Origin: Spirochaetaceae bacterium
GTDB taxonomy: Bacteria > Spirochaetota > Spirochaetia > SZUA-6 > DRHE01
NCBI GenBank assembly: GCA_020353535.1
Contig: CP070696.1
Span: 4,328,549-4,392,548 of the forward strand
Direction of reading: 5' to 3'
Length of the DNA: 64,000 nt
In this document: positions 1-64,000 of the stretch, piece by piece
Numbering within the stretch: the stretch's first letter is position 1
How the letters are laid out: each line of letters starts with the position of its first letter
Notes under the pieces: generated by a model
What the model was told of the DNA's origin: nothing
Database searches by the model: none
What the model saw: only the letters and a program-made list of their open reading frames with translations
Program-made: the position numbers and the translations under genes

Positions 1-1
1 C

Positions 2-181
2 AAACACGAGCAGGAGGTTATGCGCAGCCGTTTCGGGGATCACTGGCTCGGTTTTTCGAGGGAGGAAATCGAATCCTGGCTCGAGGAGGCGGGATTCGAT
101 ATCCAGGAGCGCAAGCAGTACCCGGTGCGTAGGGGACTTGAGGTATTTCTGTATCGCGGCAGCAAACGGGAGCAAACCTAG
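2..181 (+). CDS. C-terminal fragment of a SAM-dependent methyltransferase (probably an ArsR-methyltransferase fusion)
   Basis: This open frame enters from the left edge and stops with TAG at 179-181. The visible 59 residues include 'RSRFGDHWLGFSREEIESWLEEAGF', split here as RSRFGDHWLGF then SREEIESWLEEAGF. That is the typical tail of class I methyltransferases in which a C-terminal helix and strand follow the core. Proteins with this tail often carry an N-terminal ArsR-type helix-turn-helix and lie next to ahcY, where SahR-like regulators sense S-adenosylhomocysteine. The adjacency to ahcY is seen here. The regulator domain is outside the window, so the ArsR part is inference. Confidence 0.55.
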   Translation, partial: KHEQEVMRSRFGDHWLGFSREEIESWLEEAGFDIQERKQYPVRRGLEVFLYRGSKREQT

Positions 182-257
182 AGAGTCCGCGATCGGCTCG
201 ACGCGAGTCAAGGTTACAACAGCATGACATTAGCAATATAAAGGAAGGAACAAACGA

Positions 258-1682
258 ATGAGCACATTGGAACTTGACCTGAAACTGACCCACAAGGTTG
301 CCGATCCGGCTTTGGCCGAATGGGGTCGCAAGGAAATCGATCTGGCGGAGAAAGAAATGCCGGGTCTAATGGCGGTGCGGGAGAAGTACGGCAGCGAAAA
401 ACCGCTTGAGGGCCTGAAGGTCACAGGCAGCCTGCACATGACCATCCAGACCGCCGTTCTTATCGAAACCCTGCAAAGCCTGGGAGCGGATGTGCGTTGG
501 GCATCCTGCAACATCTTTTCCACCCAGGATCACGCCGCGGCAGCCGTGGCAGCAGCCGGCTCCGCCGCCGTATTCGCCTGGAAGGGGGAAAGCCTACAGG
601 AGTACTGGTGGTGTACTGAACAAGCTCTGACCTGGCCCGACGGATCAGGACCCGATCTGATCGTAGATGACGGCGGGGACGCCACCCTGTTCGTCCATCA
701 GGGAGTCAGGGTAGAGGAGGATCCCTCACTGCCGGAGAAGGGGGGCTACGACCCGGAGATGGCCATCATAATGGCCCGCCTCAAACTCAGTCTGGCCCGC
801 GATCCCAAACACTGGCAGGGCGTAGCGAAGCGGGTTCGCGGGGTCTCGGAGGAAACCACCACCGGAGTCCACCGGCTGTATCAGATGATGGAACGGGGCG
901 AACTGTTGTTCCCGGCCATCAATGTCAACGATTCGGTGACCAAATCGAAGTTCGACAACCTGTACGGCTGCCGGGAATCCCTGGCCGATGGGATCAAGAG
1001 GGCAACGGATATCATGGTGGCGGGAAAAAAGGTTGTGGTCTGTGGCTACGGCGACGTGGGCAAGGGCTGCGCACAGTCCATGAGGGGTTTCGGGGCACAG
1101 GTGTTCATAACCGAGGTGGATCCGATCTGCGCCCTCCAGGCGGCCATGGAGGGTTTTCCCGTGTCTACCATGGAGGAGCTGGCCGCGATCGGAGATATCT
1201 TCATTACGGCCACCGGCTGCTGCAATGTAATTCGGGCGGAGCACATGGAACAGATGAAAGATGGGGCAATCGTCTGCAACATCGGGCATTTCGACTGCGA
1301 GATTGAAATGCGTTACCTAACCAACACCCCGGAATGTGAGGTTCAAAACATAAAACCCCAGGTGGATCGCTGGACCCTCCGCTCCGGACGCTCCATACTG
1401 ATCCTGGCCGAAGGACGCCTGGTGAATCTGGGCTGTGCCACCGGTCATCCCAGCTTTGTCATGAGCGCCAGCTTCACCAACCAGATCCTGGCTCAACTGG
1501 AGCTGTCCCGGAAGAAATTGGAGAAAAAGGTCTACACTTTGCCGAAGCGCCTGGATGAGGAGGTTGCCCGCCTGCACCTTCCACATCTGGGGGTGAAACT
1601 CACAGGTTTGAGGCCTACTCAGGCCGAGTACCTCGGTATCCCGAAGGAAGGACCGTTCAAGCCCGAGCACTATCGCTACTAG
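258..1682 (+). CDS. ahcY: Adenosylhomocysteinase
   Basis: This 474-residue cytoplasmic enzyme splits S-adenosylhomocysteine to adenosine and homocysteine using bound NAD, and so relieves product inhibition of methyltransferases. The substrate-binding signature runs from about residue 59 ([13 protein letters not shown], then [12 protein letters not shown]). The NAD-binding loop GYGDVGKG is at 263-270, and the protein ends with the family-typical KPEHYRY. Length and motifs are complete. The start is supported by AAGGAAGGA 8-16 bases upstream. It follows the methyltransferase fragment by 76 bases, which fits a SAM-recycling transcription unit. Confidence 0.97.
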
Positions 1683-1696
1683 AGGCCTTAGCGCTT

Positions 1697-1736
1697 TCCG
1701 GGATTGCAGCCCGGCACTTCCTGGGTTTGCAGCCCG
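1697..1736. repeat. Short imperfect direct repeat behind ahcY
   Basis: Two near-identical stretches, GGGATTGCAGCCCG and GGGTTTGCAGCCCG, follow the ahcY stop codon. Each can fold into a small hairpin by pairing GGG or CCGGG with CCC or CCCGG. There is no T-run, so a classical intrinsic terminator is not supported. They may still be weak termination or processing structures. Confidence 0.35.
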
Positions 1737-1788
1737 CTGCTTTCCGGCGGTCGCTACCCGCGAGGCGATACCAGAACCTGCCCGGAAC

Positions 1789-1817
1789 TTGACAACCCGG
1801 CGATTCCCCCGTATTTT
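1789..1817 (+). promoter_or_regulatory. Sigma-70-type promoter for the ketopantoate-reductase-like gene
   Basis: A perfect -35 box TTGACA (1789-1794) is separated by 17 bases from TATTTT (1812-1817). The predicted start of transcription is near 1824, about 17 bases before the ATG at 1841. No Shine-Dalgarno sequence is visible in that short leader. Confidence 0.6.
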
Positions 1818-1840
1818 GGTGGCGGCTCCGAAATCTTGGT

Positions 1841-2845
1841 ATGCACGTTGCGATTTTAGGCTGCGGCAGTCTGGGCGGCGTGATGGCCGCCCGGCTGGCC
1901 GAACAGCCGGACTTCGATCTTACCGTCATCGATCGCGATCCCCGAATCGTTGAAGCGATAGGGAGGAACGGATTGATCCTCCGCCAGGGGAAAAGGGCGC
2001 GGACCTTCTCCGTACGCCTGGTGGAGGAGGCTCAGGATTTGTGCTTCGACGCCCTGATCCTGGCAACCAAGGCGGGCAGCCTGCTGGAAGCCGCAACGAG
2101 GCTGAAAGACAACCTGGCTCCCCAGGCCTGCGTGATCACTGTTCAAAACGGACTGGCGGCTCTCGATCTGATCGACGCGGTCGGAGCGGACCTGCTGGTT
2201 CCCGGCTGCGTGCTTTGGGGTGCCTCCATGGAGTCACCCGGCGAGTACAGGATCACCAACTCGGGCAGTTTCATCGTCGGGGGGCTTGGACAGACCGGGG
2301 TGAATGTGACCAGGGCTCAAGCTCTGCTGTCCCGGGTATTTCCGGTGACGGTCTCCAACAACATTCGAGGGGTTCTCTGGTCGAAACTGGCCATCACCAC
2401 GACCTTTACCACTCTGGGGGCTATCACCGGCTTGTCTTTCGGAAAACTGGCTGCAAGCAGGGAGATCCGGAACATCATGCTGAGAATAGGCCGGGAGCTG
2501 ATTGAGGTTGGGCGAGCCGAAGGCATCACCTTCGAGCCCCTCACTCCCGCCCTGAACATCGAACGCTTTCTTTCGGATCAGGGATACTCCCGTGCTCTCA
2601 AGCACCTCTTGATCCGCATCCTCGGCTACAAAAACCGGCATGATCAATCCTCGATGCTCGATTCGCTCCGGCAGGGCCGCAAGACCGAGATCGAGTTCAT
2701 CAACGGCCGGCTTGTGCAGAGCGCGGATCGGACGGGCCTTGCGGTTCCTTACAATCGGCTTGCGGTGGACCTGATCCGGGAGATGGAGGAAGGCAGGCGC
2801 CAGGCGGCACGGGAAAACCTGGCCGTCTTTCGCAGTCTGGACTGA
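1841..2845 (+). CDS. Ketopantoate reductase family (ApbA/PanE-like) NADP oxidoreductase
   Basis: The 334-residue protein opens with a Rossmann dinucleotide loop, MHVAILGCGSLGG, and acidic residues after beta-2 (VIDRDPR). The middle has the family pattern TKAGSLLEAA followed by VITVQNGLAALDLI. The C-terminal helical domain contains KLAITTTFTTLGAITG and SSMLDSLRQGRKTEIEFINGRLV, which matches the ketopantoate reductase C-terminal domain, where NG(x) and the catalytic lysine region lie. It probably reduces a 2-keto acid with NADPH. The ketopantoate role in coenzyme A synthesis is possible but unproven, because no panB or panC is nearby. The start is set by the promoter at 1789-1817. Confidence 0.85.
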   Translation: MHVAILGCGSLGGVMAARLAEQPDFDLTVIDRDPRIVEAIGRNGLILRQGKRARTFSVRLVEEAQDLCFDALILATKAGSLLEAATRLKDNLAPQACVITVQNGLAALDLIDAVGADLLVPGCVLWGASMESPGEYRITNSGSFIVGGLGQTGVNVTRAQALLSRVFPVTVSNNIRGVLWSKLAITTTFTTLGAITGLSFGKLAASREIRNIMLRIGRELIEVGRAEGITFEPLTPALNIERFLSDQGYSRALKHLLIRILGYKNRHDQSSMLDSLRQGRKTEIEFINGRLVQSADRTGLAVPYNRLAVDLIREMEEGRRQAARENLAVFRSLD

Positions 2846-2907
2846 AGCGTCCTGTTCCAGATGAGGTGGAGTGTTAGGGGGGCGGAGAAAAAGGGGAAGA
2901 AAACGGG

Positions 2908-3540
2908 ATGGGGTCGAACAAACGGGACCTGTTTCTAAAGGTCGGTGAGCGGCTGTTCAGCCGCTACGGGTACAAAGACGTCAACATCGAAGACATCACC
3001 AAGGAAGCCGGTGTCGGCACGGGAAGCTTTTACACCTACTTCTCGAGCAAGGAAGGCTTCTACGAACAGATCCTCGACAATCTGGAGAGCCAGGGAATCC
3101 GCTCGGTGGATCGTTTGGTGGGGGGCTTTAAATCCCCGGTAAACAAGATGAAGGCGCTGTACCGCTTCACGACCCTGGGGATCAAGAACAATCCCATCCT
3201 GCTCGGAATTCTCACCGGAGACAAGAAGTACATCTACCCGGGACAGCAGAACCGGTTGGCCGGCAAGAGCCTGCTTCGCAGTCATGTGGAAAAGGTGATC
3301 TCCCAGATTATCCGGGAAGGAAGCCGCAAAGGGGTGTTTCGGGTTCGCCAGTACAAGAATCCCAGGCGTATGGTCCTGGCGATCTATGACGCGATTCTCA
3401 TGAACCTCGATTCCGTCAGGGCGGAGGATCTGATGAACGATATCCTGCGCCTGCTGGAACGAGGCTTGAAGCGTAGAGTGCGGCTTCCCGGAAGCGGCAC
3501 GCTGCGGGATCGACGCAAGGTGCGCAGAAGCGAGGAGTGA
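2908..3540 (+). CDS. TetR/AcrR family transcriptional regulator
   Basis: The 210-residue protein begins with a TetR helix-turn-helix at about residues 8-54: ERLFSRYGYKDVNIEDI, then AGVGTGSFYTYFSSKEGFY. This 'YFxSKExxY' ending is diagnostic. The C-terminal two thirds is a poorly conserved helical ligand domain ending in a basic tail. It converges on the alpha-oxoamine synthase gene 28 bases downstream. TetR proteins usually bind AT-rich palindromes, and the only such element nearby is the 35-bp palindrome at 6315-6349. A link between the two is inference only. Confidence 0.9.
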   Translation: MGSNKRDLFLKVGERLFSRYGYKDVNIEDITKEAGVGTGSFYTYFSSKEGFYEQILDNLESQGIRSVDRLVGGFKSPVNKMKALYRFTTLGIKNNPILLGILTGDKKYIYPGQQNRLAGKSLLRSHVEKVISQIIREGSRKGVFRVRQYKNPRRMVLAIYDAILMNLDSVRAEDLMNDILRLLERGLKRRVRLPGSGTLRDRRKVRRSEE

Positions 3541-3568
3541 AGGGCTGTTTTTGAGCCCCTGGTGAGTT

Positions 3569-4819
3569 CTAACGGTTTCTCAGAGAAGGTTTTTCGGAAA
3601 GATCGAGATTCATCCGGTCCCGCATTTTCTTGAAGGCCTCCACGGTCAGATCCACATCTTCGTCGCTATGGGAAGCGGTGGGGATCATGCGGAACATCAC
3701 CACTTCTCTGGGTACAACCGGATAGGTCACCCCGGATACGAATACTCCATAATCTTCGCGGAGCATCTTGATCATGCCCATGGCGATCTGCTCGCTGCCA
3801 GCGGGAACGTACACCGGTGTAATGGGAGAGCGGGTATCGCCGATATCGTATCCCAGCGCCGTCAATCCCTGCTGCAGCCTCTTGGCAACCGCCCACATTC
3901 TTTCGCGATATTCCGGATGATTCTCTATCAATTCCAGTGAGGCCTCCAGGGCATCGACGTATATCATGGGCAGGCTCTTGGCAAACACGTTGGTACGAGC
4001 ATTGTACTTGATGTAGCGCACCACCTCTTCCTCCCCGGCTGTTACACCGCCGATGGCGGCAAAGGCTTTGGCGAAAGTCCCGAAGTACAGATCGATTTTG
4101 TCCTGTACGCCGAAATGCTCACCCAAGCCGCGACCATGTTCCCCCATGACTCCGAAACCGTGAGCATCGTCTACGAACAGGCGGGCTTCATAGCGGTCCT
4201 TGAGCTCGCAGATCCCCGGCAGATCCGCCAGATCACCCCGCATACCGTACACGCCTTCGATTACGATCAGGATCCCCCCTTTACGCTGGCGGTGTGCTGC
4301 CTTGAGATGATGCTCCAGGTGTTCCAGGTCGTTGTGTTTGAAGGGACGGAATCGCCGCCCAGCCGAGGCCAGGATCGTACCATCCACAATGCTGGCGTGG
4401 CTCAAGCGATCCATGACTATCACATCATCCGGTCCGACCAGAGCGCTGATGGTGCCCATCACGCCGAGGTACCCGTAGTTGAACAGGGCGGCAGCCGGCT
4501 TCTGCAGAAAGGCTGCTAACTTCTTCTCCAGGGCGATGTGGCGATCCGTATTCCCGGTCAGCATCCGGGAACCCATCGGTGTGAACGTTCCCCAGGCTTC
4601 CAGGGATTTTCGGGCTGCGCTTCTCACCTCTTCATTGCCCGCCAATCCCAGATAGTTGTTGACGGCCCACATAACGACTTCTTTTCCCTGATAGGTCATG
4701 CGCGGACCGGGGACTCCATCCAACACGGGCCGGGAAAAAAACATATCGTTCCGGACGCGAAAATAGCCGAAGTAACCGCCGTCTCCACGGCATTTGTCGA
4801 ATAGATCTGGCATACCCAT
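3569..4819 (-). CDS. Alpha-oxoamine synthase (SPT/Kbl family), candidate cysteate acyltransferase
   Basis: This 416-residue PLP enzyme belongs to the family that condenses an amino acid with an acyl thioester and releases CO2. Visible features are NNYLGLA (54-60), SHAS (140-143) that stacks on PLP, VDDAHG (216-221) and the PLP lysine K251 in GTFAKAFAAIGG. The N-terminus, with 'VPGPRMTYQGKEVVMWAVNNYLGLA', resembles a version common in Bacteroidota rather than ordinary Kbl or BioF. It lies 64 bases downstream of the cysteate-synthase-like gene on the same strand. That neighbour suggests the amino acid is cysteate and the product 3-dehydrocapnine, a sulfonolipid precursor. Family membership is sure. 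The substrate is inferred from context, and serine or glycine remain alternatives. Confidence 0.8.
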   Translation of the reverse strand: MGMPDLFDKCRGDGGYFGYFRVRNDMFFSRPVLDGVPGPRMTYQGKEVVMWAVNNYLGLAGNEEVRSAARKSLEAWGTFTPMGSRMLTGNTDRHIALEKKLAAFLQKPAAALFNYGYLGVMGTISALVGPDDVIVMDRLSHASIVDGTILASAGRRFRPFKHNDLEHLEHHLKAAHRQRKGGILIVIEGVYGMRGDLADLPGICELKDRYEARLFVDDAHGFGVMGEHGRGLGEHFGVQDKIDLYFGTFAKAFAAIGGVTAGEEEVVRYIKYNARTNVFAKSLPMIYVDALEASLELIENHPEYRERMWAVAKRLQQGLTALGYDIGDTRSPITPVYVPAGSEQIAMGMIKMLREDYGVFVSGVTYPVVPREVVMFRMIPTASHSDEDVDLTVEAFKKMRDRMNLDLSEKPSLRNR

Positions 4820-4883
4820 CTCCTTTATTCGCCTTCAGTACAGATTCGCTGTTATAGAGATCCGCTTGTTTTCAGCTCGCTTG

Positions 4884-6188
4884 CTATGCGGGTGTCTTGA
4901 TCGGCGCGTGCAGGAGCTGCTTTTCCAGCTGGCTGTGGCTGATATTCTTCGAGGCAAACAGGTAGTCCGGCTGGACGGCCTGAATGGTCTCTTCCAGCTC
5001 GAGCCGTTTTCGACCTCCCCCTGTCAGATTCAAGAGAACCACGTCGGAGGAGTCAATAGTTCCCTGGCGCACGGCCCGTACCAGTCCGGCCAGGGCTACT
5101 TCCGCCGCGGGATCGAGATCACACCCCTCCAAGGATTCGAACAGCCACCCGGCCAGCAGCGCCTCTTCACTGGTCACTGAATACATCTGCCCGGCGGTAT
5201 CAGTGAGGGCATCGTACACACCTCCGCTGATTCCATAGGGAGGTTTACGGTTGCTTAATACCCCTGAATGCAGCCTGTGAATCCGATCCTTCGCCTCCTT
5301 TTCAGTCATCGGAGGAAGATCCCTGGATTCCACTGCCCAGGCATCGCTCATCAGGGCAAAGGGCTCGTTCTGTACCAGATGGAGCTTCATCCTATGGCTG
5401 CCGTACCGTCCTTCACGATTTAAGCGCCGACTCATCTCCCAGGCGGCGATACCGCCTGTTCCGCTGCCCACCGCCTGAAAGTAGTGGTCGGGAACCTTGC
5501 CGATCGCCTCCACTGCGGCCAGGACAACCGTACCCATGCCATCACGGCGGGCGACGTTCTTGGCTCCTCCTTCCGGAAAATATCCATCCAGCTCTGCTAT
5601 CTTTGCCGCCAGCTCGATGGCATCGAGATAATCTCCATCGCCCTGCAGCACGGCCAGCTTCACTTCCGGGTGCTTTTCGACTGTCAGCCACATCGCCGGC
5701 AGGGCGGCTTCCGGCACAACGATCAGGGCCGGAACGGCGTGGCGGGAACAGGTTTGCAGGAACGCCCGACCGGTATTTCCCGCCGAGGAGACCACCAGTG
5801 TATCATCGCATCCTTCAGGTCTGCGGGCGCAGACGGGAAAGGCTTCCAACTCTTTGAAGCTGCAGGTTTCCATAACTCCGCCCCGTTCGGGCCAGTAGCC
5901 ATTGAAGGCCAGCCAGAGATTCTCCAGACCGATTCGCTCTGCCAGATTCTCACTTCGAAATACAGCAGTTCTAACAGGTGTGTCGAAAACGCTGCGGATC
6001 GGCAACCACTGGCTATATCGAAAGAGTCCCGGATGATCCGGCTGAAGCGTCAGCGGTTCCTGTCCATACTCGGAGCGCAACAGGGCAGGACCGTGATCCT
6101 CGTCGCAGTGAAGCAGGAAACGGTCTTCCGCATCCGCGTGTAATTTCCCGCAGCGTGCGCATTGCAGTTTGTAGCTGTCAGTTTCCAT
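4884..6188 (-). CDS. Cysteate synthase-like PLP enzyme (threonine synthase fold)
   Basis: The 434-residue protein starts with a Cys-rich N-terminal segment (CARCGKL, 10-16) and continues with an FNGYWPE motif (95-101). The PLP lysine is K112 in CSFKELEA, followed by the phosphate-binding SSAGNTG (134-140) and a C-terminal LTGGGRKRL. This pattern matches what is known of archaeal cysteate synthase, which converts O-phosphoserine and sulfite to L-cysteate, rather than housekeeping threonine synthase. The chosen ATG (6186-6188) has GGAG 8 bases upstream. An upstream extension of 30 residues is open but lacks the family pattern. It heads a two-gene minus-strand unit with the alpha-oxoamine synthase and diverges from a sulfite-forming reductase. 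The call rests on remembered motif similarity, so a threonine synthase relative of other specificity remains possible. Confidence 0.75.
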   Translation of the reverse strand: METDSYKLQCARCGKLHADAEDRFLLHCDEDHGPALLRSEYGQEPLTLQPDHPGLFRYSQWLPIRSVFDTPVRTAVFRSENLAERIGLENLWLAFNGYWPERGGVMETCSFKELEAFPVCARRPEGCDDTLVVSSAGNTGRAFLQTCSRHAVPALIVVPEAALPAMWLTVEKHPEVKLAVLQGDGDYLDAIELAAKIAELDGYFPEGGAKNVARRDGMGTVVLAAVEAIGKVPDHYFQAVGSGTGGIAAWEMSRRLNREGRYGSHRMKLHLVQNEPFALMSDAWAVESRDLPPMTEKEAKDRIHRLHSGVLSNRKPPYGISGGVYDALTDTAGQMYSVTSEEALLAGWLFESLEGCDLDPAAEVALAGLVRAVRQGTIDSSDVVLLNLTGGGRKRLELEETIQAVQPDYLFASKNISHSQLEKQLLHAPIKTPA

Positions 6189-6314
6189 TGATTTTTCTCC
6201 ATCTCGGGCTTTTCCCACGGTGAATGACCTTTGCCGCATTTTCAACCTTCCCCGGGTCTTACCGCTGAAACATATCACAAAAGCAAAAAAAAAGAAAGGG
6301 CAATTTTTTTTGAT

Positions 6315-6349
6315 ACCGAATAAATGAATATATTATTCATTTATTCGGT
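6315..6349. promoter_or_regulatory. Perfect 16-bp inverted repeat, putative operator between cysteate synthase and cysH
   Basis: ACCGAATAAATGAATA and its exact reverse complement are separated by TAT. The element lies in the divergent intergenic region (6189-6487), flanked by A- and T-tracts that would bend DNA. The core TGAATA-N3-TATTCA resembles operators of TetR-type fatty-acid regulators such as Bacillus FadR. It is AT-rich and no genes converge on it, so a terminator role is unlikely. It is 50 bases upstream of the cysH -35 box and 127 bases upstream of the cysteate synthase start. Confidence 0.65.
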
Positions 6350-6398
6350 TCTTTAGATTTTTTTTCCGGATTTTTTTAATTTCTTATGATGTCGAATC

Positions 6399-6428
6399 TT
6401 GACAGCTGACACTTCGCTCTTCCATACT
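6399..6428 (+). promoter_or_regulatory. Promoter of cysH
   Basis: TTGACA (6399-6404) and CATACT (6423-6428) are spaced by 18 bases. GAGGAG at 6474-6479 provides a ribosome binding site 8 bases before the cysH ATG. Confidence 0.55.
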
Positions 6429-6487
6429 ATCGTAATGAACCTTCTGTGAGCCTTCGAATTCCGGCTTGATACAGAGGAGAAAATCGG

Positions 6488-7192
6488 ATGAATGCAGTTG
6501 CAGAGAAAAATCCCGTATCCTACCTCGTTGATCAATTAACGTTCAATGAAAAGGTCGAGCGTTCCTTGGCCTTGATCGAGAATGCCTACCGGGAGTTCGG
6601 TGAAACCCTGGTTGTGGCCAACAGTCTCGGAAAAGATTCGGTGGCGGTCTGGCATCTGGCCAAGCAGATAAGTTCGGCCATTCGCGGATTCATTGTTACC
6701 ACCCGCTTCAAGCCCAAAGAAACGAAGGAGTTCATGCGCGAACAGATCAGAGCCTACCCGGAACTCCAGGTGTTCCAAAACGATGAAGCAATCCCTCATA
6801 ACCTGTACGCGATGGATCCGGATCGCTGCTGCGATCTGCTCAAAGTCAAGCCGACCCGCCGGGCGATCGAAGATATGGGGGTGCGCTGTTGGGTCACGGG
6901 CCTGCGCTGCACCGAAGGCCGAACCCGTACCGACTACCAGGAGGTCGAGGAACGTGATAGGGGACTGGTCAAGCTCAATCCGATTCTGCTGTGGAAGGAA
7001 CGGGAGGTCTGGCAGTATTTGGCCCTCAACAACGTGGGAGTGAATCCCCTGTACGCCAGGGGATATCGCTCTCTGGGCTGCGAGCCCTGCACTCGAATCA
7101 CCAGCGATGACAACGAACGGGCCGGCCGCTGGGTCGGAACGAGCAAGTGCGGCGGCGAGTGCGGTATCCACACCCGCCCGCTTAAGGCTTGA
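6488..7192 (+). CDS. cysH: Fe-S-type adenylyl-sulfate (APS/PAPS) reductase, sulfite-forming
   Basis: The 234-residue cytoplasmic enzyme reduces APS, or PAPS, to sulfite with thioredoxin. The PP-loop is NSLGKDS (45-51). Four cysteines typical of the 4Fe-4S APS-reductase branch are present, CC at 114-115 and CEPC at 198-201. The catalytic cysteine is C225 in ECGIH near the C-terminus. No other assimilatory sulfate genes (ATP sulfurylase, sulfite reductase) are adjacent. Instead it diverges from the cysteate-synthase-like gene, so its sulfite may be channelled into cysteate. Housekeeping cysteine synthesis is the conventional alternative. Confidence 0.9.
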   Translation: MNAVAEKNPVSYLVDQLTFNEKVERSLALIENAYREFGETLVVANSLGKDSVAVWHLAKQISSAIRGFIVTTRFKPKETKEFMREQIRAYPELQVFQNDEAIPHNLYAMDPDRCCDLLKVKPTRRAIEDMGVRCWVTGLRCTEGRTRTDYQEVEERDRGLVKLNPILLWKEREVWQYLALNNVGVNPLYARGYRSLGCEPCTRITSDDNERAGRWVGTSKCGGECGIHTRPLKA

Positions 7193-7215
7193 ATTTCACT
7201 GGCTTTGTATAACAG

Positions 7216-8277
7216 CTAATCCTTTACCCGATTGAAGGCCAGGCTCCTCAACATCCACCTCGGCAGCGCCCTGTCCGGGTGCCGCTTGGTGAGATCGAGG
7301 TACCAGCCCCACTTCTTGACGATCTCCAGTTTATGGGGTTCCACGAACTCGATGAGGGTTCCATCCGGATCTTCGGCGTAGGCGAAGCGTCCGGCGGAGT
7401 CGCCCATGTCGAATCCGCTGGCACTGTCAACTGTAAAGGGTTGACCGAACTGTTCGCAGCGGCGTTTGAGTTTGTCCATCCCGTTCACGTCAAAGCAGAC
7501 GTGGATGAACCCCAGATCACCCCAGTAGCGATCGGCGAATATCTTCCTCGGCTGCCTGTCCAGGGATTGAAACAGCTCGATTCTGGTCGGTCCCAGGACG
7601 GGAGAGAAGGCACCCCTACGGGGTTGACTGTGGCTGAGCAGCATGCGACGGAACTTGCCACTTCCGCCAGGAAGAGGCTTCAAGTCGTCGAACACTCCCG
7701 TCCGATCGTAGATGACGCTGTCATAACCCAGGATCTCCGCATAGAACTCCCTGGATTTGTCTACGTCGCTGCTTCCGATCGAACAGCCCGCCGCTCCACC
7801 TGTTGGATATTTGGTTTTTAAGAACCAACCATTGCTCTCGATGACTTGAAAGATAAGTCCGAAGGGATCGCGGAGGAAAAAATGAGCGGTTCCCGACGGG
7901 TCGGCGGTTACACCGCCCAGCAATTCCACATCCTGGGCCTGCAGAAAGGTGAATGCCACCCGCACATCCCGCGCCTTAATTCGGGCCGAGAAGATCCCCA
8001 GGTCTCCGAGTCGCACCTGGAATTCCGGCGCCTGGGTTTTTCTGCTCTTGTACTGCCAGACCTCCAACCCGCCTCCGCCCTGAAGGTTCAGCGCCAGAAT
8101 GGCGTGTCGGGCTCTGGGCTTTCCTCCCGTGTAGGGCAGCATCAGGGCTGCCTCTCCGTCGTCTTCGAACACCCGAATGTCGAAACCGAGTTTTTTACGG
8201 TACCACCGAAAGGCGCCGTCCAGATCCGGGATTCCGGCGCCGATCTGCTGTATTCCACTGATGATATACTCGTTCAT
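7216..8277 (-). CDS. Two-domain VOC (glyoxalase/dioxygenase superfamily) protein
   Basis: The 353-residue protein carries two vicinal-oxygen-chelate modules. The first, about 8-130, opens GIQQIGAGIPDLDGAFRWY. The second, about 165-320, begins near CSIGSSDVDKSREFYAEILGYD and ends AYAEDPDGTLIEFVEP. VOC proteins bind a metal through paired modules and act as lyases, isomerases or ring-cleaving dioxygenases. The C-terminal WGWYLDLTKRHPDRALPRW extension is unusual, and its function is unknown. It converges on cysH (24-base gap) and diverges from kbl, so it is probably its own transcription unit. Confidence 0.8.
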   Translation of the reverse strand: MNEYIISGIQQIGAGIPDLDGAFRWYRKKLGFDIRVFEDDGEAALMLPYTGGKPRARHAILALNLQGGGGLEVWQYKSRKTQAPEFQVRLGDLGIFSARIKARDVRVAFTFLQAQDVELLGGVTADPSGTAHFFLRDPFGLIFQVIESNGWFLKTKYPTGGAAGCSIGSSDVDKSREFYAEILGYDSVIYDRTGVFDDLKPLPGGSGKFRRMLLSHSQPRRGAFSPVLGPTRIELFQSLDRQPRKIFADRYWGDLGFIHVCFDVNGMDKLKRRCEQFGQPFTVDSASGFDMGDSAGRFAYAEDPDGTLIEFVEPHKLEIVKKWGWYLDLTKRHPDRALPRWMLRSLAFNRVKD

Positions 8278-8376
8278 AGCTCAAGCGAAGAGCTTAGCGA
8301 TACTCCAGCCTCACGTCAAGGCAGGCCTGGCCGCGTTGCCTGGACGAAGCCGTAGCGGTGGTACTATCATGTTCTC

Positions 8377-9564
8377 ATGAACCAAGAGTATCATCAATCC
8401 CTGGAAAACTCGATCCGAGAGATGGAGAGCAAAGGCACCCTAAAGCGCCTGCGCTACCTGCAGAGCCCAATGGACGCACGGGTACGCATGGAGGGCAAGG
8501 GGGAGATCATCATTCTATCCTCGAACAACTACCTCGGCCTCTCCAACCACCCACAGGTGATTCAGGCGGGACGGGAAGCCCTTCAGCACTACGGAGCGGG
8601 CACCGCTTCGGTTCGCTTCATCTGCGGGACCTTTTCGATTCACCGCGAGCTGGAGCAGAAGCTGGCCTCCTTTATGGGCAGCGAAGCCGCCTTGAGCTAT
8701 GTTTCCTGCTGGAATGCCAACACAGGGGCTATTCCCGTGCTGGTCGGCGAAGGGGATGTGATCATCTCCGATGAACTGAACCATGCCAGCATCATCGACG
8801 GCGTGCGCTTGAGCAGGGCCCGGCGACTGATCTACAAACACGCCGATATGGAGGAACTGGAGGAGCGGCTGAAAAGCTGCCAGGATGCCGGCACCCGCCT
8901 GATTGTCACAGACGGGGTGTTCAGCATGGAGGGGGACCTGGCTCCTCTTCAGCGGATCGTGGAACTGGCCCGAGCCTACGATGCCGTGACGCTGGTGGAT
9001 GATTCCCACGGAACCGGAGTTATGGGCAGGGGAGGTCGGGGCGTGGCGGAGCATTTCGGTGTTCTCGGGCAGGTGGATGTGATCACCGGCACCCTGGGTA
9101 AGGCCCTGGGCGGCGCCGCGGGGGGTTTCGTAGCCTCCAGCTCACAGGTCATCGAGCTGCTCACCCAATCCTCCCGCCCTCAGATTTTCTCCAATGCCCT
9201 GCCGGCCACAATCGCAGCCAGCGCCTTGAAGGCGGTGGAGGTACTGGAGGGCAATTCCTCCCTGGTGAAAAAACTCCACGACAACGCCGAGTACCTGCGT
9301 GCAGGACTCCGGGAGCGGGGATTTCATCCCCTCGATGCGCCCTCGGCGATCATCCCGATTCTGGTTGGTGAGACCTCCTTTGCGATCCGCATGAGCGAGA
9401 AACTTCTGGATGAGGGAATCTTCGTCACCGGATTCGGTTATCCCGTCGTTCCCGAGGGCAAGGCCAGACTTAGGGTACAGTCTTCAGCGGCCCTGGAGCG
9501 GGCGGATATAGATCAAGCTCTGGAAGCTTTTTCCAAGGTCGGTACCGAGGTGGGTCTGCTGTAG
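8377..9564 (+). CDS. kbl: Glycine C-acetyltransferase-type alpha-oxoamine synthase
   Basis: This 395-residue PLP enzyme has SSNNYLGLSNHP (48-59), HASIIDGVRLS (136-146), TLVDDSHGTGVMG (205-217) and the PLP lysine K242 in GTLGKALGGAAGG, which match 2-amino-3-ketobutyrate CoA ligase closely. The usual reaction joins glycine and acetyl-CoA, or runs in reverse during threonine breakdown. The partner threonine dehydrogenase (tdh) is not in the window. The gene lies next to the sulfur cluster that contains a second, diverged member of the family. No strong ribosome binding site is visible at the ATG. Confidence 0.88.
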   Translation: MNQEYHQSLENSIREMESKGTLKRLRYLQSPMDARVRMEGKGEIIILSSNNYLGLSNHPQVIQAGREALQHYGAGTASVRFICGTFSIHRELEQKLASFMGSEAALSYVSCWNANTGAIPVLVGEGDVIISDELNHASIIDGVRLSRARRLIYKHADMEELEERLKSCQDAGTRLIVTDGVFSMEGDLAPLQRIVELARAYDAVTLVDDSHGTGVMGRGGRGVAEHFGVLGQVDVITGTLGKALGGAAGGFVASSSQVIELLTQSSRPQIFSNALPATIAASALKAVEVLEGNSSLVKKLHDNAEYLRAGLRERGFHPLDAPSAIIPILVGETSFAIRMSEKLLDEGIFVTGFGYPVVPEGKARLRVQSSAALERADIDQALEAFSKVGTEVGLL

Positions 9565-9602
9565 CAGGCACAAACTTTTTTTCTTTTTATCATGAAAAGC
9601 TA

Positions 9603-9631
9603 TTGCCAAACTACGGCCATACTGATATGAT
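9603..9631 (+). promoter_or_regulatory. trp operon promoter
   Basis: TTGCCA (9603-9608) and TATGAT (9626-9631) are spaced by 17 bases. Transcription should start near 9638, only about six bases before the leader-peptide ATG at 9644. Confidence 0.7.
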
Positions 9632-9643
9632 CCACGTGTTACT

Positions 9644-9715
9644 ATGAATAGAAACATACTAAATGGCATCTGGCCGTGGTGGTCCACCCCCCCTGGACCG
9701 CCCGGAAGCGCCTGA
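9644..9715 (+). CDS. trpL: trp operon leader peptide (Trp-rich)
   Basis: A 23-codon frame encodes a peptide with I-W-P-W-W at residues 9-13 and then a Pro/Gly-rich tail, ending TGA. Three tryptophan codons in four in a leader of this length upstream of trpE are the hallmark of ribosome-mediated attenuation. The tandem codons 12 and 13 (9677-9682) fall within the ascending arm of a pause hairpin: GGTGGTCCA (9678-9686) pairs with TGGACCGCC (9694-9702), with one wobble. No Shine-Dalgarno site precedes the ATG, and the promoter implies a nearly leaderless start. CCTGGA (9692-9697) can alternatively pair with TCCAGG (9728-9733) as an antiterminator stem. Confidence 0.8.
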   Translation: MNRNILNGIWPWWSTPPGPPGSA

Positions 9716-9738
9716 AAGTTCGTATCTTCCAGGCCATT

Positions 9739-9777
9739 GCCGCGGCGGTTCGAGATTTCGGGTCGCCCGGCTTTTTT
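9739..9777 (+). terminator. trp attenuator terminator
   Basis: GCCG-C-GGCG (9739-9747, one bulged C) pairs with CGCCCGGC (9764-9771) and is followed by six T residues (9772-9777). It begins just after the antiterminator strand TCCAGG. Stalling at the leader Trp codons should therefore favour readthrough, and efficient translation should favour termination. Confidence 0.75.
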
Positions 9778-9808
9778 ACCTTTGAGGGTATGAGCTAAAA
9801 AAAGCAGC

Positions 9809-9839
9809 AAGCCATGCGATCCGACGCGTGGCTTTTTTT
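9809..9839 (+). terminator. Second intrinsic terminator before trpE
   Basis: AAGCCATGCG (9809-9818) pairs with CGCGTGGCTT (9825-9834), including one T-G wobble, across a six-base loop. A run of seven T residues follows (9833-9839). It lies 76 bases before the trpE ATG and after the attenuator, giving two terminators in series in the leader. Confidence 0.7.
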
Positions 9840-9914
9840 ATTGTGTACGCCCGGCCCAATAGCGTCCGCGCCAGCGGGATGCAGATACGGGCTCATCACG
9901 TTGCGGAGGTGACG

Positions 9915-11399
9915 ATGACAGTACTACCAAGCCGGAAGGAGTTCAAAGACAAGGCCGGCGAAGGAAACCTGATCCCCATCTACACAGAGGTCTATGCAGA
10001 TCTGGAAACGCCGGTTTCTGCCTACCTCAAACTGAGACGGGGGGAGAACACATTTCTCCTCGAATCCGTGGAGGGCGGAACCCAGATTGGTCGCTACAGT
10101 TTTCTGGGGCGAGATCCGAGCATCATCTTTGAAGCTCGGGGACGCACGGTAACGATCCGCAGGGGATCCCAGAAAATTACGATCCAGAGTGCCGATGCAC
10201 TGCAGGAGTTAAAAGATTTGACCCAAGAGCTCGTTCCAGTAGCGGATCCTGCCCTCCCCCCATTTGCCGGGGGAGCCGTGGGCTACATCGCCTATGATCT
10301 GGTACGGCAGCTGGAGAACCTTCCCGAAACCAATCCGGATGATCTGGTCGTTCCCGACATGCTGTTCATGTTCACGGACACGATCGTGGCCTTCGACAAT
10401 GTCAGCCACAAACTCATTGTGATGCACAACGTGCAGGCCAGGTCAGGGGACAACCTAGATCTGCTCTACGACCAGGCCGTCGGAGTGCTCCAGCAGATCC
10501 TCGCTGATCTGCGACATCCCCTGCCGGAAACTCGAGCACAGGACGGGCGCATCGAGGACGCGGATCGTCTGAACGCCAACTTCGAACGGGAAGATTTTCT
10601 GCGGGCCGTCGAGACCTGCAAACGCTACATCACACAGGGGGATATCATCCAAGCGGTGCTGTCCCAACGGTTGGATACGACCTTCGAGGGGGACGCCTTC
10701 AGCCTCTATCGGGCTCTGCGCATCGTAAATCCTTCGCCCTACATGTTCTATCTGCATTTCGGTGACATTAAGCTGGTGGGGGCCTCCCCCGAAATCCACG
10801 TGCGTTCCTACGGCGGCAACGTCACCATTCGTCCCATCGCCGGCACCCGGCCGCGTGGGGAGAGCGTGGAGGAGGACATGCGATTGGAGAAGGAGCTTCT
10901 GGCGGATGAAAAGGAGCGGGCCGAGCATCTGATGCTGGTCGACCTGGCCCGCAACGATATCGGCAGGGTTTGTCGCTACGGCAGTGTCCGGGTGACCGAG
11001 TATATGGTTGTAGAACGTTACTCCCATGTGATGCACATCGTCAGCGATGTCGAGGGAATACTGGAGGAGGACCGGGATGCCTTCGACTTGATTGCCGCCA
11101 CCTTTCCCGCCGGTACGGTCAGCGGAGCGCCGAAGATTCGGGCCATGGAGATCATCGAGGAGCTGGAACCGACCCGGCGAGGTCCCTACGCGGGGCTGGT
11201 AGGCTACTTCAGCTTCAACGGCAACTTCGACTCCTGCATTACCATCCGCACCATGTTGGTCCACGACGATAAGGTGTCGATACAGGCAGGGGCGGGGATC
11301 GTGGCCGATTCGATTCCGGAGAGGGAATACGAGGAAACCCTGAACAAAGCCAAAGCCCTGTTTCGGGCCATTCAGATGGCCAAAGGAGGTTCCCTATGA
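9915..11399 (+). CDS. trpE: Anthranilate synthase component I
   Basis: The 494-residue protein converts chorismate to anthranilate together with the TrpG glutaminase. The N-terminal feedback region shows [10 protein letters not shown] and GRYSFLG. The C-terminal chorismate domain has [27 protein letters not shown] and [22 protein letters not shown]. The ATG at 9915 is preceded by GGAGG (9905-9909). An open extension upstream to 9828 would run through the terminator stem and is rejected. The stop overlaps the trpG start by four bases (ATGA), which points to translational coupling. Expression should respond to charged tRNA-Trp through the leader. Confidence 0.97.
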
Positions 11400-12994
11400 T
11401 CCTGATGATCGACAACTACGACAGCTTTACCTACAACCTGGTGCAGTTGTTCGGGGAACTGGGCCAGGAGGTGCGGGTGTACCGCAACGACGCAATCACT
11501 CCCAAAGAGGCGGAGAAGCTGAAGCCCGACTATCTGGTGATCTCCCCGGGACCGTGTACTCCCCAGGAGGCGGGGAACTCGGTGGAGATGATCCGCCATT
11601 TCGCCGGCAAGGTGCCGATTCTTGGCGTTTGTCTGGGACATCAAGCCGTGGGCGCGGCCTTCGGAGCTGAAGTGGTTCAAGCCCCCCGCTTGATGCACGG
11701 CAAGCCCAGCGATATCCTCCACGACTCCCGCACGATCTTCTCCAGCCTGCCCCCCGTGTTTTCAGCGGTACGCTATCACAGCCTGATCGTCGAACCCAAT
11801 AGCCTTCCCGATACCCTGGAGGTGAGCGCGTGGACCGCGGAGGGGGAAGTCATGGCTCTCCGGCACAGGGAATTCGAGGTGGAGGGTGTCCAGTTCCACC
11901 CCGAATCTGTGGCCACCGCCGTAGGACGGCGCATCATCCAGAATTTCCTACAGCGGGTGAAGGAGGGACCGGCGATCGACATGAAACGGGCTGTCGCCAA
12001 GCTGGTGAAGGGGGAGGATCTGAACCGGGGAGAGATGACCACGATCATGCGCATTCTCATGGACGGAGAGGCGACCGCGGCCCAGACCGGGGCTTTTCTC
12101 ACCGCTCTGAGCATCAAGGGCGAAACCGTGGAGGAGATCAGTGCAGCTACGCAGGTGATGCGGGACAAAGCCATCCACGTGCCGATTCCTCCCGGATTCA
12201 AGGTGGTAGACACCTGCGGAACCGGAGGCGACGGCGCCCACACCTTCAACATCTCTACCGCCGCCGCTCTGATCGCCTCCGGTGCCGGCATCCCGATCGC
12301 CAAACACGGAAACCGCTCCGTATCCAGCCGCTGCGGTAGTGCGGATGTGCTCCAGGAGCTGGGAGTGAACACGGGGATCAATGCCGGCAAAATGGCCCAC
12401 TGCATCAACCAGGCGGGAATCGGCTTTCTGTTTGCCCCTACCCTACATAGCGCCATGCGCCACGTGATCGGTCCTCGCAGGGAGATCGGCATCCGCAGCA
12501 TCTTCAACATCCTCGGCCCTCTATCGAATCCCGCTTTCGCCCAAGCCCAGCTGCTCGGCGTGTTCGACAGGAAACTCGTTCCGGTTATGGCGGGGGTCCT
12601 CAGGAACGTGGGCGTCGAACGAGCCCTCGTTGTACACGGGTCGGACGGTTTGGACGAGATCACCCTGACCGGTTCGACCTACGTAGCGGAGCTGAATAAA
12701 GGGAACATCAATGACTGGACCCTCGATCCCACCGAGTTGGGCTTGCAGTTGTGCCCGTCTGAAGAGCTCGCCGGTGGCACGGTTCAGGAAAACGCCCACA
12801 TCCTGACCGAAATTCTAGAGGGAAAGGATACAGGTCCGCGTCGGGATGTCGCCGTGCTCAACGCCGCCGCCGTGATCTACGTGGGTGGAGCTGCCCAGAA
12901 CCTGGTGGAAGCACTCGAGCTGGCCAGGGATTCATTGGCTTCGGGCAAAGCTTTGATCAAGCTCGAGGCTCTGCGGAAACTGAGCAATGCCTGA
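11396..12994 (+). CDS. trpGD: Fused anthranilate synthase component II / anthranilate phosphoribosyltransferase
   Basis: One 532-residue chain carries two activities. Residues 1-190 are a class I glutamine amidotransferase with nucleophile C79 in GVCLGHQ and the H168-E170 pair in FHPES. Residues 196-532 are anthranilate phosphoribosyltransferase with the PRPP loop CGTGGDG (274-280), KHGNRSVSS and the GRxE-type stretch [21 protein letters not shown]. Fusion of G and D is known in enterics and some other lineages. The start overlaps trpE by four bases and the end overlaps trpC by eight, so all three should be co-translated. Confidence 0.96.
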
Positions 12995-13874
12995 AGCGAT
13001 ATTTGGTACGCGGCAACCGGAACTGCCCTCGATTCTCAAGACCATCCTCGCCGACAAAGCCGCCCGGCTGGAGGCGGACAGGCGTCGGACCGACAAAGTC
13101 GAGCTGGCCAGACTCTGCAGGAACCTGCCTCCACCCCTGGATTTTCGGGGTGCCCTGCACCCGGCGATAAACACTTCGAAACGGAACGGCGGCGCAGCAG
13201 GCACTGGGGGAAAGACCAGCCCTTCAACTGACAGCAGCAATGCCATCATCGCCGAATTCAAACGCCGCTCCCCAAGCCGCGGGCTGATCCGGTCGGACTT
13301 CGATCTGGCGGAGATCCACAACGCCTATACGCGAGGAGGAGCCGCGGCCTATTCGGTTCTCACCGAGGAGGATAATTTCGATGGCTCCCTTGACGATCTG
13401 AAGGTGTTGCGACAGCTGGCCCAGGTACCCCTGCTACGCAAGGATTTCCTCTTCGATTCCTATCAGATCTACGAGAGCCGGGCTTCCGGAGCGGATGCTC
13501 TGTTGTTGATCGTGGCCGCACTTCAGGAACAACGGCTGACCGAGCTGATAGAATTGAGTCGGGAACTCGCCATGGAAGCCCTGGTGGAGGTGCATTCCGC
13601 GGAGGAACTGGATCGCGCTCTGACCTGCGGCGCCCGAATCGTGGGCATCAACAACCGGGATTTGCACAGCTTCCAAGTAGATCTTGATGTCAGTTTGCGG
13701 CTGGCCCGAAGTATTCCAGAGAACATCACCGTAGTGAGCGAGTCCGGCATCCGCGGACCGGAGGATATCCGCCGCCTGCGGGCCGTCGGGATAAGGGCTT
13801 TTCTGGTAGGGGAGCACCTGATGAGCGCGGAAGACCCGGCCGCCGCCCTGCGCCGGCTCAAGGAGGCGCTGTGA
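12987..13874 (+). CDS. trpC: Indole-3-glycerol phosphate synthase
   Basis: The 295-residue TIM barrel closes the indole ring from CdRP. Motifs include [11 protein letters not shown] (89-99), the catalytic lysine in [31 protein letters not shown] and VVSESGI. Residues 59-84 form a Gly/Ser/Thr/Asn-rich insertion between the N-terminal helices and the first barrel strand that ordinary TrpC lacks. It overlaps trpGD by eight and trpF by four bases. Confidence 0.95.
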
Positions 13875-14557
13875 AACGGCAGAGTGAGGTACAATCCTTC
13901 GGTACAGCCTCACCATCGCGGGTACGGATCAAGATCTGCGGTCTCACCCGCAGCGAGGATGCCAGTCTGGCCCTGTCCCTGGGCGCCGACTACCTTGGCT
14001 TCATCTTCGCGAAAAGCCCCCGGCAGGTGTCCCCGGAGACGGCGGAGGCAATCGCGCACGCCCTCGAGATCGCAAAATCCGCTGATAGGAGCATCGTGGA
14101 GCGTGTCGGCGTGTTTGTCAACGCGGGCCAAGGATTCATAGAAAGTACGGCACGACAGGCCAGCCTGACCATGCTGCAGCTGCACGGGGATGAAGATCCG
14201 GAGTTCTGCACTCACTTCGAACTGCCCGTGATAAAGGCACTGCGCATCCGCGATCGGGGGATTTTCGAGCTGGTCGACCGCTACAGCACCCCGTATATCC
14301 TCCTGGAACCGTATGTCGGAGGCCGGTACGGCGGTACCGGCGTGCAGGCGAATTGGAAGCTGGCAGCCGAGCTGGTGCTGAACTTTCCGCAACGGCGCTT
14401 CTTCCTGGCGGGCGGTCTGGGAGCGGAAAATGTCCTGGCCGCGATATCGACGGTGCAGCCCTTTGCAGTGGATGCCTCCAGCGCTTTGGAGAGCAGTCCG
14501 GGGGTCAAGGACCGGCAGAAACTGAAAACGTTTATCGAAGCAGTGAGGAACGGATAA
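13871..14557 (+). CDS. trpF: Phosphoribosylanthranilate isomerase
   Basis: The 228-residue barrel performs the Amadori rearrangement of PRA to Cd[13 protein letters not shown] holds the catalytic cysteine, followed by [18 protein letters not shown] and the C-terminal phosphate-binding [11 protein letters not shown] and [14 protein letters not shown]. The likely start is the GTG that overlaps the trpC stop (GTGA). About 16 residues precede the first strand, so a slightly later start cannot be excluded. Confidence 0.95.
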
Positions 14558-15786
14558 TGAAGAAAAGCGAGAATCAACGGGTCGGCTATTTTGGCGATTT
14601 CGGAGGACAGTACGTCCCCGAGATGATAATGCCCGCACTCAGGCAGCTCGAAGCCGAACATCAGTCAGCCCGCAGGGATCCGACGTTTAACGAACAGTAC
14701 GATCACTACCTGGCGGAGTACGACGGCCGGCCTACGCCCCTGACTCTGGCCGCCCGCCTGAGCGAAGCCTGGGGCGGAGCCCGGATCTATCTTAAACGGG
14801 AGGACCTGAATCATACGGGGGCTCACAAGATAAACAACACCATCGGTCAGATTCTCCTGGCCCGGCGCATGGGAAAGACACGGATAATCGCCGAAACCGG
14901 TGCCGGGCAGCACGGGGTGGCCACGGCCACGGTAGCCGCCCTGTTCGGCATGGAGTGTGTGGTCTACATGGGGGAGGAGGATGTGGAGCGGCAATCCCTC
15001 AACGTGTTCCGCATGCGCCTGCTGGGCACCGAAGTGGTTCCGGTGGAAAGCGGTAGCCGCACCTTGAAGGACGCCATCAACGAAGCCTTCCGCGACTGGG
15101 TCACGAACCTGCGCAGCACCCACTATATCTTTGGATCCACCGTGGGACCCCACCCCTACCCCACGATCGTGCGGGATTTCCAACGGGTGATCGGCCGGGA
15201 GGCAAGGAGTCAGATCCTCGAGAGGGAGGGACGACTGCCGGATCTGTGCGTGGCCTGCGTCAACGGCGGCAGCAACGCCATCGGATTGTTTTACGAATTT
15301 CTGGAAGATCGGGAGGTTGGTCTGCTGGGAGTGGAAGCCGCCGGCGACGGCACCGACACACCCCGCCATGCCGCTACCCTGACTCTGGGCACGAAAGGGG
15401 TGTTCCACGGCAGTCATATGTACCTGCTGCAGGATGCGGACGGTCAGGTGCATCCCACGCATTCGATCTCCGCGGGGCTCGACTACCCAGGAGTCGGTCC
15501 GGAACACTGCCATCTGCGCGACTCGGGCCGTGCGCGCTACGAATGCGTCACCGACGCGGAGGCCGTGGCCGCCTTTCAGGAGCTGGCCCGGCTGGAGGGA
15601 ATACTACCGGCTCTGGAAAGCGCCCACGCCCTGGCTCAGGCCCGCAAAGAGGCGGGGGGTATGGGCAGGGATCGAATCATCATCATCAACCTCTCCGGGC
15701 GGGGGGATAAGGATTGCCAGCAGGTGGCGCGCTTTCTGGAATCTCAGCGGCAGTCAGCGGACCGCCAATCAGGAGGTGGAGCGTGA
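14557..15786 (+). CDS. trpB: Tryptophan synthase beta chain
   Basis: The 409-residue PLP enzyme joins indole and serine. It shows [12 protein letters not shown] (11-22), the PLP lysine K91 in [23 protein letters not shown] and the phosphate-binding NGGSNAIG. The ATG shares one base with the trpF stop (TAATG), and GAGGA inside trpF serves as ribosome binding site. A longer open frame upstream is in the wrong frame for trpF and is ignored. The C-terminus extends about ten Ser/Gln/Gly-rich residues past the usual end. Confidence 0.97.
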
Positions 15787-16568
15787 ACCGGCTGAAACAG
15801 AGGATGGAGCAGCTGAAGAAACAGGGTGGGAAGGCCTTCGTGGCCTACATCATGGCCGGAGAGCCCTCCTGGGAAGCGGTGCCGGGAATCATTTTCGCGC
15901 TGGAACGGGTGGGGGTGAGCGCCGTGGAGCTGGGCGTTCCCTTCTCCGATCCCATCGCCGACGGGCCAGTCATCCAGGCCGCAGCCAAGCGGGCCCTGGC
16001 CCGAGGGGTCACCCTAGCGGATATCTTTCAGCACGTGGAAGCCCTGCGGAAGCACACAGACCTTCCGCTGCTGCTCATGGGCTACTGGAACGTATTCCTG
16101 CAGTACGGGAGGGAACGCTGTCTGGAGACGGCCCGATCGGCCGGAGTGGACGGTTTCATCATCGCCGATCTGCCCCCGGAGGCGGATCCGGATTTTTTCG
16201 CCCTGGCCGGCAAGCAGGATCTGTGCACGGTTCTGCTGGCCTCGGAGCTGACCCCGGAAGATCGCCTGCGGCGCATCCTGGCCAGCACCTCGGGTTTCCT
16301 CTACTACGTACCTCAAACGGGGATCACGGGATTGGAGTTGAAGGCGGGGGAGGCTGTGGAGAGCCGCATCCACCTGATCCGTTCGCTGAGTGAGACTCCG
16401 ATCTGCATCGGCATCGGTGTGAAAACACGGGACGATGTGCAAACGCTCACCCGCTACGCCGACGGAGTGATCGTGGGAACCAGGATCGTGGAGTTTATCC
16501 ACCAGCACGCCGGAGAGCCGGACCTGCCTCAGGCAACGGCCCGCTTCGTGGCCGGTCTGATTCCCTGA
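15783..16568 (+). CDS. trpA: Tryptophan synthase alpha chain
   Basis: The 261-residue alpha subunit cleaves indole-3-glycerol phosphate and passes indole to TrpB. The catalytic pair E49 and D60 lies in [25 protein letters not shown] and [10 protein letters not shown] follow, the latter being a family-typical phosphate site. The GTG overlaps the trpB stop by four bases and has AGGAGGTGG just upstream. It is the last gene of the operon. No clear terminator follows, and the next gene appears to have its own promoter. Confidence 0.96.
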
Positions 16569-16570
16569 CC

Positions 16571-16588
16571 TCACAATTGTGATATACT
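16571..16588 (+). promoter_or_regulatory. Palindrome with overlapping -10-like element upstream of the glycosyltransferase-like gene
   Basis: TCACAATTGTGA (16571-16582) is a perfect 12-base palindrome and abuts TATACT (16583-16588), a good -10 box. No convincing -35 box is seen at the right distance. It may be an operator that covers the promoter of the gene starting at 16659. Confidence 0.35.
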
Positions 16589-16658
16589 CGAGTCGCGCGG
16601 CTGCCGATAGGCTAGCCAGAGAAATACCTCATTCGATGTGCCGAAAAGGAGAACCGAA

Positions 16659-17984
16659 ATGGCACAAGCACCGGAATTGCAGAAAGCCTGGGTAGCCACC
16701 GTCGATATGGGACTGGGACACCAGCGGGCCACCAATCCTCTCCGCTATTTGGCCGAGGGAGAGATCATTACGGTTGGAGGTTCCGCCGCCAGCGATGCGG
16801 AAGAGAAGCAGCTCTGGGACCGGATGCGCAAAATGTACGAGTTTCTCTCCAGGGTCCGTAAAACACCGATCATCGGCAAGCCCCTGTTCGGGATGCTCGA
16901 CGCCCTGCAGAGCATCCCCTCGTTCTACCCAATGAGGGATATGTCCGCCCCCTCCTACCAGGTCAAGCTGTTGGGTCGGTTCATCGACCGCGGCCTGTGC
17001 AGAGGCATGATAGAAAAGATCAAGACCAAGCCTCTACCCCTGGTGACCTCCTACCTGGCTCCGGCCATCGCGGCGGACAAGGCGGGCTATAGCCGCATCT
17101 ACTGCATCATCTGCGACGCCGAGATCAGCCGGGCTTGGGTGGCGGAAAACCCGCGTAAAAGCCGCATCCACTACCTGGCGCCCTGCGGGCGAGCGGTGAT
17201 GCGCCTGAAGAGCTACGGCGTGCCGGACGAGCGCATCTTTCTGACAGGCTTCCCCTTCTCCCTGGAGGTCCTGGGAAACGCCAACCTGGATACACTGCGC
17301 GCCGATACAGCTCAGCGCCTGTTTTACCTCGATCCCAACGACCGCTTTTGGCCCCTCCATGGCCGCAACGTCGTGCATTTCCTCGGTAAGGGCAACTGCC
17401 GCTTCAAGAAGGACCGCCGTTTAACCATCACCTATGCTGTAGGAGGAGCCGGAGCCCAGAAGGAGTTCGGTTCAGCGATCACCAAGAGCCTGCGGGACAA
17501 GCTCAAAGCCGGTGAGGTCGCCCTCAACCTGATCGCCGGAGTTCGGGAGGAGGTTCACCACTACTTCCAGCAGGTCAAAGAGGAGCTTCTCCCCGGCTGT
17601 CCCTACGTTCGGATAATCTACAGCCCCCTCAAAGATGAATATTTCCAGTTGTTCGGGCAGGCGATCCGCAGCACGGACATCCTCTGGACCAAACCGAGCG
17701 AGCTGAGCTTCTACTGCGGTTTGGGAATCCCCATTATCATGTCCCCGTCGATCGGAGCCCAGGAGGTGTTCAACCGCCGCTGGCTTCTGGAAATCCAGGC
17801 AGGGATCGCCCAGGAGGATCCCGAGTACACGGCGGAATGGCTGTTCGATCTGTGGCAGGAGGGCCGCCTGGCCGAAAGCGCCTGGGACGGCTTCCTCAAG
17901 GCCCGCAAATACGGCACCTATAAGATCCAGGAGATCCTGGAAACGGGTACCATGGCCCGGGAGACCAGCCCCCTCAAGCGCTGA
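16659..17984 (+). CDS. Glycosyltransferase-like (GT-B fold, GT28-like) protein
   Basis: The 441-residue protein starts ATVDMGLGHQRATNPLRYLAEG, which resembles the glycine-rich first loop of MurG and diacylglycerol glucosyltransferases, in which 'GxGHxxA' contacts donor or acceptor. Further on are YLAPCGRAVMRLKSYGVPDERIFLTGFPF and TKPSELSFYCGLGIPIIMSP, matching the family's C-terminal donor site where a conserved 'KPSELSFY' loop precedes a proline. No membrane span or signal peptide is evident. The ATG at 16659 has AAGGAG six bases upstream. Exact sugar and acceptor are unknown. A role in glycolipid or envelope synthesis is inference. Confidence 0.6.
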   Translation: MAQAPELQKAWVATVDMGLGHQRATNPLRYLAEGEIITVGGSAASDAEEKQLWDRMRKMYEFLSRVRKTPIIGKPLFGMLDALQSIPSFYPMRDMSAPSYQVKLLGRFIDRGLCRGMIEKIKTKPLPLVTSYLAPAIAADKAGYSRIYCIICDAEISRAWVAENPRKSRIHYLAPCGRAVMRLKSYGVPDERIFLTGFPFSLEVLGNANLDTLRADTAQRLFYLDPNDRFWPLHGRNVVHFLGKGNCRFKKDRRLTITYAVGGAGAQKEFGSAITKSLRDKLKAGEVALNLIAGVREEVHHYFQQVKEELLPGCPYVRIIYSPLKDEYFQLFGQAIRSTDILWTKPSELSFYCGLGIPIIMSPSIGAQEVFNRRWLLEIQAGIAQEDPEYTAEWLFDLWQEGRLAESAWDGFLKARKYGTYKIQEILETGTMARETSPLKR

Positions 17985-18053
17985 TCTCAAACACGCAGCA
18001 TCGGCCGCACCCAGGTCAGAAGATCGCGGGATGGTTCCACCCCCCTACAAGAT

Positions 18054-18377
18054 TCAGCAGCCGGTGGCAATTGCCAGGGCGCGGCAAACAGCTTTCATTT
18101 TCTTCGGCGAGACCTCAGCAAGGCGGCGGCGCAGCCTTGATTTCTCTACCGTTTGAACGTGATCGAGGTTTACGGCGCAGTCGTGCTTCAAGCCTTCATC
18201 GATGCCGACTATCACCTCGCTTGGGGCACCATGAATCGTTGATGTAATCGGGGCTACCATGACCGTGTGCAGCAGCTCGATCACCTCCTGCCGTGTCAGG
18301 ACTAAAACCGGTCGTAATTTGTCAGGTTTTGCGAAGGCAAAGTGCCAGATTTCGCCGCGCTTCACTCGCCGGGCCAT
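18054..18377 (-). CDS. MazF/PemK-type toxin
   Basis: The 107-residue protein has the CcdB/PemK fold signature: RRVKRGEIWHFAFAKPDKLRPVLVLTRQ at the N-terminus, then VAPITSTIHGAPSEV and a hydrophobic VNLDHVQTVEKSRL. This family cleaves RNA in a sequence-specific way. Its ATG overlaps the end of the upstream RHH antitoxin gene by 16 bases, as expected for a co-translated type II toxin-antitoxin pair. Confidence 0.88.
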   Translation of the reverse strand: MARRVKRGEIWHFAFAKPDKLRPVLVLTRQEVIELLHTVMVAPITSTIHGAPSEVIVGIDEGLKHDCAVNLDHVQTVEKSRLRRRLAEVSPKKMKAVCRALAIATGC

Positions 18378-18598
18378 TGACCTTCGCTCTCCCAGCCTTC
18401 GAATTCCTTCCCCAATCCTCCACCGTTCTTTCCGTAGGCCTGGCGGTACAAATTGGAGATGGCAGCGCGGTGCCGTTTTTCGATATAGTCTGCTACAATC
18501 TTTCGGAACACCGCAGACCGGCCCAAGCGACGGACTTCCTCGTCAGCATCCAGCTCATTCAGCATTTCTTCGTCCATCATAATCTGTATAGGTTTCAT
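18362..18598 (-). CDS. Ribbon-helix-helix antitoxin
   Basis: The 78-residue protein begins MKPIQIMMDEEMLNELD, a beta-strand then helix, and continues RRLGRSAVFRKIVADYIEKR, typical of MetJ/Arc/CopG DNA-binding antitoxins. The charged C-terminal tail would wrap the toxin. It is first in the operon. The promoter at 18605-18633 predicts transcription starting at or next to the ATG, so the message is probably leaderless. Confidence 0.85.
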   Translation of the reverse strand: MKPIQIMMDEEMLNELDADEEVRRLGRSAVFRKIVADYIEKRHRAAISNLYRQAYGKNGGGLGKEFEGWESEGQWPGE

Positions 18599-18604
18599 AT
18601 TGGT

Positions 18605-18633
18605 ATTATATGTTGATAATAGTTAGTCGTCAA
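18605..18633 (-). promoter_or_regulatory. Promoter of the toxin-antitoxin operon
   Basis: On the minus strand TTGACG (18633-18628) and TATAAT (18610-18605) are spaced by exactly 17 bases. The expected transcription start falls at about 18598, the first base of the antitoxin ATG. Confidence 0.7.
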
Positions 18634-18688
18634 TTTTATTGAGGTAATGGTGCAACCACTTCGCACACTGGAACTTCTGCTAAAATCC

Positions 18689-18724
18689 GAACGGTTGGCC
18701 AACCGTTCACATTTACAGTATTAT
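18689..18724 (+). promoter_or_regulatory. 20-bp perfect palindrome overlapping the aldo/keto reductase promoter
   Basis: GAACGGTTGGCCAACCGTTC (18689-18708) is a perfect palindrome. TATTAT (18719-18724) is a good -10 box, and TTGGCC inside the palindrome (18695-18700) sits 18 bases upstream as a weak -35. A repressor or activator binding the palindrome would cover the promoter. The ATG at 18734 is only ten bases past the -10 box. Confidence 0.6.
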
Positions 18725-18733
18725 AGCAGAGCC

Positions 18734-19771
18734 ATGAGTTCTACTAAAACGATCAGATTAGGCAAGAGCGGATTGCAGGTCACCCGCATCGGCTTCGGGG
18801 GAATCCCCATTCAGCGACTCAACCAACAGCAGTCGATTAGGGTTCTCCAGAGGGCTCTGGAAGGAGGCCTCAACTGGATCGACACTGCCTATGACTATGG
18901 TAACTCGGAGGATCGTGTCGGAAAGGCGATAAAGAAATACTCCCGTTCCGACGTTTTGGTGTTCACAAAAGGAACGGGTCGTGATCCCAAAACCCTTCGA
19001 GAGCAGATCGAGCTGTCCCTCCTGCGCCTGCAGACCGAATACATCGACCTCTACCAGTTTCATCTCGTTTCGGATCGTGAGAAGTGGCAGACCATGCAGG
19101 ACAACGGCACGTTCGATTTATTGCGGGAATACCGGGATAAAGGCAAAATCCGCCACATCGGCGCCTCTGCCCACACTCGTGAGGCTGCCCTGGCGGTGAT
19201 CGAACACCCGGAGATCGAAGTTCTCCAGTACCCCTTCAACTTCATTGTCGAGGAGGAAGGCTTGGAACTCATCGGGGCCGCCCGCAAGCGAGATATCGGC
19301 TTCATCGCTATGAAGCCCTTCGGCGGCGGCGCACTAGAGGACGCTTCGGCCTGTATCCGTTTCCTGCTCTCAGTGCCGGATATCGTGACAGATCCGGGAT
19401 TCGAGCACATCGAAGAGGTGGACGAAGTCCTGTACCTGTGGAAGGAGGGAGCACCGCTTTCGACGGATAACCACCGGACTATTGAACGGCTGCGAAAAAG
19501 TCTGGGAACCCGCTTTTGCCGGCGCTGCGGGTATTGCTCGCCCTGTCCCCATGGAGTTCAAATAATCACCCTCATGACCATGGAAAACCTGATGCAGCGT
19601 TTTCCCGTTGATCGCCTGTCGGAGGAGTGGATCGCCGGGGCGGGGACATCGGTTGAAAACTGCATCGAATGCGGGGAATGTGAGGAGAAATGCCCCTACA
19701 AGCTTCCGATCATCGAAGAAATCCGCCGGGGTGCCGATACACTGGCGCGGGCGCTCCAACCAATAAACTGA
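18734..19771 (+). CDS. Aldo/keto reductase with C-terminal Fe-S cluster domain
   Basis: The 345-residue protein has an AKR barrel with the catalytic tetrad D50, Y55 (in IDTAYDYG), K79 (VFTKG) and H110 (YQFH). The C-terminal 80 residues add cysteine clusters CRRCGYCSPCPHGV and CIECGECEEKCPYKLP, as in ferredoxin-linked aldo/keto reductases. It probably reduces a carbonyl or acts as a redox partner in the cytoplasm. The ATG was chosen because the AKR fold starts directly after it. A 29-residue upstream extension is open but would cross the promoter palindrome. Confidence 0.9.
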   Translation: MSSTKTIRLGKSGLQVTRIGFGGIPIQRLNQQQSIRVLQRALEGGLNWIDTAYDYGNSEDRVGKAIKKYSRSDVLVFTKGTGRDPKTLREQIELSLLRLQTEYIDLYQFHLVSDREKWQTMQDNGTFDLLREYRDKGKIRHIGASAHTREAALAVIEHPEIEVLQYPFNFIVEEEGLELIGAARKRDIGFIAMKPFGGGALEDASACIRFLLSVPDIVTDPGFEHIEEVDEVLYLWKEGAPLSTDNHRTIERLRKSLGTRFCRRCGYCSPCPHGVQIITLMTMENLMQRFPVDRLSEEWIAGAGTSVENCIECGECEEKCPYKLPIIEEIRRGADTLARALQPIN

Positions 19772-19852
19772 AACAGAGCTACGCAACAGCCCATCGCGCC
19801 GTACCGAGCAATCCACTGTTCAGCGAGGGTGAACAGAAGCCACGTTAAACAG

Positions 19853-21067
19853 ATGAAAAGCAGGTGCGTCGTTACCTTGAAAAAAGGTCGAGAGAAACCC
19901 GTCCTTGTCGGACACCCTTGGATCTTCTCCGGTGCCGTGAAATCCATAGAGGGCTACGGTGAAGCGGGAGACCTGTGCAGCGTCTTTGACAATATGGGTC
20001 GCTTTCTCGCCTCCGGGTACGTGAATAAAAGCTCCCAGATCACGGTGCGGGTCCTAGCCGCAGGGGCCGCCGCTGAAGCGCTGGCGATTGACAGTGCCTT
20101 TTTCATTCGACGTCTGGAGGGGGCGCTGCAACTCCGGGAGTCGCTTTTCGGAAGCTCTTTCGTCCGGGGGGATCGCACCGCCTTCCGTGTTGTGAACGCG
20201 GAAGGGGACTACCTGCCCGGGCTGATAGTGGATCGTTATGCGCGAGGTCTGGTGGTGCAGGCTCTCACCGCTGGTATGCAGAGGCAAAAAGGGCCAATCA
20301 TCGACGGGCTCCGCACCTTGCTAGCCCCATCTTTCATCTACGAAAGATTCGATAACCACATGGCTAAAGCCGAAGGCTTGAGCGCCGGAGTTGCTTCCAA
20401 TGCTTGCCTCCACGGGTCCCTCGTCAATCCCATCGAGATCGATGAGCACGGCGCTCGATTTCAGGTCGACGTCGAAGCGGGCCATAAAACAGGATTTTAT
20501 TTGGACCAGCGTAAGAACCGCTGGATCCTACGGGAGATTTCCGCCGGCATGACGGTGCTGAACTGCTTCAGCTACACCGGAGCTTTCGGCATCCAGGCGC
20601 TCCTGGGGGGAGCGCTCCGTACTCACAACGTGGAGCTCTCCGACAAAGTGCTCGAAACGGCAACCCATAATGCGGCGCTGAACGGCATCGACCCGGAGCT
20701 CTTCACAACCACGAAAGCGGACGTGTTTAAGTTCCTGCGGGAGGATACTTTCCTCCACGATATCGTGGTTCTCGATCCTCCGAAGTTCGCCGCTTCCAGA
20801 CGGGAGCTGCCCGGGGCCCTCCGCGGCTACAAGGACATCAACCTCCACGGTTTAAAAAAGGTGCGGGCGGGGGGGTTCCTTATGACCTTCTCCTGCTCCG
20901 GTCAAGTATCTGAGGAGCTCTTTCAGAAGGTCGTATTCGGAGCGGCTGTGGACGCAGGCCGGTCGGTGCAGATCATCCGCAGGCTCCATGCGGATGTCGA
21001 TCACCCGGTGAACATCGCTCATCGGGAGGGGCAGTACCTGAAGGGCTTGCTCTTGAGGGTGGAGTAG
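19853..21067 (+). CDS. RlmI-like class I rRNA methyltransferase
   Basis: The 404-residue protein begins CVVTLKKGREKPVLVGHPWIFSGAVKSIEG, a PUA domain start typical of RlmI, the 23S rRNA m5C methyltransferase. The Rossmann part shows VLNCFSYTGAFGIQALLGG (SAM loop), DIVVLDPPKFA (motif IV) and a C-terminal TFSCSG with the cysteine used by m5C enzymes. The ATG at 19853 was preferred because it best fits the family. A GTG at 19829 adds eight residues. Confidence 0.88.
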   Translation: MKSRCVVTLKKGREKPVLVGHPWIFSGAVKSIEGYGEAGDLCSVFDNMGRFLASGYVNKSSQITVRVLAAGAAAEALAIDSAFFIRRLEGALQLRESLFGSSFVRGDRTAFRVVNAEGDYLPGLIVDRYARGLVVQALTAGMQRQKGPIIDGLRTLLAPSFIYERFDNHMAKAEGLSAGVASNACLHGSLVNPIEIDEHGARFQVDVEAGHKTGFYLDQRKNRWILREISAGMTVLNCFSYTGAFGIQALLGGALRTHNVELSDKVLETATHNAALNGIDPELFTTTKADVFKFLREDTFLHDIVVLDPPKFAASRRELPGALRGYKDINLHGLKKVRAGGFLMTFSCSGQVSEELFQKVVFGAAVDAGRSVQIIRRLHADVDHPVNIAHREGQYLKGLLLRVE

Positions 21068-21160
21068 CGTCCGTCGGATGGAGGTGTTATGGGCCTGCGC
21101 GTTGAATGCCCAATCGCCTCATAATCGCTTATAATCAATGGATAGAATCGGGATCGACGG

Positions 21161-21880
21161 ATGGTCAGAATCGGTACCTCCGGCTGGACCTACAAACACT
21201 GGAAGGGAAATTTCTACCCGGAAAACCTCCCTCAGCGACGCTGGCTCGAATACTACACCGAACACTTCAACACGGTCGAGCTCAACGCCTCCTTTTACCA
21301 TATACCCAAAGCAAGCACGGCCAGGGGTTGGGCCGAAAGAACCCCTGCCAATTTTCGTTTCTCCGTCAAAGCGAGCAGGCTGATCACCCACGTCCACAAG
21401 CTTAAATCTTGCGAGGATACAGTGGAGTGGTTCTTTCGTGAGCTCGAACCGTTAAGAGAAAAGATATCCGCGTTTCTGTTCCAGCTCCCCCCTTCCTTCT
21501 CGCCTCCGCCCGAAGACCTGGAGAGTTTCATTGCTCTGCTGCCTCGGGACAACCGCTACGTATTCGAACTGCGGAATCCCTGCTGCTATTCCGGACCCAT
21601 CCCTGAGCTGCTGCAGAGATTTGAGGTCGCCTTCTGCATCCACGACCTAAGCGGGCGGGAAACCCCTCCTCTTGCCAACTCTTCCCTGGTCTACATACGC
21701 TTTCACGGAAGCGGAGGTCGCTATGCCGGCAGCTATTCCGACGCGGAGTTGGAGCAGTGGGCCACCCGGATACGATCCTGGAACGCTGAGGGCAGGCATG
21801 TACTGGCGTACTTCAACAATGACATCGAAGGACACGCGATTGCAAACGCCAGGACTCTAGCGACCAAACTCGATCACTAG
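21161..21880 (+). CDS. DUF72 (YecE-like) TIM-barrel protein
   Basis: The 239-residue protein starts VRIGTSGWTYKHWKGNFYP and has FNTVELNASFYHIP, FRFSVKASRLITH, LFQLPPSF, ELRNPCCY and a closing YFNNDIEGHAIANA, all diagnostic for the YecE/DUF72 family. The biochemical function of the family is not established. It follows the methyltransferase gene by 93 bases. Confidence 0.92.
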   Translation: MVRIGTSGWTYKHWKGNFYPENLPQRRWLEYYTEHFNTVELNASFYHIPKASTARGWAERTPANFRFSVKASRLITHVHKLKSCEDTVEWFFRELEPLREKISAFLFQLPPSFSPPPEDLESFIALLPRDNRYVFELRNPCCYSGPIPELLQRFEVAFCIHDLSGRETPPLANSSLVYIRFHGSGGRYAGSYSDAELEQWATRIRSWNAEGRHVLAYFNNDIEGHAIANARTLATKLDH

Positions 21881-21972
21881 TGCGGCAAAGGTTATGAACC
21901 GTGCGTTTGACCATCCGCCGCCGCCGTACTATCCTACTATTATCGTGAGCGCAACCAACCCGGAGGCCGGCG

Positions 21973-22788
21973 ATGGCTGAGAGCCCGGACCTTTCTTGCG
22001 AAATCAGCCTGGAACGCGTCTCCTTCTACTATCCGGAAACGCAGCAGCTCGTTTTCAACGACCTGTCCATAGAGCTTCCCAAAGGGGTCATCACCCTGGT
22101 AGGCCAAAACGGAACGGGCAAATCGACGCTGCTGCTGCTGGCCGCCGGGATCCTGCTGCCCGTGGAGGGAACCGTGCACCTCCGGGGAATCGATACCCGC
22201 AATCTCAGGGAGGAACAGGAACGGCAGCGCCACGTCTCTTTCGTGTATCAGAACATGGAGTTCGAGACAGAGGAGAGCATCGGCGATCTGCTGGAGTATG
22301 TCCATGAGAACGGTTTTCATGAAACCAAGGAGTCCGACCTGATCACCGAGCTGATCGAGATCTGCGAACTAAACAGGGTGCTGGGCAAGAAGACCCAGGA
22401 GGTGAGCAAGGGCGAGCTGCAGCGTACGATCGTTGCCTTCAGCCTGCTTTACGGATCGAAGATCGTCATGATGGACGAGCCGATTTTCGCCCTGGAGGAG
22501 TACCAGAAGCATCGCATCATGGCTTTCCTTTTCGACTACTCGCAGCGCCGGGATATCAGCCTCTTCTACTCGGTTCACGAGCTGGACATCTCGGAAAAGT
22601 ACTCGGACTACCTGCTGCTGTTCCACAAGAACGGCAGGGTCGAACTGGGATCGACCAAGCAGCTTTTCACCAGGACGAATATCGAACAAGCCTACGAGGT
22701 TCCCTTCGTCATGTTGAAGCGCAAAGAGGCGATCTACCGAGAGGCCCTGAGGGACCGTTCCGCCAGCGGATCCACCGATCCCTCATGA
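21973..22788 (+). CDS. Stand-alone ABC-type ATPase
   Basis: The 271-residue ATPase has Walker A GQNGTGKS (44-51), a divergent signature VSKGELQR in place of LSGGQ, Walker B KIVMMDEP and a late histidine in YSVHELD. No permease or binding protein is adjacent. The next gene, a nucleoside hydrolase, overlaps by four bases (ATGA), so the pair is co-translated. It may energise a nucleoside or other permease encoded elsewhere, or be a regulatory ABC protein. Confidence 0.85.
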   Translation: MAESPDLSCEISLERVSFYYPETQQLVFNDLSIELPKGVITLVGQNGTGKSTLLLLAAGILLPVEGTVHLRGIDTRNLREEQERQRHVSFVYQNMEFETEESIGDLLEYVHENGFHETKESDLITELIEICELNRVLGKKTQEVSKGELQRTIVAFSLLYGSKIVMMDEPIFALEEYQKHRIMAFLFDYSQRRDISLFYSVHELDISEKYSDYLLLFHKNGRVELGSTKQLFTRTNIEQAYEVPFVMLKRKEAIYREALRDRSASGSTDPS

Positions 22789-23951
22789 TCGATCTGATCT
22801 ACGACTGCGATATCACCATGGGTCTTCCCGGGAAAGACGTGGACGACGGACTCGCGCTGCTGTACCTCCTGGGCTCGGCAGAAATCCGACTGCTCGGCGT
22901 TACCAGCACCTTCGGCAACAGCACGATCGAGGAGGTGCATCCCTGCTTGCTCTCGATTCTGGAGGATCTCGGTCGTAGCCACATTCCCGCCTACCGCGGC
23001 GCTGCCCGCAGCGCTACCAGACCGACCGTTCCTTTCCACCACGATCCGGGAATTCGGGACAGCCGGGCAGACAGCGACGCCGCCCAATTCCTGGCGGACA
23101 GCGTACGGCAGTCTCCCGGAACTATGAGCATCCTGGCCACCGGCTCCCAGACGAACCTCCTGGGCGCCTACCGGCTCCATTCCGGTTTCTTCCGAGACGT
23201 TAAGGAAATCGTATTCATGGGGGGCGTCAGCGAGCCTCTGCTGATCAACGGCCGGGAGATGGCGGAACTGAACCTGGCCAGCGATCCCGAGGCGGCTCTC
23301 TACGCTCTGTACGCGGGAGTGCCTCCGGTCGCCCCAAACGCTGCCGCGATAGACGGTGAGGCGGCACCTCCTATCTCGAATCCACTGCTCCGTGGCACCG
23401 ATCCATATTCCGAATCATCCTTTCGGTCCGGTCGCTGCCGGCGGACCGTTATCAGCGGCAACCTCTGCCTGCAGGCTCTGCTGACACGAGAACGATTCGA
23501 CGCCTTTATCAAGGAGGTCGTCAATCCGGGCTACGCCTCCTATCTGGAACAGAAGATCCTGCCCTGGTTTGCCTGGATCGAGCAGGCCTACGGATTGCCC
23601 GGATTTCACGCCTGGGATGCCACGGCGGCGCTGTACCTCACCGATCCGCAGTTGTTCGACTCTAACGAGTTCATCCTGCGTTCCCGCCTCGATGACCTGA
23701 AAACGGGGTACCTGCGCATTGAACCGGTTGGCGTTGAGTCGGCAGGCGGACCGGCTGCTGACGTTCAGTCGGCCGGCGTTCCTGCTTCTGGCGCACCGTC
23801 AACTGGCGATCCTGCGACCGACTACCCGCCCGAGGATCCAACCACAGGCATCAATAGCGCAGGTCGAATCAATCTCCCGATTCGGATCCGAGACCTGCCT
23901 GGATACTGGCAGACGCTGTTCGACGGCTGGCTTCGGGCGCAAGCAGCCTGA
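22785..23951 (+). CDS. Inosine/uridine-preferring nucleoside hydrolase family protein
   Basis: The 388-residue protein begins with an aspartate cluster, YDCD then KDVDDGLALLYLLG (D7, D9, D18, D20, D21). This corresponds to the calcium-binding DxDxxxDD of nucleoside hydrolases with an insertion between the acids. FGNSTIEE, ATGSQTNLLGAY and VFMGG follow the family order. HAWDATAALYLTDP provides the later histidine and aspartate. Residues 314-360 are an Ala/Gly/Pro/Ser-rich stretch encoded by degenerate tandem repeats (about 23727-23850), absent from typical members. It should split a nucleoside to base and ribose. Confidence 0.82.
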   Translation: MIDLIYDCDITMGLPGKDVDDGLALLYLLGSAEIRLLGVTSTFGNSTIEEVHPCLLSILEDLGRSHIPAYRGAARSATRPTVPFHHDPGIRDSRADSDAAQFLADSVRQSPGTMSILATGSQTNLLGAYRLHSGFFRDVKEIVFMGGVSEPLLINGREMAELNLASDPEAALYALYAGVPPVAPNAAAIDGEAAPPISNPLLRGTDPYSESSFRSGRCRRTVISGNLCLQALLTRERFDAFIKEVVNPGYASYLEQKILPWFAWIEQAYGLPGFHAWDATAALYLTDPQLFDSNEFILRSRLDDLKTGYLRIEPVGVESAGGPAADVQSAGVPASGAPSTGDPATDYPPEDPTTGINSAGRINLPIRIRDLPGYWQTLFDGWLRAQAA

Positions 23952-23985
23952 CAGATAAAACCTTGTTTGTCGGCCGAATCTTCCC

Positions 23986-24014
23986 TTGACATCAACCGCC
24001 TCTTGTCATAGAAT
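23986..24014 (+). promoter_or_regulatory. Promoter of the tct operon
   Basis: TTGACA (23986-23991) and TAGAAT (24009-24014) are spaced by 17 bases. This near-consensus promoter lies about 80 bases upstream of the tctC start. Confidence 0.7.
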
Positions 24015-24101
24015 AAAAGACAGCCGGTGTAAATAAATAAGCTTCCGTGAGGGAGGTGCTTGAGTGACACCGAGCCAAAAAACAATACAGGAGGTGTAGT
24101 T

Positions 24102-25082
24102 GTGAGTGCAAGTACGAGACGGAGAGCCATGATTTTGGCAGGCGTTCTGGTTTTTGCATGCTCGGTCTTCGTAATGGGCGAGCCACAGCCGGAGGCGGCT
24201 GCGTTTCCATCAAAGCCCGTGGAGATCGTCGTTTCATTCGGGGCTGGAGGTTCAAACGATGTTCTGGCCAGAATTGCGGCCAAGTATGCGGAAAAGTACC
24301 TCGGTCAGGAGATCATTGCGCGGAACTATCCCGGAGGGGGACAGGTCACCGGGCAACTGGAAGCCTGGAACAGGCCGGCTGACGGCTATTCACTGCTTAC
24401 GATCAACCCGGGCATCATTCAAAATCCCATCCTGAAAGATGTACCCTTCGAGTACGATGATTGGGAACCTATCGTACTGTACAATCTCGATCCGGAAGTG
24501 TTCGCTGTAAATGCCAAGAGTCCGTACAAGAACTTTGAGGACGTGATCGAAGCCAGCAAAAAGAAACCTCTGAAGCTGATCACCCCGGGAGCCGGCACAA
24601 ATCCGCACGTGTGCGGCATGTACGTCGAACAGCAGACAGGGGCCAGGTTCGAATACGTCCACGCACAAAGCGGAGCCGACGAAACCATGATGCTCATCGG
24701 GGGGCACGGTGACGCGCTGATCAACACGATCGGTGCGGTTTACACGGCAGTTCAAGAGGGGGATGTCCGTCTGCTCGGTGTCATGGGAGAGGACATCACA
24801 GAGACAATAGAAGAGGTCGACACGAGCGTCAAAACCTTCTACGACATGGGCTACGACGTCGGCTACTGGGCATGGAGAGGTCTGGGTGTCAAGAAGGGCA
24901 CGCCCAAGGAAGTCGTGGATATTCTTCATGACGCCTTCAAAAAGGCTGTTTTCGATCCCGAATGCGCAAAAGGATTCGAGGAAGCCGGCTTCTCAGTCGT
25001 TTTTAAAGACGGCGAGGACCTCAAGGAGTTCATCGAGTATCAGCAGGGGTACATGTCGGAGCTCCTTCGAAAGGTACAGTAA
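24102..25082 (+). CDS. tctC: Tripartite tricarboxylate transporter substrate-binding protein
   Basis: The 326-residue protein has a basic, hydrophobic signal peptide (RRRAMILAGVLVFACSVFVMG) ending near residue 26. The mature domain shows PSKPVEIVVSFGAGGSNDVLAR and NYPGGGQVTGQL, as expected for TctC/Bug-type periplasmic receptors that bind carboxylates. The GTG start was chosen because AGGAGG lies seven bases upstream. An in-frame start 42 bases earlier is less plausible. It is first in a tctC-tctB-tctA unit. Confidence 0.92.
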   Translation: MSASTRRRAMILAGVLVFACSVFVMGEPQPEAAAFPSKPVEIVVSFGAGGSNDVLARIAAKYAEKYLGQEIIARNYPGGGQVTGQLEAWNRPADGYSLLTINPGIIQNPILKDVPFEYDDWEPIVLYNLDPEVFAVNAKSPYKNFEDVIEASKKKPLKLITPGAGTNPHVCGMYVEQQTGARFEYVHAQSGADETMMLIGGHGDALINTIGAVYTAVQEGDVRLLGVMGEDITETIEEVDTSVKTFYDMGYDVGYWAWRGLGVKKGTPKEVVDILHDAFKKAVFDPECAKGFEEAGFSVVFKDGEDLKEFIEYQQGYMSELLRKVQ

Positions 25083-25115
25083 ATCCGAAATCTATTTGAG
25101 TATGAAGTTGCTATT

Positions 25116-25141
25116 CCCTCCGGGTCATCACACCCGGAGGG
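25116..25141 (+). terminator. Intercistronic hairpin between tctC and tctB
   Basis: CCCTCCGGGT pairs perfectly with ACCCGGAGGG across a six-base loop (25126-25131), and one more A-T pair extends it. Only a short T-rich tail (GCTTTCTCTT) follows. It is most likely a partial terminator or RNA-stabilising stem that gives more binding protein than membrane subunits. Confidence 0.65.
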
Positions 25142-25182
25142 AGCTTTCTCTTGAAACAATCTGAAAGTGGGGGTGGATTGCT

Positions 25183-25659
25183 TTGGATACAAGAAATCTG
25201 TGGCTGGGCGTCCTCGGCATGGTTTTGGGAGTCGTAGTCATTGTCTGGAGCGCTGATCTCACCTGGGCACCCGCTTTTTTCCCGCGAGTAGTTTCGGTGG
25301 TGCTGATAGTCCTCGGAGCTTTCGGGGCGGGTTACCAGATCGTTCTGCTAGCCACCGACGCGCAGCAGAGGAGTTCGGTCTTTCGCGAGATTGCCAACGG
25401 ATCCCGGCGTGGCAACTGGAAGAGGGAGCTGCTACTCCTGCCTCCGCTGGTTGTGGCCATCGTCTATGTTTATTTCTTCCGGAAGCTGGGATTCGCCTGG
25501 CTGACTCCGCCGCTGATTGTGCTTACCGCCTGGTTTCTGGGATACAGAAAGGTCTGGGTGTCGATTCTGGTCGCCCTGGGTTTTTCCGTAATACTCTATG
25601 TAGCCTTTCGGTATCTGCTCAACGTGCCCATTCCAAGGTCTCCATTGCTGGGGATCTAG
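25183..25659 (+). CDS. tctB: Tripartite tricarboxylate transporter small membrane subunit
   Basis: The 158-residue protein has four hydrophobic segments (about 5-25, 35-55, 85-105 and 110-140), as in TctB. It starts at TTG with GGGGGTGGA upstream. Position between tctC and tctA confirms the role. It has no clear sequence motifs of its own. Confidence 0.85.
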   Translation: MDTRNLWLGVLGMVLGVVVIVWSADLTWAPAFFPRVVSVVLIVLGAFGAGYQIVLLATDAQQRSSVFREIANGSRRGNWKRELLLLPPLVVAIVYVYFFRKLGFAWLTPPLIVLTAWFLGYRKVWVSILVALGFSVILYVAFRYLLNVPIPRSPLLGI

Positions 25660-25673
25660 AGAGGGAGGATCCA

Positions 25674-27230
25674 TTGCAAAACATACTACTTGGCTTTTCA
25701 GAGTTGATGCATCCCGGAATGCTGTTTATGGTCTTCAGCGGAGTTCTGCTGGGCGTAATCGTTGGGGCCATTCCGGGTCTCACCACGAACATGGCCATTG
25801 CCATAATGGTCCCTGTGACCTACAGCATGAGCCCTGCCGCGGCTCTTGTCTTTCTGGCATCGATCTACTGCGCGGGGGCATACGCCGGATCCATCGCCTC
25901 AATTCTGATAGGCATTCCGGGGACCGGTGCGGCTGTGGCAACGACCATAGACGGACATCCGCTGGCGAAAAAAGGCAGGGCCGGACTGGCGATATATCTG
26001 GCCACCGTTTCTTCGGTATTCGGTGGCATCCTCAGCACGTTCGTGCTCCTCCTGGCCGCCCCGCAGCTGGCGAGGCTGGCGGTGAAATTCGGACCAGCGG
26101 AGTTCTTCACCCTGGGTGTTTTCGGCATGATCACCGTCTCGAGCATGAGCGAGTCGAGTTCCATCATACGCGGACTGATCGCCGGTGCATTCGGTCTGCT
26201 GTTGTCGGTGGTCGGCATTTCTCCGATTGCGGCTGCTCCCAGGCTCACCTTCGGATTGTATGAAATCATAGACGGTTTCCCCTTAGTGCCCGTTTTTATC
26301 GGCTTGTTCGGCTTCGGACAAATCCTCAACTCCGCGGTAACGGAGACAAAGGGATACAAAGGGCAGGTGACCAGCATCGGTAAGATGTGGCATAGGCTCA
26401 AGACCTGGCTGCAGTACTGGCGAACTTTTTTACGATCATCCCTGATCGGCACCATTCTCGGGATGATTCCCGGGCCCGGATGCGTGGCGGCGGCATTCTT
26501 CGCCCATGACCGTGAGAAGCGCGCTTCAAAGACACCGGAAAAATTCGGAACCGGGATGCCCGAGGGTGTGGTAGCGACCGAGAGCGCAAATAATGCGGTT
26601 GTGGGAAGTTCGCTTGTTCCCCTGCTTGGGTTGGGAGTTCCCGGCAACTCGGTATCCGCCCTGTTTCTGGGCGCCCTGCTCCTGCATGGTCTTCGCCCCG
26701 GACCTTCCCTGTTCAGAAACAGCCCCGAGGTAGCTTTCAGCATGGTGATCGCCATGTTCCTCGCAAACCTGCTAATGGCGCCTGTTGGGATACTCGTTGG
26801 GCGGGGATTTTCTTACTTCCTGAAAGTGCCTAAAGGGCTGTTGCAGGCGCTTATTCTGGCAATTTGTACGGTGGGTACGTTCTCCCTCAGGAACAACGTG
26901 GGCGACGTATATATCATGCTAGGGTTTGGGGTTCTGTCCTACTTTCTTAAAAAACTCGATGTACCGCTTTCGCCGATCGTCTTGGGAATAATTCTCGGTC
27001 CGATGGTCGAACGTTCCTTGCACCAGGCGTTAACGCTATTCGACGGAAGCATGATTTTTCTGGTCACAAGACCTATTCCCATAGTATTGATACTCTTGAC
27101 GCTTTGGAGCTTAATCGGCAGCATTCGGCAGGCGATACGCCGCGGGAGAGGGGGCACCAAAGCACTCGGGCCAAAAACGGGCAAGAGTGCCCGGAGAGAA
27201 AACAAAGAAGGACAGGTTGCCGGGAAGTAG
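25674..27230 (+). CDS. tctA: Tripartite tricarboxylate transporter large membrane subunit
   Basis: The 518-residue, roughly twelve-span permease contains VIVGAIPGLTTNMAIAIMVPVTY and GIPGTGAAVATTIDGHPLAKKG near the N-terminus, and the repeated MIPGPGCVAAAFFAHDREKR and VPLLGLGVPGNSVSALFLGALLLHG in the second half. These are hallmarks of TctA. It uses the ion gradient to import the carboxylate bound by TctC. The start is TTG with AGGGAGG upstream. Confidence 0.94.
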   Translation: MQNILLGFSELMHPGMLFMVFSGVLLGVIVGAIPGLTTNMAIAIMVPVTYSMSPAAALVFLASIYCAGAYAGSIASILIGIPGTGAAVATTIDGHPLAKKGRAGLAIYLATVSSVFGGILSTFVLLLAAPQLARLAVKFGPAEFFTLGVFGMITVSSMSESSSIIRGLIAGAFGLLLSVVGISPIAAAPRLTFGLYEIIDGFPLVPVFIGLFGFGQILNSAVTETKGYKGQVTSIGKMWHRLKTWLQYWRTFLRSSLIGTILGMIPGPGCVAAAFFAHDREKRASKTPEKFGTGMPEGVVATESANNAVVGSSLVPLLGLGVPGNSVSALFLGALLLHGLRPGPSLFRNSPEVAFSMVIAMFLANLLMAPVGILVGRGFSYFLKVPKGLLQALILAICTVGTFSLRNNVGDVYIMLGFGVLSYFLKKLDVPLSPIVLGIILGPMVERSLHQALTLFDGSMIFLVTRPIPIVLILLTLWSLIGSIRQAIRRGRGGTKALGPKTGKSARRENKEGQVAGK

Positions 27231-27247
27231 GGGCATGTGCCTGCCAA

Positions 27248-27289
27248 GTACCGGTAGACTCGGTACGTGCTCTCGCGCGAAATTCGCGC
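27248..27289 (+). repeat. Two small hairpins between tctA and the tautomerase gene
   Basis: GTACCG (27248-27253) pairs with CGGTAC (27261-27266). GCGCGAA pairs with TTCGCGC around a single A at 27282 (27275-27289). An A-run and AGGAGGAG follow. They may separate expression of the transporter from the downstream enzymes. There is no T-run, so they are not called a terminator. Confidence 0.4.
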
Positions 27290-27322
27290 CGGGGCTAAAA
27301 AAAAGCAACAAGGAGGAGAATT

Positions 27323-27514
27323 ATGCCAAGTATCACTATCGAGATGTTCGAAGGTAGGACGGTTGATCAAAAACGCTCCGTAGCTCAGAACGTCACCCAA
27401 GCCATAATCGATACACTTGGGGTGAAGCGGGAGATTGTCAAGATCAGATTCATCGATATCAAGAAGCATGACATTGCCTGGGGAGGAGAACTGGTCTCCG
27501 ACCGGGGTAAATGA
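27323..27514 (+). CDS. 4-oxalocrotonate tautomerase-like protein
   Basis: The 63-residue protein has proline immediately after the initiator methionine (the N-terminal catalytic base of the family) and the pattern PSITIEMFEGRTVDQKRSVAQNVTQAI. It is the usual size for this hexameric family, which moves protons in keto-enol chemistry of unsaturated dicarboxylates. AGGAGGAG gives a strong ribosome binding site. It is followed directly by the propeller gene, which suggests a common pathway with the tct transporter. Confidence 0.88.
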   Translation: MPSITIEMFEGRTVDQKRSVAQNVTQAIIDTLGVKREIVKIRFIDIKKHDIAWGGELVSDRGK

Positions 27515-27533
27515 GCACTTGGTGGAGAAGTCG

Positions 27534-29018
27534 GTGGCAGTCAAGAGAGCAAAAGGACAGAAATACAAGCCATCTGCAGCACGAGCGCCGAAGTCGATCT
27601 TCAGCAACAGACCCTCACCTGCCGAGTTTTACGGGATTCAGGCGAATCAACGTGAACTGGAGCCGAACCTCGACAAGCTCGACATACGGCGCGACCGGGC
27701 AATGAAAGCGGACACATCCGCGACCTTCCTATCCGTCCCGGATGACTACCCCGACATTATTGACTTCGAGGTCGCCGTTGCGCCGCCCCAGATCGACTTC
27801 GCGATCGTCCAGGGTACGGAACCGTGGTACCTGCCCGTGGACGACGAGATCCATGTGTCGCCCCTGAGTGCCTCAGCCGGATTCGCCATGTGGAGCGGTT
27901 TCGGCGCGGTGAGGCGTGGACCCGACGGCTGTTTCTACTACTCGATCGGAAACCACCTCTACTATGGCGGGAACGCTTACATGATGAAGTACGATCCGCA
28001 TGAGAAGGTCCAATCGGTTTGTTTCGAGTCGAGAGAATGCCTGGGTTGGACCTCCGATATATGGACGGACGGTAAAATCCATGGTAATCCCGACATCGAT
28101 TCGCATGGCGACATGTACGTGCCCACCTTCAGTGGCCCGCGACCTTTGGCTGCCGATCTGAAACAGGTTGACTACTACGGTGCCCATATTCTCAGATACA
28201 ACATTCACTCCGGTGAGGTCGAGGATCTCGGCGTGCCTCTTCAAGGCGACACCTGGTGTTACAGCGCATACAACGAAGAAATGAGCCTGTTATTCGTTGT
28301 AGGCCAGGCCAAAGGCATGGTCATGGCCTACGACACCAGGAAGCGGGTGATGGTGTTCGGTGGATTTCCTCCTCCCAATATCCGCTGGTGGATGCGCTGC
28401 ACCCTGATAGATCCGGAAACCGGCAAGATCTATTCCTCCAATGTACTCTCACGGGACGGGGAAATGCCCATGGTATCATGGGAGAGGAAGAACAGCACGT
28501 TCAACATCCTGGAGGTTCGCAGTCCGACCAATCCTGTCAGCGGCAAAGGGGAGCCGCTCCGCGCACATACGGTAAGCAAAGATTCTGACGGAGCCCACTG
28601 GTGCTTCGATGAGTTTGGTTTCATGTTCAAGTTCTACCCCGCCGAGGCTAAGGTCGAACCCGTGGGTATCAATTGGGGGAAAACCGGAAAGTACACCGCG
28701 AATCTTACCATGAGCCCGCGAGGGCGCTACCTGTACTACCTTCCCGGGGCGCACAACAAGATGTACGAATACGGCACACCGTTGGTTCAGTACGATGTCG
28801 AGAGCGGAAAGAAAAAGGTAATCGCCTTCCTTAATAACTACTACTTGGAAAAGTATGGTTACAGCCCGTATGGTGCATATGGAATCGAAATCAGCGAGGG
28901 AGGAGACTCGGTGTTCTTCTACACCAACGGTCTGTTTAGCAGCAAAGAGATGGGCTCGGGATATGGGCGCCCGGCAATATTTCACGTTCATATCCCTGAG
29001 TCAGAACGTCCCGAGTAG
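27534..29018 (+). CDS. Beta-propeller-like protein of unknown function
   Basis: The 494-residue protein lacks a signal peptide. Repeated patterns such as YDPHEKVQSVCF, YNIHSGEVEDLG, YDTRKRVMVFGG, IDPETGKIYSSN and YDVESGKKKVIAFL occur at regular spacing, as in the blades of a propeller. Asp and His residues (WTDGKIHGNPDIDSHGDMY) could bind metal. No enzyme family was recognised. The GTG at 27534 is chosen because GGAG lies six bases upstream. Longer open starts overlap the tautomerase gene. It is coupled to the sulfatase gene, six bases downstream. Confidence 0.6.
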   Translation: MAVKRAKGQKYKPSAARAPKSIFSNRPSPAEFYGIQANQRELEPNLDKLDIRRDRAMKADTSATFLSVPDDYPDIIDFEVAVAPPQIDFAIVQGTEPWYLPVDDEIHVSPLSASAGFAMWSGFGAVRRGPDGCFYYSIGNHLYYGGNAYMMKYDPHEKVQSVCFESRECLGWTSDIWTDGKIHGNPDIDSHGDMYVPTFSGPRPLAADLKQVDYYGAHILRYNIHSGEVEDLGVPLQGDTWCYSAYNEEMSLLFVVGQAKGMVMAYDTRKRVMVFGGFPPPNIRWWMRCTLIDPETGKIYSSNVLSRDGEMPMVSWERKNSTFNILEVRSPTNPVSGKGEPLRAHTVSKDSDGAHWCFDEFGFMFKFYPAEAKVEPVGINWGKTGKYTANLTMSPRGRYLYYLPGAHNKMYEYGTPLVQYDVESGKKKVIAFLNNYYLEKYGYSPYGAYGIEISEGGDSVFFYTNGLFSSKEMGSGYGRPAIFHVHIPESERPE

Positions 29019-29024
29019 AAAACC

Positions 29025-30461
29025 GTGAGTCAGAACAAACGACCGAATATCCTGTTCCTCCTTGCGGATCAGCAGCAATACCAGACCGTCGAACCGGGAT
29101 CGAAGTGCCAGATGCCCAATGTGGGACGGCTCCGTGAAGCGGGAATTCTATTCTCCCGTGCACACACCGTTAATGCGGTGTGCACTCCGTCACGGGCCAG
29201 CCTGATGACCGGGCTGTATCCTCACAATCATGGAATGGTCGACAATACCCACGCGGTGGAGGAATTCAGGGCGAATTTCCAAAACGACCGGAACATGATC
29301 TCCCGGCAGCTCAAAGCCCACGGCTATCGCACGGGATACTTCGGCAAATGGCACGTTGAGCGCAGCATCAACCCGGGAGCATTCGGCTTCGATCAGTTCG
29401 TGACGGAGCAGCACGGGCGGGAGTTCCCCCGAACACTCACAAAACGTTATCTGGTTCAGCATCCGGGATATAACGACCGCACCCTGTACGGAGTTCACAA
29501 GGAGAGTGTAGAGGAAACCGAGGAGTACTTCTTCTACACCCAGGCCATAGAGTTCATCCGGGAAGCAGCCGCGCAGAGCGATTCCCCGTGGTGCACCTTC
29601 ATCTCGACCAATGCACCCCATGATCCGTACATCGCGCCGAAAGAGCTGTACGATAGGTACGATCCATCCCGCTTCCAGAAGCCGGTGAGTTTCGGCGATA
29701 CCCTATCCGACAAACCCAACATCTACCAGCGAATCAGGCGCGTCTGGGACGATATGACCTGGAGGGACTATCAGGAGGCGACGGCCTGCTACTATGCGAA
29801 TTGCACCCTCGTGGATACGCAGGTCGGCCGAGTGTTAGACTTTCTCAGGGACACAGGCCAACAGGAAGACACCATAATCGTGTACATGAGTGATCACGGG
29901 GACCTGATGGGCGCACATGGCCTTCTCTGCAAGGGTATTCCCGCGTTCGAGGAAGTTTACAGAATCCCGCTGATCATCTCCTGGCCTGGCAACTTGCCTC
30001 GGGCACACAAAAGTGATGTTCCCGTCAGCATAGTCGACATTGCACCGACAATCCTCGAACTCGCCGGGTGTCGGTCCATGGAGGAAATCGATGGGGAATC
30101 GGTGCTGCCGCTCATCACAGACGGTTCAGCTTCTTCGCATCGCACCATCTACGCTGAATTCTATGGACAGCGTCTGTCATGCACACAGCGGATCGTTTGG
30201 AAAAACGGCTACAAGTACGTCTACAACGGATTTGACTTCGATGAACTCTACGATCTAACCCGGGACCCGCACGAGCTGTACAACTTGATACACGACCCGG
30301 ATTTCCAGGAAAAGGCGGCTGAGATGGCCCGGGAAATGTGGGCAAAGGTAAAGAAAAGCAGGGACCTGAGTTTGCTGGATTCGGAGTACTTCATGTACAG
30401 GTTTGCGCCGGTAGGACCGGAGCAGGAGAAGCAGGCTTCTATCTACAACCGAGGGGCTTGA
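29025..30461 (+). CDS. Type I sulfatase (formylglycine type), cytoplasmic
   Basis: The 478-residue protein shows the alkaline-phosphatase-like sulfatase fold: NILFLLADQQQYQ, the modification motif CTPSR at 53-57 (Cys to formylglycine), GKWHVE and SDHGDLMGAHGL. No N-terminal signal peptide is present, so it is predicted to act in the cytoplasm on an imported sulfate ester. Activation requires a formylglycine-generating or anaerobic maturase encoded elsewhere. It starts at GTG, six bases after the propeller gene. Confidence 0.9.
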   Translation: MSQNKRPNILFLLADQQQYQTVEPGSKCQMPNVGRLREAGILFSRAHTVNAVCTPSRASLMTGLYPHNHGMVDNTHAVEEFRANFQNDRNMISRQLKAHGYRTGYFGKWHVERSINPGAFGFDQFVTEQHGREFPRTLTKRYLVQHPGYNDRTLYGVHKESVEETEEYFFYTQAIEFIREAAAQSDSPWCTFISTNAPHDPYIAPKELYDRYDPSRFQKPVSFGDTLSDKPNIYQRIRRVWDDMTWRDYQEATACYYANCTLVDTQVGRVLDFLRDTGQQEDTIIVYMSDHGDLMGAHGLLCKGIPAFEEVYRIPLIISWPGNLPRAHKSDVPVSIVDIAPTILELAGCRSMEEIDGESVLPLITDGSASSHRTIYAEFYGQRLSCTQRIVWKNGYKYVYNGFDFDELYDLTRDPHELYNLIHDPDFQEKAAEMAREMWAKVKKSRDLSLLDSEYFMYRFAPVGPEQEKQASIYNRGA

Positions 30462-30508
30462 ACCGGACGTGCTGCAACCTCAAGCCCCAGGTGGTCGGAA
30501 AATCTCGG

Positions 30509-32008
30509 GTGAAACGTTACTGGGCGGAGATACACAACCACAACAGCGTCGGCTACGCCAAAGGCACCTTGGAACGTGCGTACCAGATCGCTCAGTCGGC
30601 TCTCGATATCTACGCGTTCACGCCCCACGGATGGTGGCCGGATTTGCCAGCGACCGATCAAAAGGTCAAGAAGCAGCACGAGAATGGATTTCGTATCGTT
30701 GCTGATGCGTGGAGGGATATCTGCGAAAAAGCGAACGTCTCCTATGGAGCTGGTGAGTTCGCTACGTTTCTGGCTTATGAGTGGCATTCAAGTTCGTGGG
30801 GTGATTTCTGCCTCTATTTCCCGGATTCGGAAGCAGAGCTTCGCTATGCAGGTGATCCTCATGAGCTCAAGGAATTTGCACGAGAGACTCATGCGCTGCT
30901 GGTACCGCATCACTGCGCATACTCCAGAGGATCCCGGGGCACGGACTGGTCGGTGGTGGACGAAGATCTCTCTCCGGTTGCCGAAGTTTTTTCGGAGCAC
31001 GGCAATTCTCTGGAGGCCGAGAGTTCTCTGGGCATGTACGGCCATTCGATGGGAGGATCTCAACTCTCCCAAAGCATCCTGGCGCAAATCATCGCTGGTC
31101 GAATCATTGGGTTCACCGCAGGGACCGACAACCACTTCGGCGCTCCGGCGAGCTACGGTGAAGGCCTGACCGCTGTCTTTGCTGAGGAGCTTACTCGATC
31201 GTCGGTATTTGGCGCCATCCGGGCCCGGCATACCTATGCCGTTACCGGTGACCGGATCGGTGTCCTGATCCGTACGGAGGGTGAAGGCATCATGGGGGAC
31301 ATTCTGCCGGCAAGCACGCCCAGACGCCTTGAGATCGATGTGCAGGGTTGTGCACTGCTGGAATATGTGGAACTTTTCCGAAACGGCTTCAGTGTTGAGA
31401 AGTGGAATCCGGCGGGAGTGGTGGAGGAACAAAGCGGTCCGTATCTGCTGCGTATAGAGTTTGGCTGGGGCGGCTTGAACGATACGCGGAATACACACTG
31501 GCGGATACGCATCGGCTCTGACAAGGCGAAAATCCTCGAGGCGACACCCTACTTCTGCTCCGGTCCGCAGACAATCGAGGTTGTGAACCGGATCAAGCGC
31601 TCTACGGACTCTAAGGTAGAGGTTGATGCTGTCAGCACGCGAACAAACTCCCTCCCGACCCAGACGGTTCTCCTGGAGTTGAGGGGTCCGTTGGATGCAA
31701 CCGTAAACTGCGATATTTCAGCCATTTGGGGCGAAAACAAGCTGTCGGCGGCAAGGAACTGGAACCTTGCGGAGCTGTTGGCAGACGACTATTACGTCGA
31801 ACTATCGGATGTTTTCTCCGCACCAAAGCTGAAGACTCACCGCCTGCTGCCTGCTTCGGCGGCTCACTTTGCCTGCAGCTGGGACGCTCCCGCACCCCAT
31901 GATGCTTCAAAAACCACTGGCAACGGTACTGCCCCCGATTGCTACTTCTTCAAGGTGGTCCAAAAAAACGGTCATATGGCCTGGACGTCCCCGGTGTGGT
32001 ACCGCTGA
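30509..32008 (+). CDS. PHP/DUF3604-like metal-dependent hydrolase
   Basis: This gene encodes about 499 residues from the chosen GTG. The N-terminus YWAEIHNHNSVGYAKG has the HxH-type metal motif of PHP domains. FTPHGWWPD, LAYEWHSSSWGDFCLYF, LVPHHCAYSRGSRGTDW and TAGTDNHFGAP follow, matching the metal sites of the DUF3604 family. The C-terminal third is beta-rich and ends HMAWTSPVWYR, as in family members. The start is uncertain. An open frame continues upstream into the sulfatase gene, and GTG codons at 30491 and 30509 are the first plausible starts. Its activity is unknown, but linkage to the sulfatase suggests action on the same substrate. Confidence 0.72.
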   Translation: MKRYWAEIHNHNSVGYAKGTLERAYQIAQSALDIYAFTPHGWWPDLPATDQKVKKQHENGFRIVADAWRDICEKANVSYGAGEFATFLAYEWHSSSWGDFCLYFPDSEAELRYAGDPHELKEFARETHALLVPHHCAYSRGSRGTDWSVVDEDLSPVAEVFSEHGNSLEAESSLGMYGHSMGGSQLSQSILAQIIAGRIIGFTAGTDNHFGAPASYGEGLTAVFAEELTRSSVFGAIRARHTYAVTGDRIGVLIRTEGEGIMGDILPASTPRRLEIDVQGCALLEYVELFRNGFSVEKWNPAGVVEEQSGPYLLRIEFGWGGLNDTRNTHWRIRIGSDKAKILEATPYFCSGPQTIEVVNRIKRSTDSKVEVDAVSTRTNSLPTQTVLLELRGPLDATVNCDISAIWGENKLSAARNWNLAELLADDYYVELSDVFSAPKLKTHRLLPASAAHFACSWDAPAPHDASKTTGNGTAPDCYFFKVVQKNGHMAWTSPVWYR

Positions 32009-32031
32009 TTCCGGCGCCCATCTACATGCGG

Positions 32032-33291
32032 TTACATGGATTGTCGATATTTCTCGTTCCCCGAAACCAGTCTGGACTCGTAGGCATGCCGAAAGTAGGC
32101 TAGCGTACTGCCTGGGGCATTCCAAGACATCGCCCTTGGGACAGTTTCGAATACAGTACTCTCCGCCACAAACGGCGGGCTGAGGTTCCTAACTTCAGCG
32201 GTGAGAGAAGCGGCCACATCTCTGTTTTGCAGAAACGGTCCATACATGAGGACGCGATCGGGCACGAGTATGGCCAGCAGGTGGCTGAGTGCCTGTGCGA
32301 CCGACTTCAAGGCGTGCCGAAAATAGCCTGTGGTCGAAACCGGGTGCGTGGACAAGAATTCGACCAACTCCAGCTCGTTCTGCGGCGCGGGACCGTGGGT
32401 TCGTGCCATTTCCGGGGCAAGAGCCCACAGCGCCGCGTCGGCTTCCAGGCAGCCGGTTCGGCCACAGATGCACGTCTTCGCTGATTCGGGATAGACGCTG
32501 ACGTGCCCGATTTGGCAGAACACACCGGTGTGTGAGGTAACTACTGATCCGTTGCGTGCAAACGCCCCGCCGATTCCGTATCCCCAGTGGAATAGCAGAG
32601 TATTACCATCGCGGAGTCTGCGATCACGGAGCATTGCGTATTCCAACTGGACATCCAACTGTCGTTTGACAACGATATTTACCTTGAGGATTTCCTGCAT
32701 TCTTTTCAGTGACAGATGGCGTAGTCTTGGCCAACGAGCGGAGAAGATCCACTCTTTGGTAGCGGAGTTCACGATGCCGGCAACGCTCAGCGACACCGCG
32801 AGCACCTCGCTGCCTCTCTGCACGTTAGAGAGAACGGTATTGACCAGGTCGGTCAACGAATCTTCGATTTCCAGATTGTCCGCCGTAGGCGGGACCTCTC
32901 TCGTTGATTCGGCGAGAATTTCATCGGCGCCATTTATCAATACGGCGTGCAGTTCCATCGAGACGCAGAAAACCGAGACAGCCACCCATCGCATCCAATT
33001 GGGGTACAGAGGAATCTCCGGTCTTCCCCGTGCTGCATGCGACGACAGGGGTGCTTCTAACACCAGCCTATCTGCGGTAAGTTGCTGGACCACGGTGGAG
33101 ACCGTGCCCGGCCTTATCTCCAGATACGCAATCAGGTCTTTGCGGGTGATTCCCGGGCTTCTGCAAATCGCGTGGAATATCCGGACTCTGTGCTGGTCGA
33201 AAGGACTTGGCAATTGATCCACATCCATTTCCGCGAGCAGATCGACCAGCAGGGGGACTTTACTGGGAATGATTGACCTATCGGATTCCAA
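32032..33291 (-). CDS. ROK family transcriptional regulator
   Basis: The 419-residue protein has an N-terminal winged helix (SPFDQHRVRIFHAICRSPGITRKDL, then GTVSTVVQQL). A ROK domain follows with IGHVSVYPESAKTCICGRTGCLEA, which carries the zinc-binding CxCGxxGCxE. Such proteins repress sugar catabolic genes and release DNA on binding a sugar. It converges on the DUF3604-like gene (23-base gap), so it is a candidate regulator of the neighbouring tct-sulfatase locus or the Ldh2 gene behind it. Confidence 0.92.
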   Translation of the reverse strand: MESDRSIIPSKVPLLVDLLAEMDVDQLPSPFDQHRVRIFHAICRSPGITRKDLIAYLEIRPGTVSTVVQQLTADRLVLEAPLSSHAARGRPEIPLYPNWMRWVAVSVFCVSMELHAVLINGADEILAESTREVPPTADNLEIEDSLTDLVNTVLSNVQRGSEVLAVSLSVAGIVNSATKEWIFSARWPRLRHLSLKRMQEILKVNIVVKRQLDVQLEYAMLRDRRLRDGNTLLFHWGYGIGGAFARNGSVVTSHTGVFCQIGHVSVYPESAKTCICGRTGCLEADAALWALAPEMARTHGPAPQNELELVEFLSTHPVSTTGYFRHALKSVAQALSHLLAILVPDRVLMYGPFLQNRDVAASLTAEVRNLSPPFVAESTVFETVPRAMSWNAPGSTLAYFRHAYESRLVSGNEKYRQSM

Positions 33292-33419
33292 AACGATACC
33301 AAAATGAACGGGGCATGGTTTTTCCCCCGGTGATTACCAGGCCTTTGTCCATCCCGTCTGTCGAAGATGTAACGATGATGTGCGGCATTTTATGCTTATC
33401 GTTGTACCGGCCGCAAGCT

Positions 33420-34481
33420 TCAAGGAGCCAATTGTTTTAACTCGAATTTCTCTGCCAGCTCCCCGAGCTGCTGGACAATGCCGCCCGGCAAGGCTACCCC
33501 GGCTTGCAGTGTGCCCTGTCTGCGGCGGTCGGAACGTTCGCCGGGAAGCAGCAGCTCCTCCACGCCGGGTGCTCTGGGGGAGGACTTGATAGACTCGATA
33601 AAAGTCTCGAGTCTGTTAAAAAACGATTTTCGGTCGATGAAATGATCGATATCAATAGCCATCAGGAAATGGCCGGTTCTCTGTTTGTCTTTCAGGTCTT
33701 TGTACAGGTGCCCCACATCCTTGCCGAAAGCCGATCCAGTCAGCACTCCTGCCAGAATGTCGATCATTACCGCTAGACCGTACCCTTTGTGTACGCCTGC
33801 AGGTATCAACATCCCCATGTCGAGAACCGCGGCGGGATCATTGGTTTCAACGCCGTTCTTGTCGGTACCCCATCCCGAAGGTATCTGCGAACCCTCCTGA
33901 ACCGCCCGTTGTATCGTACTGTAGGATACGTTGCTGCAGGCCATATCCAGAAGTACCGGTGCGTGTCCCGGGCGCGGAACCGCTATGGACAGGGGGTTGT
34001 TGCCGATCAATCGCTCCGCGCCTCCGAGGGCAGCCATTAGGGCGGTGCTGTTGGTAAACACCATACCAATCTTTTCGCGGTCCACAGCTAAGCGACCGTA
34101 GTATGCGGCCACGCCAAAATGAGTACTGTTCATCACCCCAACGGCGCCGATTCCGTGTTTTTCCGCCTTCTGGATGGCCATGTTCATGGCTTTGGAAGCA
34201 GCGTAATGCCCCATTCCATGGTCTCCGTCCAAGACTGCGGCAGCGCCCGAGTCTCGTACTACCCGATGAACCGGTTTCGCGTTGATCAGCCCCAACTCGA
34301 TTCTCTTCACGTAAATGGGAAGACGTCCGAGGCCCTGGTTATGTGCACCCCTTAGGTGTCCCTCCAGCATAGCTTCCGTAACTGCCTTTGCATATTCTTC
34401 TGCAAAGTCCAATTTTTGGAAAAGTGAAAGGCAGAAGTCCCGCAAATCCTGTACTGCAATTCGTTTCGGCACCGCATCCAT
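33420..34481 (-). CDS. Malate/lactate/ureidoglycolate dehydrogenase family (Ldh2) oxidoreductase
   Basis: The 353-residue protein matches the NAD(P)-dependent Ldh2 fold, distinct from classical lactate dehydrogenase: GAHNQGLGRLPIYVKRI, GDHGMGHYAASKAMNMAIQ, NSTHFGVAAYYGRLA (active histidine) and IGNNPLSIAVP. It oxidises a 2-hydroxy acid, or reduces a keto acid, in the cytoplasm. The ATG at 34481 has GGAGG eight bases upstream. A GTG nine bases earlier is a weaker choice. Its substrate could be the acid imported by TctCBA. Confidence 0.92.
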   Translation of the reverse strand: MDAVPKRIAVQDLRDFCLSLFQKLDFAEEYAKAVTEAMLEGHLRGAHNQGLGRLPIYVKRIELGLINAKPVHRVVRDSGAAAVLDGDHGMGHYAASKAMNMAIQKAEKHGIGAVGVMNSTHFGVAAYYGRLAVDREKIGMVFTNSTALMAALGGAERLIGNNPLSIAVPRPGHAPVLLDMACSNVSYSTIQRAVQEGSQIPSGWGTDKNGVETNDPAAVLDMGMLIPAGVHKGYGLAVMIDILAGVLTGSAFGKDVGHLYKDLKDKQRTGHFLMAIDIDHFIDRKSFFNRLETFIESIKSSPRAPGVEELLLPGERSDRRRQGTLQAGVALPGGIVQQLGELAEKFELKQLAP

Positions 34482-34532
34482 TTGTCTCACCTCCGTAGCA
34501 GCTATTTAAAGACAGCCCGTGTTACTAAATCC

Positions 34533-34562
34533 ATGGTAGCAACCGTACCGCGAGCATGTCAA
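34533..34562 (-). promoter_or_regulatory. Promoter of the Ldh2-family gene
   Basis: On the minus strand TTGACA (34562-34557) and TACCAT (34538-34533) are spaced by 18 bases, about 50 bases upstream of the ATG. Confidence 0.45.
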
Positions 34563-34754
34563 GTTCATGATTATGCCGGATCTGGCATTGTCACCCGATC
34601 TGCCGTTGGATCGAAATGTACAAATCTCAAACCGTTCTTCCTCATGGGCGACACGGACTACGGCAAAACACCCAAAAAGCGCGTGAGAAAAAAATCTGAA
34701 AAATAGTAGCCCACAACCCGGGAGGCTGTGTAGAATGACAAGTGGAGGCGAAAA

Positions 34755-35804
34755 ATGAGCTACGGATTCGGAATCATCGGATTGGGGTTGATTGCAGACT
34801 TTCACGCCAAAGCGATTCAGGCCATCTCGGGCGGGAAAGGGGCGTTGGTGGCCTGCTGCTCCCGCAGCACGGAGAAGGCCAAAGGATTTGGGGGAAAATA
34901 CGGCTGCCGTGGATATGCGGATTTGGGTGAGTTCCTGGCTCATCCGGGACTCGATGTCGTCAGTATCTGCGGTCCTTCGGGGGCTCATCTGGAGCCGGCC
35001 CTGGCCGCTGCTGAGGCTGGCAAACACGTGATCGTGGAAAAACCGCTCGAAATCACACCGGAACGCTGCGACAAAATTATTTCGGCCTGCGAAAAAGCGA
35101 AGGTCAGCCTGGCCGGAATCTTTCAATCCCGCTTCTCCGAGGTTGCGGGACTGGTGAAGCGGACCGTGGAGCAGGGACGCTTCGGAACCCTGGTGCTGGG
35201 GGACGCCTACGTGAAATGGTTCCGCAGCCAGCAGTACTACGACGACGGAGGCTGGCACGGTACCCAGAGATTCGACGGCGGTGGGGCGTTGATCAACCAG
35301 TCGATACACGCCATCGACCTGCTGCAGTGGTTCATGGGTCCCGTGGACTCGGTTCAGGCTTTCACCGGCACGATCGGCCACCAGCGCATCGAGGTCGAAG
35401 ACAACGCCGTGGCGGCCCTGCGTTTCCGCAACGGAGCCTTCGGAGTGATCGAGGGATCCACCGCCGTGTATCCGGGCTTCCTCAAGCGTATCGAAATCTC
35501 CGGAACCAAGGGAAGCATGGTCCTGGAGGAAGAGACCCTCAAGACCTGGGAGTTCGCCGAAAGCATTCCGGAGGACGAGGAAATCCGCCAAAAATTCGGG
35601 GCCGGAGCCGATACCAAGGGTGGCGCGGCGGACCCCGCGGCCATCAGCTTCGAAGGGCACAGGCGGCAGTTCGAAGAGTTCATCGCCGCTCTGGATGAAG
35701 GTCGTGCTCCTCTGGTCGACGGCCGGGAAGCCAGGAAAGCCGTGGAGATCATCCGGGCGATCTATGCCAGCGCGAAGAAGGGGAAACCGGTTCATTTGAG
35801 CTAG
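34755..35804 (+). CDS. Gfo/Idh/MocA family oxidoreductase
   Basis: The 349-residue protein has the NAD(P) loop GIIGLGLIADFHAKAI (6-21), CGPSGAHLEPALAAAEAGKHVIVEKPLEIT with the conserved lysine of EKP, and GGGALINQSIHAIDLLQWFMG with the catalytic histidine. This family oxidises or reduces sugars and cyclitols. It has a TGGAGG ribosome binding site and is followed 18 bases later by the PatB-like gene, probably in one unit. Confidence 0.93.
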   Translation: MSYGFGIIGLGLIADFHAKAIQAISGGKGALVACCSRSTEKAKGFGGKYGCRGYADLGEFLAHPGLDVVSICGPSGAHLEPALAAAEAGKHVIVEKPLEITPERCDKIISACEKAKVSLAGIFQSRFSEVAGLVKRTVEQGRFGTLVLGDAYVKWFRSQQYYDDGGWHGTQRFDGGGALINQSIHAIDLLQWFMGPVDSVQAFTGTIGHQRIEVEDNAVAALRFRNGAFGVIEGSTAVYPGFLKRIEISGTKGSMVLEEETLKTWEFAESIPEDEEIRQKFGAGADTKGGAADPAAISFEGHRRQFEEFIAALDEGRAPLVDGREARKAVEIIRAIYASAKKGKPVHLS

Positions 35805-35822
35805 GACTGACGACCACCATAT

Positions 35823-36989
35823 ATGACCTACGACTTCGACACCCCCGTAGACCGACGGGGCACCGCATCGGTCAAGTGGGACTTCAGCAAACGCTTCGCC
35901 GGGCTGGAAGAGCTCACCCCCCTCTGGGTGGCGGACATGGATTTCCCCTCCTGCAGTGAGGTGATCGAGGCCCTCAAGCGCAGAGCCGAGCACGGCGTGT
36001 TCGGCTACACCCTGGAACCTGAATCCTACTACCAGGCGGTGATCGACTGGATGGAGCGGCGCCACGGCTGGGAGATCCGTCGCGGCTGGATGCTGTCCGC
36101 CCCGGGTGTGGTTCCCTCCCTGAGCCTGGCAGTTCAGTCCTACTCCCGACCCGGAGATCGGGTGATCATCCAGCCTCCGGTGTACTTTCCCTTCAAGGAT
36201 TCGATCTTGAACAACGAGCGGCAGGTGGCGGAAAATCCACTCACCCTCGAGGGCGGCCGCTACACCATGAACTTCGATCAGCTCGAGCAACTGATAGACG
36301 AACGCACCCGACTGCTGATCCTCTGCAGCCCCCACAATCCGGTAGCCCGGGTGTGGAGCCGGGAGGAGCTGGAACGGCTTGTAGAGATCTGTCAGCGCCA
36401 TAAGATCATCATCCTCTCCGATGAGATCCACCACGATCTTGTTCTGAATGGACACCGCCACCTTCCCACCGCTTCGTTGTCCGAGGAGGCCGCCTCTATA
36501 ACCGTGACCTTTACCGCGGCAACGAAAACTTTCAACCTGGCCGGACTGGGCTGCTCCCTGGTGATCGCCTCCGATAACGATTTGCGGGAACGTTTCCGTG
36601 GGACCCTCAAGCGCGTCTGGGGGGGCATCGCCAACGCCTTCAGTGCCGTGGCCACGGAATCGGCCTACCGGCATGGCGAGAGCTGGCTCTCCCAGGTGCT
36701 TGAGTACATCCAGGGCAACTACGACTTCCTCGTCGAGTCCTTGGCCGAAGGATTGCCGGAAGCCCGGGTATTCCCCCTGGAAGGAACCTATCTGGCCTGG
36801 ATCGATCTGCGCGCTCTGGGTTTAAGTGATGAGGAGCTCAAGGATCGGATTCTGAAACAAGCCCGGGTCTGGCTCGATGACGGTCCCATGTTCGGCAGCG
36901 GCGGAGAGGGCTTCCAGCGTATCAACCTGGCCTGCTCCCGAAACACGCTCGCGCAAGCGCTGGATGCGATGCTGCGGGTTCTGGGCTAG
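35823..36989 (+). CDS. PatB/MalY-type C-S lyase (cystathionine beta-lyase-like aminotransferase fold)
   Basis: The 388-residue fold-type I PLP enzyme shows LTPLWVADMDFPSCSEV, GVFGYTL, CSPHNPVARVW, SDEIHHDLV and the PLP lysine in TAATKTFNLAGL, all typical of the PatB/MalY subgroup rather than general aminotransferases. It should release thiol, pyruvate and ammonia from cystathionine or other cysteine conjugates. Its end overlaps the convergent MFS gene by four bases. Confidence 0.9.
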   Translation: MTYDFDTPVDRRGTASVKWDFSKRFAGLEELTPLWVADMDFPSCSEVIEALKRRAEHGVFGYTLEPESYYQAVIDWMERRHGWEIRRGWMLSAPGVVPSLSLAVQSYSRPGDRVIIQPPVYFPFKDSILNNERQVAENPLTLEGGRYTMNFDQLEQLIDERTRLLILCSPHNPVARVWSREELERLVEICQRHKIIILSDEIHHDLVLNGHRHLPTASLSEEAASITVTFTAATKTFNLAGLGCSLVIASDNDLRERFRGTLKRVWGGIANAFSAVATESAYRHGESWLSQVLEYIQGNYDFLVESLAEGLPEARVFPLEGTYLAWIDLRALGLSDEELKDRILKQARVWLDDGPMFGSGGEGFQRINLACSRNTLAQALDAMLRVLG

Positions 36990-38359
36990 ACCAGCGCCGC
37001 CTCTTTCCCCTGCCGCGGTGCCGCCGCCCAGATGCAGACTGTGGCCACCATCACGGTGACCATGCAGAACACGATGGCGGCGGAGTAACTGCCGCTCCTG
37101 TCGTAGATGAATCCACCCAGAATCGGCCCGCCGAACAGCCCGATTCCCAAACCCAGCTGCAGAATTCCGTAGATCAGACCGAAGTAGCGCCCCTTGAAGA
37201 TATCCGCGGCCGTGGCCGAGTCCATCGAGGGCCGGGTACCAAACCCCAGGCCGAAGAACACCGCGAAGAGCAGGGGCAGGCTCAGCCCTGTTCCGGTTGG
37301 GATCAATAGCAGGAACACGGTGCCCACCAGGATGCTGACCGTTCCCAGACTGTAACTCCACTCGCGGCCGATGCGGTCGGAGAGAGTCCCGCTCAGGATC
37401 ATACCGCAGAACACTGACAGGCCGTACACGCCTACGATCCAGGCCGAACACATGCTGCTCAAGCCCTTCCCCTGGAGCAGCGCCGCCTGATGGGTGATGA
37501 TCGGCATTGTGGACAGGGGGCCGATAATGAATTGAACCAGGCATATCCAGAACCGCCGGCTGCGCAGCAATCCGGAAACGACCTCGCGGGAGCGCAGCGC
37601 ATGTTTCTCCCCTCCTGCCGTCTCGTGGACCGAAACCGGCTCAGAATCACCGGCAAATTCGGAAAGCTGTCCGGACACCGAAGATAGCTTTCCGAAGTCG
37701 GGAGGCGGTGCGCCATCCGCGGACGATGCGCCATCCGCCGGAACCGAGGACGCGGAGGACTCAGACTCCCAATCAAGAGGCTTGAGCCCCATCTGAGCCG
37801 GGTGGGATTTCTGGAAGAGGAGAATGAGGGGAATGAGCAGCGGACCTATCACCAGAGCCAGAGCTATATAGCCGCTCCGCCATCCCCAAGTGCTGATCAC
37901 CAGCTGCAGGAGGGGAATGAAGGCGAGGGTGCCGGCGCCGGTACCGCTGGCTATGATCCCGATTGCCGTTCCCCTGAGTTTGACAAACCAATTGGAGATG
38001 ATAATGGTGTTGGGCAGGAGGCTTAGGGCGCTGGCACCAAAGGCGCAGAGGATGCCGAAAAAAACGATCATCTGCCAAAGGTGATGGATGAAGAAACACA
38101 GCACCAGGCCCGCTGCGGCGACGGCGGCGCCGATCGGGATCATTTTTTTGATGTCGCTCCTGTCTGAAAACAAGCCGATGAAGAAGCCATTTATCGATAC
38201 GACCAGACCGAACAGGGCGGGAGCAACGGAAAACATGGTGCGGCTCCAGGAAAACTCCTGCAGCATGGCCGGGAAGATAACGATGAAGGATTGTCGGACG
38301 GTAGCGCCCAGAGCTACCGTGAAAAACGAAAGGGCTACTACGATCCAGCCGTAGTACAA
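36986..38359 (-). CDS. Major facilitator superfamily transporter (monocarboxylate/OFA-like)
   Basis: The 457-residue permease has twelve hydrophobic segments with MFS loop motifs FIGLFSDRSDIKK after span 2 and LSGTLSDRIGREWSY in the second half. The central cytoplasmic loop (about 198-250) is unusually long and Ser/Ala/Gly-rich. It starts at TTG, 11 bases after the MBL-rhodanese gene on the same strand, so the two form an operon. The substrate is unknown. An organic acid or a sulfur oxyanion would fit the neighbour. Confidence 0.87.
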   Translation of the reverse strand: MYYGWIVVALSFFTVALGATVRQSFIVIFPAMLQEFSWSRTMFSVAPALFGLVVSINGFFIGLFSDRSDIKKMIPIGAAVAAAGLVLCFFIHHLWQMIVFFGILCAFGASALSLLPNTIIISNWFVKLRGTAIGIIASGTGAGTLAFIPLLQLVISTWGWRSGYIALALVIGPLLIPLILLFQKSHPAQMGLKPLDWESESSASSVPADGASSADGAPPPDFGKLSSVSGQLSEFAGDSEPVSVHETAGGEKHALRSREVVSGLLRSRRFWICLVQFIIGPLSTMPIITHQAALLQGKGLSSMCSAWIVGVYGLSVFCGMILSGTLSDRIGREWSYSLGTVSILVGTVFLLLIPTGTGLSLPLLFAVFFGLGFGTRPSMDSATAADIFKGRYFGLIYGILQLGLGIGLFGGPILGGFIYDRSGSYSAAIVFCMVTVMVATVCIWAAAPRQGKEAALV

Positions 38360-38370
38360 CCGCCGAGGGA

Positions 38371-39450
38371 TTAGTACGTGTTCCAGGAGATCATCCCGCC
38401 TTCAAGCACCTGCACTTTTGCAAAGCCCGCCTGCCCGAGGATCTGTGCCGCCGTGAACGCCCGGGCACCGGATCGGCAGACCGTGACGATCTCCCTGTGT
38501 TTTCCCGCAGCAGCGGCCTCAAGCTCATCCAGTTGATGCGCCAGACTGCCGATCGGGATATGAAGGATTCCCTCGATGTGTCCCAGCTCCCCGCTCAACT
38601 CGTAGCTCTCCCGCACATCGAGAAGCAACGGTGGTTGCTCCGAGGCGAGTTTCTCCCGCAATCCAGATACGGTAATGGCCACGACCTCGACCTCGTTTAC
38701 TCCCACATCCAGAGTTCCCTTGACTTCGCAGGCCGGGGTATCAACCGGAATCCAGGCGGCTTTCGGGTCCCGCGCGCAGGCGTAGTTGGCCTTCAGCACA
38801 TCCTTCATCCAATCCGCCGGGCCCAAGCGCAGGTCTTCGAGATAACGGACAAACTCCTCGCGGGTGCGGGGCTTGAGATGGGGATTGTTGTGTTTTTGTC
38901 GACCCAGGCTCGAGGGTTCCCGGCCCCGGTAATCATGGGCGGGATAGACTATCAGATCATCAGGCAACCCCCCGAGCCGCTTGAGGCTCTCCCAGTGCAG
39001 GCCCGGGTCTCCGCCGGGCAGATCATCCCTGCCGGCCCCGCCGTCGTCGAGAAACAGGGTGTCCCCGGTGAAGATCCATTCGGGAAACATCAGACAGATG
39101 GAATCGCGGGTATGGCCGGGCGTGTGGAGCACCCTGACCGGGACTCCGAGGCAATCCCACTCGAAGCCGTCGTGGACACGGAAATTGGCACAACGAGCCG
39201 GGGCATCTTCGTGCATCATGTACAGACAATCGGTCACATCCTTGATGGCTGCTGCTCCCGAGATGTGATCGGCGTGGGTATGGGTATCCACAACCTGTAG
39301 GAGCTTCAGCTCCTCTTTTTCGATCAACCTGCGATATTCTTCCAGATGCTCGAGCACCGGATCGATCAAAATGACGTCAGTGGATCCCTCCCTGCCCACC
39401 AGATAGCTGCGGCAGGCGTGGGGATTGAGCTGTTTGCAGAACAAGTTCAT
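38371..39450 (-). CDS. Persulfide dioxygenase-like metallo-beta-lactamase / rhodanese fusion
   Basis: The 359-residue protein joins two domains. Residues 1-240 form a metallo-beta-lactamase fold with VDTHTHADHISGA, LHTPGHTRDSICL, FTGDTLFLDD and VYPAHDY, resembling ETHE1 persulfide dioxygenases, which oxidise glutathione persulfide to sulfite. Residues 258-359 are a rhodanese domain with LLLDVRESYEL and the active cysteine in VTVCRSGARA. AGGAGG precedes the ATG. Fusions of this kind link persulfide and thiosulfate or sulfite chemistry. Dioxygen dependence would require at least microaerobic conditions. Confidence 0.87.
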   Translation of the reverse strand: MNLFCKQLNPHACRSYLVGREGSTDVILIDPVLEHLEEYRRLIEKEELKLLQVVDTHTHADHISGAAAIKDVTDCLYMMHEDAPARCANFRVHDGFEWDCLGVPVRVLHTPGHTRDSICLMFPEWIFTGDTLFLDDGGAGRDDLPGGDPGLHWESLKRLGGLPDDLIVYPAHDYRGREPSSLGRQKHNNPHLKPRTREEFVRYLEDLRLGPADWMKDVLKANYACARDPKAAWIPVDTPACEVKGTLDVGVNEVEVVAITVSGLREKLASEQPPLLLDVRESYELSGELGHIEGILHIPIGSLAHQLDELEAAAAGKHREIVTVCRSGARAFTAAQILGQAGFAKVQVLEGGMISWNTY

Positions 39451-39599
39451 TGCCCCTCCTGGTTTCGTTTAAACCCAGAGTATACAGATTCTTAACGATG
39501 CTGCAACCGACGGATCTTGCCCCTACCCTGGTTTCCCGGCTATTCTATCGGGAACTGAAGGATCATCGAAGAGAGCACAACCCAAGGAGAAACAAACCG

Positions 39600-40457
39600 A
39601 TGCGCATAGCCCATATATCCGATTTTCATCTGCCGACAAAGCCGGGACAGATTGTGAACGGTGCGCGACCCGATGCCAATCTCGTCGAGGCGGTTGCGGT
39701 GCTGAAAAAACAGGCTCCCAAGCCGGATCTCGTCGTTCTGGGGGGGGATCTGTTGGAGGACGGGCAAAAGGGCAACTATGAAGCCATCGCCGAACTGTTC
39801 AAGGATGTTCAGGTTCCCCTTCACACGGTTGTCGGGAACCACGACGACATCAAAGCCCTGCAAAAGAGCTCCCTGATTGAAAAGGGGAAGGACTATCGGG
39901 GCTACGAATCCTTCGACCAGGACAAGCATCATATCATCCTCCTTAATTCAGCCGGAACAGGGAAATCCCTCGGGAATATCGAGGAGGAGCAGTTGATCTG
40001 GCTGAGCGAAGATTTAAGCGAAAATCACGGGAAACCCGTATTGATTTTCATGCATCATCACCCCATCGACAGCCACATCCCCTGGCTGGACAAGATGAAG
40101 CTGGAAAACGCCGAGGCATTCTGGGAGATCGTTCCTCCCTACTCGAAAAACATACTGGGCGTCTTCTTCTCGCACCTGCACATCCAGATCTCAACCGCGG
40201 TCAGGGGGGTTCTGGTGGCCAGCCCGCCGGCCATATGCTGTCAATACTCCGGAAACAACGACGCCTCCAAAGCGGAGCTTTCCGCGGAACAGCCCGGGTT
40301 CAACCTGATAGACATGAAAGATTGGAACGTGCGGGTGCGGACCGTTCGCTTCGTTCCACCCAACACCGAAACAGGGAGTAGTCATGCAGCGGCTTCCGGT
40401 AAAAAAGAAAGCTCCCGCGCTTCCTCCCAGGATGAGGAAAGCGCGAACACAAGCTGA
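39600..40457 (+). CDS. Calcineurin-like metallophosphoesterase
   Basis: The 285-residue protein has the dimetal motifs ISDFHL, GGDLLEDG, VGNHDD, MHHHPIDS and SHLHIQ. The last replaces the usual GHxH with SHLH, keeping both histidines. The family resembles CpdA-type phosphodiesterases. The ATG at 39600 has AAGGAG nine bases upstream. An open frame of 50 codons precedes it but lacks motifs. The last 30 residues are low-complexity, Ser/Ala/Glu-rich. Confidence 0.88.
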   Translation: MRIAHISDFHLPTKPGQIVNGARPDANLVEAVAVLKKQAPKPDLVVLGGDLLEDGQKGNYEAIAELFKDVQVPLHTVVGNHDDIKALQKSSLIEKGKDYRGYESFDQDKHHIILLNSAGTGKSLGNIEEEQLIWLSEDLSENHGKPVLIFMHHHPIDSHIPWLDKMKLENAEAFWEIVPPYSKNILGVFFSHLHIQISTAVRGVLVASPPAICCQYSGNNDASKAELSAEQPGFNLIDMKDWNVRVRTVRFVPPNTETGSSHAAASGKKESSRASSQDEESANTS

Positions 40458-40471
40458 GTTGAGCAAAGCCG

Positions 40472-41074
40472 ATGCGAATCATTCGGGAACAGACAGCTGC
40501 AGTCTTGGTAGACGTACAGGACAGACTCTTCCCCCACATGTTCGAGCGGGATACTCTGCAGCACAATCTGTCGATCCTGATCAGAGGCCTGGAGGTTCTC
40601 GACATTCCCCTCCTGGTAACCCAGCAATACACGAAAGGTTTGGGACCCACCATTCCTTCGATTCGGGAAACCCTGGGTTGGGCGGCGGATCCCGGCTCGA
40701 CTCCAACAGAGAAACCATCTGTCGGCACGCCCTCTGTCGCCAAACCCTATATCGAGAAGATCGCCTTCAGCTGCTGGGATGAGCCGGCCTTCCGTCAGGC
40801 CTTCACCGCACTGGATCGACCGCGCGTGCTGCTCGCCGGCATCGAATCCCACGTTTGCGTGCTGCAGACCGCGATCGACCTGAACGAGGCGGGTTTCACA
40901 CCCATTGTGATCGAGAACTGCACATCCTCCCGCCGGGAGACGGACAAACGGGTCGCCTTTCTCCGACTGCAGGCAGAAGGCATCCTGGTCTCTACCTACG
41001 AGTCGATCCTCTTCGAGCTGGCTCGGGAAGCCGGGAGCGACACTTTCAGGGCCGTTTCAAGACTGGTGAAGTAG
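40472..41074 (+). CDS. Isochorismatase-family cysteine hydrolase
   Basis: The 200-residue protein has the catalytic aspartate in VLVDVQDRLF, a lysine in PYIEKIAFS and the nucleophile C129 in LLAGIESHVCVLQTA. Homologues such as YcaC hydrolyse amides or isochorismate-like compounds, and the true substrate is unknown. Residues 71-90 (Pro/Ser/Thr-rich) are an insertion not seen in typical members. It is 14 bases downstream of the phosphoesterase gene. Confidence 0.88.
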   Translation: MRIIREQTAAVLVDVQDRLFPHMFERDTLQHNLSILIRGLEVLDIPLLVTQQYTKGLGPTIPSIRETLGWAADPGSTPTEKPSVGTPSVAKPYIEKIAFSCWDEPAFRQAFTALDRPRVLLAGIESHVCVLQTAIDLNEAGFTPIVIENCTSSRRETDKRVAFLRLQAEGILVSTYESILFELAREAGSDTFRAVSRLVK

Positions 41075-41090
41075 AAGGTCAGAGCGAAGT

Positions 41091-43291
41091 ATGCCTCCCT
41101 GGACGTACAAACAGGAGTTGTTGGGGCACGCCGAAATTCGTCCTGGCGGTCCCTTTACCGCGGGAGAGTACACCAGCTTCGAGCTCTGTTACACCGCCGG
41201 ATTTTTTGGAATCGATGACTCCGGCAGCCTGAAGATCGTACAGCGTTTCGCCAGCGACATGGGCGCTCCTCAGTTCGCCGATCCCGAGGTCCCGGGTTAT
41301 CTCAGTGCCGAAGCCAGCAATGGGACCGTGCTCCAGCTGCGCTATGACATCAAGGACAACATCCGACCGTGGGGGAAAACTCTATATATAAAAGTGGTCC
41401 GGGGATATCTGCGAGAGGGGGACAGGATCATCGTGCGCTTCGGCGATCGAAGACGGGGATCGCCGGGAGTACGCATGCAGACCTTCTGCGAGCACACTTT
41501 CGAACTCAAAATTCTGGTCGATGCCTTTGCCACCTACGGGTACGTGGAGCTTCTCCAGAATCCTGTTTTTCAAATCGTTGCCGGACCGGGGGTTCGCTGG
41601 CGAGCGGTCCTGCCAACGCTTCGCGGAGTCGCTGAACCCTTTCGGTTGAGTTTCAAAGCCGAGGACCTCTGGGGCAATCCCACGGACATAACTGACCAAA
41701 CGCTCAGGTTCGAGGCAAATATGGAGGTCATCGGCCTTCCAAAACAGATTGACCTATCACGCCCCCAGCCGGTTCTCGTGATCGATGATCTGAAAGTGGA
41801 AAAGCCGGGGGACTTATTCATCAACGTGTTCGATTCCAAAGGACAGCGCTTGAGCCTCAGCAATCCCTTGCGGATCGTCCCGGGCGAAGTCCCCGGCAAA
41901 AGTCCCGGGGCATCGGCAGCAACAGCGCTCGGGATTATTTCCGCTTTGCCCGGGATCGGGCCTTCCTTGATCTCTGCTGTCATCAGGGAAACGACTTCCA
42001 GATCACTCGCAGGTTCTGGCAGGAACTGCAGGAGATCGTAGAGGAGTTCAACGAGCCGGGTCGATTCCTTACCTTTCCCGGCTACGAGTGGTCGGGCAAC
42101 ACGGGCCTGGGAGGCGATCACAACGTGATCTTTCTGCGACCGGGAGAACAGATTCACCGCTCCTCCCATGCCCTGATTTACGATCTCTCCGACGCGGGCA
42201 CCGACCGCCATACCAGCCGGGAACTGTTCGAAACTCTGGCCGACCGGGATGCCTTCATCTATGCCCACGTAGGAGGACGATACGCCGATCTCACCGTGGC
42301 TCGGGATACGGGGATTTCCCCGGCAGTGGAGATCCACTCGGCTTGGGGCACTTTCGAATGGTTGCTTCACGACGCCTTTGCACTGGGCTTGCGACCGGGA
42401 GTAGTGGCAAACAGCGACGATCACAAGTGCCGGCCCGGGGCCAGCTATCCCGGAGCCTCCCGCTTCGGCAGCTACGGCGGGCTGACCTGCTTCCTCTGCA
42501 GTGAGTTGAGTAGGGAGGCAGTTTTCGAAAGCCTGCGCAGCCGCAAGCACTATGCCACCACGGGCACCAGGCTGTTCCTTCACACCTCGGCGACAACCTC
42601 GACAGAGGGGCGGGTGGTGACTGAGGAGCACGGGCAGATCCGCACAGCTGTGATGGGGGATATCCTGGCCTCCGTGGCACCAACCGTGATGTTCCGCGCC
42701 GATGCTCTCTGTTCCGCCCCAGTGGAACGGCTCGAGCTGTTCAACGGAACACAGAGAATCTTCACCTTCCGTCCGTACGCTGAAGGGGATCTAGGGAGAC
42801 GCATCCGCGTGCTCTGGGAAGGTGCGGAATACCGGGGTAGAGGGCGGGAAACCTGTTGGGACGGCACTGCCGTGGTGGAGGACAACCGGGTGGAGGAAAT
42901 CCGCAAGATCAACTTCTGGAATCCGGAGAAAACGATTGATCTAGAGCGGGGAAAGAAAATCTCCTGGGAGTGCCTCACCACCGGCGGATTCAGCGGTTTC
43001 GACATTATCTTGGAGCATTCCGCCAAGGGCGTGATCCGGATCGACACACCGCTGGTTCAGTTCGAGACCGCAATCGAAGCCATCGGATTGGAGGAGACCG
43101 TGATCGAGGCAGGAGGATTGGGCAGGCGCATGCGCATTTTCCGGCTCCCCGATCAGCTCACTGATTTTGCCGTCTCGGTAGAACGGGCAATCCCTCTAGG
43201 CCGGGATATGGACACTCCTCTATACGCCAAGGTCGTGCAGGAGGACGGCCACGCGGCCTGGAGCAGCCCGATCTACTTTGTTTCGGGCTAA
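41091..43291 (+). pseudogene. DUF3604 protein gene broken by frameshift and loss of the metal-binding motif
   Basis: An open frame from 41091 to 42041 encodes a DUF3604-like N-terminal domain to about residue 270. The remainder of the family match continues in another frame from about 41912 (IGSNSARDYFRFARDR, then DLCCHQGNDFQITRRFWQELQEI) to 43291, passing PGYEWSGNTGLGGDHNV and NSDDHKCRPGASY. The segment that should join them and carry the WGDLHGQS metal site is missing. GTCCCGGG occurs at 41877-41884 and 41902-41909, with GTCCCCGG between, so a small deletion between short repeats is likely. An assembly error is the alternative. An intact but distant paralogue lies at 30509-32008. Confidence 0.8.
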
Positions 43292-43336
43292 GATCCGTCC
43301 GTCTCGCCGTTCTTCTCGACCGCCCCGAACTGCTCC

Positions 43337-43424
43337 CGCCCCGACAGGGGCGATTGGATCACTCTCTCGCGAACCTCTTCCAACTTCCCCGAACAGGTGC
43401 CGTCCGGCCACTCTCTCGCGAACC
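43337..43424. repeat. Hairpin and 16-bp direct repeat in the convergent gap
   Basis: CGCCCC (43337-43342) pairs with GGGGCG (43347-43352) across four bases. CACTCTCTCGCGAACC occurs twice, at 43360-43375 and 43409-43424. The element sits between the ends of two convergent units and has no T-run. Confidence 0.5.
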
Positions 43425-43443
43425 ACTCCGGCCCGAGCCGGAG

Positions 43444-44289
43444 CTATCCGAACAGCAGGGCGGCAGCGACAATCAGGCAGGTGCTGGTGTGCATCATCAC
43501 GCCAAGAGCGGTTGCCGGTACCGAATCCTTCCGCTCCCGAACGGACACGGTCCCGATCATCCAGGTGAAGAAAAACAGCGGAATCACAGCCGCCAAACCA
43601 ATCCACGGAAAGATCCCGGCCGGCACGTAGAGGAGTACATTGATGCCGGCCAGGCAGAAGAGGGCCAGCACCACGGCCCGGGACCGCCGGCGTTTAAGTC
43701 CCTCCCGTTCGTACATCACCCGGTAGCCGACAATCACCCCCAAAGAGATCAGGGTGATCGGCACCCCGGCTGCAAAGGCCAGCCCTTCCAGCTTGCCGGT
43801 CAGGGCCAGATACACTCCGCCGCTGATCAGCGGCGGGATGAACGCCGTGTAGAGAAAGGCGTAGCGAAACGGGGAATAGACATACAGAGCGCCGATGATC
43901 CCGGCAGCTAGTAAAAACAGGAGAACACCGATGCCCACCGTGACCGTGAAGTAGATGAGTACCCCCAAGCCAATGAGGGCAATGGGAGCGAGAAGCAGTG
44001 GAATGCGGGAGGCCGGGAGACGCTCCGTGGAGAATACCGGATTTCCCGGCAGCTGTGATCCCTGCTTTCCCGGATTACGAAACATCTGATAGTCCGAACC
44101 AAGGAGGTTCAGAAGCTCTGCCGCAGCCAGGCCGACCAGGATGAGGACAAATCGTAGCCAGTGGAAAGCCCCGCCGCGCGCTGCCAGGGCGGCCCCGATT
44201 AAGGCCGGCATCATCACCGCCCCCAGCAGCCTGGTGCGCAGGAAGGCCAGAACTTTTTCATAGAACCGATACGATCCGTGTTCAGCCAT
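43444..44289 (-). CDS. UbiA-family membrane prenyltransferase, divergent
   Basis: The 281-residue protein has about eight hydrophobic spans and the UbiA-type loop LLNLLGSDYQMFRN, in which the usual Asp-rich NDxxDxxxD motif is reduced to N and D. YVYSPFRYAFLYTAFIPPLISGGVYLA is the later family region. AAAGGAGG gives a good ribosome binding site. It follows the second UbiA-type gene on the same strand by 57 bases. The loss of acidic residues suggests altered or lost prenyl diphosphate binding. Confidence 0.78.
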   Translation of the reverse strand: MAEHGSYRFYEKVLAFLRTRLLGAVMMPALIGAALAARGGAFHWLRFVLILVGLAAAELLNLLGSDYQMFRNPGKQGSQLPGNPVFSTERLPASRIPLLLAPIALIGLGVLIYFTVTVGIGVLLFLLAAGIIGALYVYSPFRYAFLYTAFIPPLISGGVYLALTGKLEGLAFAAGVPITLISLGVIVGYRVMYEREGLKRRRSRAVVLALFCLAGINVLLYVPAGIFPWIGLAAVIPLFFFTWMIGTVSVRERKDSVPATALGVMMHTSTCLIVAAALLFG

Positions 44290-44346
44290 CCCTGCTGTTC
44301 CTCCTTTCCCCCTCCGCTCCTGAAGCGATAGCCTGCGGTGAAGAGA

Positions 44347-45315
44347 TCAGCCGACTGTCCTGGAGAGGATGAAGCCGACAGCCAACATCACGGTGGAGAT
44401 CGCGAACACCTGAACCGTCATCAGGATTGCCGGGGCGAATTTGGGAATATGGTCGTAGTGCTTTCGGGTGATCAGCAGAACCCGTATGACGATCGGCAGC
44501 GTGAGCAGGCAGAGAAGTCCCCACATGGGAAACAGCCCCACGATCACGCTGACAGTGACCAAGCCGAAGGCCATGCCGTAGTACAGGGGAGCCAGGATCC
44601 GCACCGCCTTCCTACCTAGAATCGTGCTCAAGGTCCTCTTCCCCACGGCCCGATCCGCCTCCGCGTCCGGTACATTGCCGATATAGAGAATGGCGTCCAC
44701 CCACAATCCCGCCACGATTCCTGCCAGCACCGCGGTCCAGGTCACCTGCCCGCTGAACAGGAAAAAAGTGCCGATCACCGGGAAAGGACCGCTGCCCAAA
44801 AAACAAATCAGATCCCCCCAACCCCGGTAGCCGAACTTCACCGGAGGGGCTGTGTAGAAGTAACCCATCAGGATTCCCACCAGTCCGATCGGCAGGATAC
44901 GCCAGTCCACGCGTACAACCAGGTACAGGCCGATGGCTGCGGTTATGGCCAGGCTTATCAGGGCTGAGACCAGGATCGTAGCGGGCGAGAAGAAATACAG
45001 GGCATAGCCGTCTACTGATCCGCTTTCGGCCAGGGGATTGTCGTACAGCACCTCGGATCCCTTCTTGTAGATCCGTCCCTCATCTAGTTTGTCCACCCCG
45101 GATTTATAGTCGAAGTAATCGTTTGTGAAGTTGGTACCGATATTGGCGAACATCATACCCACCAGGATCAGCACCAGCAGGCTCCAGTTGAAGGGATAAC
45201 CGGACCACCAGGCCACCACCGCACCCAGACAGCAGGGCAGCAGCACCGTGATCGTGTACATTGCCCTGGAGGCCTGTATCCAGAGGGCAATCGATTTGAA
45301 AAGACTCCGTGACAT
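44347..45315 (-). CDS. UbiA-family prenyltransferase (MenA-like)
   Basis: The 322-residue membrane protein has the first Asp-rich motif in NFTNDYFDYKSGVD and the second in GNVPDAEADRAVGKRT, as in 1,4-dihydroxy-2-naphthoate prenyltransferases. SALISLAITAAIGLYLVVRVDW and YFYTAPPVKFGYRGWGDL follow the family pattern. The ATG at 45315 has AGGAG eight bases upstream, and an extra seven residues upstream are less likely. Quinone or lipid prenylation is likely, but no men genes are in the window. Confidence 0.87.
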   Translation of the reverse strand: MSRSLFKSIALWIQASRAMYTITVLLPCCLGAVVAWWSGYPFNWSLLVLILVGMMFANIGTNFTNDYFDYKSGVDKLDEGRIYKKGSEVLYDNPLAESGSVDGYALYFFSPATILVSALISLAITAAIGLYLVVRVDWRILPIGLVGILMGYFYTAPPVKFGYRGWGDLICFLGSGPFPVIGTFFLFSGQVTWTAVLAGIVAGLWVDAILYIGNVPDAEADRAVGKRTLSTILGRKAVRILAPLYYGMAFGLVTVSVIVGLFPMWGLLCLLTLPIVIRVLLITRKHYDHIPKFAPAILMTVQVFAISTVMLAVGFILSRTVG

Positions 45316-45377
45316 AGTTTGTTCTCCTGATAGCAAAGGACCATAGCACGTTTGAAAAAAGATTGCGATATGATACC

Positions 45378-46376
45378 ATGCCCCGCATGAACCTGACCTC
45401 GCTGAAGCGCAACTGGTTTTTACTTGGAATCTTAACGGCCCTTCTGCTCGGATTCTTCCTGCCGAGAATAGAGCTGGTACTGAATCCCGGAGGGATCACA
45501 CGTATCGTTCTGATTGTCCTTCTCTTCCTCATATCCGGATTCACCCTTCCCACCGAGGCCATTACTAGCGGACTGAAGGATTATCGCCTGCACATCTACA
45601 TCCAGATCTTCATCTTCCTCTTTATCCCGGGATTCTTCCTACTCACCACCCTCCCCTTCCGGTCAGTCTGGGACCATCAGTTGTTCACCGGAATCTTCGC
45701 CGTGGCCATTTTGCCGACAACTATCTCCAGCTGCATCGTCTTCACCCAGGTATCCGGAGGAAATGTCACGGTTACGATGTTCAACGCCGCTATGGCAAAC
45801 ATCCTCGGTGTGTTCATCTCACCGCTCCTACTGTCCCTGCTGATGAGCGGAGGCGGCGGGCAGTCTCTACCCCCATCCGAGATACTGAAAATTCTAAAGA
45901 ATCTTAGCCTTCAGATGCTCATCCCCATCGCCTGCGGCCAGATCCTCCGCCAATTCTTCAAACAGGTCGCGACGAAACAGAAAAAACGTCTGTCCATAGC
46001 CAGCAACGTCTTCATCCTCTTCATCCTGTTTTTTGCCTTCTCCAAAACAGCCCGGAATCCCGAGTTTTTCGGCAACCTGCGCTCCCTGATCGGTCCGTTC
46101 GGCTACCTTGCCGTGGCCCACGTTCTGCTCCTGTTGATCGCCTGCGCTGGAACGCGGTTGTTTCGCTTCTCCCGGGAAAACACGATCTCCGTGCTCTACA
46201 CGGCTCCTCAGAAGACACTTGCCCTGGGGGTTCCCCTGGTTTCCACCTACTTTGCTGCCACCCCGGAGATCCTGGGACTTGCCCTGCTTCCCCTGGTGTT
46301 CTATCACGCCTGGCAGCTGCTGGTAGCGGGATTCGTGAAAAGTACCAGGTACGTCAGAGAGACTGCTGTGTCTTGA
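45378..46376 (+). CDS. SBF-like (bile acid:sodium symporter superfamily) transporter
   Basis: The 332-residue permease has nine to ten spans and resembles the SBF-like family (YocS/SLC10A7-type): IVLLFLISGFTLPTEAI, FAVAILPTTISSCIVFTQVSGGNVTVTMFNAAMANILGVF and LYTAPQKTLALGVPL. It is expected to import an organic anion with sodium. TATGAT lies at 45369-45374, so transcription may begin at about 45381. In that case the ATG at 45387, giving 329 residues, would be the true start. No Shine-Dalgarno site is visible. Confidence 0.82.
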   Translation: MPRMNLTSLKRNWFLLGILTALLLGFFLPRIELVLNPGGITRIVLIVLLFLISGFTLPTEAITSGLKDYRLHIYIQIFIFLFIPGFFLLTTLPFRSVWDHQLFTGIFAVAILPTTISSCIVFTQVSGGNVTVTMFNAAMANILGVFISPLLLSLLMSGGGGQSLPPSEILKILKNLSLQMLIPIACGQILRQFFKQVATKQKKRLSIASNVFILFILFFAFSKTARNPEFFGNLRSLIGPFGYLAVAHVLLLLIACAGTRLFRFSRENTISVLYTAPQKTLALGVPLVSTYFAATPEILGLALLPLVFYHAWQLLVAGFVKSTRYVRETAVS

Positions 46377-46475
46377 CTTTTGTCGGTCTGCATTCTGCGC
46401 CGCACTAGCACGGCAGCTGCGATGGCACGACCGCAGCGATGACATCAGCCGAATCGACGGTCGTCAACAGTATCT

Positions 46476-46766
46476 CTATTTCTCGCAGGACTTCACACGA
46501 ACTGCACCCCAGGATTTCACCGGTACCGGGCGTACTGGGGGTCGAGTAGTGAAAGGCTTAAGATCCCGCAGGGGTATTCCGGTCTCTTCATGGATTAACC
46601 GGGCGATCAGATTGAAACAGGTTTTACTCTGGCAAAGACCCATACCGGCACGGGTCATTCGTTTCACCGCATCCGGATCCCGAGCGCCCTCCCGAACAGC
46701 ATCGCGAATTTCTCCCAGTGAGATTTCCTCACATCGGCAGACGATCAAATCATCCGGCTGATTCAT
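46476..46766 (-). CDS. BFD-type [2Fe-2S] domain protein of the dehydrogenase complex
   Basis: The 96-residue protein has the bacterioferritin-associated-ferredoxin-type cysteines C10, C12 in VCRCEEIS and the pair in MGLCQSKTC. In HcnB-like proteins this domain is fused at the C-terminus of the FAD subunit, but here it is a separate gene. The ATG overlaps the end of the ferredoxin gene by four bases. The C-terminal 25 residues are Pro/Val-rich and unconserved. Confidence 0.88.
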   Translation of the reverse strand: MNQPDDLIVCRCEEISLGEIRDAVREGARDPDAVKRMTRAGMGLCQSKTCFNLIARLIHEETGIPLRDLKPFTTRPPVRPVPVKSWGAVRVKSCEK

Positions 46767-47278
46767 GGCGCGATCCTGAAAAAACGAACTTCATCGGCAT
46801 GTTCCTTCGGAACAGCTATGGTCACCACGGACGTGCGATCGAAGGATTTCCTGTTCTGTACTTCCTGCACGTATCCTCGGCAAATCCACTTCCCGGCGCG
46901 ATTGATGCCGATGATCGCCTCCCCTTTTGATGGAAGTGGAAGAAACTCGAAAGGAAGCATAATCGTCGCCAAAGTATCCGAAAAGGTCTTGTCAACAATG
47001 AAAATCGCCAATCCGGGACAAACCACCACACATTGACCGCAGCCCGAACACGCTTCAGAATCGACCAGAACCGGAAGGTTGGTGATAGGTTCGCCAACCC
47101 GGATGGCTTTCCTATTACAGACCGTTTGACAGGGATTGCAAGGGATCTCCTCGACGCATTCGATAATTGGTACCGGTCCTTTAAGAAACCGCTCCTCCGA
47201 CGGGTAGACGGGAAGCTTTCTAAGCTCATCGAGAGAAACAATACCACTTGAAAAGCCGATCAGAGAATCATCGATCAT
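46763..47278 (-). CDS. Ferredoxin-like protein with two 4Fe-4S sites
   Basis: The 171-residue protein has two clusters of cysteines, EIPCNPCQTVCNRKAI and CSGCGQCVVVCPGLAIF, typical of two [4Fe-4S] sites, plus an upstream cysteine in IIECVEE. The ATG at 47278 overlaps the FAD-subunit gene by 11 bases and has GGAG upstream. An extra nine residues upstream are possible. It probably carries electrons from the flavin subunits to a membrane or soluble acceptor. Confidence 0.87.
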   Translation of the reverse strand: MIDDSLIGFSSGIVSLDELRKLPVYPSEERFLKGPVPIIECVEEIPCNPCQTVCNRKAIRVGEPITNLPVLVDSEACSGCGQCVVVCPGLAIFIVDKTFSDTLATIMLPFEFLPLPSKGEAIIGINRAGKWICRGYVQEVQNRKSFDRTSVVTIAVPKEHADEVRFFRIAP

Positions 47279-48389
47279 ACCGGTCTCCGTTTCCAACCTG
47301 TTCACAACGGTGATACGCCTCGGTGATGTGTTGTTTGGCCTCGTATCTGTAGTTACCGAAAGGTCCCTGACGCAGCATCACCAGGCGCCGCTGGATATCG
47401 GCTATTCGTGCAACGGAGATCTTCCGGTTTACCCGCCCGAGCGAACTGGCAACCGCAGCTCCTGAAAGCGTTCCCTCTTCCATGGCTGTGGAGGCTTCCT
47501 CGATCCCGCCCGCATCCCCTGCTATATATATTCCCGGGACGGTACTCTGTAGATTTTTGTCGTGAAGGGGCACGTGGCCCCCCAACTCGGGGATATAGCC
47601 GAATCGCAGGCCCGCCATCCAGGCCAGCTCTGCCATGGGACGCAATCCAACGGCGATGCAGATCAAGTCGACTTCCAGCCACCGTTCAGTGCCGCTCACG
47701 GGTTTCACGCCTGCATCCAGGCGGACAATCTCAGCTTTTTCGACGTACTCCGTACCAACGGCGCGAAGGATCGTATGAGAACACAGGATCGGCACGCCCA
47801 TGCGCACGATCTTGGACGCATGGACCTGGTACCCCGTTACGTGTGGAAGGGCTTCCACTATCGCAACAACTTCCGCTCCCGCCTGCAGGAGCTGGTAGGC
47901 AACGATCAGTCCAACATTGCCCGAGCCGATGATCATGACCTTCCGTCCCGGCAGTACCCGATGAACGTTGACCATGGTCTGCGCGGCTCCTGCGCCCATG
48001 ATGTTGGGCAGGGTCCACCCTGGAAAAGCGAGAGAGTTTTCAAGCGCTCCGGTAGCTAGTACAACCCGCTCTGCCCGTATCGTATCCACCCCGTCTGGCC
48101 TCAATATCCCCACGGTTTTGTCGGGAAACAACCCCCAGGCGGCCGTGTTGAATAATGTTTTCACGCCCTCCCGCTCCGCCTCTTCCAGCAACATAGAACC
48201 GATTGTGATTCCCCGCACTCCGGAAAGGTGTTCTTCCGAGCCGAAAAATCGATGTATTTGCTTGATAAGCTGACCTCCCGCCTTTTGATTCTCGTCTAGA
48301 AGAACTACGTCGACGTCGCTCCGGGCGGCCTCAATAGAAGCGCACAATCCGGCGGGACCGGCTCCGATCACGACCAATTCAGTTCTCAC
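47268..48389 (-). CDS. FAD/NAD-binding oxidoreductase subunit (HcnB/LhpB-like)
   Basis: The 373-residue flavoprotein has two Rossmann folds, VVIGAGPAGLCASIEAARS with AGGQLIKQIHR, and KVMIIGSGNVGLIVAYQLLQAGAEVVAIVEA. It closes with STVPGIYIAGDAGGIEEASTAMEEG. It resembles the alpha subunit of multi-subunit D-hydroxyproline, proline and opine dehydrogenases, but ends before the C-terminal BFD domain. The GTG at 48389 overlaps the 2Fe-2S gene by 11 bases. Confidence 0.87.
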   Translation of the reverse strand: MRTELVVIGAGPAGLCASIEAARSDVDVVLLDENQKAGGQLIKQIHRFFGSEEHLSGVRGITIGSMLLEEAEREGVKTLFNTAAWGLFPDKTVGILRPDGVDTIRAERVVLATGALENSLAFPGWTLPNIMGAGAAQTMVNVHRVLPGRKVMIIGSGNVGLIVAYQLLQAGAEVVAIVEALPHVTGYQVHASKIVRMGVPILCSHTILRAVGTEYVEKAEIVRLDAGVKPVSGTERWLEVDLICIAVGLRPMAELAWMAGLRFGYIPELGGHVPLHDKNLQSTVPGIYIAGDAGGIEEASTAMEEGTLSGAAVASSLGRVNRKISVARIADIQRRLVMLRQGPFGNYRYEAKQHITEAYHRCEQVGNGDRYDR

Positions 48390-48705
48390 CCTGGACCTCG
48401 TGCCAACTCCCGAGCCCCTGTTGCGAGCGGACATTCATGCCATGCTGCACCGGTGTAACACAGGTACGGACGTTGGGCCGTCCATCCACCTCCATGACGC
48501 AGTCCGTACAGCGTCCAATGGCGCAAAATACACCACGACTGTGCCCATGTTTCGTCGTGGTTCGCAGCCTCTTGATGCCCGCCGCCATCAAGGCTGAAGC
48601 GATCATTTCACCTTCGTAGGCCGATACATGCGTCCCGTCGACATTAATCGTGACAGTCTTACGCTGGGGTGCATCTCCCAGAATCGGGTGGAGCTGGATC
48701 CTCAC
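48379..48705 (-). CDS. HcnA-like [2Fe-2S] subunit
   Basis: The 108-residue protein has the plant-type 2Fe-2S pattern GVFCAIGRCTDCVMEVDG and a late cysteine in VRTCVTPV. It fits the small gamma subunit of HcnABC-type dehydrogenases. The GTG overlaps the DAO-type subunit stop by four bases and has GGAGG upstream. Confidence 0.9.
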   Translation of the reverse strand: MRIQLHPILGDAPQRKTVTINVDGTHVSAYEGEMIASALMAAGIKRLRTTTKHGHSRGVFCAIGRCTDCVMEVDGRPNVRTCVTPVQHGMNVRSQQGLGSWHEVQGEN

Positions 48706-49922
48706 GGCTTAAACCTCCCTGTCAGGAAATCATGGCACACCGTCAGATCGTACGGCTGGGGCCAGTGCGTCTTCGGCCTTCCAATAAAACGACCCGGATC
48801 TAGCGACGCGATCGGCAGGGAAGTACGACCGTCGCAGATGTATTCAGCTGCCAGTTTGCCGCTGATCGCAGCCCAAGACATTCCGTCCGTAAATCCGGCA
48901 ATCACCACCAGACCTTTGTATCCCGGCATCGGTCCAATAGAAGGCAATCCGTCCGGGGTAAAAGCGAACGTCCCAACCCAAGAGCGGATAACCGATACCT
49001 CGGCCAGCCCGGGAAAAACCACGCCGATGTAGGACATGACTCTGAAAACTTCGTCCGGATAGATCCGCTCATCGTAATAATCATAGGCCGGGGGCTTTGG
49101 CGGACCGGGACCTCCCAAATTGTAATTCCCTGACGCCGTTTGCGTCGCACCGTAGGCGAAATCACCCAGACAGAGCATCTCAAAGGGTTGCGGCGGGAGT
49201 GGTGGGAGACATTCGCTGACCATGGCTAGCTCCCGCACCGGAATGATCTCCAGGTCCGGGATTAACTGCCCGGCCCAGGCATTGGTCGCGTTCACGACGA
49301 AGGGAGCTTCAATGACGGAATCCTGGAGTTGCACCCCCTGTACAGCCCCGTTGGAAAGCAGAATCTCTTTCACGGGAGCATGGGTACGTATCTCTGCTCC
49401 CAGCTTGGAAGCCTCCAGGGCCTGCGCCCTTGTTAGTTTAAAGGGATTTAAATTTCCATCGGAGGGGCGTAACCGCGAACCCGTGATAAGGTGCGCATTC
49501 AAGTTCGGCATGACAGCCAAAGTCTGCTTCTTGTCCAGGAGCTCGATCTCCTCGTCCCCCAAGGAACGTTGAATGTCGACAAGATTTTCGAGCTCTTCGA
49601 ACTCCTGTTCTGTGATGGCGATGTCGAGGCAACCCACCTGGCGAAACTCGAAATCAATCTCAAAACTCTCGGCATACTCCTTCATGATTTGCGTGTTGGC
49701 TCGAGTGTACATCAGACGCTGATCGGTCTTATCGATGTTCAGCTCCCGACCGTAGCAGTGCACGACCATTCCGCCGCAGCGACCTGAGGCGCCGCCGGCC
49801 AAATTGCCTTTTTCACAGAGCACGACCTTTTTGCCACCCTTGGAGAGGTGATAGGCAGCGGATGTTCCCACCGCACCGCCGCCGATTACGATGACGTCAA
49901 CTTCATTTTTCGGTTCTGACAT
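48702..49922 (-). CDS. FAD-dependent DAO-type dehydrogenase subunit
   Basis: The 406-residue protein starts DVIVIGGGAVGTSAAYHLSKGGKKVVLCEKG and has a C-terminal TPDGLPSIGPMPGYKGLVVIAGFTDGMSWAAISGK, typical of the glycine/D-amino acid/sarcosine oxidase superfamily. It is the predicted catalytic beta subunit that oxidises a secondary amine or amino acid. It is translationally coupled to the HcnA-like gene. The substrate is not visible in sequence, and the MttB-like gene directly upstream suggests an N-methylated compound. Confidence 0.9.
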   Translation of the reverse strand: MSEPKNEVDVIVIGGGAVGTSAAYHLSKGGKKVVLCEKGNLAGGASGRCGGMVVHCYGRELNIDKTDQRLMYTRANTQIMKEYAESFEIDFEFRQVGCLDIAITEQEFEELENLVDIQRSLGDEEIELLDKKQTLAVMPNLNAHLITGSRLRPSDGNLNPFKLTRAQALEASKLGAEIRTHAPVKEILLSNGAVQGVQLQDSVIEAPFVVNATNAWAGQLIPDLEIIPVRELAMVSECLPPLPPQPFEMLCLGDFAYGATQTASGNYNLGGPGPPKPPAYDYYDERIYPDEVFRVMSYIGVVFPGLAEVSVIRSWVGTFAFTPDGLPSIGPMPGYKGLVVIAGFTDGMSWAAISGKLAAEYICDGRTSLPIASLDPGRFIGRPKTHWPQPYDLTVCHDFLTGRFKP

Positions 49923-49982
49923 TCCTTTTTCCCCGGGGTCGCATCACGCTAAAGTCTTCCGTTAGTCTCAAAGCTGTAATTA

Positions 49983-51419
49983 TCAGCTCCGGTACTTCAA
50001 CTCGTGCTCCCGGATAATTTCCGCGATCCGTTTTTGCTTCTCTTCTACCAACATTGAAATCGATTCGGTCTGACTTTCTCCCAACCGCTGAGTAGCCCGG
50101 TCGACCATGGTCTTTCTCCCCCGACTGCACCAACTCTCGTACGTCTGTCTGCTTATCAGGTCATAACTCCACCACTCGCCGCTTCTCAGGTACTCCAGTG
50201 TCGACTCGTCGTCCAGGAAATTTCCCATTGGACCTACCCGCTTCATGGCATCCAAGCACAGATGATCCTTATCCACGCGGATGCCTTCCATGATTCTCTT
50301 TACCATTCGTATCATTTCATGATCGACCAACAGTTGTTCCAGCGCAGCTGTCTGTCCCGTGGCGAACATGCCGGCGTTTACCAATAGATCTGTTTCACTG
50401 AATACGCCGGTCAGCATCAGCATCATATTTTCCATGCCCACCTGTTCGTCCAAACAGTGACTGTCGGAGCTAGGAATACAGGCATGTGTTGGTAGATGAT
50501 AATAACGGGCTAACTGATTTCCCGCCATGATCATCAAGGCTACCTCCGGGGAAGAGAGAACGGCGGCCGAGCTTTGCATGTCAAATTGGCCGCCTCCGTT
50601 GTAGCAGAGCAGCGGTGCACCGGGTCGAAGGAGTTGAGCGATCACAACAGCCGAAAGCACTTCGCAGTTTCTCTGCACCAGGGTCGACGCCAAGGTATAT
50701 GGCGAAGTGGCTCCGGCCAGCGGTCCAGGAAGAATAGTGCAGGGCAGACCCTGCTCCGCCACCATCATGAAGCCCCGAATTGTTCCTTCGTTCCAGAATA
50801 AAGGACTGGATGGGGAGAACTGACAGAGTCCTATGGGAGTTTCGTTTAGATTGTTGCCCCCCGTCACGATTCGAAGAATTTCGATAATCGAGGACATTTC
50901 ATGGTCGTTTTCCGGAGCAAACAACACCGGTTTGACCGTACTATTGAGCACGGCATCCAGAGCGTGAAGAATCGCTGAGGACTGGGGAACGTCTTGAGGA
51001 AGAGCCTGCGGTCCCACGACGTCTATAAACTCCAGCTGATTCGAAAGACCCGCATAATCTGCAACTTGCTTTTTTGTTGCCGGTTGGCGATCGGTGCTTC
51101 CGCCAGGAAGATGAAATACAGCGTTGAAACCCGAGGCAAAGCGGGGAGGATTTCCCCGACCCAGTACAAAACTCCTATTCTTGTCCCTGTCGTACAATTC
51201 AATTGATTCGGGTACTTGGGAGAGTGCTGCCACGACTGTGGATTCCTCAAACTTGACCGTGCTTCGATCCTGATCTACGATTAAACCCCTGTCCTCCAGA
51301 ATCTGGAGGATCTCTCGGCTTCTTATCCCGATCCCGACTTCGAACAGGATTTCCTTGCTTGCCCGATCGAGCAAACGCAAATCTTCTTCACTCAGGACTT
51401 CGAGAAGCGTAGGATTCAT
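49983..51419 (-). CDS. MttB superfamily methyltransferase (non-pyrrolysine)
   Basis: The 478-residue protein belongs to the trimethylamine methyltransferase superfamily: SKEILFEVGIGIRSREILQIL near the N-terminus, then VDVVGPQALPQDVPQS as IDVVGPQALPQ, TPIGLCQFSPSSPLFW, GLPCTILPGPLAGATSPYT and NAGMFATGQTAALEQLLVDHEMI. No in-frame amber codon interrupts it, so it is a pyrrolysine-free member such as those acting on glycine betaine, proline betaine or carnitine. It should move a methyl group to a corrinoid protein. No corrinoid protein or reductive activator is encoded in the window. Confidence 0.88.
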   Translation of the reverse strand: MNPTLLEVLSEEDLRLLDRASKEILFEVGIGIRSREILQILEDRGLIVDQDRSTVKFEESTVVAALSQVPESIELYDRDKNRSFVLGRGNPPRFASGFNAVFHLPGGSTDRQPATKKQVADYAGLSNQLEFIDVVGPQALPQDVPQSSAILHALDAVLNSTVKPVLFAPENDHEMSSIIEILRIVTGGNNLNETPIGLCQFSPSSPLFWNEGTIRGFMMVAEQGLPCTILPGPLAGATSPYTLASTLVQRNCEVLSAVVIAQLLRPGAPLLCYNGGGQFDMQSSAAVLSSPEVALMIMAGNQLARYYHLPTHACIPSSDSHCLDEQVGMENMMLMLTGVFSETDLLVNAGMFATGQTAALEQLLVDHEMIRMVKRIMEGIRVDKDHLCLDAMKRVGPMGNFLDDESTLEYLRSGEWWSYDLISRQTYESWCSRGRKTMVDRATQRLGESQTESISMLVEEKQKRIAEIIREHELKYRS

Positions 51420-51449
51420 CGCTGTTGCATTCCTCTTCCTCTTGGGCGG

Positions 51450-52745
51450 TTAGAAGTAGTACTTGTGATACTTTTCTTCCAACTTGTAGATCTCAGGTCC
51501 GTAGTAGTGATAGGGAGTATATAGATAGGCGTCCATCCTCGGAAACAGTACGCTGATCAAGGCCCTGCTCTCCGGTTTGAAGAACAGATCCGGCCAATAC
51601 TCGTACAACTCATCGATGTCATTCTGCCCCAGCAGGAGACGGATAAAGGCGTCCTGCTGGATATTCAGGTCGCCTCCCTCAGCTCCCATCAGGGTATCCA
51701 CAAAACCAACCTCTTCAACACCATCGAGTTTTCCTTCGCGAATACGCAGTTTGTATCCGTTGTGGAACAGATTGAGCACAAAATCTCCGCACATTCTCCG
51801 GTGCTTGGAGCTTTGCAGACGTTTATTGAAAACAGGGGACAGTTTTTCCATCAGAGCCGGCAGATTAAGTATGCGGAACAGCCATTGGGTGTCTTTTTCC
51901 AAGGTGCCACCGAGACTCTCGGCAAGCTGCGCCAGAACCGTGGATTTGGGCCAGTTGATGCGCATCTCCTCATAGCTTTTCTTGAAAAGGCGAAGGACGG
52001 CCATACCGGCAGTAAAATCAGTAAAGCTGTTCTCCAGGATATGGATCATTTTTTTATCCGTTATCTGCATGAGGTAGCCGACCGCTTCAGAGCGATTGCC
52101 CTTCTCCACGATGTAGATATGAAACTTAGCCGAGTTCAGCAGATACTCCCAATGTTTCGACTCCCGTGTCAGACATATATCGAGGGAAGCCGCCAGATGA
52201 TCATACAGCTCGACAAGTAGCGGGATGTCATCCGTGCAAGCTTCCCGTAGAGCGCAACCAGCGTCTTCCTCCTCGCCGTCAACACGCCAACTCGGTAGAG
52301 AGTAATGCACTAATCCGTCAATACAGTAGGAATAGCCAAATTGCCTGTAGTAGTAAGGGATACCCCAGATGAATACAAGATCATAGCGTTGCTGTTCCGC
52401 CATGCTATATAGCTTTTGCATCTGGTGCCGCACAAGTCCCTTGTTTCTGTACTCAGGATCCGTTAGAATCAATTCTACCTGCACGCAATTCAACCGCACT
52501 TCATCGAATTTCATTTCCCAGGGAATTATACCGCTCGTAGAAACGATCCGCCCGGAGACCGCGTCTTCAACAACCAGGAAATTGTCCTTGGAGGCTCTCG
52601 GGTGAAATCGCATCAGGCAGTTGGCGGTCATCCCTTCGACGATGTTGAGCTTGCTGGTGAGAAAGTCGGCAAAGTTTGTGATATCCTTCTCATCCCGTAT
52701 CGTACGGAGGATAAAATGATCGTCTATTCGTTCCTCAATGGGCAT
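51450..52745 (-). CDS. GNAT acetyltransferase-like protein (Eis-like)
   Basis: The 431-residue protein has an N-terminal GNAT fold with VQVELILTDPEYRNKGLVRHQMQKLY as the acetyl-CoA motif, then IWGIPYYYRQFGYSYCIDG. A second module (about 170-290) is possibly another degenerate GNAT, and a C-terminal SCP2-like stretch ends the protein. Length and order resemble Eis-type N-acetyltransferases. The ATG at 52745 has AGGAG eight bases upstream. It is in line with the MttB-like gene, and its acceptor is unknown. Confidence 0.78.
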   Translation of the reverse strand: MPIEERIDDHFILRTIRDEKDITNFADFLTSKLNIVEGMTANCLMRFHPRASKDNFLVVEDAVSGRIVSTSGIIPWEMKFDEVRLNCVQVELILTDPEYRNKGLVRHQMQKLYSMAEQQRYDLVFIWGIPYYYRQFGYSYCIDGLVHYSLPSWRVDGEEEDAGCALREACTDDIPLLVELYDHLAASLDICLTRESKHWEYLLNSAKFHIYIVEKGNRSEAVGYLMQITDKKMIHILENSFTDFTAGMAVLRLFKKSYEEMRINWPKSTVLAQLAESLGGTLEKDTQWLFRILNLPALMEKLSPVFNKRLQSSKHRRMCGDFVLNLFHNGYKLRIREGKLDGVEEVGFVDTLMGAEGGDLNIQQDAFIRLLLGQNDIDELYEYWPDLFFKPESRALISVLFPRMDAYLYTPYHYYGPEIYKLEEKYHKYYF

Positions 52746-52781
52746 CGGTAGCACTCCTAGACAAGATGTCGGAATTGTGTA

Positions 52782-53753
52782 TTACTCATCCGGGACGTTT
52801 TTCCAGCCGTCGTATTCGAATACAGGAATCTTGATCCCCGCCTTCTCCGCAATCGGTTCGAGGGTGCGGTCGATCGAAGCCTCATCAATATCAGGCCTCT
52901 CGATGTTATCTAGCACATACCATTCCTCCCGCAACGACAAAGACGCTCCCGGCTTCACGATGGACAGGGGGGAAAGACACTCCAACTCTATGCCCCAGTC
53001 GGCGGTGTACGTCTCCCAGCTACAACCGAAATCCGGGTAGCGGGCATCCCGAATATGATGAAACTTTTTCACAAAACAACTGCCGTGGTTGAAATAGCAG
53101 GCCCACCCGTACTCGTTCGGATATCCGAACTTGAATACCCCTTTCGCATTCACATCGTTGTCAACAACGATATACTTCTGTCCCCAGTACACACGGGGAT
53201 CGTTCATGGTGGAATCAGGCCACATTACCACGTGCCGATTCGCCAATAGTCCCGTGTTTCTCTGGACCATCGGAACTATCTCCCTCCCACCTTTGGCACC
53301 AACGGTCAGCGACCAGACCGCCATCTCGATCGGCCAGGCGCCTTTATTGACAAGAGTGTTGGTTACCTCGACGTGGGACTCCATAATCCGCAGGTCAATG
53401 ATTTTTTGAACCTGTACCCAAGGCTCCTCCTTCTGGTACATGACGATTCCGTTATCCAGTTGCTCATGCTTCTCCAATGGGCTATTGTCCGGAACATAAC
53501 TACGAGGAAAAGCCTCGGGACTGTGCCAGACGCGATGCCCACCATAGATCTTCCATACATCTCCATCAACAGGTTCGCTAACCGGTGGATTTTCTTCGAA
53601 AATATTTTCCTGGCCTGGCAAGGATAGTCTGATGATCCTTGGCCCAATATCCAGAGTCGCTACAATCTCGATATTGTTGTTGGCAATCCTCAGAGACTTG
53701 CCGAAACCGTTGTAATCCTTCAATTCGGAAAAAATCAGCTTATCAGCGCTCAT
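52782..53753 (-). CDS. DUF4380-like, galactose-mutarotase-fold protein
   Basis: The 323-residue protein has beta-rich sequence with IVATLDIGPRIIRLSLPGQENIFEE, YGGHRVWHSPEAFPRSY and HVEVTNTLVNKGAWPIEMAVWSLT, similar to sugar-epimerase/mutarotase superfamily members of the DUF4380 type. The catalytic role is unknown. GGAG upstream supports the start. It follows the ABC permease genes and may act on the imported sugar-like ligand. Confidence 0.7.
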   Translation of the reverse strand: MSADKLIFSELKDYNGFGKSLRIANNNIEIVATLDIGPRIIRLSLPGQENIFEENPPVSEPVDGDVWKIYGGHRVWHSPEAFPRSYVPDNSPLEKHEQLDNGIVMYQKEEPWVQVQKIIDLRIMESHVEVTNTLVNKGAWPIEMAVWSLTVGAKGGREIVPMVQRNTGLLANRHVVMWPDSTMNDPRVYWGQKYIVVDNDVNAKGVFKFGYPNEYGWACYFNHGSCFVKKFHHIRDARYPDFGCSWETYTADWGIELECLSPLSIVKPGASLSLREEWYVLDNIERPDIDEASIDRTLEPIAEKAGIKIPVFEYDGWKNVPDE

Positions 53754-53778
53754 GCGGATCTCTCCATTCCTGCTTTTC

Positions 53779-54792
53779 TCATTTTCTACGTGATAACGTC
53801 TGAATTATAAATACGAAACTTACCAGCATGACACCCTTTATCGCTTCCTGCAGGTAGGGATTTGCATTGAGCAGATTCAGCAGGTTGACGAGTGTGGCCA
53901 TAATGAACGCTCCGACCAGTGTACCGTAGATGCTTCCTTCCCCACCCATGAGACTGGTTCCACCGATTACTACCGCTGCAATCGATTCAAGCAGGAAGGC
54001 GGTACCGATGTTGGGATTGGATGCTCCGAGTCGATAGGCCAGCACAATCCCGGCCAGCGCGCAGAACAATCCGCTGAGCATGTAGACCAGGATCTTCACG
54101 GTTCCCGCCTTGACCCCGGACAGCACAGCTGCTCTCTCCTTCCCGCCTGTAGCATAAACGTTATGACCGAATCGGGACCTGCCCAGCATATAGATCAAGA
54201 GAAAGGAGAAAAAAAGCCATGTAAAAGTCGGCAATAATCTAGCTCCGAAGCGATTCAACCGAAAAAGCTGGTTCAAAAAATCCTGAAGATGATAGTACTC
54301 CAGCTGTCCGGCACCTGTGATCCAGGTTGCAAGGGAAAAATGAAAGAGCATGGCACCCATGGTGATCATAAAGGGCGGCACTTTCGATTTGGAAATCAGA
54401 AAACCATTGAGAGCTCCGAGAGTCATGCTTGCGCCACAGGCCAGTATTATGGCGAGCCACGGCGGGACACCGAGATGCTCTGTCTTCGAGACCACCGTCA
54501 GCGCAATTGCTATAAGTCCTCCGACCGAAAGATCTATCCCCCCCGTAAGGATGACAAGCATCTGGCCCAGGGCTACAATGCCGACCACTGACGCGCGTTC
54601 CCCTACGTTAAGCAGATTTTCAAAATCAAGAAAAAGCCCCGATGTGGTCACACTGGCAAATGCTATCATCATCACTAACGTTATCAGGACGTTATAACGC
54701 CGCAGAAACTCGATCAAAGAGATTCTGGATTTTTCACTCGCGAGATTATGTTCAACTTCACGTGTCGAATTCACGGGCTTTGTCCTCGCCAT
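53779..54792 (-). CDS. Ribose-type ABC transporter permease (second)
   Basis: The 337-residue protein has eight to ten spans with VGIVALGQMLVILTGGIDLSVGGLIAIA and the C-terminal SIAAVVIGGTSLMGGEGSIYGTLVGAFI, typical of RbsC-type permeases. It lies nine bases after the first permease gene. Confidence 0.92.
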   Translation of the reverse strand: MARTKPVNSTREVEHNLASEKSRISLIEFLRRYNVLITLVMMIAFASVTTSGLFLDFENLLNVGERASVVGIVALGQMLVILTGGIDLSVGGLIAIALTVVSKTEHLGVPPWLAIILACGASMTLGALNGFLISKSKVPPFMITMGAMLFHFSLATWITGAGQLEYYHLQDFLNQLFRLNRFGARLLPTFTWLFFSFLLIYMLGRSRFGHNVYATGGKERAAVLSGVKAGTVKILVYMLSGLFCALAGIVLAYRLGASNPNIGTAFLLESIAAVVIGGTSLMGGEGSIYGTLVGAFIMATLVNLLNLLNANPYLQEAIKGVMLVSFVFIIQTLSRRK

Positions 54793-54800
54793 GCAAAGAT

Positions 54801-55808
54801 CTAGGTGGTTTTTACAGAATCGGCTGCCGTAGTAACTGTTTTCCGCCTTGAGCGGCGTCTACCGGTGCTTACCAGCAGAGTGCCCACAAGAATCGCCCCT
54901 ACCACCATTCCCTCGATGTATCCCGAAAGTCTGCTGAAAATGATGAACTTGTTGAGGATTCTCAGGATAAAGGTTGCTAGGATGGCGTTCCAGATTTTCC
55001 CTTCACCGCCGGTGAGCGCGATACCCCCCATTACGACCGCCGCGATCGCATACAACTCGTAGCCGTTGCAGGCCCGCGGATTGCCTACACCGCTATAGGC
55101 GCCCACAAATACGCCTCCAATACCAGCCAGTATTGCCGAGGTCATGTAAACACCAACTTTCGTTTTTCTGGTATCGATCCCCGATATACGAGCAGCATAT
55201 TCACTACCGCCTACCGCATATACCCATCTTCCATATCTCATGCTCTTAACCAGTCGATTCGCCAATACCACAATCAGGAGTAAGTACAGAGCCGAGAAGG
55301 GGATGAAGGATATGTCGCCCGCGAAAATACTTCTGAACGCCGCGATCGGAAAAGGTGTTGGTACTCCGCTGAGAAAGTAGTAGCCGATCCCTTGTACAAC
55401 CCACATAGCGCCGAGCGTTGCGATCAAAGGGGGAACGTTCAGATACCCTATCGAAAGTCCGGATAAAAAACCGATAAAACCACAGAACACGAGTGCAAAC
55501 AATAAGCAAACAGGCAAGGTAATCCAATCAGGGACCAAGCCGTACATACCGCGCATCGACCAGGCAATAATCACCGAAGACATACTGGCCATGTTTCCGA
55601 CGGACAGATCAATGCCGCCGCTTATAACCACCAGCGACTCTCCGAGAACCAAGAATCCGAATATCGCCGTGTCCAGCAAGATTGCTAGCAGATTAAATCC
55701 GCTGGCGAATGACGGATTTATAATCGTGGAAACCGCGAAGATTACCGCAGCGATTACTACAAGATTGTATTTGGATGCAAGGCTTACTAGTTTATTTCCG
55801 GTCAGCAT
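54801..55808 (-). CDS. Ribose-type ABC transporter permease (first)
   Basis: The 335-residue RbsC-type permease shows LVLGESLVVISGGIDLSVGNMASMS and AAVVMGGIALTGGEGKIWNAILATFI. Its start overlaps the end of the ATPase gene by 17 bases. Two different permeases suggest a heterodimeric channel. Confidence 0.92.
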   Translation of the reverse strand: MLTGNKLVSLASKYNLVVIAAVIFAVSTIINPSFASGFNLLAILLDTAIFGFLVLGESLVVISGGIDLSVGNMASMSSVIIAWSMRGMYGLVPDWITLPVCLLFALVFCGFIGFLSGLSIGYLNVPPLIATLGAMWVVQGIGYYFLSGVPTPFPIAAFRSIFAGDISFIPFSALYLLLIVVLANRLVKSMRYGRWVYAVGGSEYAARISGIDTRKTKVGVYMTSAILAGIGGVFVGAYSGVGNPRACNGYELYAIAAVVMGGIALTGGEGKIWNAILATFILRILNKFIIFSRLSGYIEGMVVGAILVGTLLVSTGRRRSRRKTVTTAADSVKTT

Positions 55809-57312
55809 CGTTGCTCCGAGTTTGTTCTTTCAACAGGATGTCGGCAAGGATCTGTTTTTTTTCGGCTTTTATTGCTTCGTACTGTTGGACGATTCTTCCT
55901 TCGACCAGCGTAAATATCCGATCAGAGAGAACGAGAAGCTCATCGATATCGCTTGTAAAAAATACCAGCGCAGTCCCTTGGCCGGCCAGTTCCCTGAATA
56001 TTGTGTACAGATCAGCCCGCGCTCCTACATCGATCCCCTCGGTCGGCTCGATAAGAAACAGCAGTTCCAGCCCGGTTTCCAACCATTTGGAAATAAGGAC
56101 TTTTTGCTGATTGCCGCCGCTCAGGTATTCAATGATTTGGGTAGGACCTGAAGTTCGTATCATCAGCCTCTTGATATTTCGTATCGAAGCTCTTCTTTGC
56201 CAGAGTGCGTTGACGATGAAGCGGCCGAACTTGTTAATCGCCGACAGAATGATGTTTTCAGATACGCTCCTGCAGGTGACCAGGCCCTGATTCTTTCTAT
56301 CATTCGGTACCAATCCGATCCCTTTCTTGATCGATTGGATCGGATAGCCCGAGCTGAAGATTTGTCCTTTATAGAGAATTTCACCGCCAGTTGTCGGGGT
56401 GAGCCCGAAAATAATCTTGGCAATTTCATCTTTATGCGATCCTTCGAGTCCGGCAAAGCCAATAATCTCACCATTCCGTACATCGAAGGAAATATCCCGC
56501 AGGTTGTCACTGGAAACATTCCTGAACTCGAGCAGGTTGCCATCTTGCCTTGAGGATAGCTGCGGGGAGGTGGTTCGTTCGTACACCTTTATGTCGCCGG
56601 TCATAGCGTTTATCAGTTCGTTATGGTCAATTTCAGCGACCGGTACCGTACAGACCCGACGACCGTTCCGCAACACCGTTACTCTCTCACCGATATTGAA
56701 TATTTCGTCCAGATGGTGGGAGATATAGACGATTCCCTTACCTTCGTTCTTCAATTTTCTCAGAATGTCATACAGAACTTCCCGCTCCGTGTTGTCCAGC
56801 GGTGCTGAGGCTTCATCGATCAGCAAAATCTGAGTATCCGTCGCCAGGGCTTTGCAAATGGCTATGATCCCCTGTTCGGAAAGGCGCAAAGCTCTCACAG
56901 GAACTTCGAGATCGATGTCCATCTTGAAACTGGAAATCAGCTCTTCTGTGCGCTTTTTCATTTCGCAGAAGTCGAGACGGTTCCTCTTTCCACTTGCGAT
57001 GATCTCATTGCCGATGAAGACGTTTTCTACTGCGTTCAGTGTCGGCACCAGATCACGGTGTTGCTGCACTGCAAACAACCCCAACTCCCGGGCCATACGG
57101 GTATTCGTGATTTGCACAGGTTGGCCTTGAACAAAAATGTCTCCCGTATAGTGGGTATAGATTCCCGTAAGAATCTTCACGAGCGTACTTTTTCCGGCAC
57201 CGTTTTCCCCACACAGGCAGTGGATCTCACCAGCCTTTAGTTCGAAATCAACATCAAAGAGAACCTGAACACCGAAAAAACTGATATCAATATCCCTGGT
57301 CTGAACAAGCAT
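55792..57312 (-). CDS. Ribose-type ABC transporter ATPase with two nucleotide-binding domains
   Basis: The 506-residue RbsA/MglA-type ATPase has a first domain with Walker A GENGAGKST (36-44) and Walker B ILLIDEAS, and a diverged signature LSEQGIIAI. The second domain has a degenerate P-loop, GLEGSHKDEI, in place of GxxGxGKS but an intact signature YLSGGNQQKVLISKWL. Such asymmetry between the two halves is normal for the family. It is the first membrane-system gene after the binding protein. Confidence 0.93.
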   Translation of the reverse strand: MLVQTRDIDISFFGVQVLFDVDFELKAGEIHCLCGENGAGKSTLVKILTGIYTHYTGDIFVQGQPVQITNTRMARELGLFAVQQHRDLVPTLNAVENVFIGNEIIASGKRNRLDFCEMKKRTEELISSFKMDIDLEVPVRALRLSEQGIIAICKALATDTQILLIDEASAPLDNTEREVLYDILRKLKNEGKGIVYISHHLDEIFNIGERVTVLRNGRRVCTVPVAEIDHNELINAMTGDIKVYERTTSPQLSSRQDGNLLEFRNVSSDNLRDISFDVRNGEIIGFAGLEGSHKDEIAKIIFGLTPTTGGEILYKGQIFSSGYPIQSIKKGIGLVPNDRKNQGLVTCRSVSENIILSAINKFGRFIVNALWQRRASIRNIKRLMIRTSGPTQIIEYLSGGNQQKVLISKWLETGLELLFLIEPTEGIDVGARADLYTIFRELAGQGTALVFFTSDIDELLVLSDRIFTLVEGRIVQQYEAIKAEKKQILADILLKEQTRSNDADRK

Positions 57313-57356
57313 TCTCCCGTCCCATTCCGTTTTTTCTGGTTGTGATGCGATTTTGA

Positions 57357-57397
57357 AGGCTGCGAAGCCTGATTGAAAACAACCAGACTCGCAGCCT
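57357..57397 (-). promoter_or_regulatory. Hairpin between the binding-protein and ATPase genes
   Basis: AGGCTGCGA (57357-57365) pairs perfectly with TCGCAGCCT (57389-57397) across 23 bases. On the transcribed minus strand no T-run follows, so it is more likely an RNA-stabilising or processing stem than a terminator. It would let the binding protein be made in excess. Confidence 0.5.
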
Positions 57398-57425
57398 CTT
57401 CGTTTACGTTTACTGTTACTTTACA

Positions 57426-58712
57426 CTACTTCAGGTAGTCGGGCCACTCAGTGTAGGGTTTGATCTCTTCGAGATAGGATGCGGGCTGCTCCCAGTACGG
57501 CTTCGGATAGAACTTGGAGAGCATATCCGCGCTGACCGCGAAGATGTCGAATCCCCCCGTGCTGGCCGGAGCAAACAGCATGTCTGCTTTCTTCCCTGCA
57601 TCGATGGTTTCCTTCAATTTTGCTGTGTGTGCAGATGTGTCTAAAAAGAATGTCCTTTGCGGAAGTGGCACAATAGCGGGAACATCGTTTCCATTGAGGT
57701 ATTGGATCGCGTACTCGAAGGCGATCATCCCGAAGTATGGAGGTTCTTCGCTTGCCTGTGCAATTTCCCCTTTCTCGATCTCTTCGAGCACTTCGATCGT
57801 CGTATCAACACTAAAGATCCAGCCCAGCAGCTCATCGCGGCCTGCAGATTTTATGGCTTCGAGCGCTGCCATGGCCGCATCTTCACTCGCGCACAGGATC
57901 GCGTCCAGCGTTCCCTTTTTATTCACCGTCAGGATATCCTGGGCTGCCTTGAAACTCTTTTCCCGGTCATACTCACCTGGCCGAACCGTAACGATCTTGA
58001 TGTCGGGATATTCTCGTAAGACTCTCCTGATCCCCTGGGATAGCGTAATCGCCGGACTCGAGCCGAGTATTCCGGGTATTTCCGCTACTAAACCTTTGGG
58101 TGATCCGTACTTCTTGGTGAGCGCCTCCACAAGAGCTGCTCCATTGGCAATACCACTTCGATAGCCGTCGATTTGGATTGCCGTAATGTACTTTCCTGTC
58201 CCTGGCGGAATATCCAATCCACGGTCGATTGTCATCAGGGGTACGCCGGCTTTCTCACAAAGTTCGACAACTACGTTCAACGGACCGGCCTCGTTCGGCG
58301 ACAGAATCAGGATATCCGGCTTCTGGGCCAGAAGGCTCTGCACGTCTTGAAGCTGTTTGGTTGTGTTGTTTCCTGCATTGGCTACTATGAAGTCGATACC
58401 AAAGCGCTTCTTGTACTCCTGAGAATAGGCATCCATATCTTCCCAGAAGGTTCTCCGCCAGACATTCCCCATGTCCCCATTCGAAAAGGCGATCTTGTAC
58501 TTTTTCAGCGGGACAGCACCGACTTGATCGACACCGGGTAGCAACGCCTTGGGGAAGTCTCTTGGGGTGATCGGTTCGGCTTTGGGCGCATCTGCCCGAG
58601 AAGCAACGGTCCGCGGCCCTCCTGCAGCCCCGGTGGCTTCCTTCCCAGGGCTAGCAAAGAGTACGGCTGCCGCGGTTATAAATAGCAGTATTAGCAGTAG
58701 CTTTTTTTTCAT
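57426..58712 (-). CDS. Sugar-type ABC transporter substrate-binding protein
   Basis: The 428-residue protein has a signal peptide, MKKKLLLILLFITAAAVLFA, with cleavage near residue 20 and no lipobox cysteine. The mature part is a periplasmic type I binding fold: YKIAFSNGDMGNVWRRTFWEDM, ILSPNEAGPLNVVVELCEKAGVPLMTIDRG, and ILCASEDAAMAALEAIKSAGR. GGAGGAG supports the start. It heads the ABC unit, 103 bases downstream of a matching operator, and its sugar or sugar-like ligand is unknown. Confidence 0.92.
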   Translation of the reverse strand: MKKKLLLILLFITAAAVLFASPGKEATGAAGGPRTVASRADAPKAEPITPRDFPKALLPGVDQVGAVPLKKYKIAFSNGDMGNVWRRTFWEDMDAYSQEYKKRFGIDFIVANAGNNTTKQLQDVQSLLAQKPDILILSPNEAGPLNVVVELCEKAGVPLMTIDRGLDIPPGTGKYITAIQIDGYRSGIANGAALVEALTKKYGSPKGLVAEIPGILGSSPAITLSQGIRRVLREYPDIKIVTVRPGEYDREKSFKAAQDILTVNKKGTLDAILCASEDAAMAALEAIKSAGRDELLGWIFSVDTTIEVLEEIEKGEIAQASEEPPYFGMIAFEYAIQYLNGNDVPAIVPLPQRTFFLDTSAHTAKLKETIDAGKKADMLFAPASTGGFDIFAVSADMLSKFYPKPYWEQPASYLEEIKPYTEWPDYLK

Positions 58713-58814
58713 TTTTCTCCTCCACGTTTTTAGAAATCAGCAGCACAACCACCACTCCAGTTCATGGAAATTTCAATTTTTTCATGACACATTCCTCCTC
58801 ATTTACAGATTAAT

Positions 58815-58835
58815 TTACCGGTATACATCCGGTAA
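58815..58835 (-). promoter_or_regulatory. Operator-like inverted repeat upstream of the binding-protein gene
   Basis: TTACCGG and CCGGTAA are separated by seven bases (TATACAT). The same architecture and half-sites recur at 62475-62495 beside the GntR-LacI regulator gene. It lies 103 bases before the start of the binding-protein gene in the 237-base gap (58713-58949). Confidence 0.7.
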
Positions 58836-58949
58836 TATTTATCCACATATTCCTGCATTTGTCAAATATTTTTTCATTGATCGAATCGCATTCGGCGGAA
58901 AAAAGGGAGCGCGCCTACGAATCTCGCAGCCTGTCCCCTTACAACTGAC

Positions 58950-60182
58950 CTATTCCTCCATCTTTTTGATGAGCTTCCGGATCATCCCCGCCATCTCTTC
59001 CGCTGCAGGGATCGACAGAAAGATCAAATTCACGGTAATAAGGCGCTGCATCAGGTCCTCTAGTACCGGTGTCAGTCCCCAGGTGTATCGATAGTTGCTC
59101 TTAGCCGTATAGAAGGGACAGCGGACGGGACAGTCCGGATGGGTGCGGTAGGCTGTGGACTCCCGGAAAAACGGAAACTCGTACGCCGGGAAGACATTGA
59201 AACCGAAGCGCAATCCTACACCCATCTCCAGCTCTATACGCTTGAACTTCTCGTAGGAAAGCCCATGTTTGTCCCCCTCCCAAGCACAACTCCACCAATA
59301 TCCGCTCATATGAGCTTGCTTGGGCACATGACGAGCTTTGAGCCATTCACATCCTGCGATTGCATCGTTCAGGATTGCTAGGGTTTTATTGTAGGTTTCG
59401 ATGATGCCGTCTACCTTTTCAAGCTGAGCCAATCCCACCGCGGCAGTCACTTCATTCATCCGGTAGTTGACGTACATGAACTTCGGCGATTCTCCGGAGA
59501 ACCACCAGGCACCCCTCATCTGATCGAAAAGCTCCGCGTTGTTTGTAATCGTCATGCCGCCGTCTCCGGTGGACAGATGCTTGAACTCCTGAAAGCTGAA
59601 TACGCCCAGGTCGCCGAAGGTCCCGACGTGCCTACCGTTCCAGGTGGAGTTGATCGCGTGCGCACAGTCCTCGATCAGGAATATGCCCTTGTCCCGGCAA
59701 ATGTCGGCGATGGTGTCGATCTCCGCACTCTGCCCCCACATGTGGGTGAGTATCACCGCTTTGGTGAGTGGGGTGATATTCGCTAAGAGGGAATCGGGAT
59801 CCATGTTGTAGGTATCCCGCCTCACGTCGGCAAAACGAGGTACTGCATTGAAATAAATAGCCGCCAATCCGCCGAAATGAACGATAGGATCGCAGACAAC
59901 CTCGTATCCGGGCCCGGCTCCGGACACACTTACAGCCTCTACCAATCCAGCCATGGCGCTGTTTTTGGCCATGGCTTTTTTCGCCCCAACCTTTTTGGCA
60001 AAGGCTTCCTCGAAACGTCGGGTCATGCTCTGTTCACTTATGTAGTTGCTCAGGGTATCCCCCTGCATGACTTCCGCGAGATACTTCAACTCAAGTTCCC
60101 CGAGTTTTCGCAGTTCCCTGGCTCCGAATTTCGTATCGATCAGGTGATGGGCACGTGTTCCAAGCTCTTCCTGCTTCTTCAT
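58950..60182 (-). CDS. DegT/DnrJ/EryC1/StrS-family PLP aminotransferase
   Basis: The 410-residue protein shows AKNSAMAGLVEAVSVSGAGPGYEVVCDP, ILTHMWGQSAEID, IEDCAHAINSTWNGRHVG and the PLP lysine in SFQEFKHLSTGDGG. These enzymes aminate keto sugars or cyclitols or act in reverse on amino sugars. The ATG at 60182 has AGGAG ten bases upstream. A longer open frame runs upstream into the next gene and is rejected. It follows a Gfo/Idh oxidoreductase gene, the usual partner in sugar or cyclitol amination. Confidence 0.92.
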   Translation of the reverse strand: MKKQEELGTRAHHLIDTKFGARELRKLGELELKYLAEVMQGDTLSNYISEQSMTRRFEEAFAKKVGAKKAMAKNSAMAGLVEAVSVSGAGPGYEVVCDPIVHFGGLAAIYFNAVPRFADVRRDTYNMDPDSLLANITPLTKAVILTHMWGQSAEIDTIADICRDKGIFLIEDCAHAINSTWNGRHVGTFGDLGVFSFQEFKHLSTGDGGMTITNNAELFDQMRGAWWFSGESPKFMYVNYRMNEVTAAVGLAQLEKVDGIIETYNKTLAILNDAIAGCEWLKARHVPKQAHMSGYWWSCAWEGDKHGLSYEKFKRIELEMGVGLRFGFNVFPAYEFPFFRESTAYRTHPDCPVRCPFYTAKSNYRYTWGLTPVLEDLMQRLITVNLIFLSIPAAEEMAGMIRKLIKKMEE

Positions 60183-60228
60183 TCTCTGCTTTCTCCTAAA
60201 CCACTGACTGGGCTTGCTGTATCCACGC

Positions 60229-61281
60229 TCAGAGCACTTCAGGTTTAATCGATCGTTTCTCTGCCGCGGACTGCAGCGCCGCAAAACAGACCGCTGCAGT
60301 ATTGAATCCACTCTGCGCACCGTTGAAAGGTTCTCGATCAAGCCGTATGTCGTCGATGAAAGTATCCATGTTTTGTTTCCAGGTTTCCGAGACCCCACCT
60401 TGTACGTTGTCGGCGATCCAGCTTTGGGGCAGACGGATGTAATCCTCCTCGTGGCCGAAATCGGCGAAGCGAGGGATCGTGTCCAACCAGACCCGGTTGT
60501 TGTCCACCGTCCCCTTAGTTCCGAAGACTCGTAACGTGAAGGTGAAGGGGAGAATAGGTCCCAAAAACAAGCCGACCCGACCAAGAGCGCCGGATTTGAA
60601 TCGTAGGTTAATAACGGCCAAATCCTCGGTTTCCATCTGTATCTTTCGGGGCATCACCACGTCCTTGTAGCAGCTGACCTCGGCGACCTCACCGCAAAAA
60701 AAGCGTATCAGATCGATGTTGTGTCCCGTGCCGGCATGTATTATGCTTCCAGCGATATCGTTCTTTCCCAGCCAGGACCAGATGTCCAGATCACCGGGAA
60801 CGTGGTGGAAATAGTCGGACTCGATGAACACCAGCTCACCCAGCTTGCCCTCTGCAATCAACGATTTGGCGTACTGGACCAGAGGATTCAGCCTTCGGTG
60901 ATAGCCCATGGCGAATTTCACCTTCTTCTTTTCCACAGCCTTCACAATTCGACGACAGCCCTCCAGGGTTATGGCCATTGGTTTTTCCAGATATACGTGC
61001 TTGCCGGCCTCTGCCGCAGCCACTGCATGTTCTTCATGCGAGGCGTTGGGGGAGGCAATCACAATTGCTTCAATCCCACGTTGTTCGAGCATTTTTTCAA
61101 GATTGTCAAACACAATTGCGTTGCTATTGTTCTGATCGAGATAGGCTTTCGCCCTCTTCGAATCGAGATCGCAGACAGCCGCCAGTTCCGCGTAGGTATT
61201 GGATATCACGTTCAGCCCATGATGTTGTCCGATCCAGCCGGCTCCGAGCAATCCGACTCGCACTTTCTTCTTTTCGGCCAT
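60229..61281 (-). CDS. Gfo/Idh/MocA family oxidoreductase (dehydrogenase partner of the DegT enzyme)
   Basis: The 350-residue protein has the loop VGLLGAGWIGQHHG, ASPNASHEEHAVAAAEAGKHVYLEKPMAIT and IHAGTGHNIDLIRFFCGEV. Members oxidise sugars or inositols with NAD. AAGGAG precedes its ATG. Together with the DegT gene (46-base gap) it forms a typical dehydrogenase-aminotransferase pair. Confidence 0.93.
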   Translation of the reverse strand: MAEKKKVRVGLLGAGWIGQHHGLNVISNTYAELAAVCDLDSKRAKAYLDQNNSNAIVFDNLEKMLEQRGIEAIVIASPNASHEEHAVAAAEAGKHVYLEKPMAITLEGCRRIVKAVEKKKVKFAMGYHRRLNPLVQYAKSLIAEGKLGELVFIESDYFHHVPGDLDIWSWLGKNDIAGSIIHAGTGHNIDLIRFFCGEVAEVSCYKDVVMPRKIQMETEDLAVINLRFKSGALGRVGLFLGPILPFTFTLRVFGTKGTVDNNRVWLDTIPRFADFGHEEDYIRLPQSWIADNVQGGVSETWKQNMDTFIDDIRLDREPFNGAQSGFNTAAVCFAALQSAAEKRSIKPEVL

Positions 61282-61321
61282 TGCTGTTCTCCTTGGGTAT
61301 CACTCTGTTTCGTATCCAGGT

Positions 61322-62323
61322 TCACCGCGGAACCTGGGTTGATTCCCGTACGATAAGCTTCGTGTCAACCACCTCGGTGACGGTCGAGCGGGCATCTCCT
61401 CTCAGCAGGATCTCCAGTATCTTACGCGCCGTTTCTTCCCTGGAAAATCGGACAGTGGTCAACGGAGCCTGGAGAAGATTGCTCACATACAGGTCATCAT
61501 ATCCGGTAATAGAAAGCTGCCCGGGTATCTCCAGACCGAGTGTTCTTGCGGCGTGGATGACGGCAATCGCCACCCAGTCGTTGTAGCAGATCAGTGCGGT
61601 AGGTGGTTTGGAGGAGCTCAAAATCTTACTTACAGTCAGTTCACTTGTGGAATGATCCAGGGGATCCACGAAGAACCTCAAGCGCTCCGGGATGTTTTTC
61701 CTTTCCTGGGCAGCTGTACCGAGCAGGTGGACAAGCTGGACATCTCGTTTCTCGGGGAACGGACTGGCATAGGCGATCCTGGTATGACCCAATTCTCTTA
61801 AATGATAGTAAAGCGAGCGCATCCCTGCCTTGATATCCGAAACCACCATATTTACCTTGCCCCCCACGTTACCTATGTAGACGGTGGGTACGCGGTCCGG
61901 TTTGCTCTTTGAAAATAGAGCATGGTGTTTCACCACGTGAGTAACACCCGTTTTGTACAGCCGGCTGTCATCCGTCCCCTGCACAGCAATCAAGGCGCCG
62001 TGAACCTCGTGCAGCAGGATGTCAAGCTCCCGAATGAGCTCCAGATGGAAAGGATCCTGCAGGTCTTCAACCAAATATCCGACCAGCAATCTCTCTGTGA
62101 CCGGTTTCTTGATGATCGATCCTATGGAAGGATTGCATTCGACAAAACCCTCCTTCTCGAGCACATCGATGGCCCGTTTCACCGATGGCCTGCTGACGGA
62201 GAGAGCCTCGGCCAGAACCCTCTGTCCGGGCAACAGTTCCCCAACGCGATACTGGCCGCTGCGGATCTGGTTTTTAATGAATTCGACGACCTTGTGGTAT
62301 TTCGGCGTCGACGTGGTTTCCAT
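61322..62323 (-). CDS. GntR-LacI chimeric regulator (AraR-like)
   Basis: The 333-residue protein fuses an N-terminal GntR winged helix (GELLPGQRVLAEALSVSRPSVKRAIDVLEKEGFVE) to a LacI-type ligand domain that runs from about 78 and contains LGHTRIAYA and PTALICYNDWVAIAVIHAARTLGLEIPGQLSITGYDD. This is the AraR architecture. It should repress by binding the TTACCGG-N7-CCGGTAA sites, one of which lies 140 bases upstream of its own gene, and be released by a sugar ligand. Confidence 0.92.
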   Translation of the reverse strand: METTSTPKYHKVVEFIKNQIRSGQYRVGELLPGQRVLAEALSVSRPSVKRAIDVLEKEGFVECNPSIGSIIKKPVTERLLVGYLVEDLQDPFHLELIRELDILLHEVHGALIAVQGTDDSRLYKTGVTHVVKHHALFSKSKPDRVPTVYIGNVGGKVNMVVSDIKAGMRSLYYHLRELGHTRIAYASPFPEKRDVQLVHLLGTAAQERKNIPERLRFFVDPLDHSTSELTVSKILSSSKPPTALICYNDWVAIAVIHAARTLGLEIPGQLSITGYDDLYVSNLLQAPLTTVRFSREETARKILEILLRGDARSTVTEVVDTKLIVRESTQVPR

Positions 62324-62462
62324 CCATTCCCTCGACTATGTGGCAATTAGTGAATACAAATGGTGAGTGTGCTCAACCCAATTGTTTCGCTACTATAGGC
62401 AAAATCCTGGAGCTGCTCAATCCTCCTTCTCGGAATCGCCCGCAATCGCATCCATCCGTTGT

Positions 62463-62507
62463 TATGCTTTAATATTACCGGTTATTATCCGGTAATATTA
62501 AAGCATA
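62463..62507. promoter_or_regulatory. Large perfect inverted repeat, operator of the GntR-LacI regulon
   Basis: Nineteen-base arms (62463-62481 and 62489-62507) with a seven-base spacer TTATTAT end in ACCGG and CCGGT at the centre. The inner half-sites TTACCGG-N7-CCGGTAA match the site at 58815-58835. It lies in the 342-base divergent gap between the regulator and the AraC gene, so it could control both. Nothing else was recognised in that gap. Confidence 0.8.
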
Positions 62508-62665
62508 TTATATTTCCACAGTCAAGGAGAATATGATTTTTTATTAGCGGTCGCGATGAGAAAGGCCTGCAACTAGCAAAGGGCAGGAATCGGATAGACG
62601 CATTTCAATGGGTGACTCCACTGTCCTATTGACCGGACCGAGGAAAGTTACATATCCTCAGGGTG

Positions 62666-63574
62666 ATGCAGGAACTAAAATCTCCGCAACGAACCAAAAA
62701 GCGAGAGAGCGACCTGAATCAACGGCTTTTCCCCTTTGAAATCGTTCATATCAACGAACCGGCCAACAATATGGCTTTCTTTCACTGGCACGAGTACATG
62801 GAGCTCTCATATGTCAAGGAAGGTCGGGGTTTGTACGAAATCGAGGACAAAAAGTTCGAAGTCGAGCGCGGAGATATTGTTGTCATCAACAACATCGAGC
62901 GCCATCGGGTGACCTACAATCCGAAGCAGCCCTTGTATGAAACGGTATTGCACTTCGCTCCCTCTCTCATCTGGTCCAAGGAGAACAGCTATTTCGACCA
63001 TACCTATTTGGAGTTGTTCCTATACAGCGGCGCCGGATTCAACAACAGGCTAAAACTAGAGCCGGAGATCCAACCCAAAATCTCCGTCATTATCGATGAG
63101 ATCGTTGAGGAGTACCTTGCCAGGCGACAGTACTACGAGTTGATGATCAAATCCAAACTGTTGACCCTGATCACCCATCTGATTCGCTCCTGCGGCATCA
63201 AATCCTCCAGTCAGGATGAATACCTATATAGGAAGAAGAACATCGAGCGTCTGGAGGAAATCCTGAAATATATAAACGCGAACTTCTTCGAAGATGTTGC
63301 GCTCGGTTCAATAGCTCAGAGATTTTTCATGAGCCCGGCATATTTTTCAGATTTCTTCAAAAAAAACATCGGCATCAACTTTTCGGACTACCTGACCCGT
63401 TCCCGCATCACCGAATCCATTCGGCTGTTGAACGAAAACAGGCTGAACACGACCGAAATTGCCTTCACCGTAGGATTCAAAAATTTGCCCAGCTTCTATG
63501 CTGCTTTCAAACGGATTGCCGGGAAAAATCCGGGACAGTACCGAAAGAGCCTGAGATCGAAACAAACCAAATAA
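62666..63574 (+). CDS. AraC family transcriptional regulator
   Basis: The 302-residue protein has an N-terminal cupin-like ligand region with FFHWHEYMELSYVKEGRGLYEI and IERHRVTY, and a C-terminal double helix-turn-helix: LEEILKYINANFFEDVALGSIAQRFFMSPAYFSDFFKKNIG, followed by IAFTVGFKNLPSFYAAFKRIAGKNPGQYRK. Such proteins activate sugar catabolic genes. The ATG at 62666 is one codon after an alternative GTG. It diverges from the GntR-LacI gene and leads toward the epimerase-like gene. Confidence 0.93.
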   Translation: MQELKSPQRTKKRESDLNQRLFPFEIVHINEPANNMAFFHWHEYMELSYVKEGRGLYEIEDKKFEVERGDIVVINNIERHRVTYNPKQPLYETVLHFAPSLIWSKENSYFDHTYLELFLYSGAGFNNRLKLEPEIQPKISVIIDEIVEEYLARRQYYELMIKSKLLTLITHLIRSCGIKSSSQDEYLYRKKNIERLEEILKYINANFFEDVALGSIAQRFFMSPAYFSDFFKKNIGINFSDYLTRSRITESIRLLNENRLNTTEIAFTVGFKNLPSFYAAFKRIAGKNPGQYRKSLRSKQTK

Positions 63575-63658
63575 ATATCTAAAAAGAATTGATGCAGATC
63601 AAACTGCCAAGCGTTATGATTGAGGCTGTATCAACCACATATTTCCAGGGAGTGCCTA

Positions 63659-64000
63659 ATGAAGAAATTACTGGTGGTTGGCGGCCTGGGTTTCGTAGGG
63701 GGAGTGATTTCCACACTGGCGCGTCGCAACTGGCAGGTCCACATATTTGACACAGAAAGCCGCTACGACATTGAGGGCGCAAGCACAAGAAATGTCGACA
63801 TCACCGATCGGCAGGCTGTGTTGAAAGCGATGGAGCAGATCAAGATCGACGCCGCGATCAACGTGGCGGCCGTATCCAACATCGATTTCGCTGAAAAGAA
63901 TCAGGAGCTGACCCGGAACATCAACGTGGTGGGAGCGACGAACATCGCAGAAGGCTGTCGACACTCCGGAGCCAAGTACATCTATTTTTCAAGCGATGCG
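63659..64000 (+). CDS. NAD-dependent epimerase/reductase family protein (5' part)
   Basis: The gene runs off the right edge, with 114 codons visible. KKLLVVGGLGFVGGVISTLA is an extended short-chain dehydrogenase loop. NVDITDRQAVLKAMEQIKIDAAINVAAVSNIDFAEKN and NINVVGATNIAEGCRHSGAKYIYFSSD follow the order of RmlD/epimerase-like proteins. AGGGAG lies before the ATG. It is probably a sugar nucleotide or deoxysugar reductase and may be under the adjacent AraC regulator. Confidence 0.85.
   Translation, partial: MKKLLVVGGLGFVGGVISTLARRNWQVHIFDTESRYDIEGASTRNVDITDRQAVLKAMEQIKIDAAINVAAVSNIDFAEKNQELTRNINVVGATNIAEGCRHSGAKYIYFSSDA

Follow-up and report, generated by a model that had tools for sequence, protein, structure and literature searches.

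Within the genome of a Spirochaetales bacterium, three neighboring genes code for a CysH-type reductase, a cysteate synthase and a cysteate C-fatty-acyltransferase (CFAT). They lie in a window (the whole stretch of 64,000 nucleotides that was analyzed) that also contains the other features listed in Table 1. The original prediction had described these three genes as a locus with a divergent cysH, and we found all of them with intact reading frames at the positions noted there. The cysteate synthase and CFAT genes, both on the minus strand, are separated by ~65 bp, and a gap of ~300 bp lies between the former and the divergent cysH; because the same arrangement recurs in relatives, it is not a chance juxtaposition. 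A TetR-family regulator and a two-domain VOC protein are two associated genes that were absent from the original three-gene set. The open frame of CFAT extends over 3569-4819, with a likely start at 4813, and that of the cysteate synthase over 4884-6278; in the latter, homology sets in from residue 36, and the proteins of relatives begin at the position matching residue 31, which puts its likely start codon at base 6188.

Table 1. Features of the locus and its surroundings, with likely start codons
Feature	Position	Strand	Basis
TetR-family regulator, convergent with CFAT	2908..3540	+	PF00440
CFAT (CapB/SulA-like), PLP alpha-oxoamine synthase	3569..4813	-	phmmer against PDB, Lys251/Lys281, model cut-offs
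Cysteate synthase, archaeal/Alistipes type	4884..6188	-	TIGR03844, PDB 9k3c
Intergenic stretch separating the divergent cysH from the cysteate synthase-CFAT pair; presumed to hold promoters	6189..6487	.	coordinates and revised start codon
CysH of the APS reductase type, Fe-S cysteines present; predicted to supply sulfite	6488..7192	+	NF002537, PF01507, motifs
Two-domain VOC (glyoxalase-fold) protein, convergent with cysH	7216..8277	-	PF00903 and PF13669
Canonical Kbl, second alpha-oxoamine synthase of the window	8377-9564		glycine C-acetyltransferase cut-off passed

The PLP gene product is a cysteate synthase, its reaction being assigned by family. It scores 489 bits with the curated equivalog model TIGR03844, a margin of 164 bits above the cut-off of 324.9, whereas threonine-synthase models reach at most 74 bits. 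Its nearest solved structure is likewise a cysteate synthase (PDB 9k3c; 3.3e-111, 375 bits, residues 5-412), with the best threonine synthase structure, 2zsj, at 64 bits and 9e-17. These scores and structural comparisons bear out the cysteate synthase assignment of the original prediction and rule out a threonine synthase. Among organisms with sulfonolipids, the enzyme of Capnocytophaga is CapA, which is distantly related, and that of Alistipes and Odoribacter is a homologue of the archaeal cysteate synthase (PMC10191378). Unlike the described archaeal and Alistipes-type genes, the one in the window is directly followed by CFAT, as an operon.

At the level of sequence the alpha-oxoamine synthase, in turn, is a CFAT. 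In phmmer searches against the PDB its closest structures are 28eh (2.7e-116, 392 bits), which carries the title 'Cysteate-C-fatty acyltransferase', and 7u7h/SulA (3.6e-110, 372 bits), as compared to 257 bits (2.8e-75) for the serine palmitoyltransferase (SPT) 3a2b and 230 bits for Kbl; it also falls under the cut-off of all Kbl, BioF, SPT and ALAS models. Homology to SulA (Alfi_1224, the cysteate acyl-ACP transferase of Alistipes finegoldii) is full-length, over ~400 residues, with the active-site His, Asp and Thr positions conserved and with Lys251 (PLP) and Lys281 (specificity) at identical numbers; both lysines are present in the window CFAT and in all 93 of 93 relatives. Lys281 is reported to be essential and specific to SulA, the equivalent residue in SPT being Ala (PMC9304779), and the window's own Kbl has Asn at this alignment position. 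Model cut-offs, PDB ranking and Lys281 together exclude a Kbl, SPT or BioF identity, in agreement with the earlier view that the enzyme is unlike plain Kbl; the refuting case named there, firm clustering with serine- or glycine-using enzymes, does not apply. The neighboring Kbl, with its Asn, was likewise rejected as a pathway member. Along with SulA, the CapB/CFAT proteins of Capnocytophaga, Flavobacterium and Chryseobacterium are the nearest known systems. A fused AMP-ligase-ACP-CFAT protein at one locus (L016) is consistent with acyl-ACP as the CFAT substrate.

Taken together, the locus very probably represents the entry to a capnine-type sulfonolipid pathway, with the lipid itself being predicted. 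In this pathway CysH would convert adenylyl sulfate to sulfite, and the cysteate synthase, judging by its family, would form L-cysteate from O-phosphoserine and sulfite. CFAT, by family and its diagnostic Lys281, would then form 3-ketocapnine by condensing cysteate with an acyl thioester, which is probably acyl-ACP. Reduction to capnine would fall to a short-chain reductase whose gene lies elsewhere, and N-acylation of capnine would finally yield the sulfonolipid. The original proposal that the three genes commit cysteate to sulfonolipid is thus upheld for both enzyme identities and the synteny, whereas the lipid, the reductase and the APS source stay at the level of prediction.

CysH, a protein of 234 aa, displays the motifs CC (in DRCCDLLK), CEPC and ECGIH, matches PF01507, and scores 161 bits with NF002537 (cut-off 154) while falling below the TIGR02055 cut-off, which accords with its earlier description as a cysH-type APS reductase. 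Synteny in a number of lineages supports its link to cysteate. In both G002 and G003, cysH is a neighbor of the CFAT locus; a single collinear run of cysD-cysNC-cysteate synthase-CFAT-cysH occurs in the Spirochaetales locus L020; and VOC-cysH-cysD-cysN is divergent from CFAT in a Chlorobiota MAG (L023). In all, sulfate activation genes and/or cysH are found near CFAT at seven loci from several phyla (L020, L023, L039, L093, L098, L099 and L179). The claim that CysH supplies the sulfite gains from this synteny but is weakened by the window's own genome: neither ATP sulfurylase (PF01747/Sat, CysD) nor APS kinase was found in the 4.84 Mb contig, leaving CysH with no known APS source there.

This favors an alternative that we consider unlikely, namely that the pathway is real but takes up environmental sulfite or obtains it by metabolizing sulfonates or thiosulfate, with CysH being an assimilatory relic or acting on another substrate. 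The operons of G005, G037 and G039, with no cysH at the locus, fit it too, as does the presence of the same CysH subfamily beside sulfite reductase in G011, G016, G021 and G034, from which it follows that the subfamily is not specific to the sulfonolipid pathway. It is countered by the seven syntenic loci and by the retention of cysH in a genome where, as in its sampled family, no sulfite reductase was found, so that no sulfite would be lost by reduction to sulfide. Accordingly, the system shares a CysH subfamily with canonical assimilatory sulfate reduction (CysDN-CysH-CysIJ), but differs from it in having no detected sulfite reductase and in the placement of cysH opposite the cysteate synthase.

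As for the later steps, the original prediction had remarked that the required 3-keto reductase is not in the window, and indeed we found no SDR there. The genome encodes ~40 SDRs, none of which comes near the cut-off for 3-ketodihydrosphingosine reductase (KdsR). Elsewhere an SDR lies beside CFAT in L105, L017, L016, L059 and L093, directly after it in the first two. The best match in the genome to several of these CFAT-linked SDRs, at 28-37% identity, is G000:C1:102365-102943 (L110/L185), which adjoins aspartokinase rather than a lipid gene; the G003 copy of the SDR near CFAT keeps the older aspartokinase-type gene order. This SDR is a possible candidate for the 3-ketocapnine reductase. An N-acyltransferase was not identified either. 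Together with the SDR scores, this would agree with a locus that stops short of a full N-acylated sulfonolipid, at 3-ketocapnine or capnine in free form or at a non-acylated signaling lipid, the later enzymes being absent. We regard this as improbable, given the wealth of SDRs in the genome and the fact that in Bacteroidota the active 3-ketocapnine reductases are divergent, with genes that are not linked to CFAT (PMC11211663). Free capnine, we note alongside, has also been found in Capnocytophaga (PMC9304779).

The gene pair also bears on the end product of the predicted sulfonolipid pathway. Among class relatives with a cysteate synthase, CFAT is present in 14 of 14 and adjacent in 13, the exception being G026, where the two are on separate contigs. 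That the synthase instead serves coenzyme M, taurine or sulfolactate, with a separate serine- or glycine-using alpha-oxoamine synthase, is very improbable: the separation in G026 and Methanosarcina, the only named control genome above the TIGR03844 cut-off, whose enzyme serves coenzyme M, would suit it, but the synthase never occurs without CFAT in these relatives, Lys281 is invariant, the nearest structure is a CFAT and a distinct canonical Kbl lies nearby. Conversely, G003 and G019 have CFAT, with no TIGR03844-type cysteate synthase found, which speaks against the sulfonolipid reading. In its favor, the cysteate synthase and cysH are both missing in G001 (= L015/L180), precisely between VOC and CFAT.

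In the CFAT tree the spirochaete clade (SH-aLRT 97) stands beside a Bacteroidota/Balneolota/Chlorobiota clade (SH-aLRT 95), to whose members the window CFAT is 43-48% identical. The spirochaete enzymes form a deep branch of their own that is not nested within Bacteroidota, and the tree gives no support for a recent transfer from that phylum. Mis-binning of the MAG is unlikely because the gene order is repeated in two genomes of the same genus and in related families. The gene set also has relatives in Aminicenantes and a Bacillus.

Sulfonolipids of the capnine type have hitherto been known almost exclusively from Bacteroidota. They have effects on gliding, on the development of choanoflagellates and on immunity in mammals, and their detection among metabolites is used to mark the presence of particular bacteria. 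A 2023 review held that their bacterial synthesis appears confined to Bacteroidota (PMC10191378). Comparative evidence from genes thus points to a known pathway in a new phylum, Spirochaetota, with a new locus layout and a predicted lipid; the novelty anticipated for a spirochaete-like genome is consistent with the Spirochaetales host and the separate CFAT branch. Such a gene set, with its relatives in the other lineages, would undermine sulfonolipids as a Bacteroidota marker. Unlike Bacteroidota genomes, these loci also offer linked candidates for the 3-keto reductase, sulfite supply, a regulator and a possible extra enzyme.

The last of these is the VOC protein, which has no curated NCBIfam model above its cut-off and whose fold has no role in sulfonolipid biosynthesis as described. 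Its gene is present in 14 of 20 genomes with pathway genes and in none of 21 without them, and lies beside CFAT in other Spirochaetes, one Chlorobiota MAG and two Bacteroidota MAGs. The AlphaFold model (pLDDT 84.8) shares its predicted fold with glyoxalase I/GLOD4, the top Foldseek match being Zea mays GLX-I (E 2.6e-13), along with human GLOD4; identity is only 13-16% (TM ~0.55), and, in distinction to these proteins, its neighborhood and occurrence are tied to CFAT. It is probably an unrecognized component of the same pathway, predicted to act through a metal-dependent step. More tentatively, Spirochaetota might possess an ancient, dedicated sulfate-to-sulfonolipid module, in which APS comes from an unrecognized source and the VOC-fold metalloprotein performs an additional step, such as isomerization or epimerization of keto-capnine or of a CoA/ACP precursor. 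The TetR gene adjoins the cysteate synthase-CFAT operon in many relatives, and its product is a probable local regulator of that operon.

The three genes proposed to supply cysteate and commit it to a sulfonolipid, namely those for an APS reductase-type CysH, a cysteate synthase and a cysteate C-fatty-acyltransferase (CFAT), are all intact and lie where the original prediction had placed them, in a window contained within one 4.84 Mb contig of a genome with an estimated completeness of 93%. The enzymes themselves are ordinary and the pathway is known; it is the phylum that is unexpected and the locus that is distinctive. According to a 2023 review, bacterial sulfonolipids are apparently confined to Bacteroidota (PMC10191378), and titles, abstracts and term searches of the open-licence literature yielded no description of sulfonolipid genes in spirochaetes. 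Homologues have been reported from 13 phyla of human bacteria, with matches to cysteate synthase and CFAT accepted at E-values up to 1e-20 (PMC11211663). That limit fails to separate CFAT from glycine C-acetyltransferase (Kbl), because the two match each other at about 1e-67 in our analysis.

Features of the putative sulfonolipid locus (window coordinates)
Feature	Position	Strand	Remarks
TetR regulator	2908-3540	+	
CFAT	3569-4819	-	closest structures 28eh, 7u7h; Lys251 + Lys281
Cysteate synthase	4884-6278	-	TIGR03844 489 bits (cut-off 324.9)
CysH	6488-7192	+	
VOC protein	7216-8277	-	353 residues

Sequence comparisons identify both pathway enzymes, the family of CysH and the linkage of the three genes. 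The curated model supports the cysteate synthase assignment, and the alternative of a threonine synthase fails, the top such model reaching 74 bits against 489. Among solved structures the protein comes closest to 9k3c ('Cysteate synthase', E 3e-111), with threonine synthases far behind, and Methanosarcina acetivorans alone among 14 named control genomes attained the TIGR03844 cut-off. As the start codon in relatives matches residue 31 of the window frame, translation probably begins at base 6188. Comparison with characterised enzymes likewise upheld the CFAT claim: the protein scores under the cut-off of all glycine-, serine- and pimeloyl-using models, and the structures closest to it are 28eh, recorded as 'Cysteate-C-fatty acyltransferase', and 7u7h; from the record name of the latter and PMC9304779 we infer it to be the SulA enzyme of A. 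finegoldii. The active site of SulA has Lys281 where the serine-using relative SPT has Ala, and the K281A mutant is inactive (PMC9304779). Lys251 and Lys281 of the window CFAT carry numbering identical to SulA, and Lys281 is kept in 93/93 relatives; the Kbl proteins of the window and of loci L015 and L020 have Asn at this position. The Kbl gene adjoining the locus (8377-9564) encodes a canonical glycine C-acetyltransferase; it could be mistaken for a pathway gene, but was rejected as a member. A separate architecture occurs in MAG HKST-UBA127, labelled Bacteroidetes (L016:7610-11227), where a single protein of 1205 aa joins CFAT to an AMP-ligase and a phosphopantetheine carrier domain, which suggests acyl loading on a built-in ACP.

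In a host-centred sample of 41 genomes, with CFAT called at E <= 1e-110 and cysteate synthase at the TIGR03844 cut-off, the former was found in 18 and the latter in 14, of which 13 were among the 18; in the fourteenth (G008), CFAT adjoins cysteate synthase but is truncated by the contig end. The two genes are adjacent in 13/14 genomes and on separate contigs in G026. Only 9/393 genomes of an even phylum-wide sample exceeded the cysteate synthase cut-off, and the trait is therefore patchy in the phylum. Of the named relatives, 'Spirochaetales bacterium isolate Zod_Metabat.745' is the nearest (CFAT 92% identical). In a tree of 93 CFAT sequences, its root tentative because of a long outgroup branch, a spirochaete-type clade (SH-aLRT 97), which also holds Candidatus Aminicenantes, Bacillus salacetis and one MAG labelled Bacteroidetes, stands beside, not within, a Bacteroidota/Balneolota/Chlorobiota clade (95). 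This placement argues for a separate, old spirochaete branch over a recent transfer from Bacteroidota. The CFAT of the Gram-positive B. salacetis (L021:1353-2627; 55% identical, Lys281 kept) lies on a 107 kb contig among Bacillus-like neighbours, and the stretch examined around it contained no cysteate synthase. Two sampled genomes, G003 and G019, have CFAT without any TIGR03844 cysteate synthase, for which a CapA-type enzyme may substitute; G003 (L179) retains cysH, TetR and VOC. Cysteate synthase, CFAT and VOC are all retained in G038 (L107), a spirochaete-class genome of 1.4 Mb (96% complete), a hint that the lipid is important even for a reduced genome.

For the sulfite supply, CysH has the APS-reductase cysteines and the ECGIH motif, and scores above a CysH equivalog cut-off. 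The window's genome has no NIR_SIR domain and therefore no recognisable sulfite reductase, whether assimilatory or dissimilatory, and none was found in the sampled members of its taxonomic family. In Spirochaetales locus L020, cysD, a cysN-cysC fusion, cysteate synthase, CFAT and cysH share one strand, with VOC convergent; in the Chlorobiota MAG locus L023 (1768-9854), VOC, cysH, cysD, cysN, an SLC13-like transporter, an SDR and a cysQ-like gene (transporter and cysQ named by sequence appearance alone) are arranged divergently to CFAT, which makes this locus a candidate for a complete sulfate-to-capnine cluster. In L039, L093, L098 and L099, CFAT has sulfate-activation genes no more than about 10 kb away, and in G002 and G003 it is adjoined by cysH. 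In G001 (L015/L180; 11,183-base contig), VOC and CFAT lack the cysteate synthase and cysH segment that would separate them, and neither gene turned up in the rest of that genome. The motifs, the absent sulfite reductase, the synteny and this joint absence favour CysH as the source from which sulfite would be channelled to cysteate. Against this part of the original prediction, searches of the window's genome (completeness ~93%) recovered neither ATP sulfurylase (Sat or CysD type) nor APS kinase, and the same CysH subfamily adjoins sulfite reductase in G011, G016, G021 and G034.

The 3-keto reductase is, as predicted, absent from the window, which contains no SDR; the genome has about 40, none near the curated 3-ketodihydrosphingosine reductase cut-off. 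Such a gap is expected, since the active 3-ketocapnine reductases of characterised Bacteroidota have divergent sequences and are encoded apart from CFAT (PMC11211663). An SDR lies directly 3' of CFAT in L105, from the same order as the host, where the genes overlap by 4 bases, and in L017 (Aminicenantes), the two SDRs being 43% identical; a different SDR family occurs near CFAT in L016, L059 and L093. These SDRs are good candidates for the presumed reduction step. For the presumed subsequent N-acylation, no N-acyltransferase was identified.

The two-domain VOC protein is likely an extra pathway component. Its gene adjoins CFAT in several Spirochaetes families, in Chlorobiota L023, in Bacteroidales L059 and in L016, and is present in 14 of the 20 sampled genomes with CFAT or cysteate synthase (fragments included) vs 0/21 others (Fisher p about 1e-6, relatedness ignored). 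The structure predicted with good confidence from seven sequences (pLDDT 84.8; the remaining four models scored lower) has a fold resembling two-domain glyoxalase I/GLOD4. Glu72 and Glu310 are invariant, and position 11 is Gln/His and position 259 His/Gln/Glu, as would suit a putative glyoxalase-I-type metal site. In many relatives the operon is adjoined by a TetR gene of one and the same family, its probable regulator. G001, of the same genus as the host, retains VOC, CFAT and TetR.
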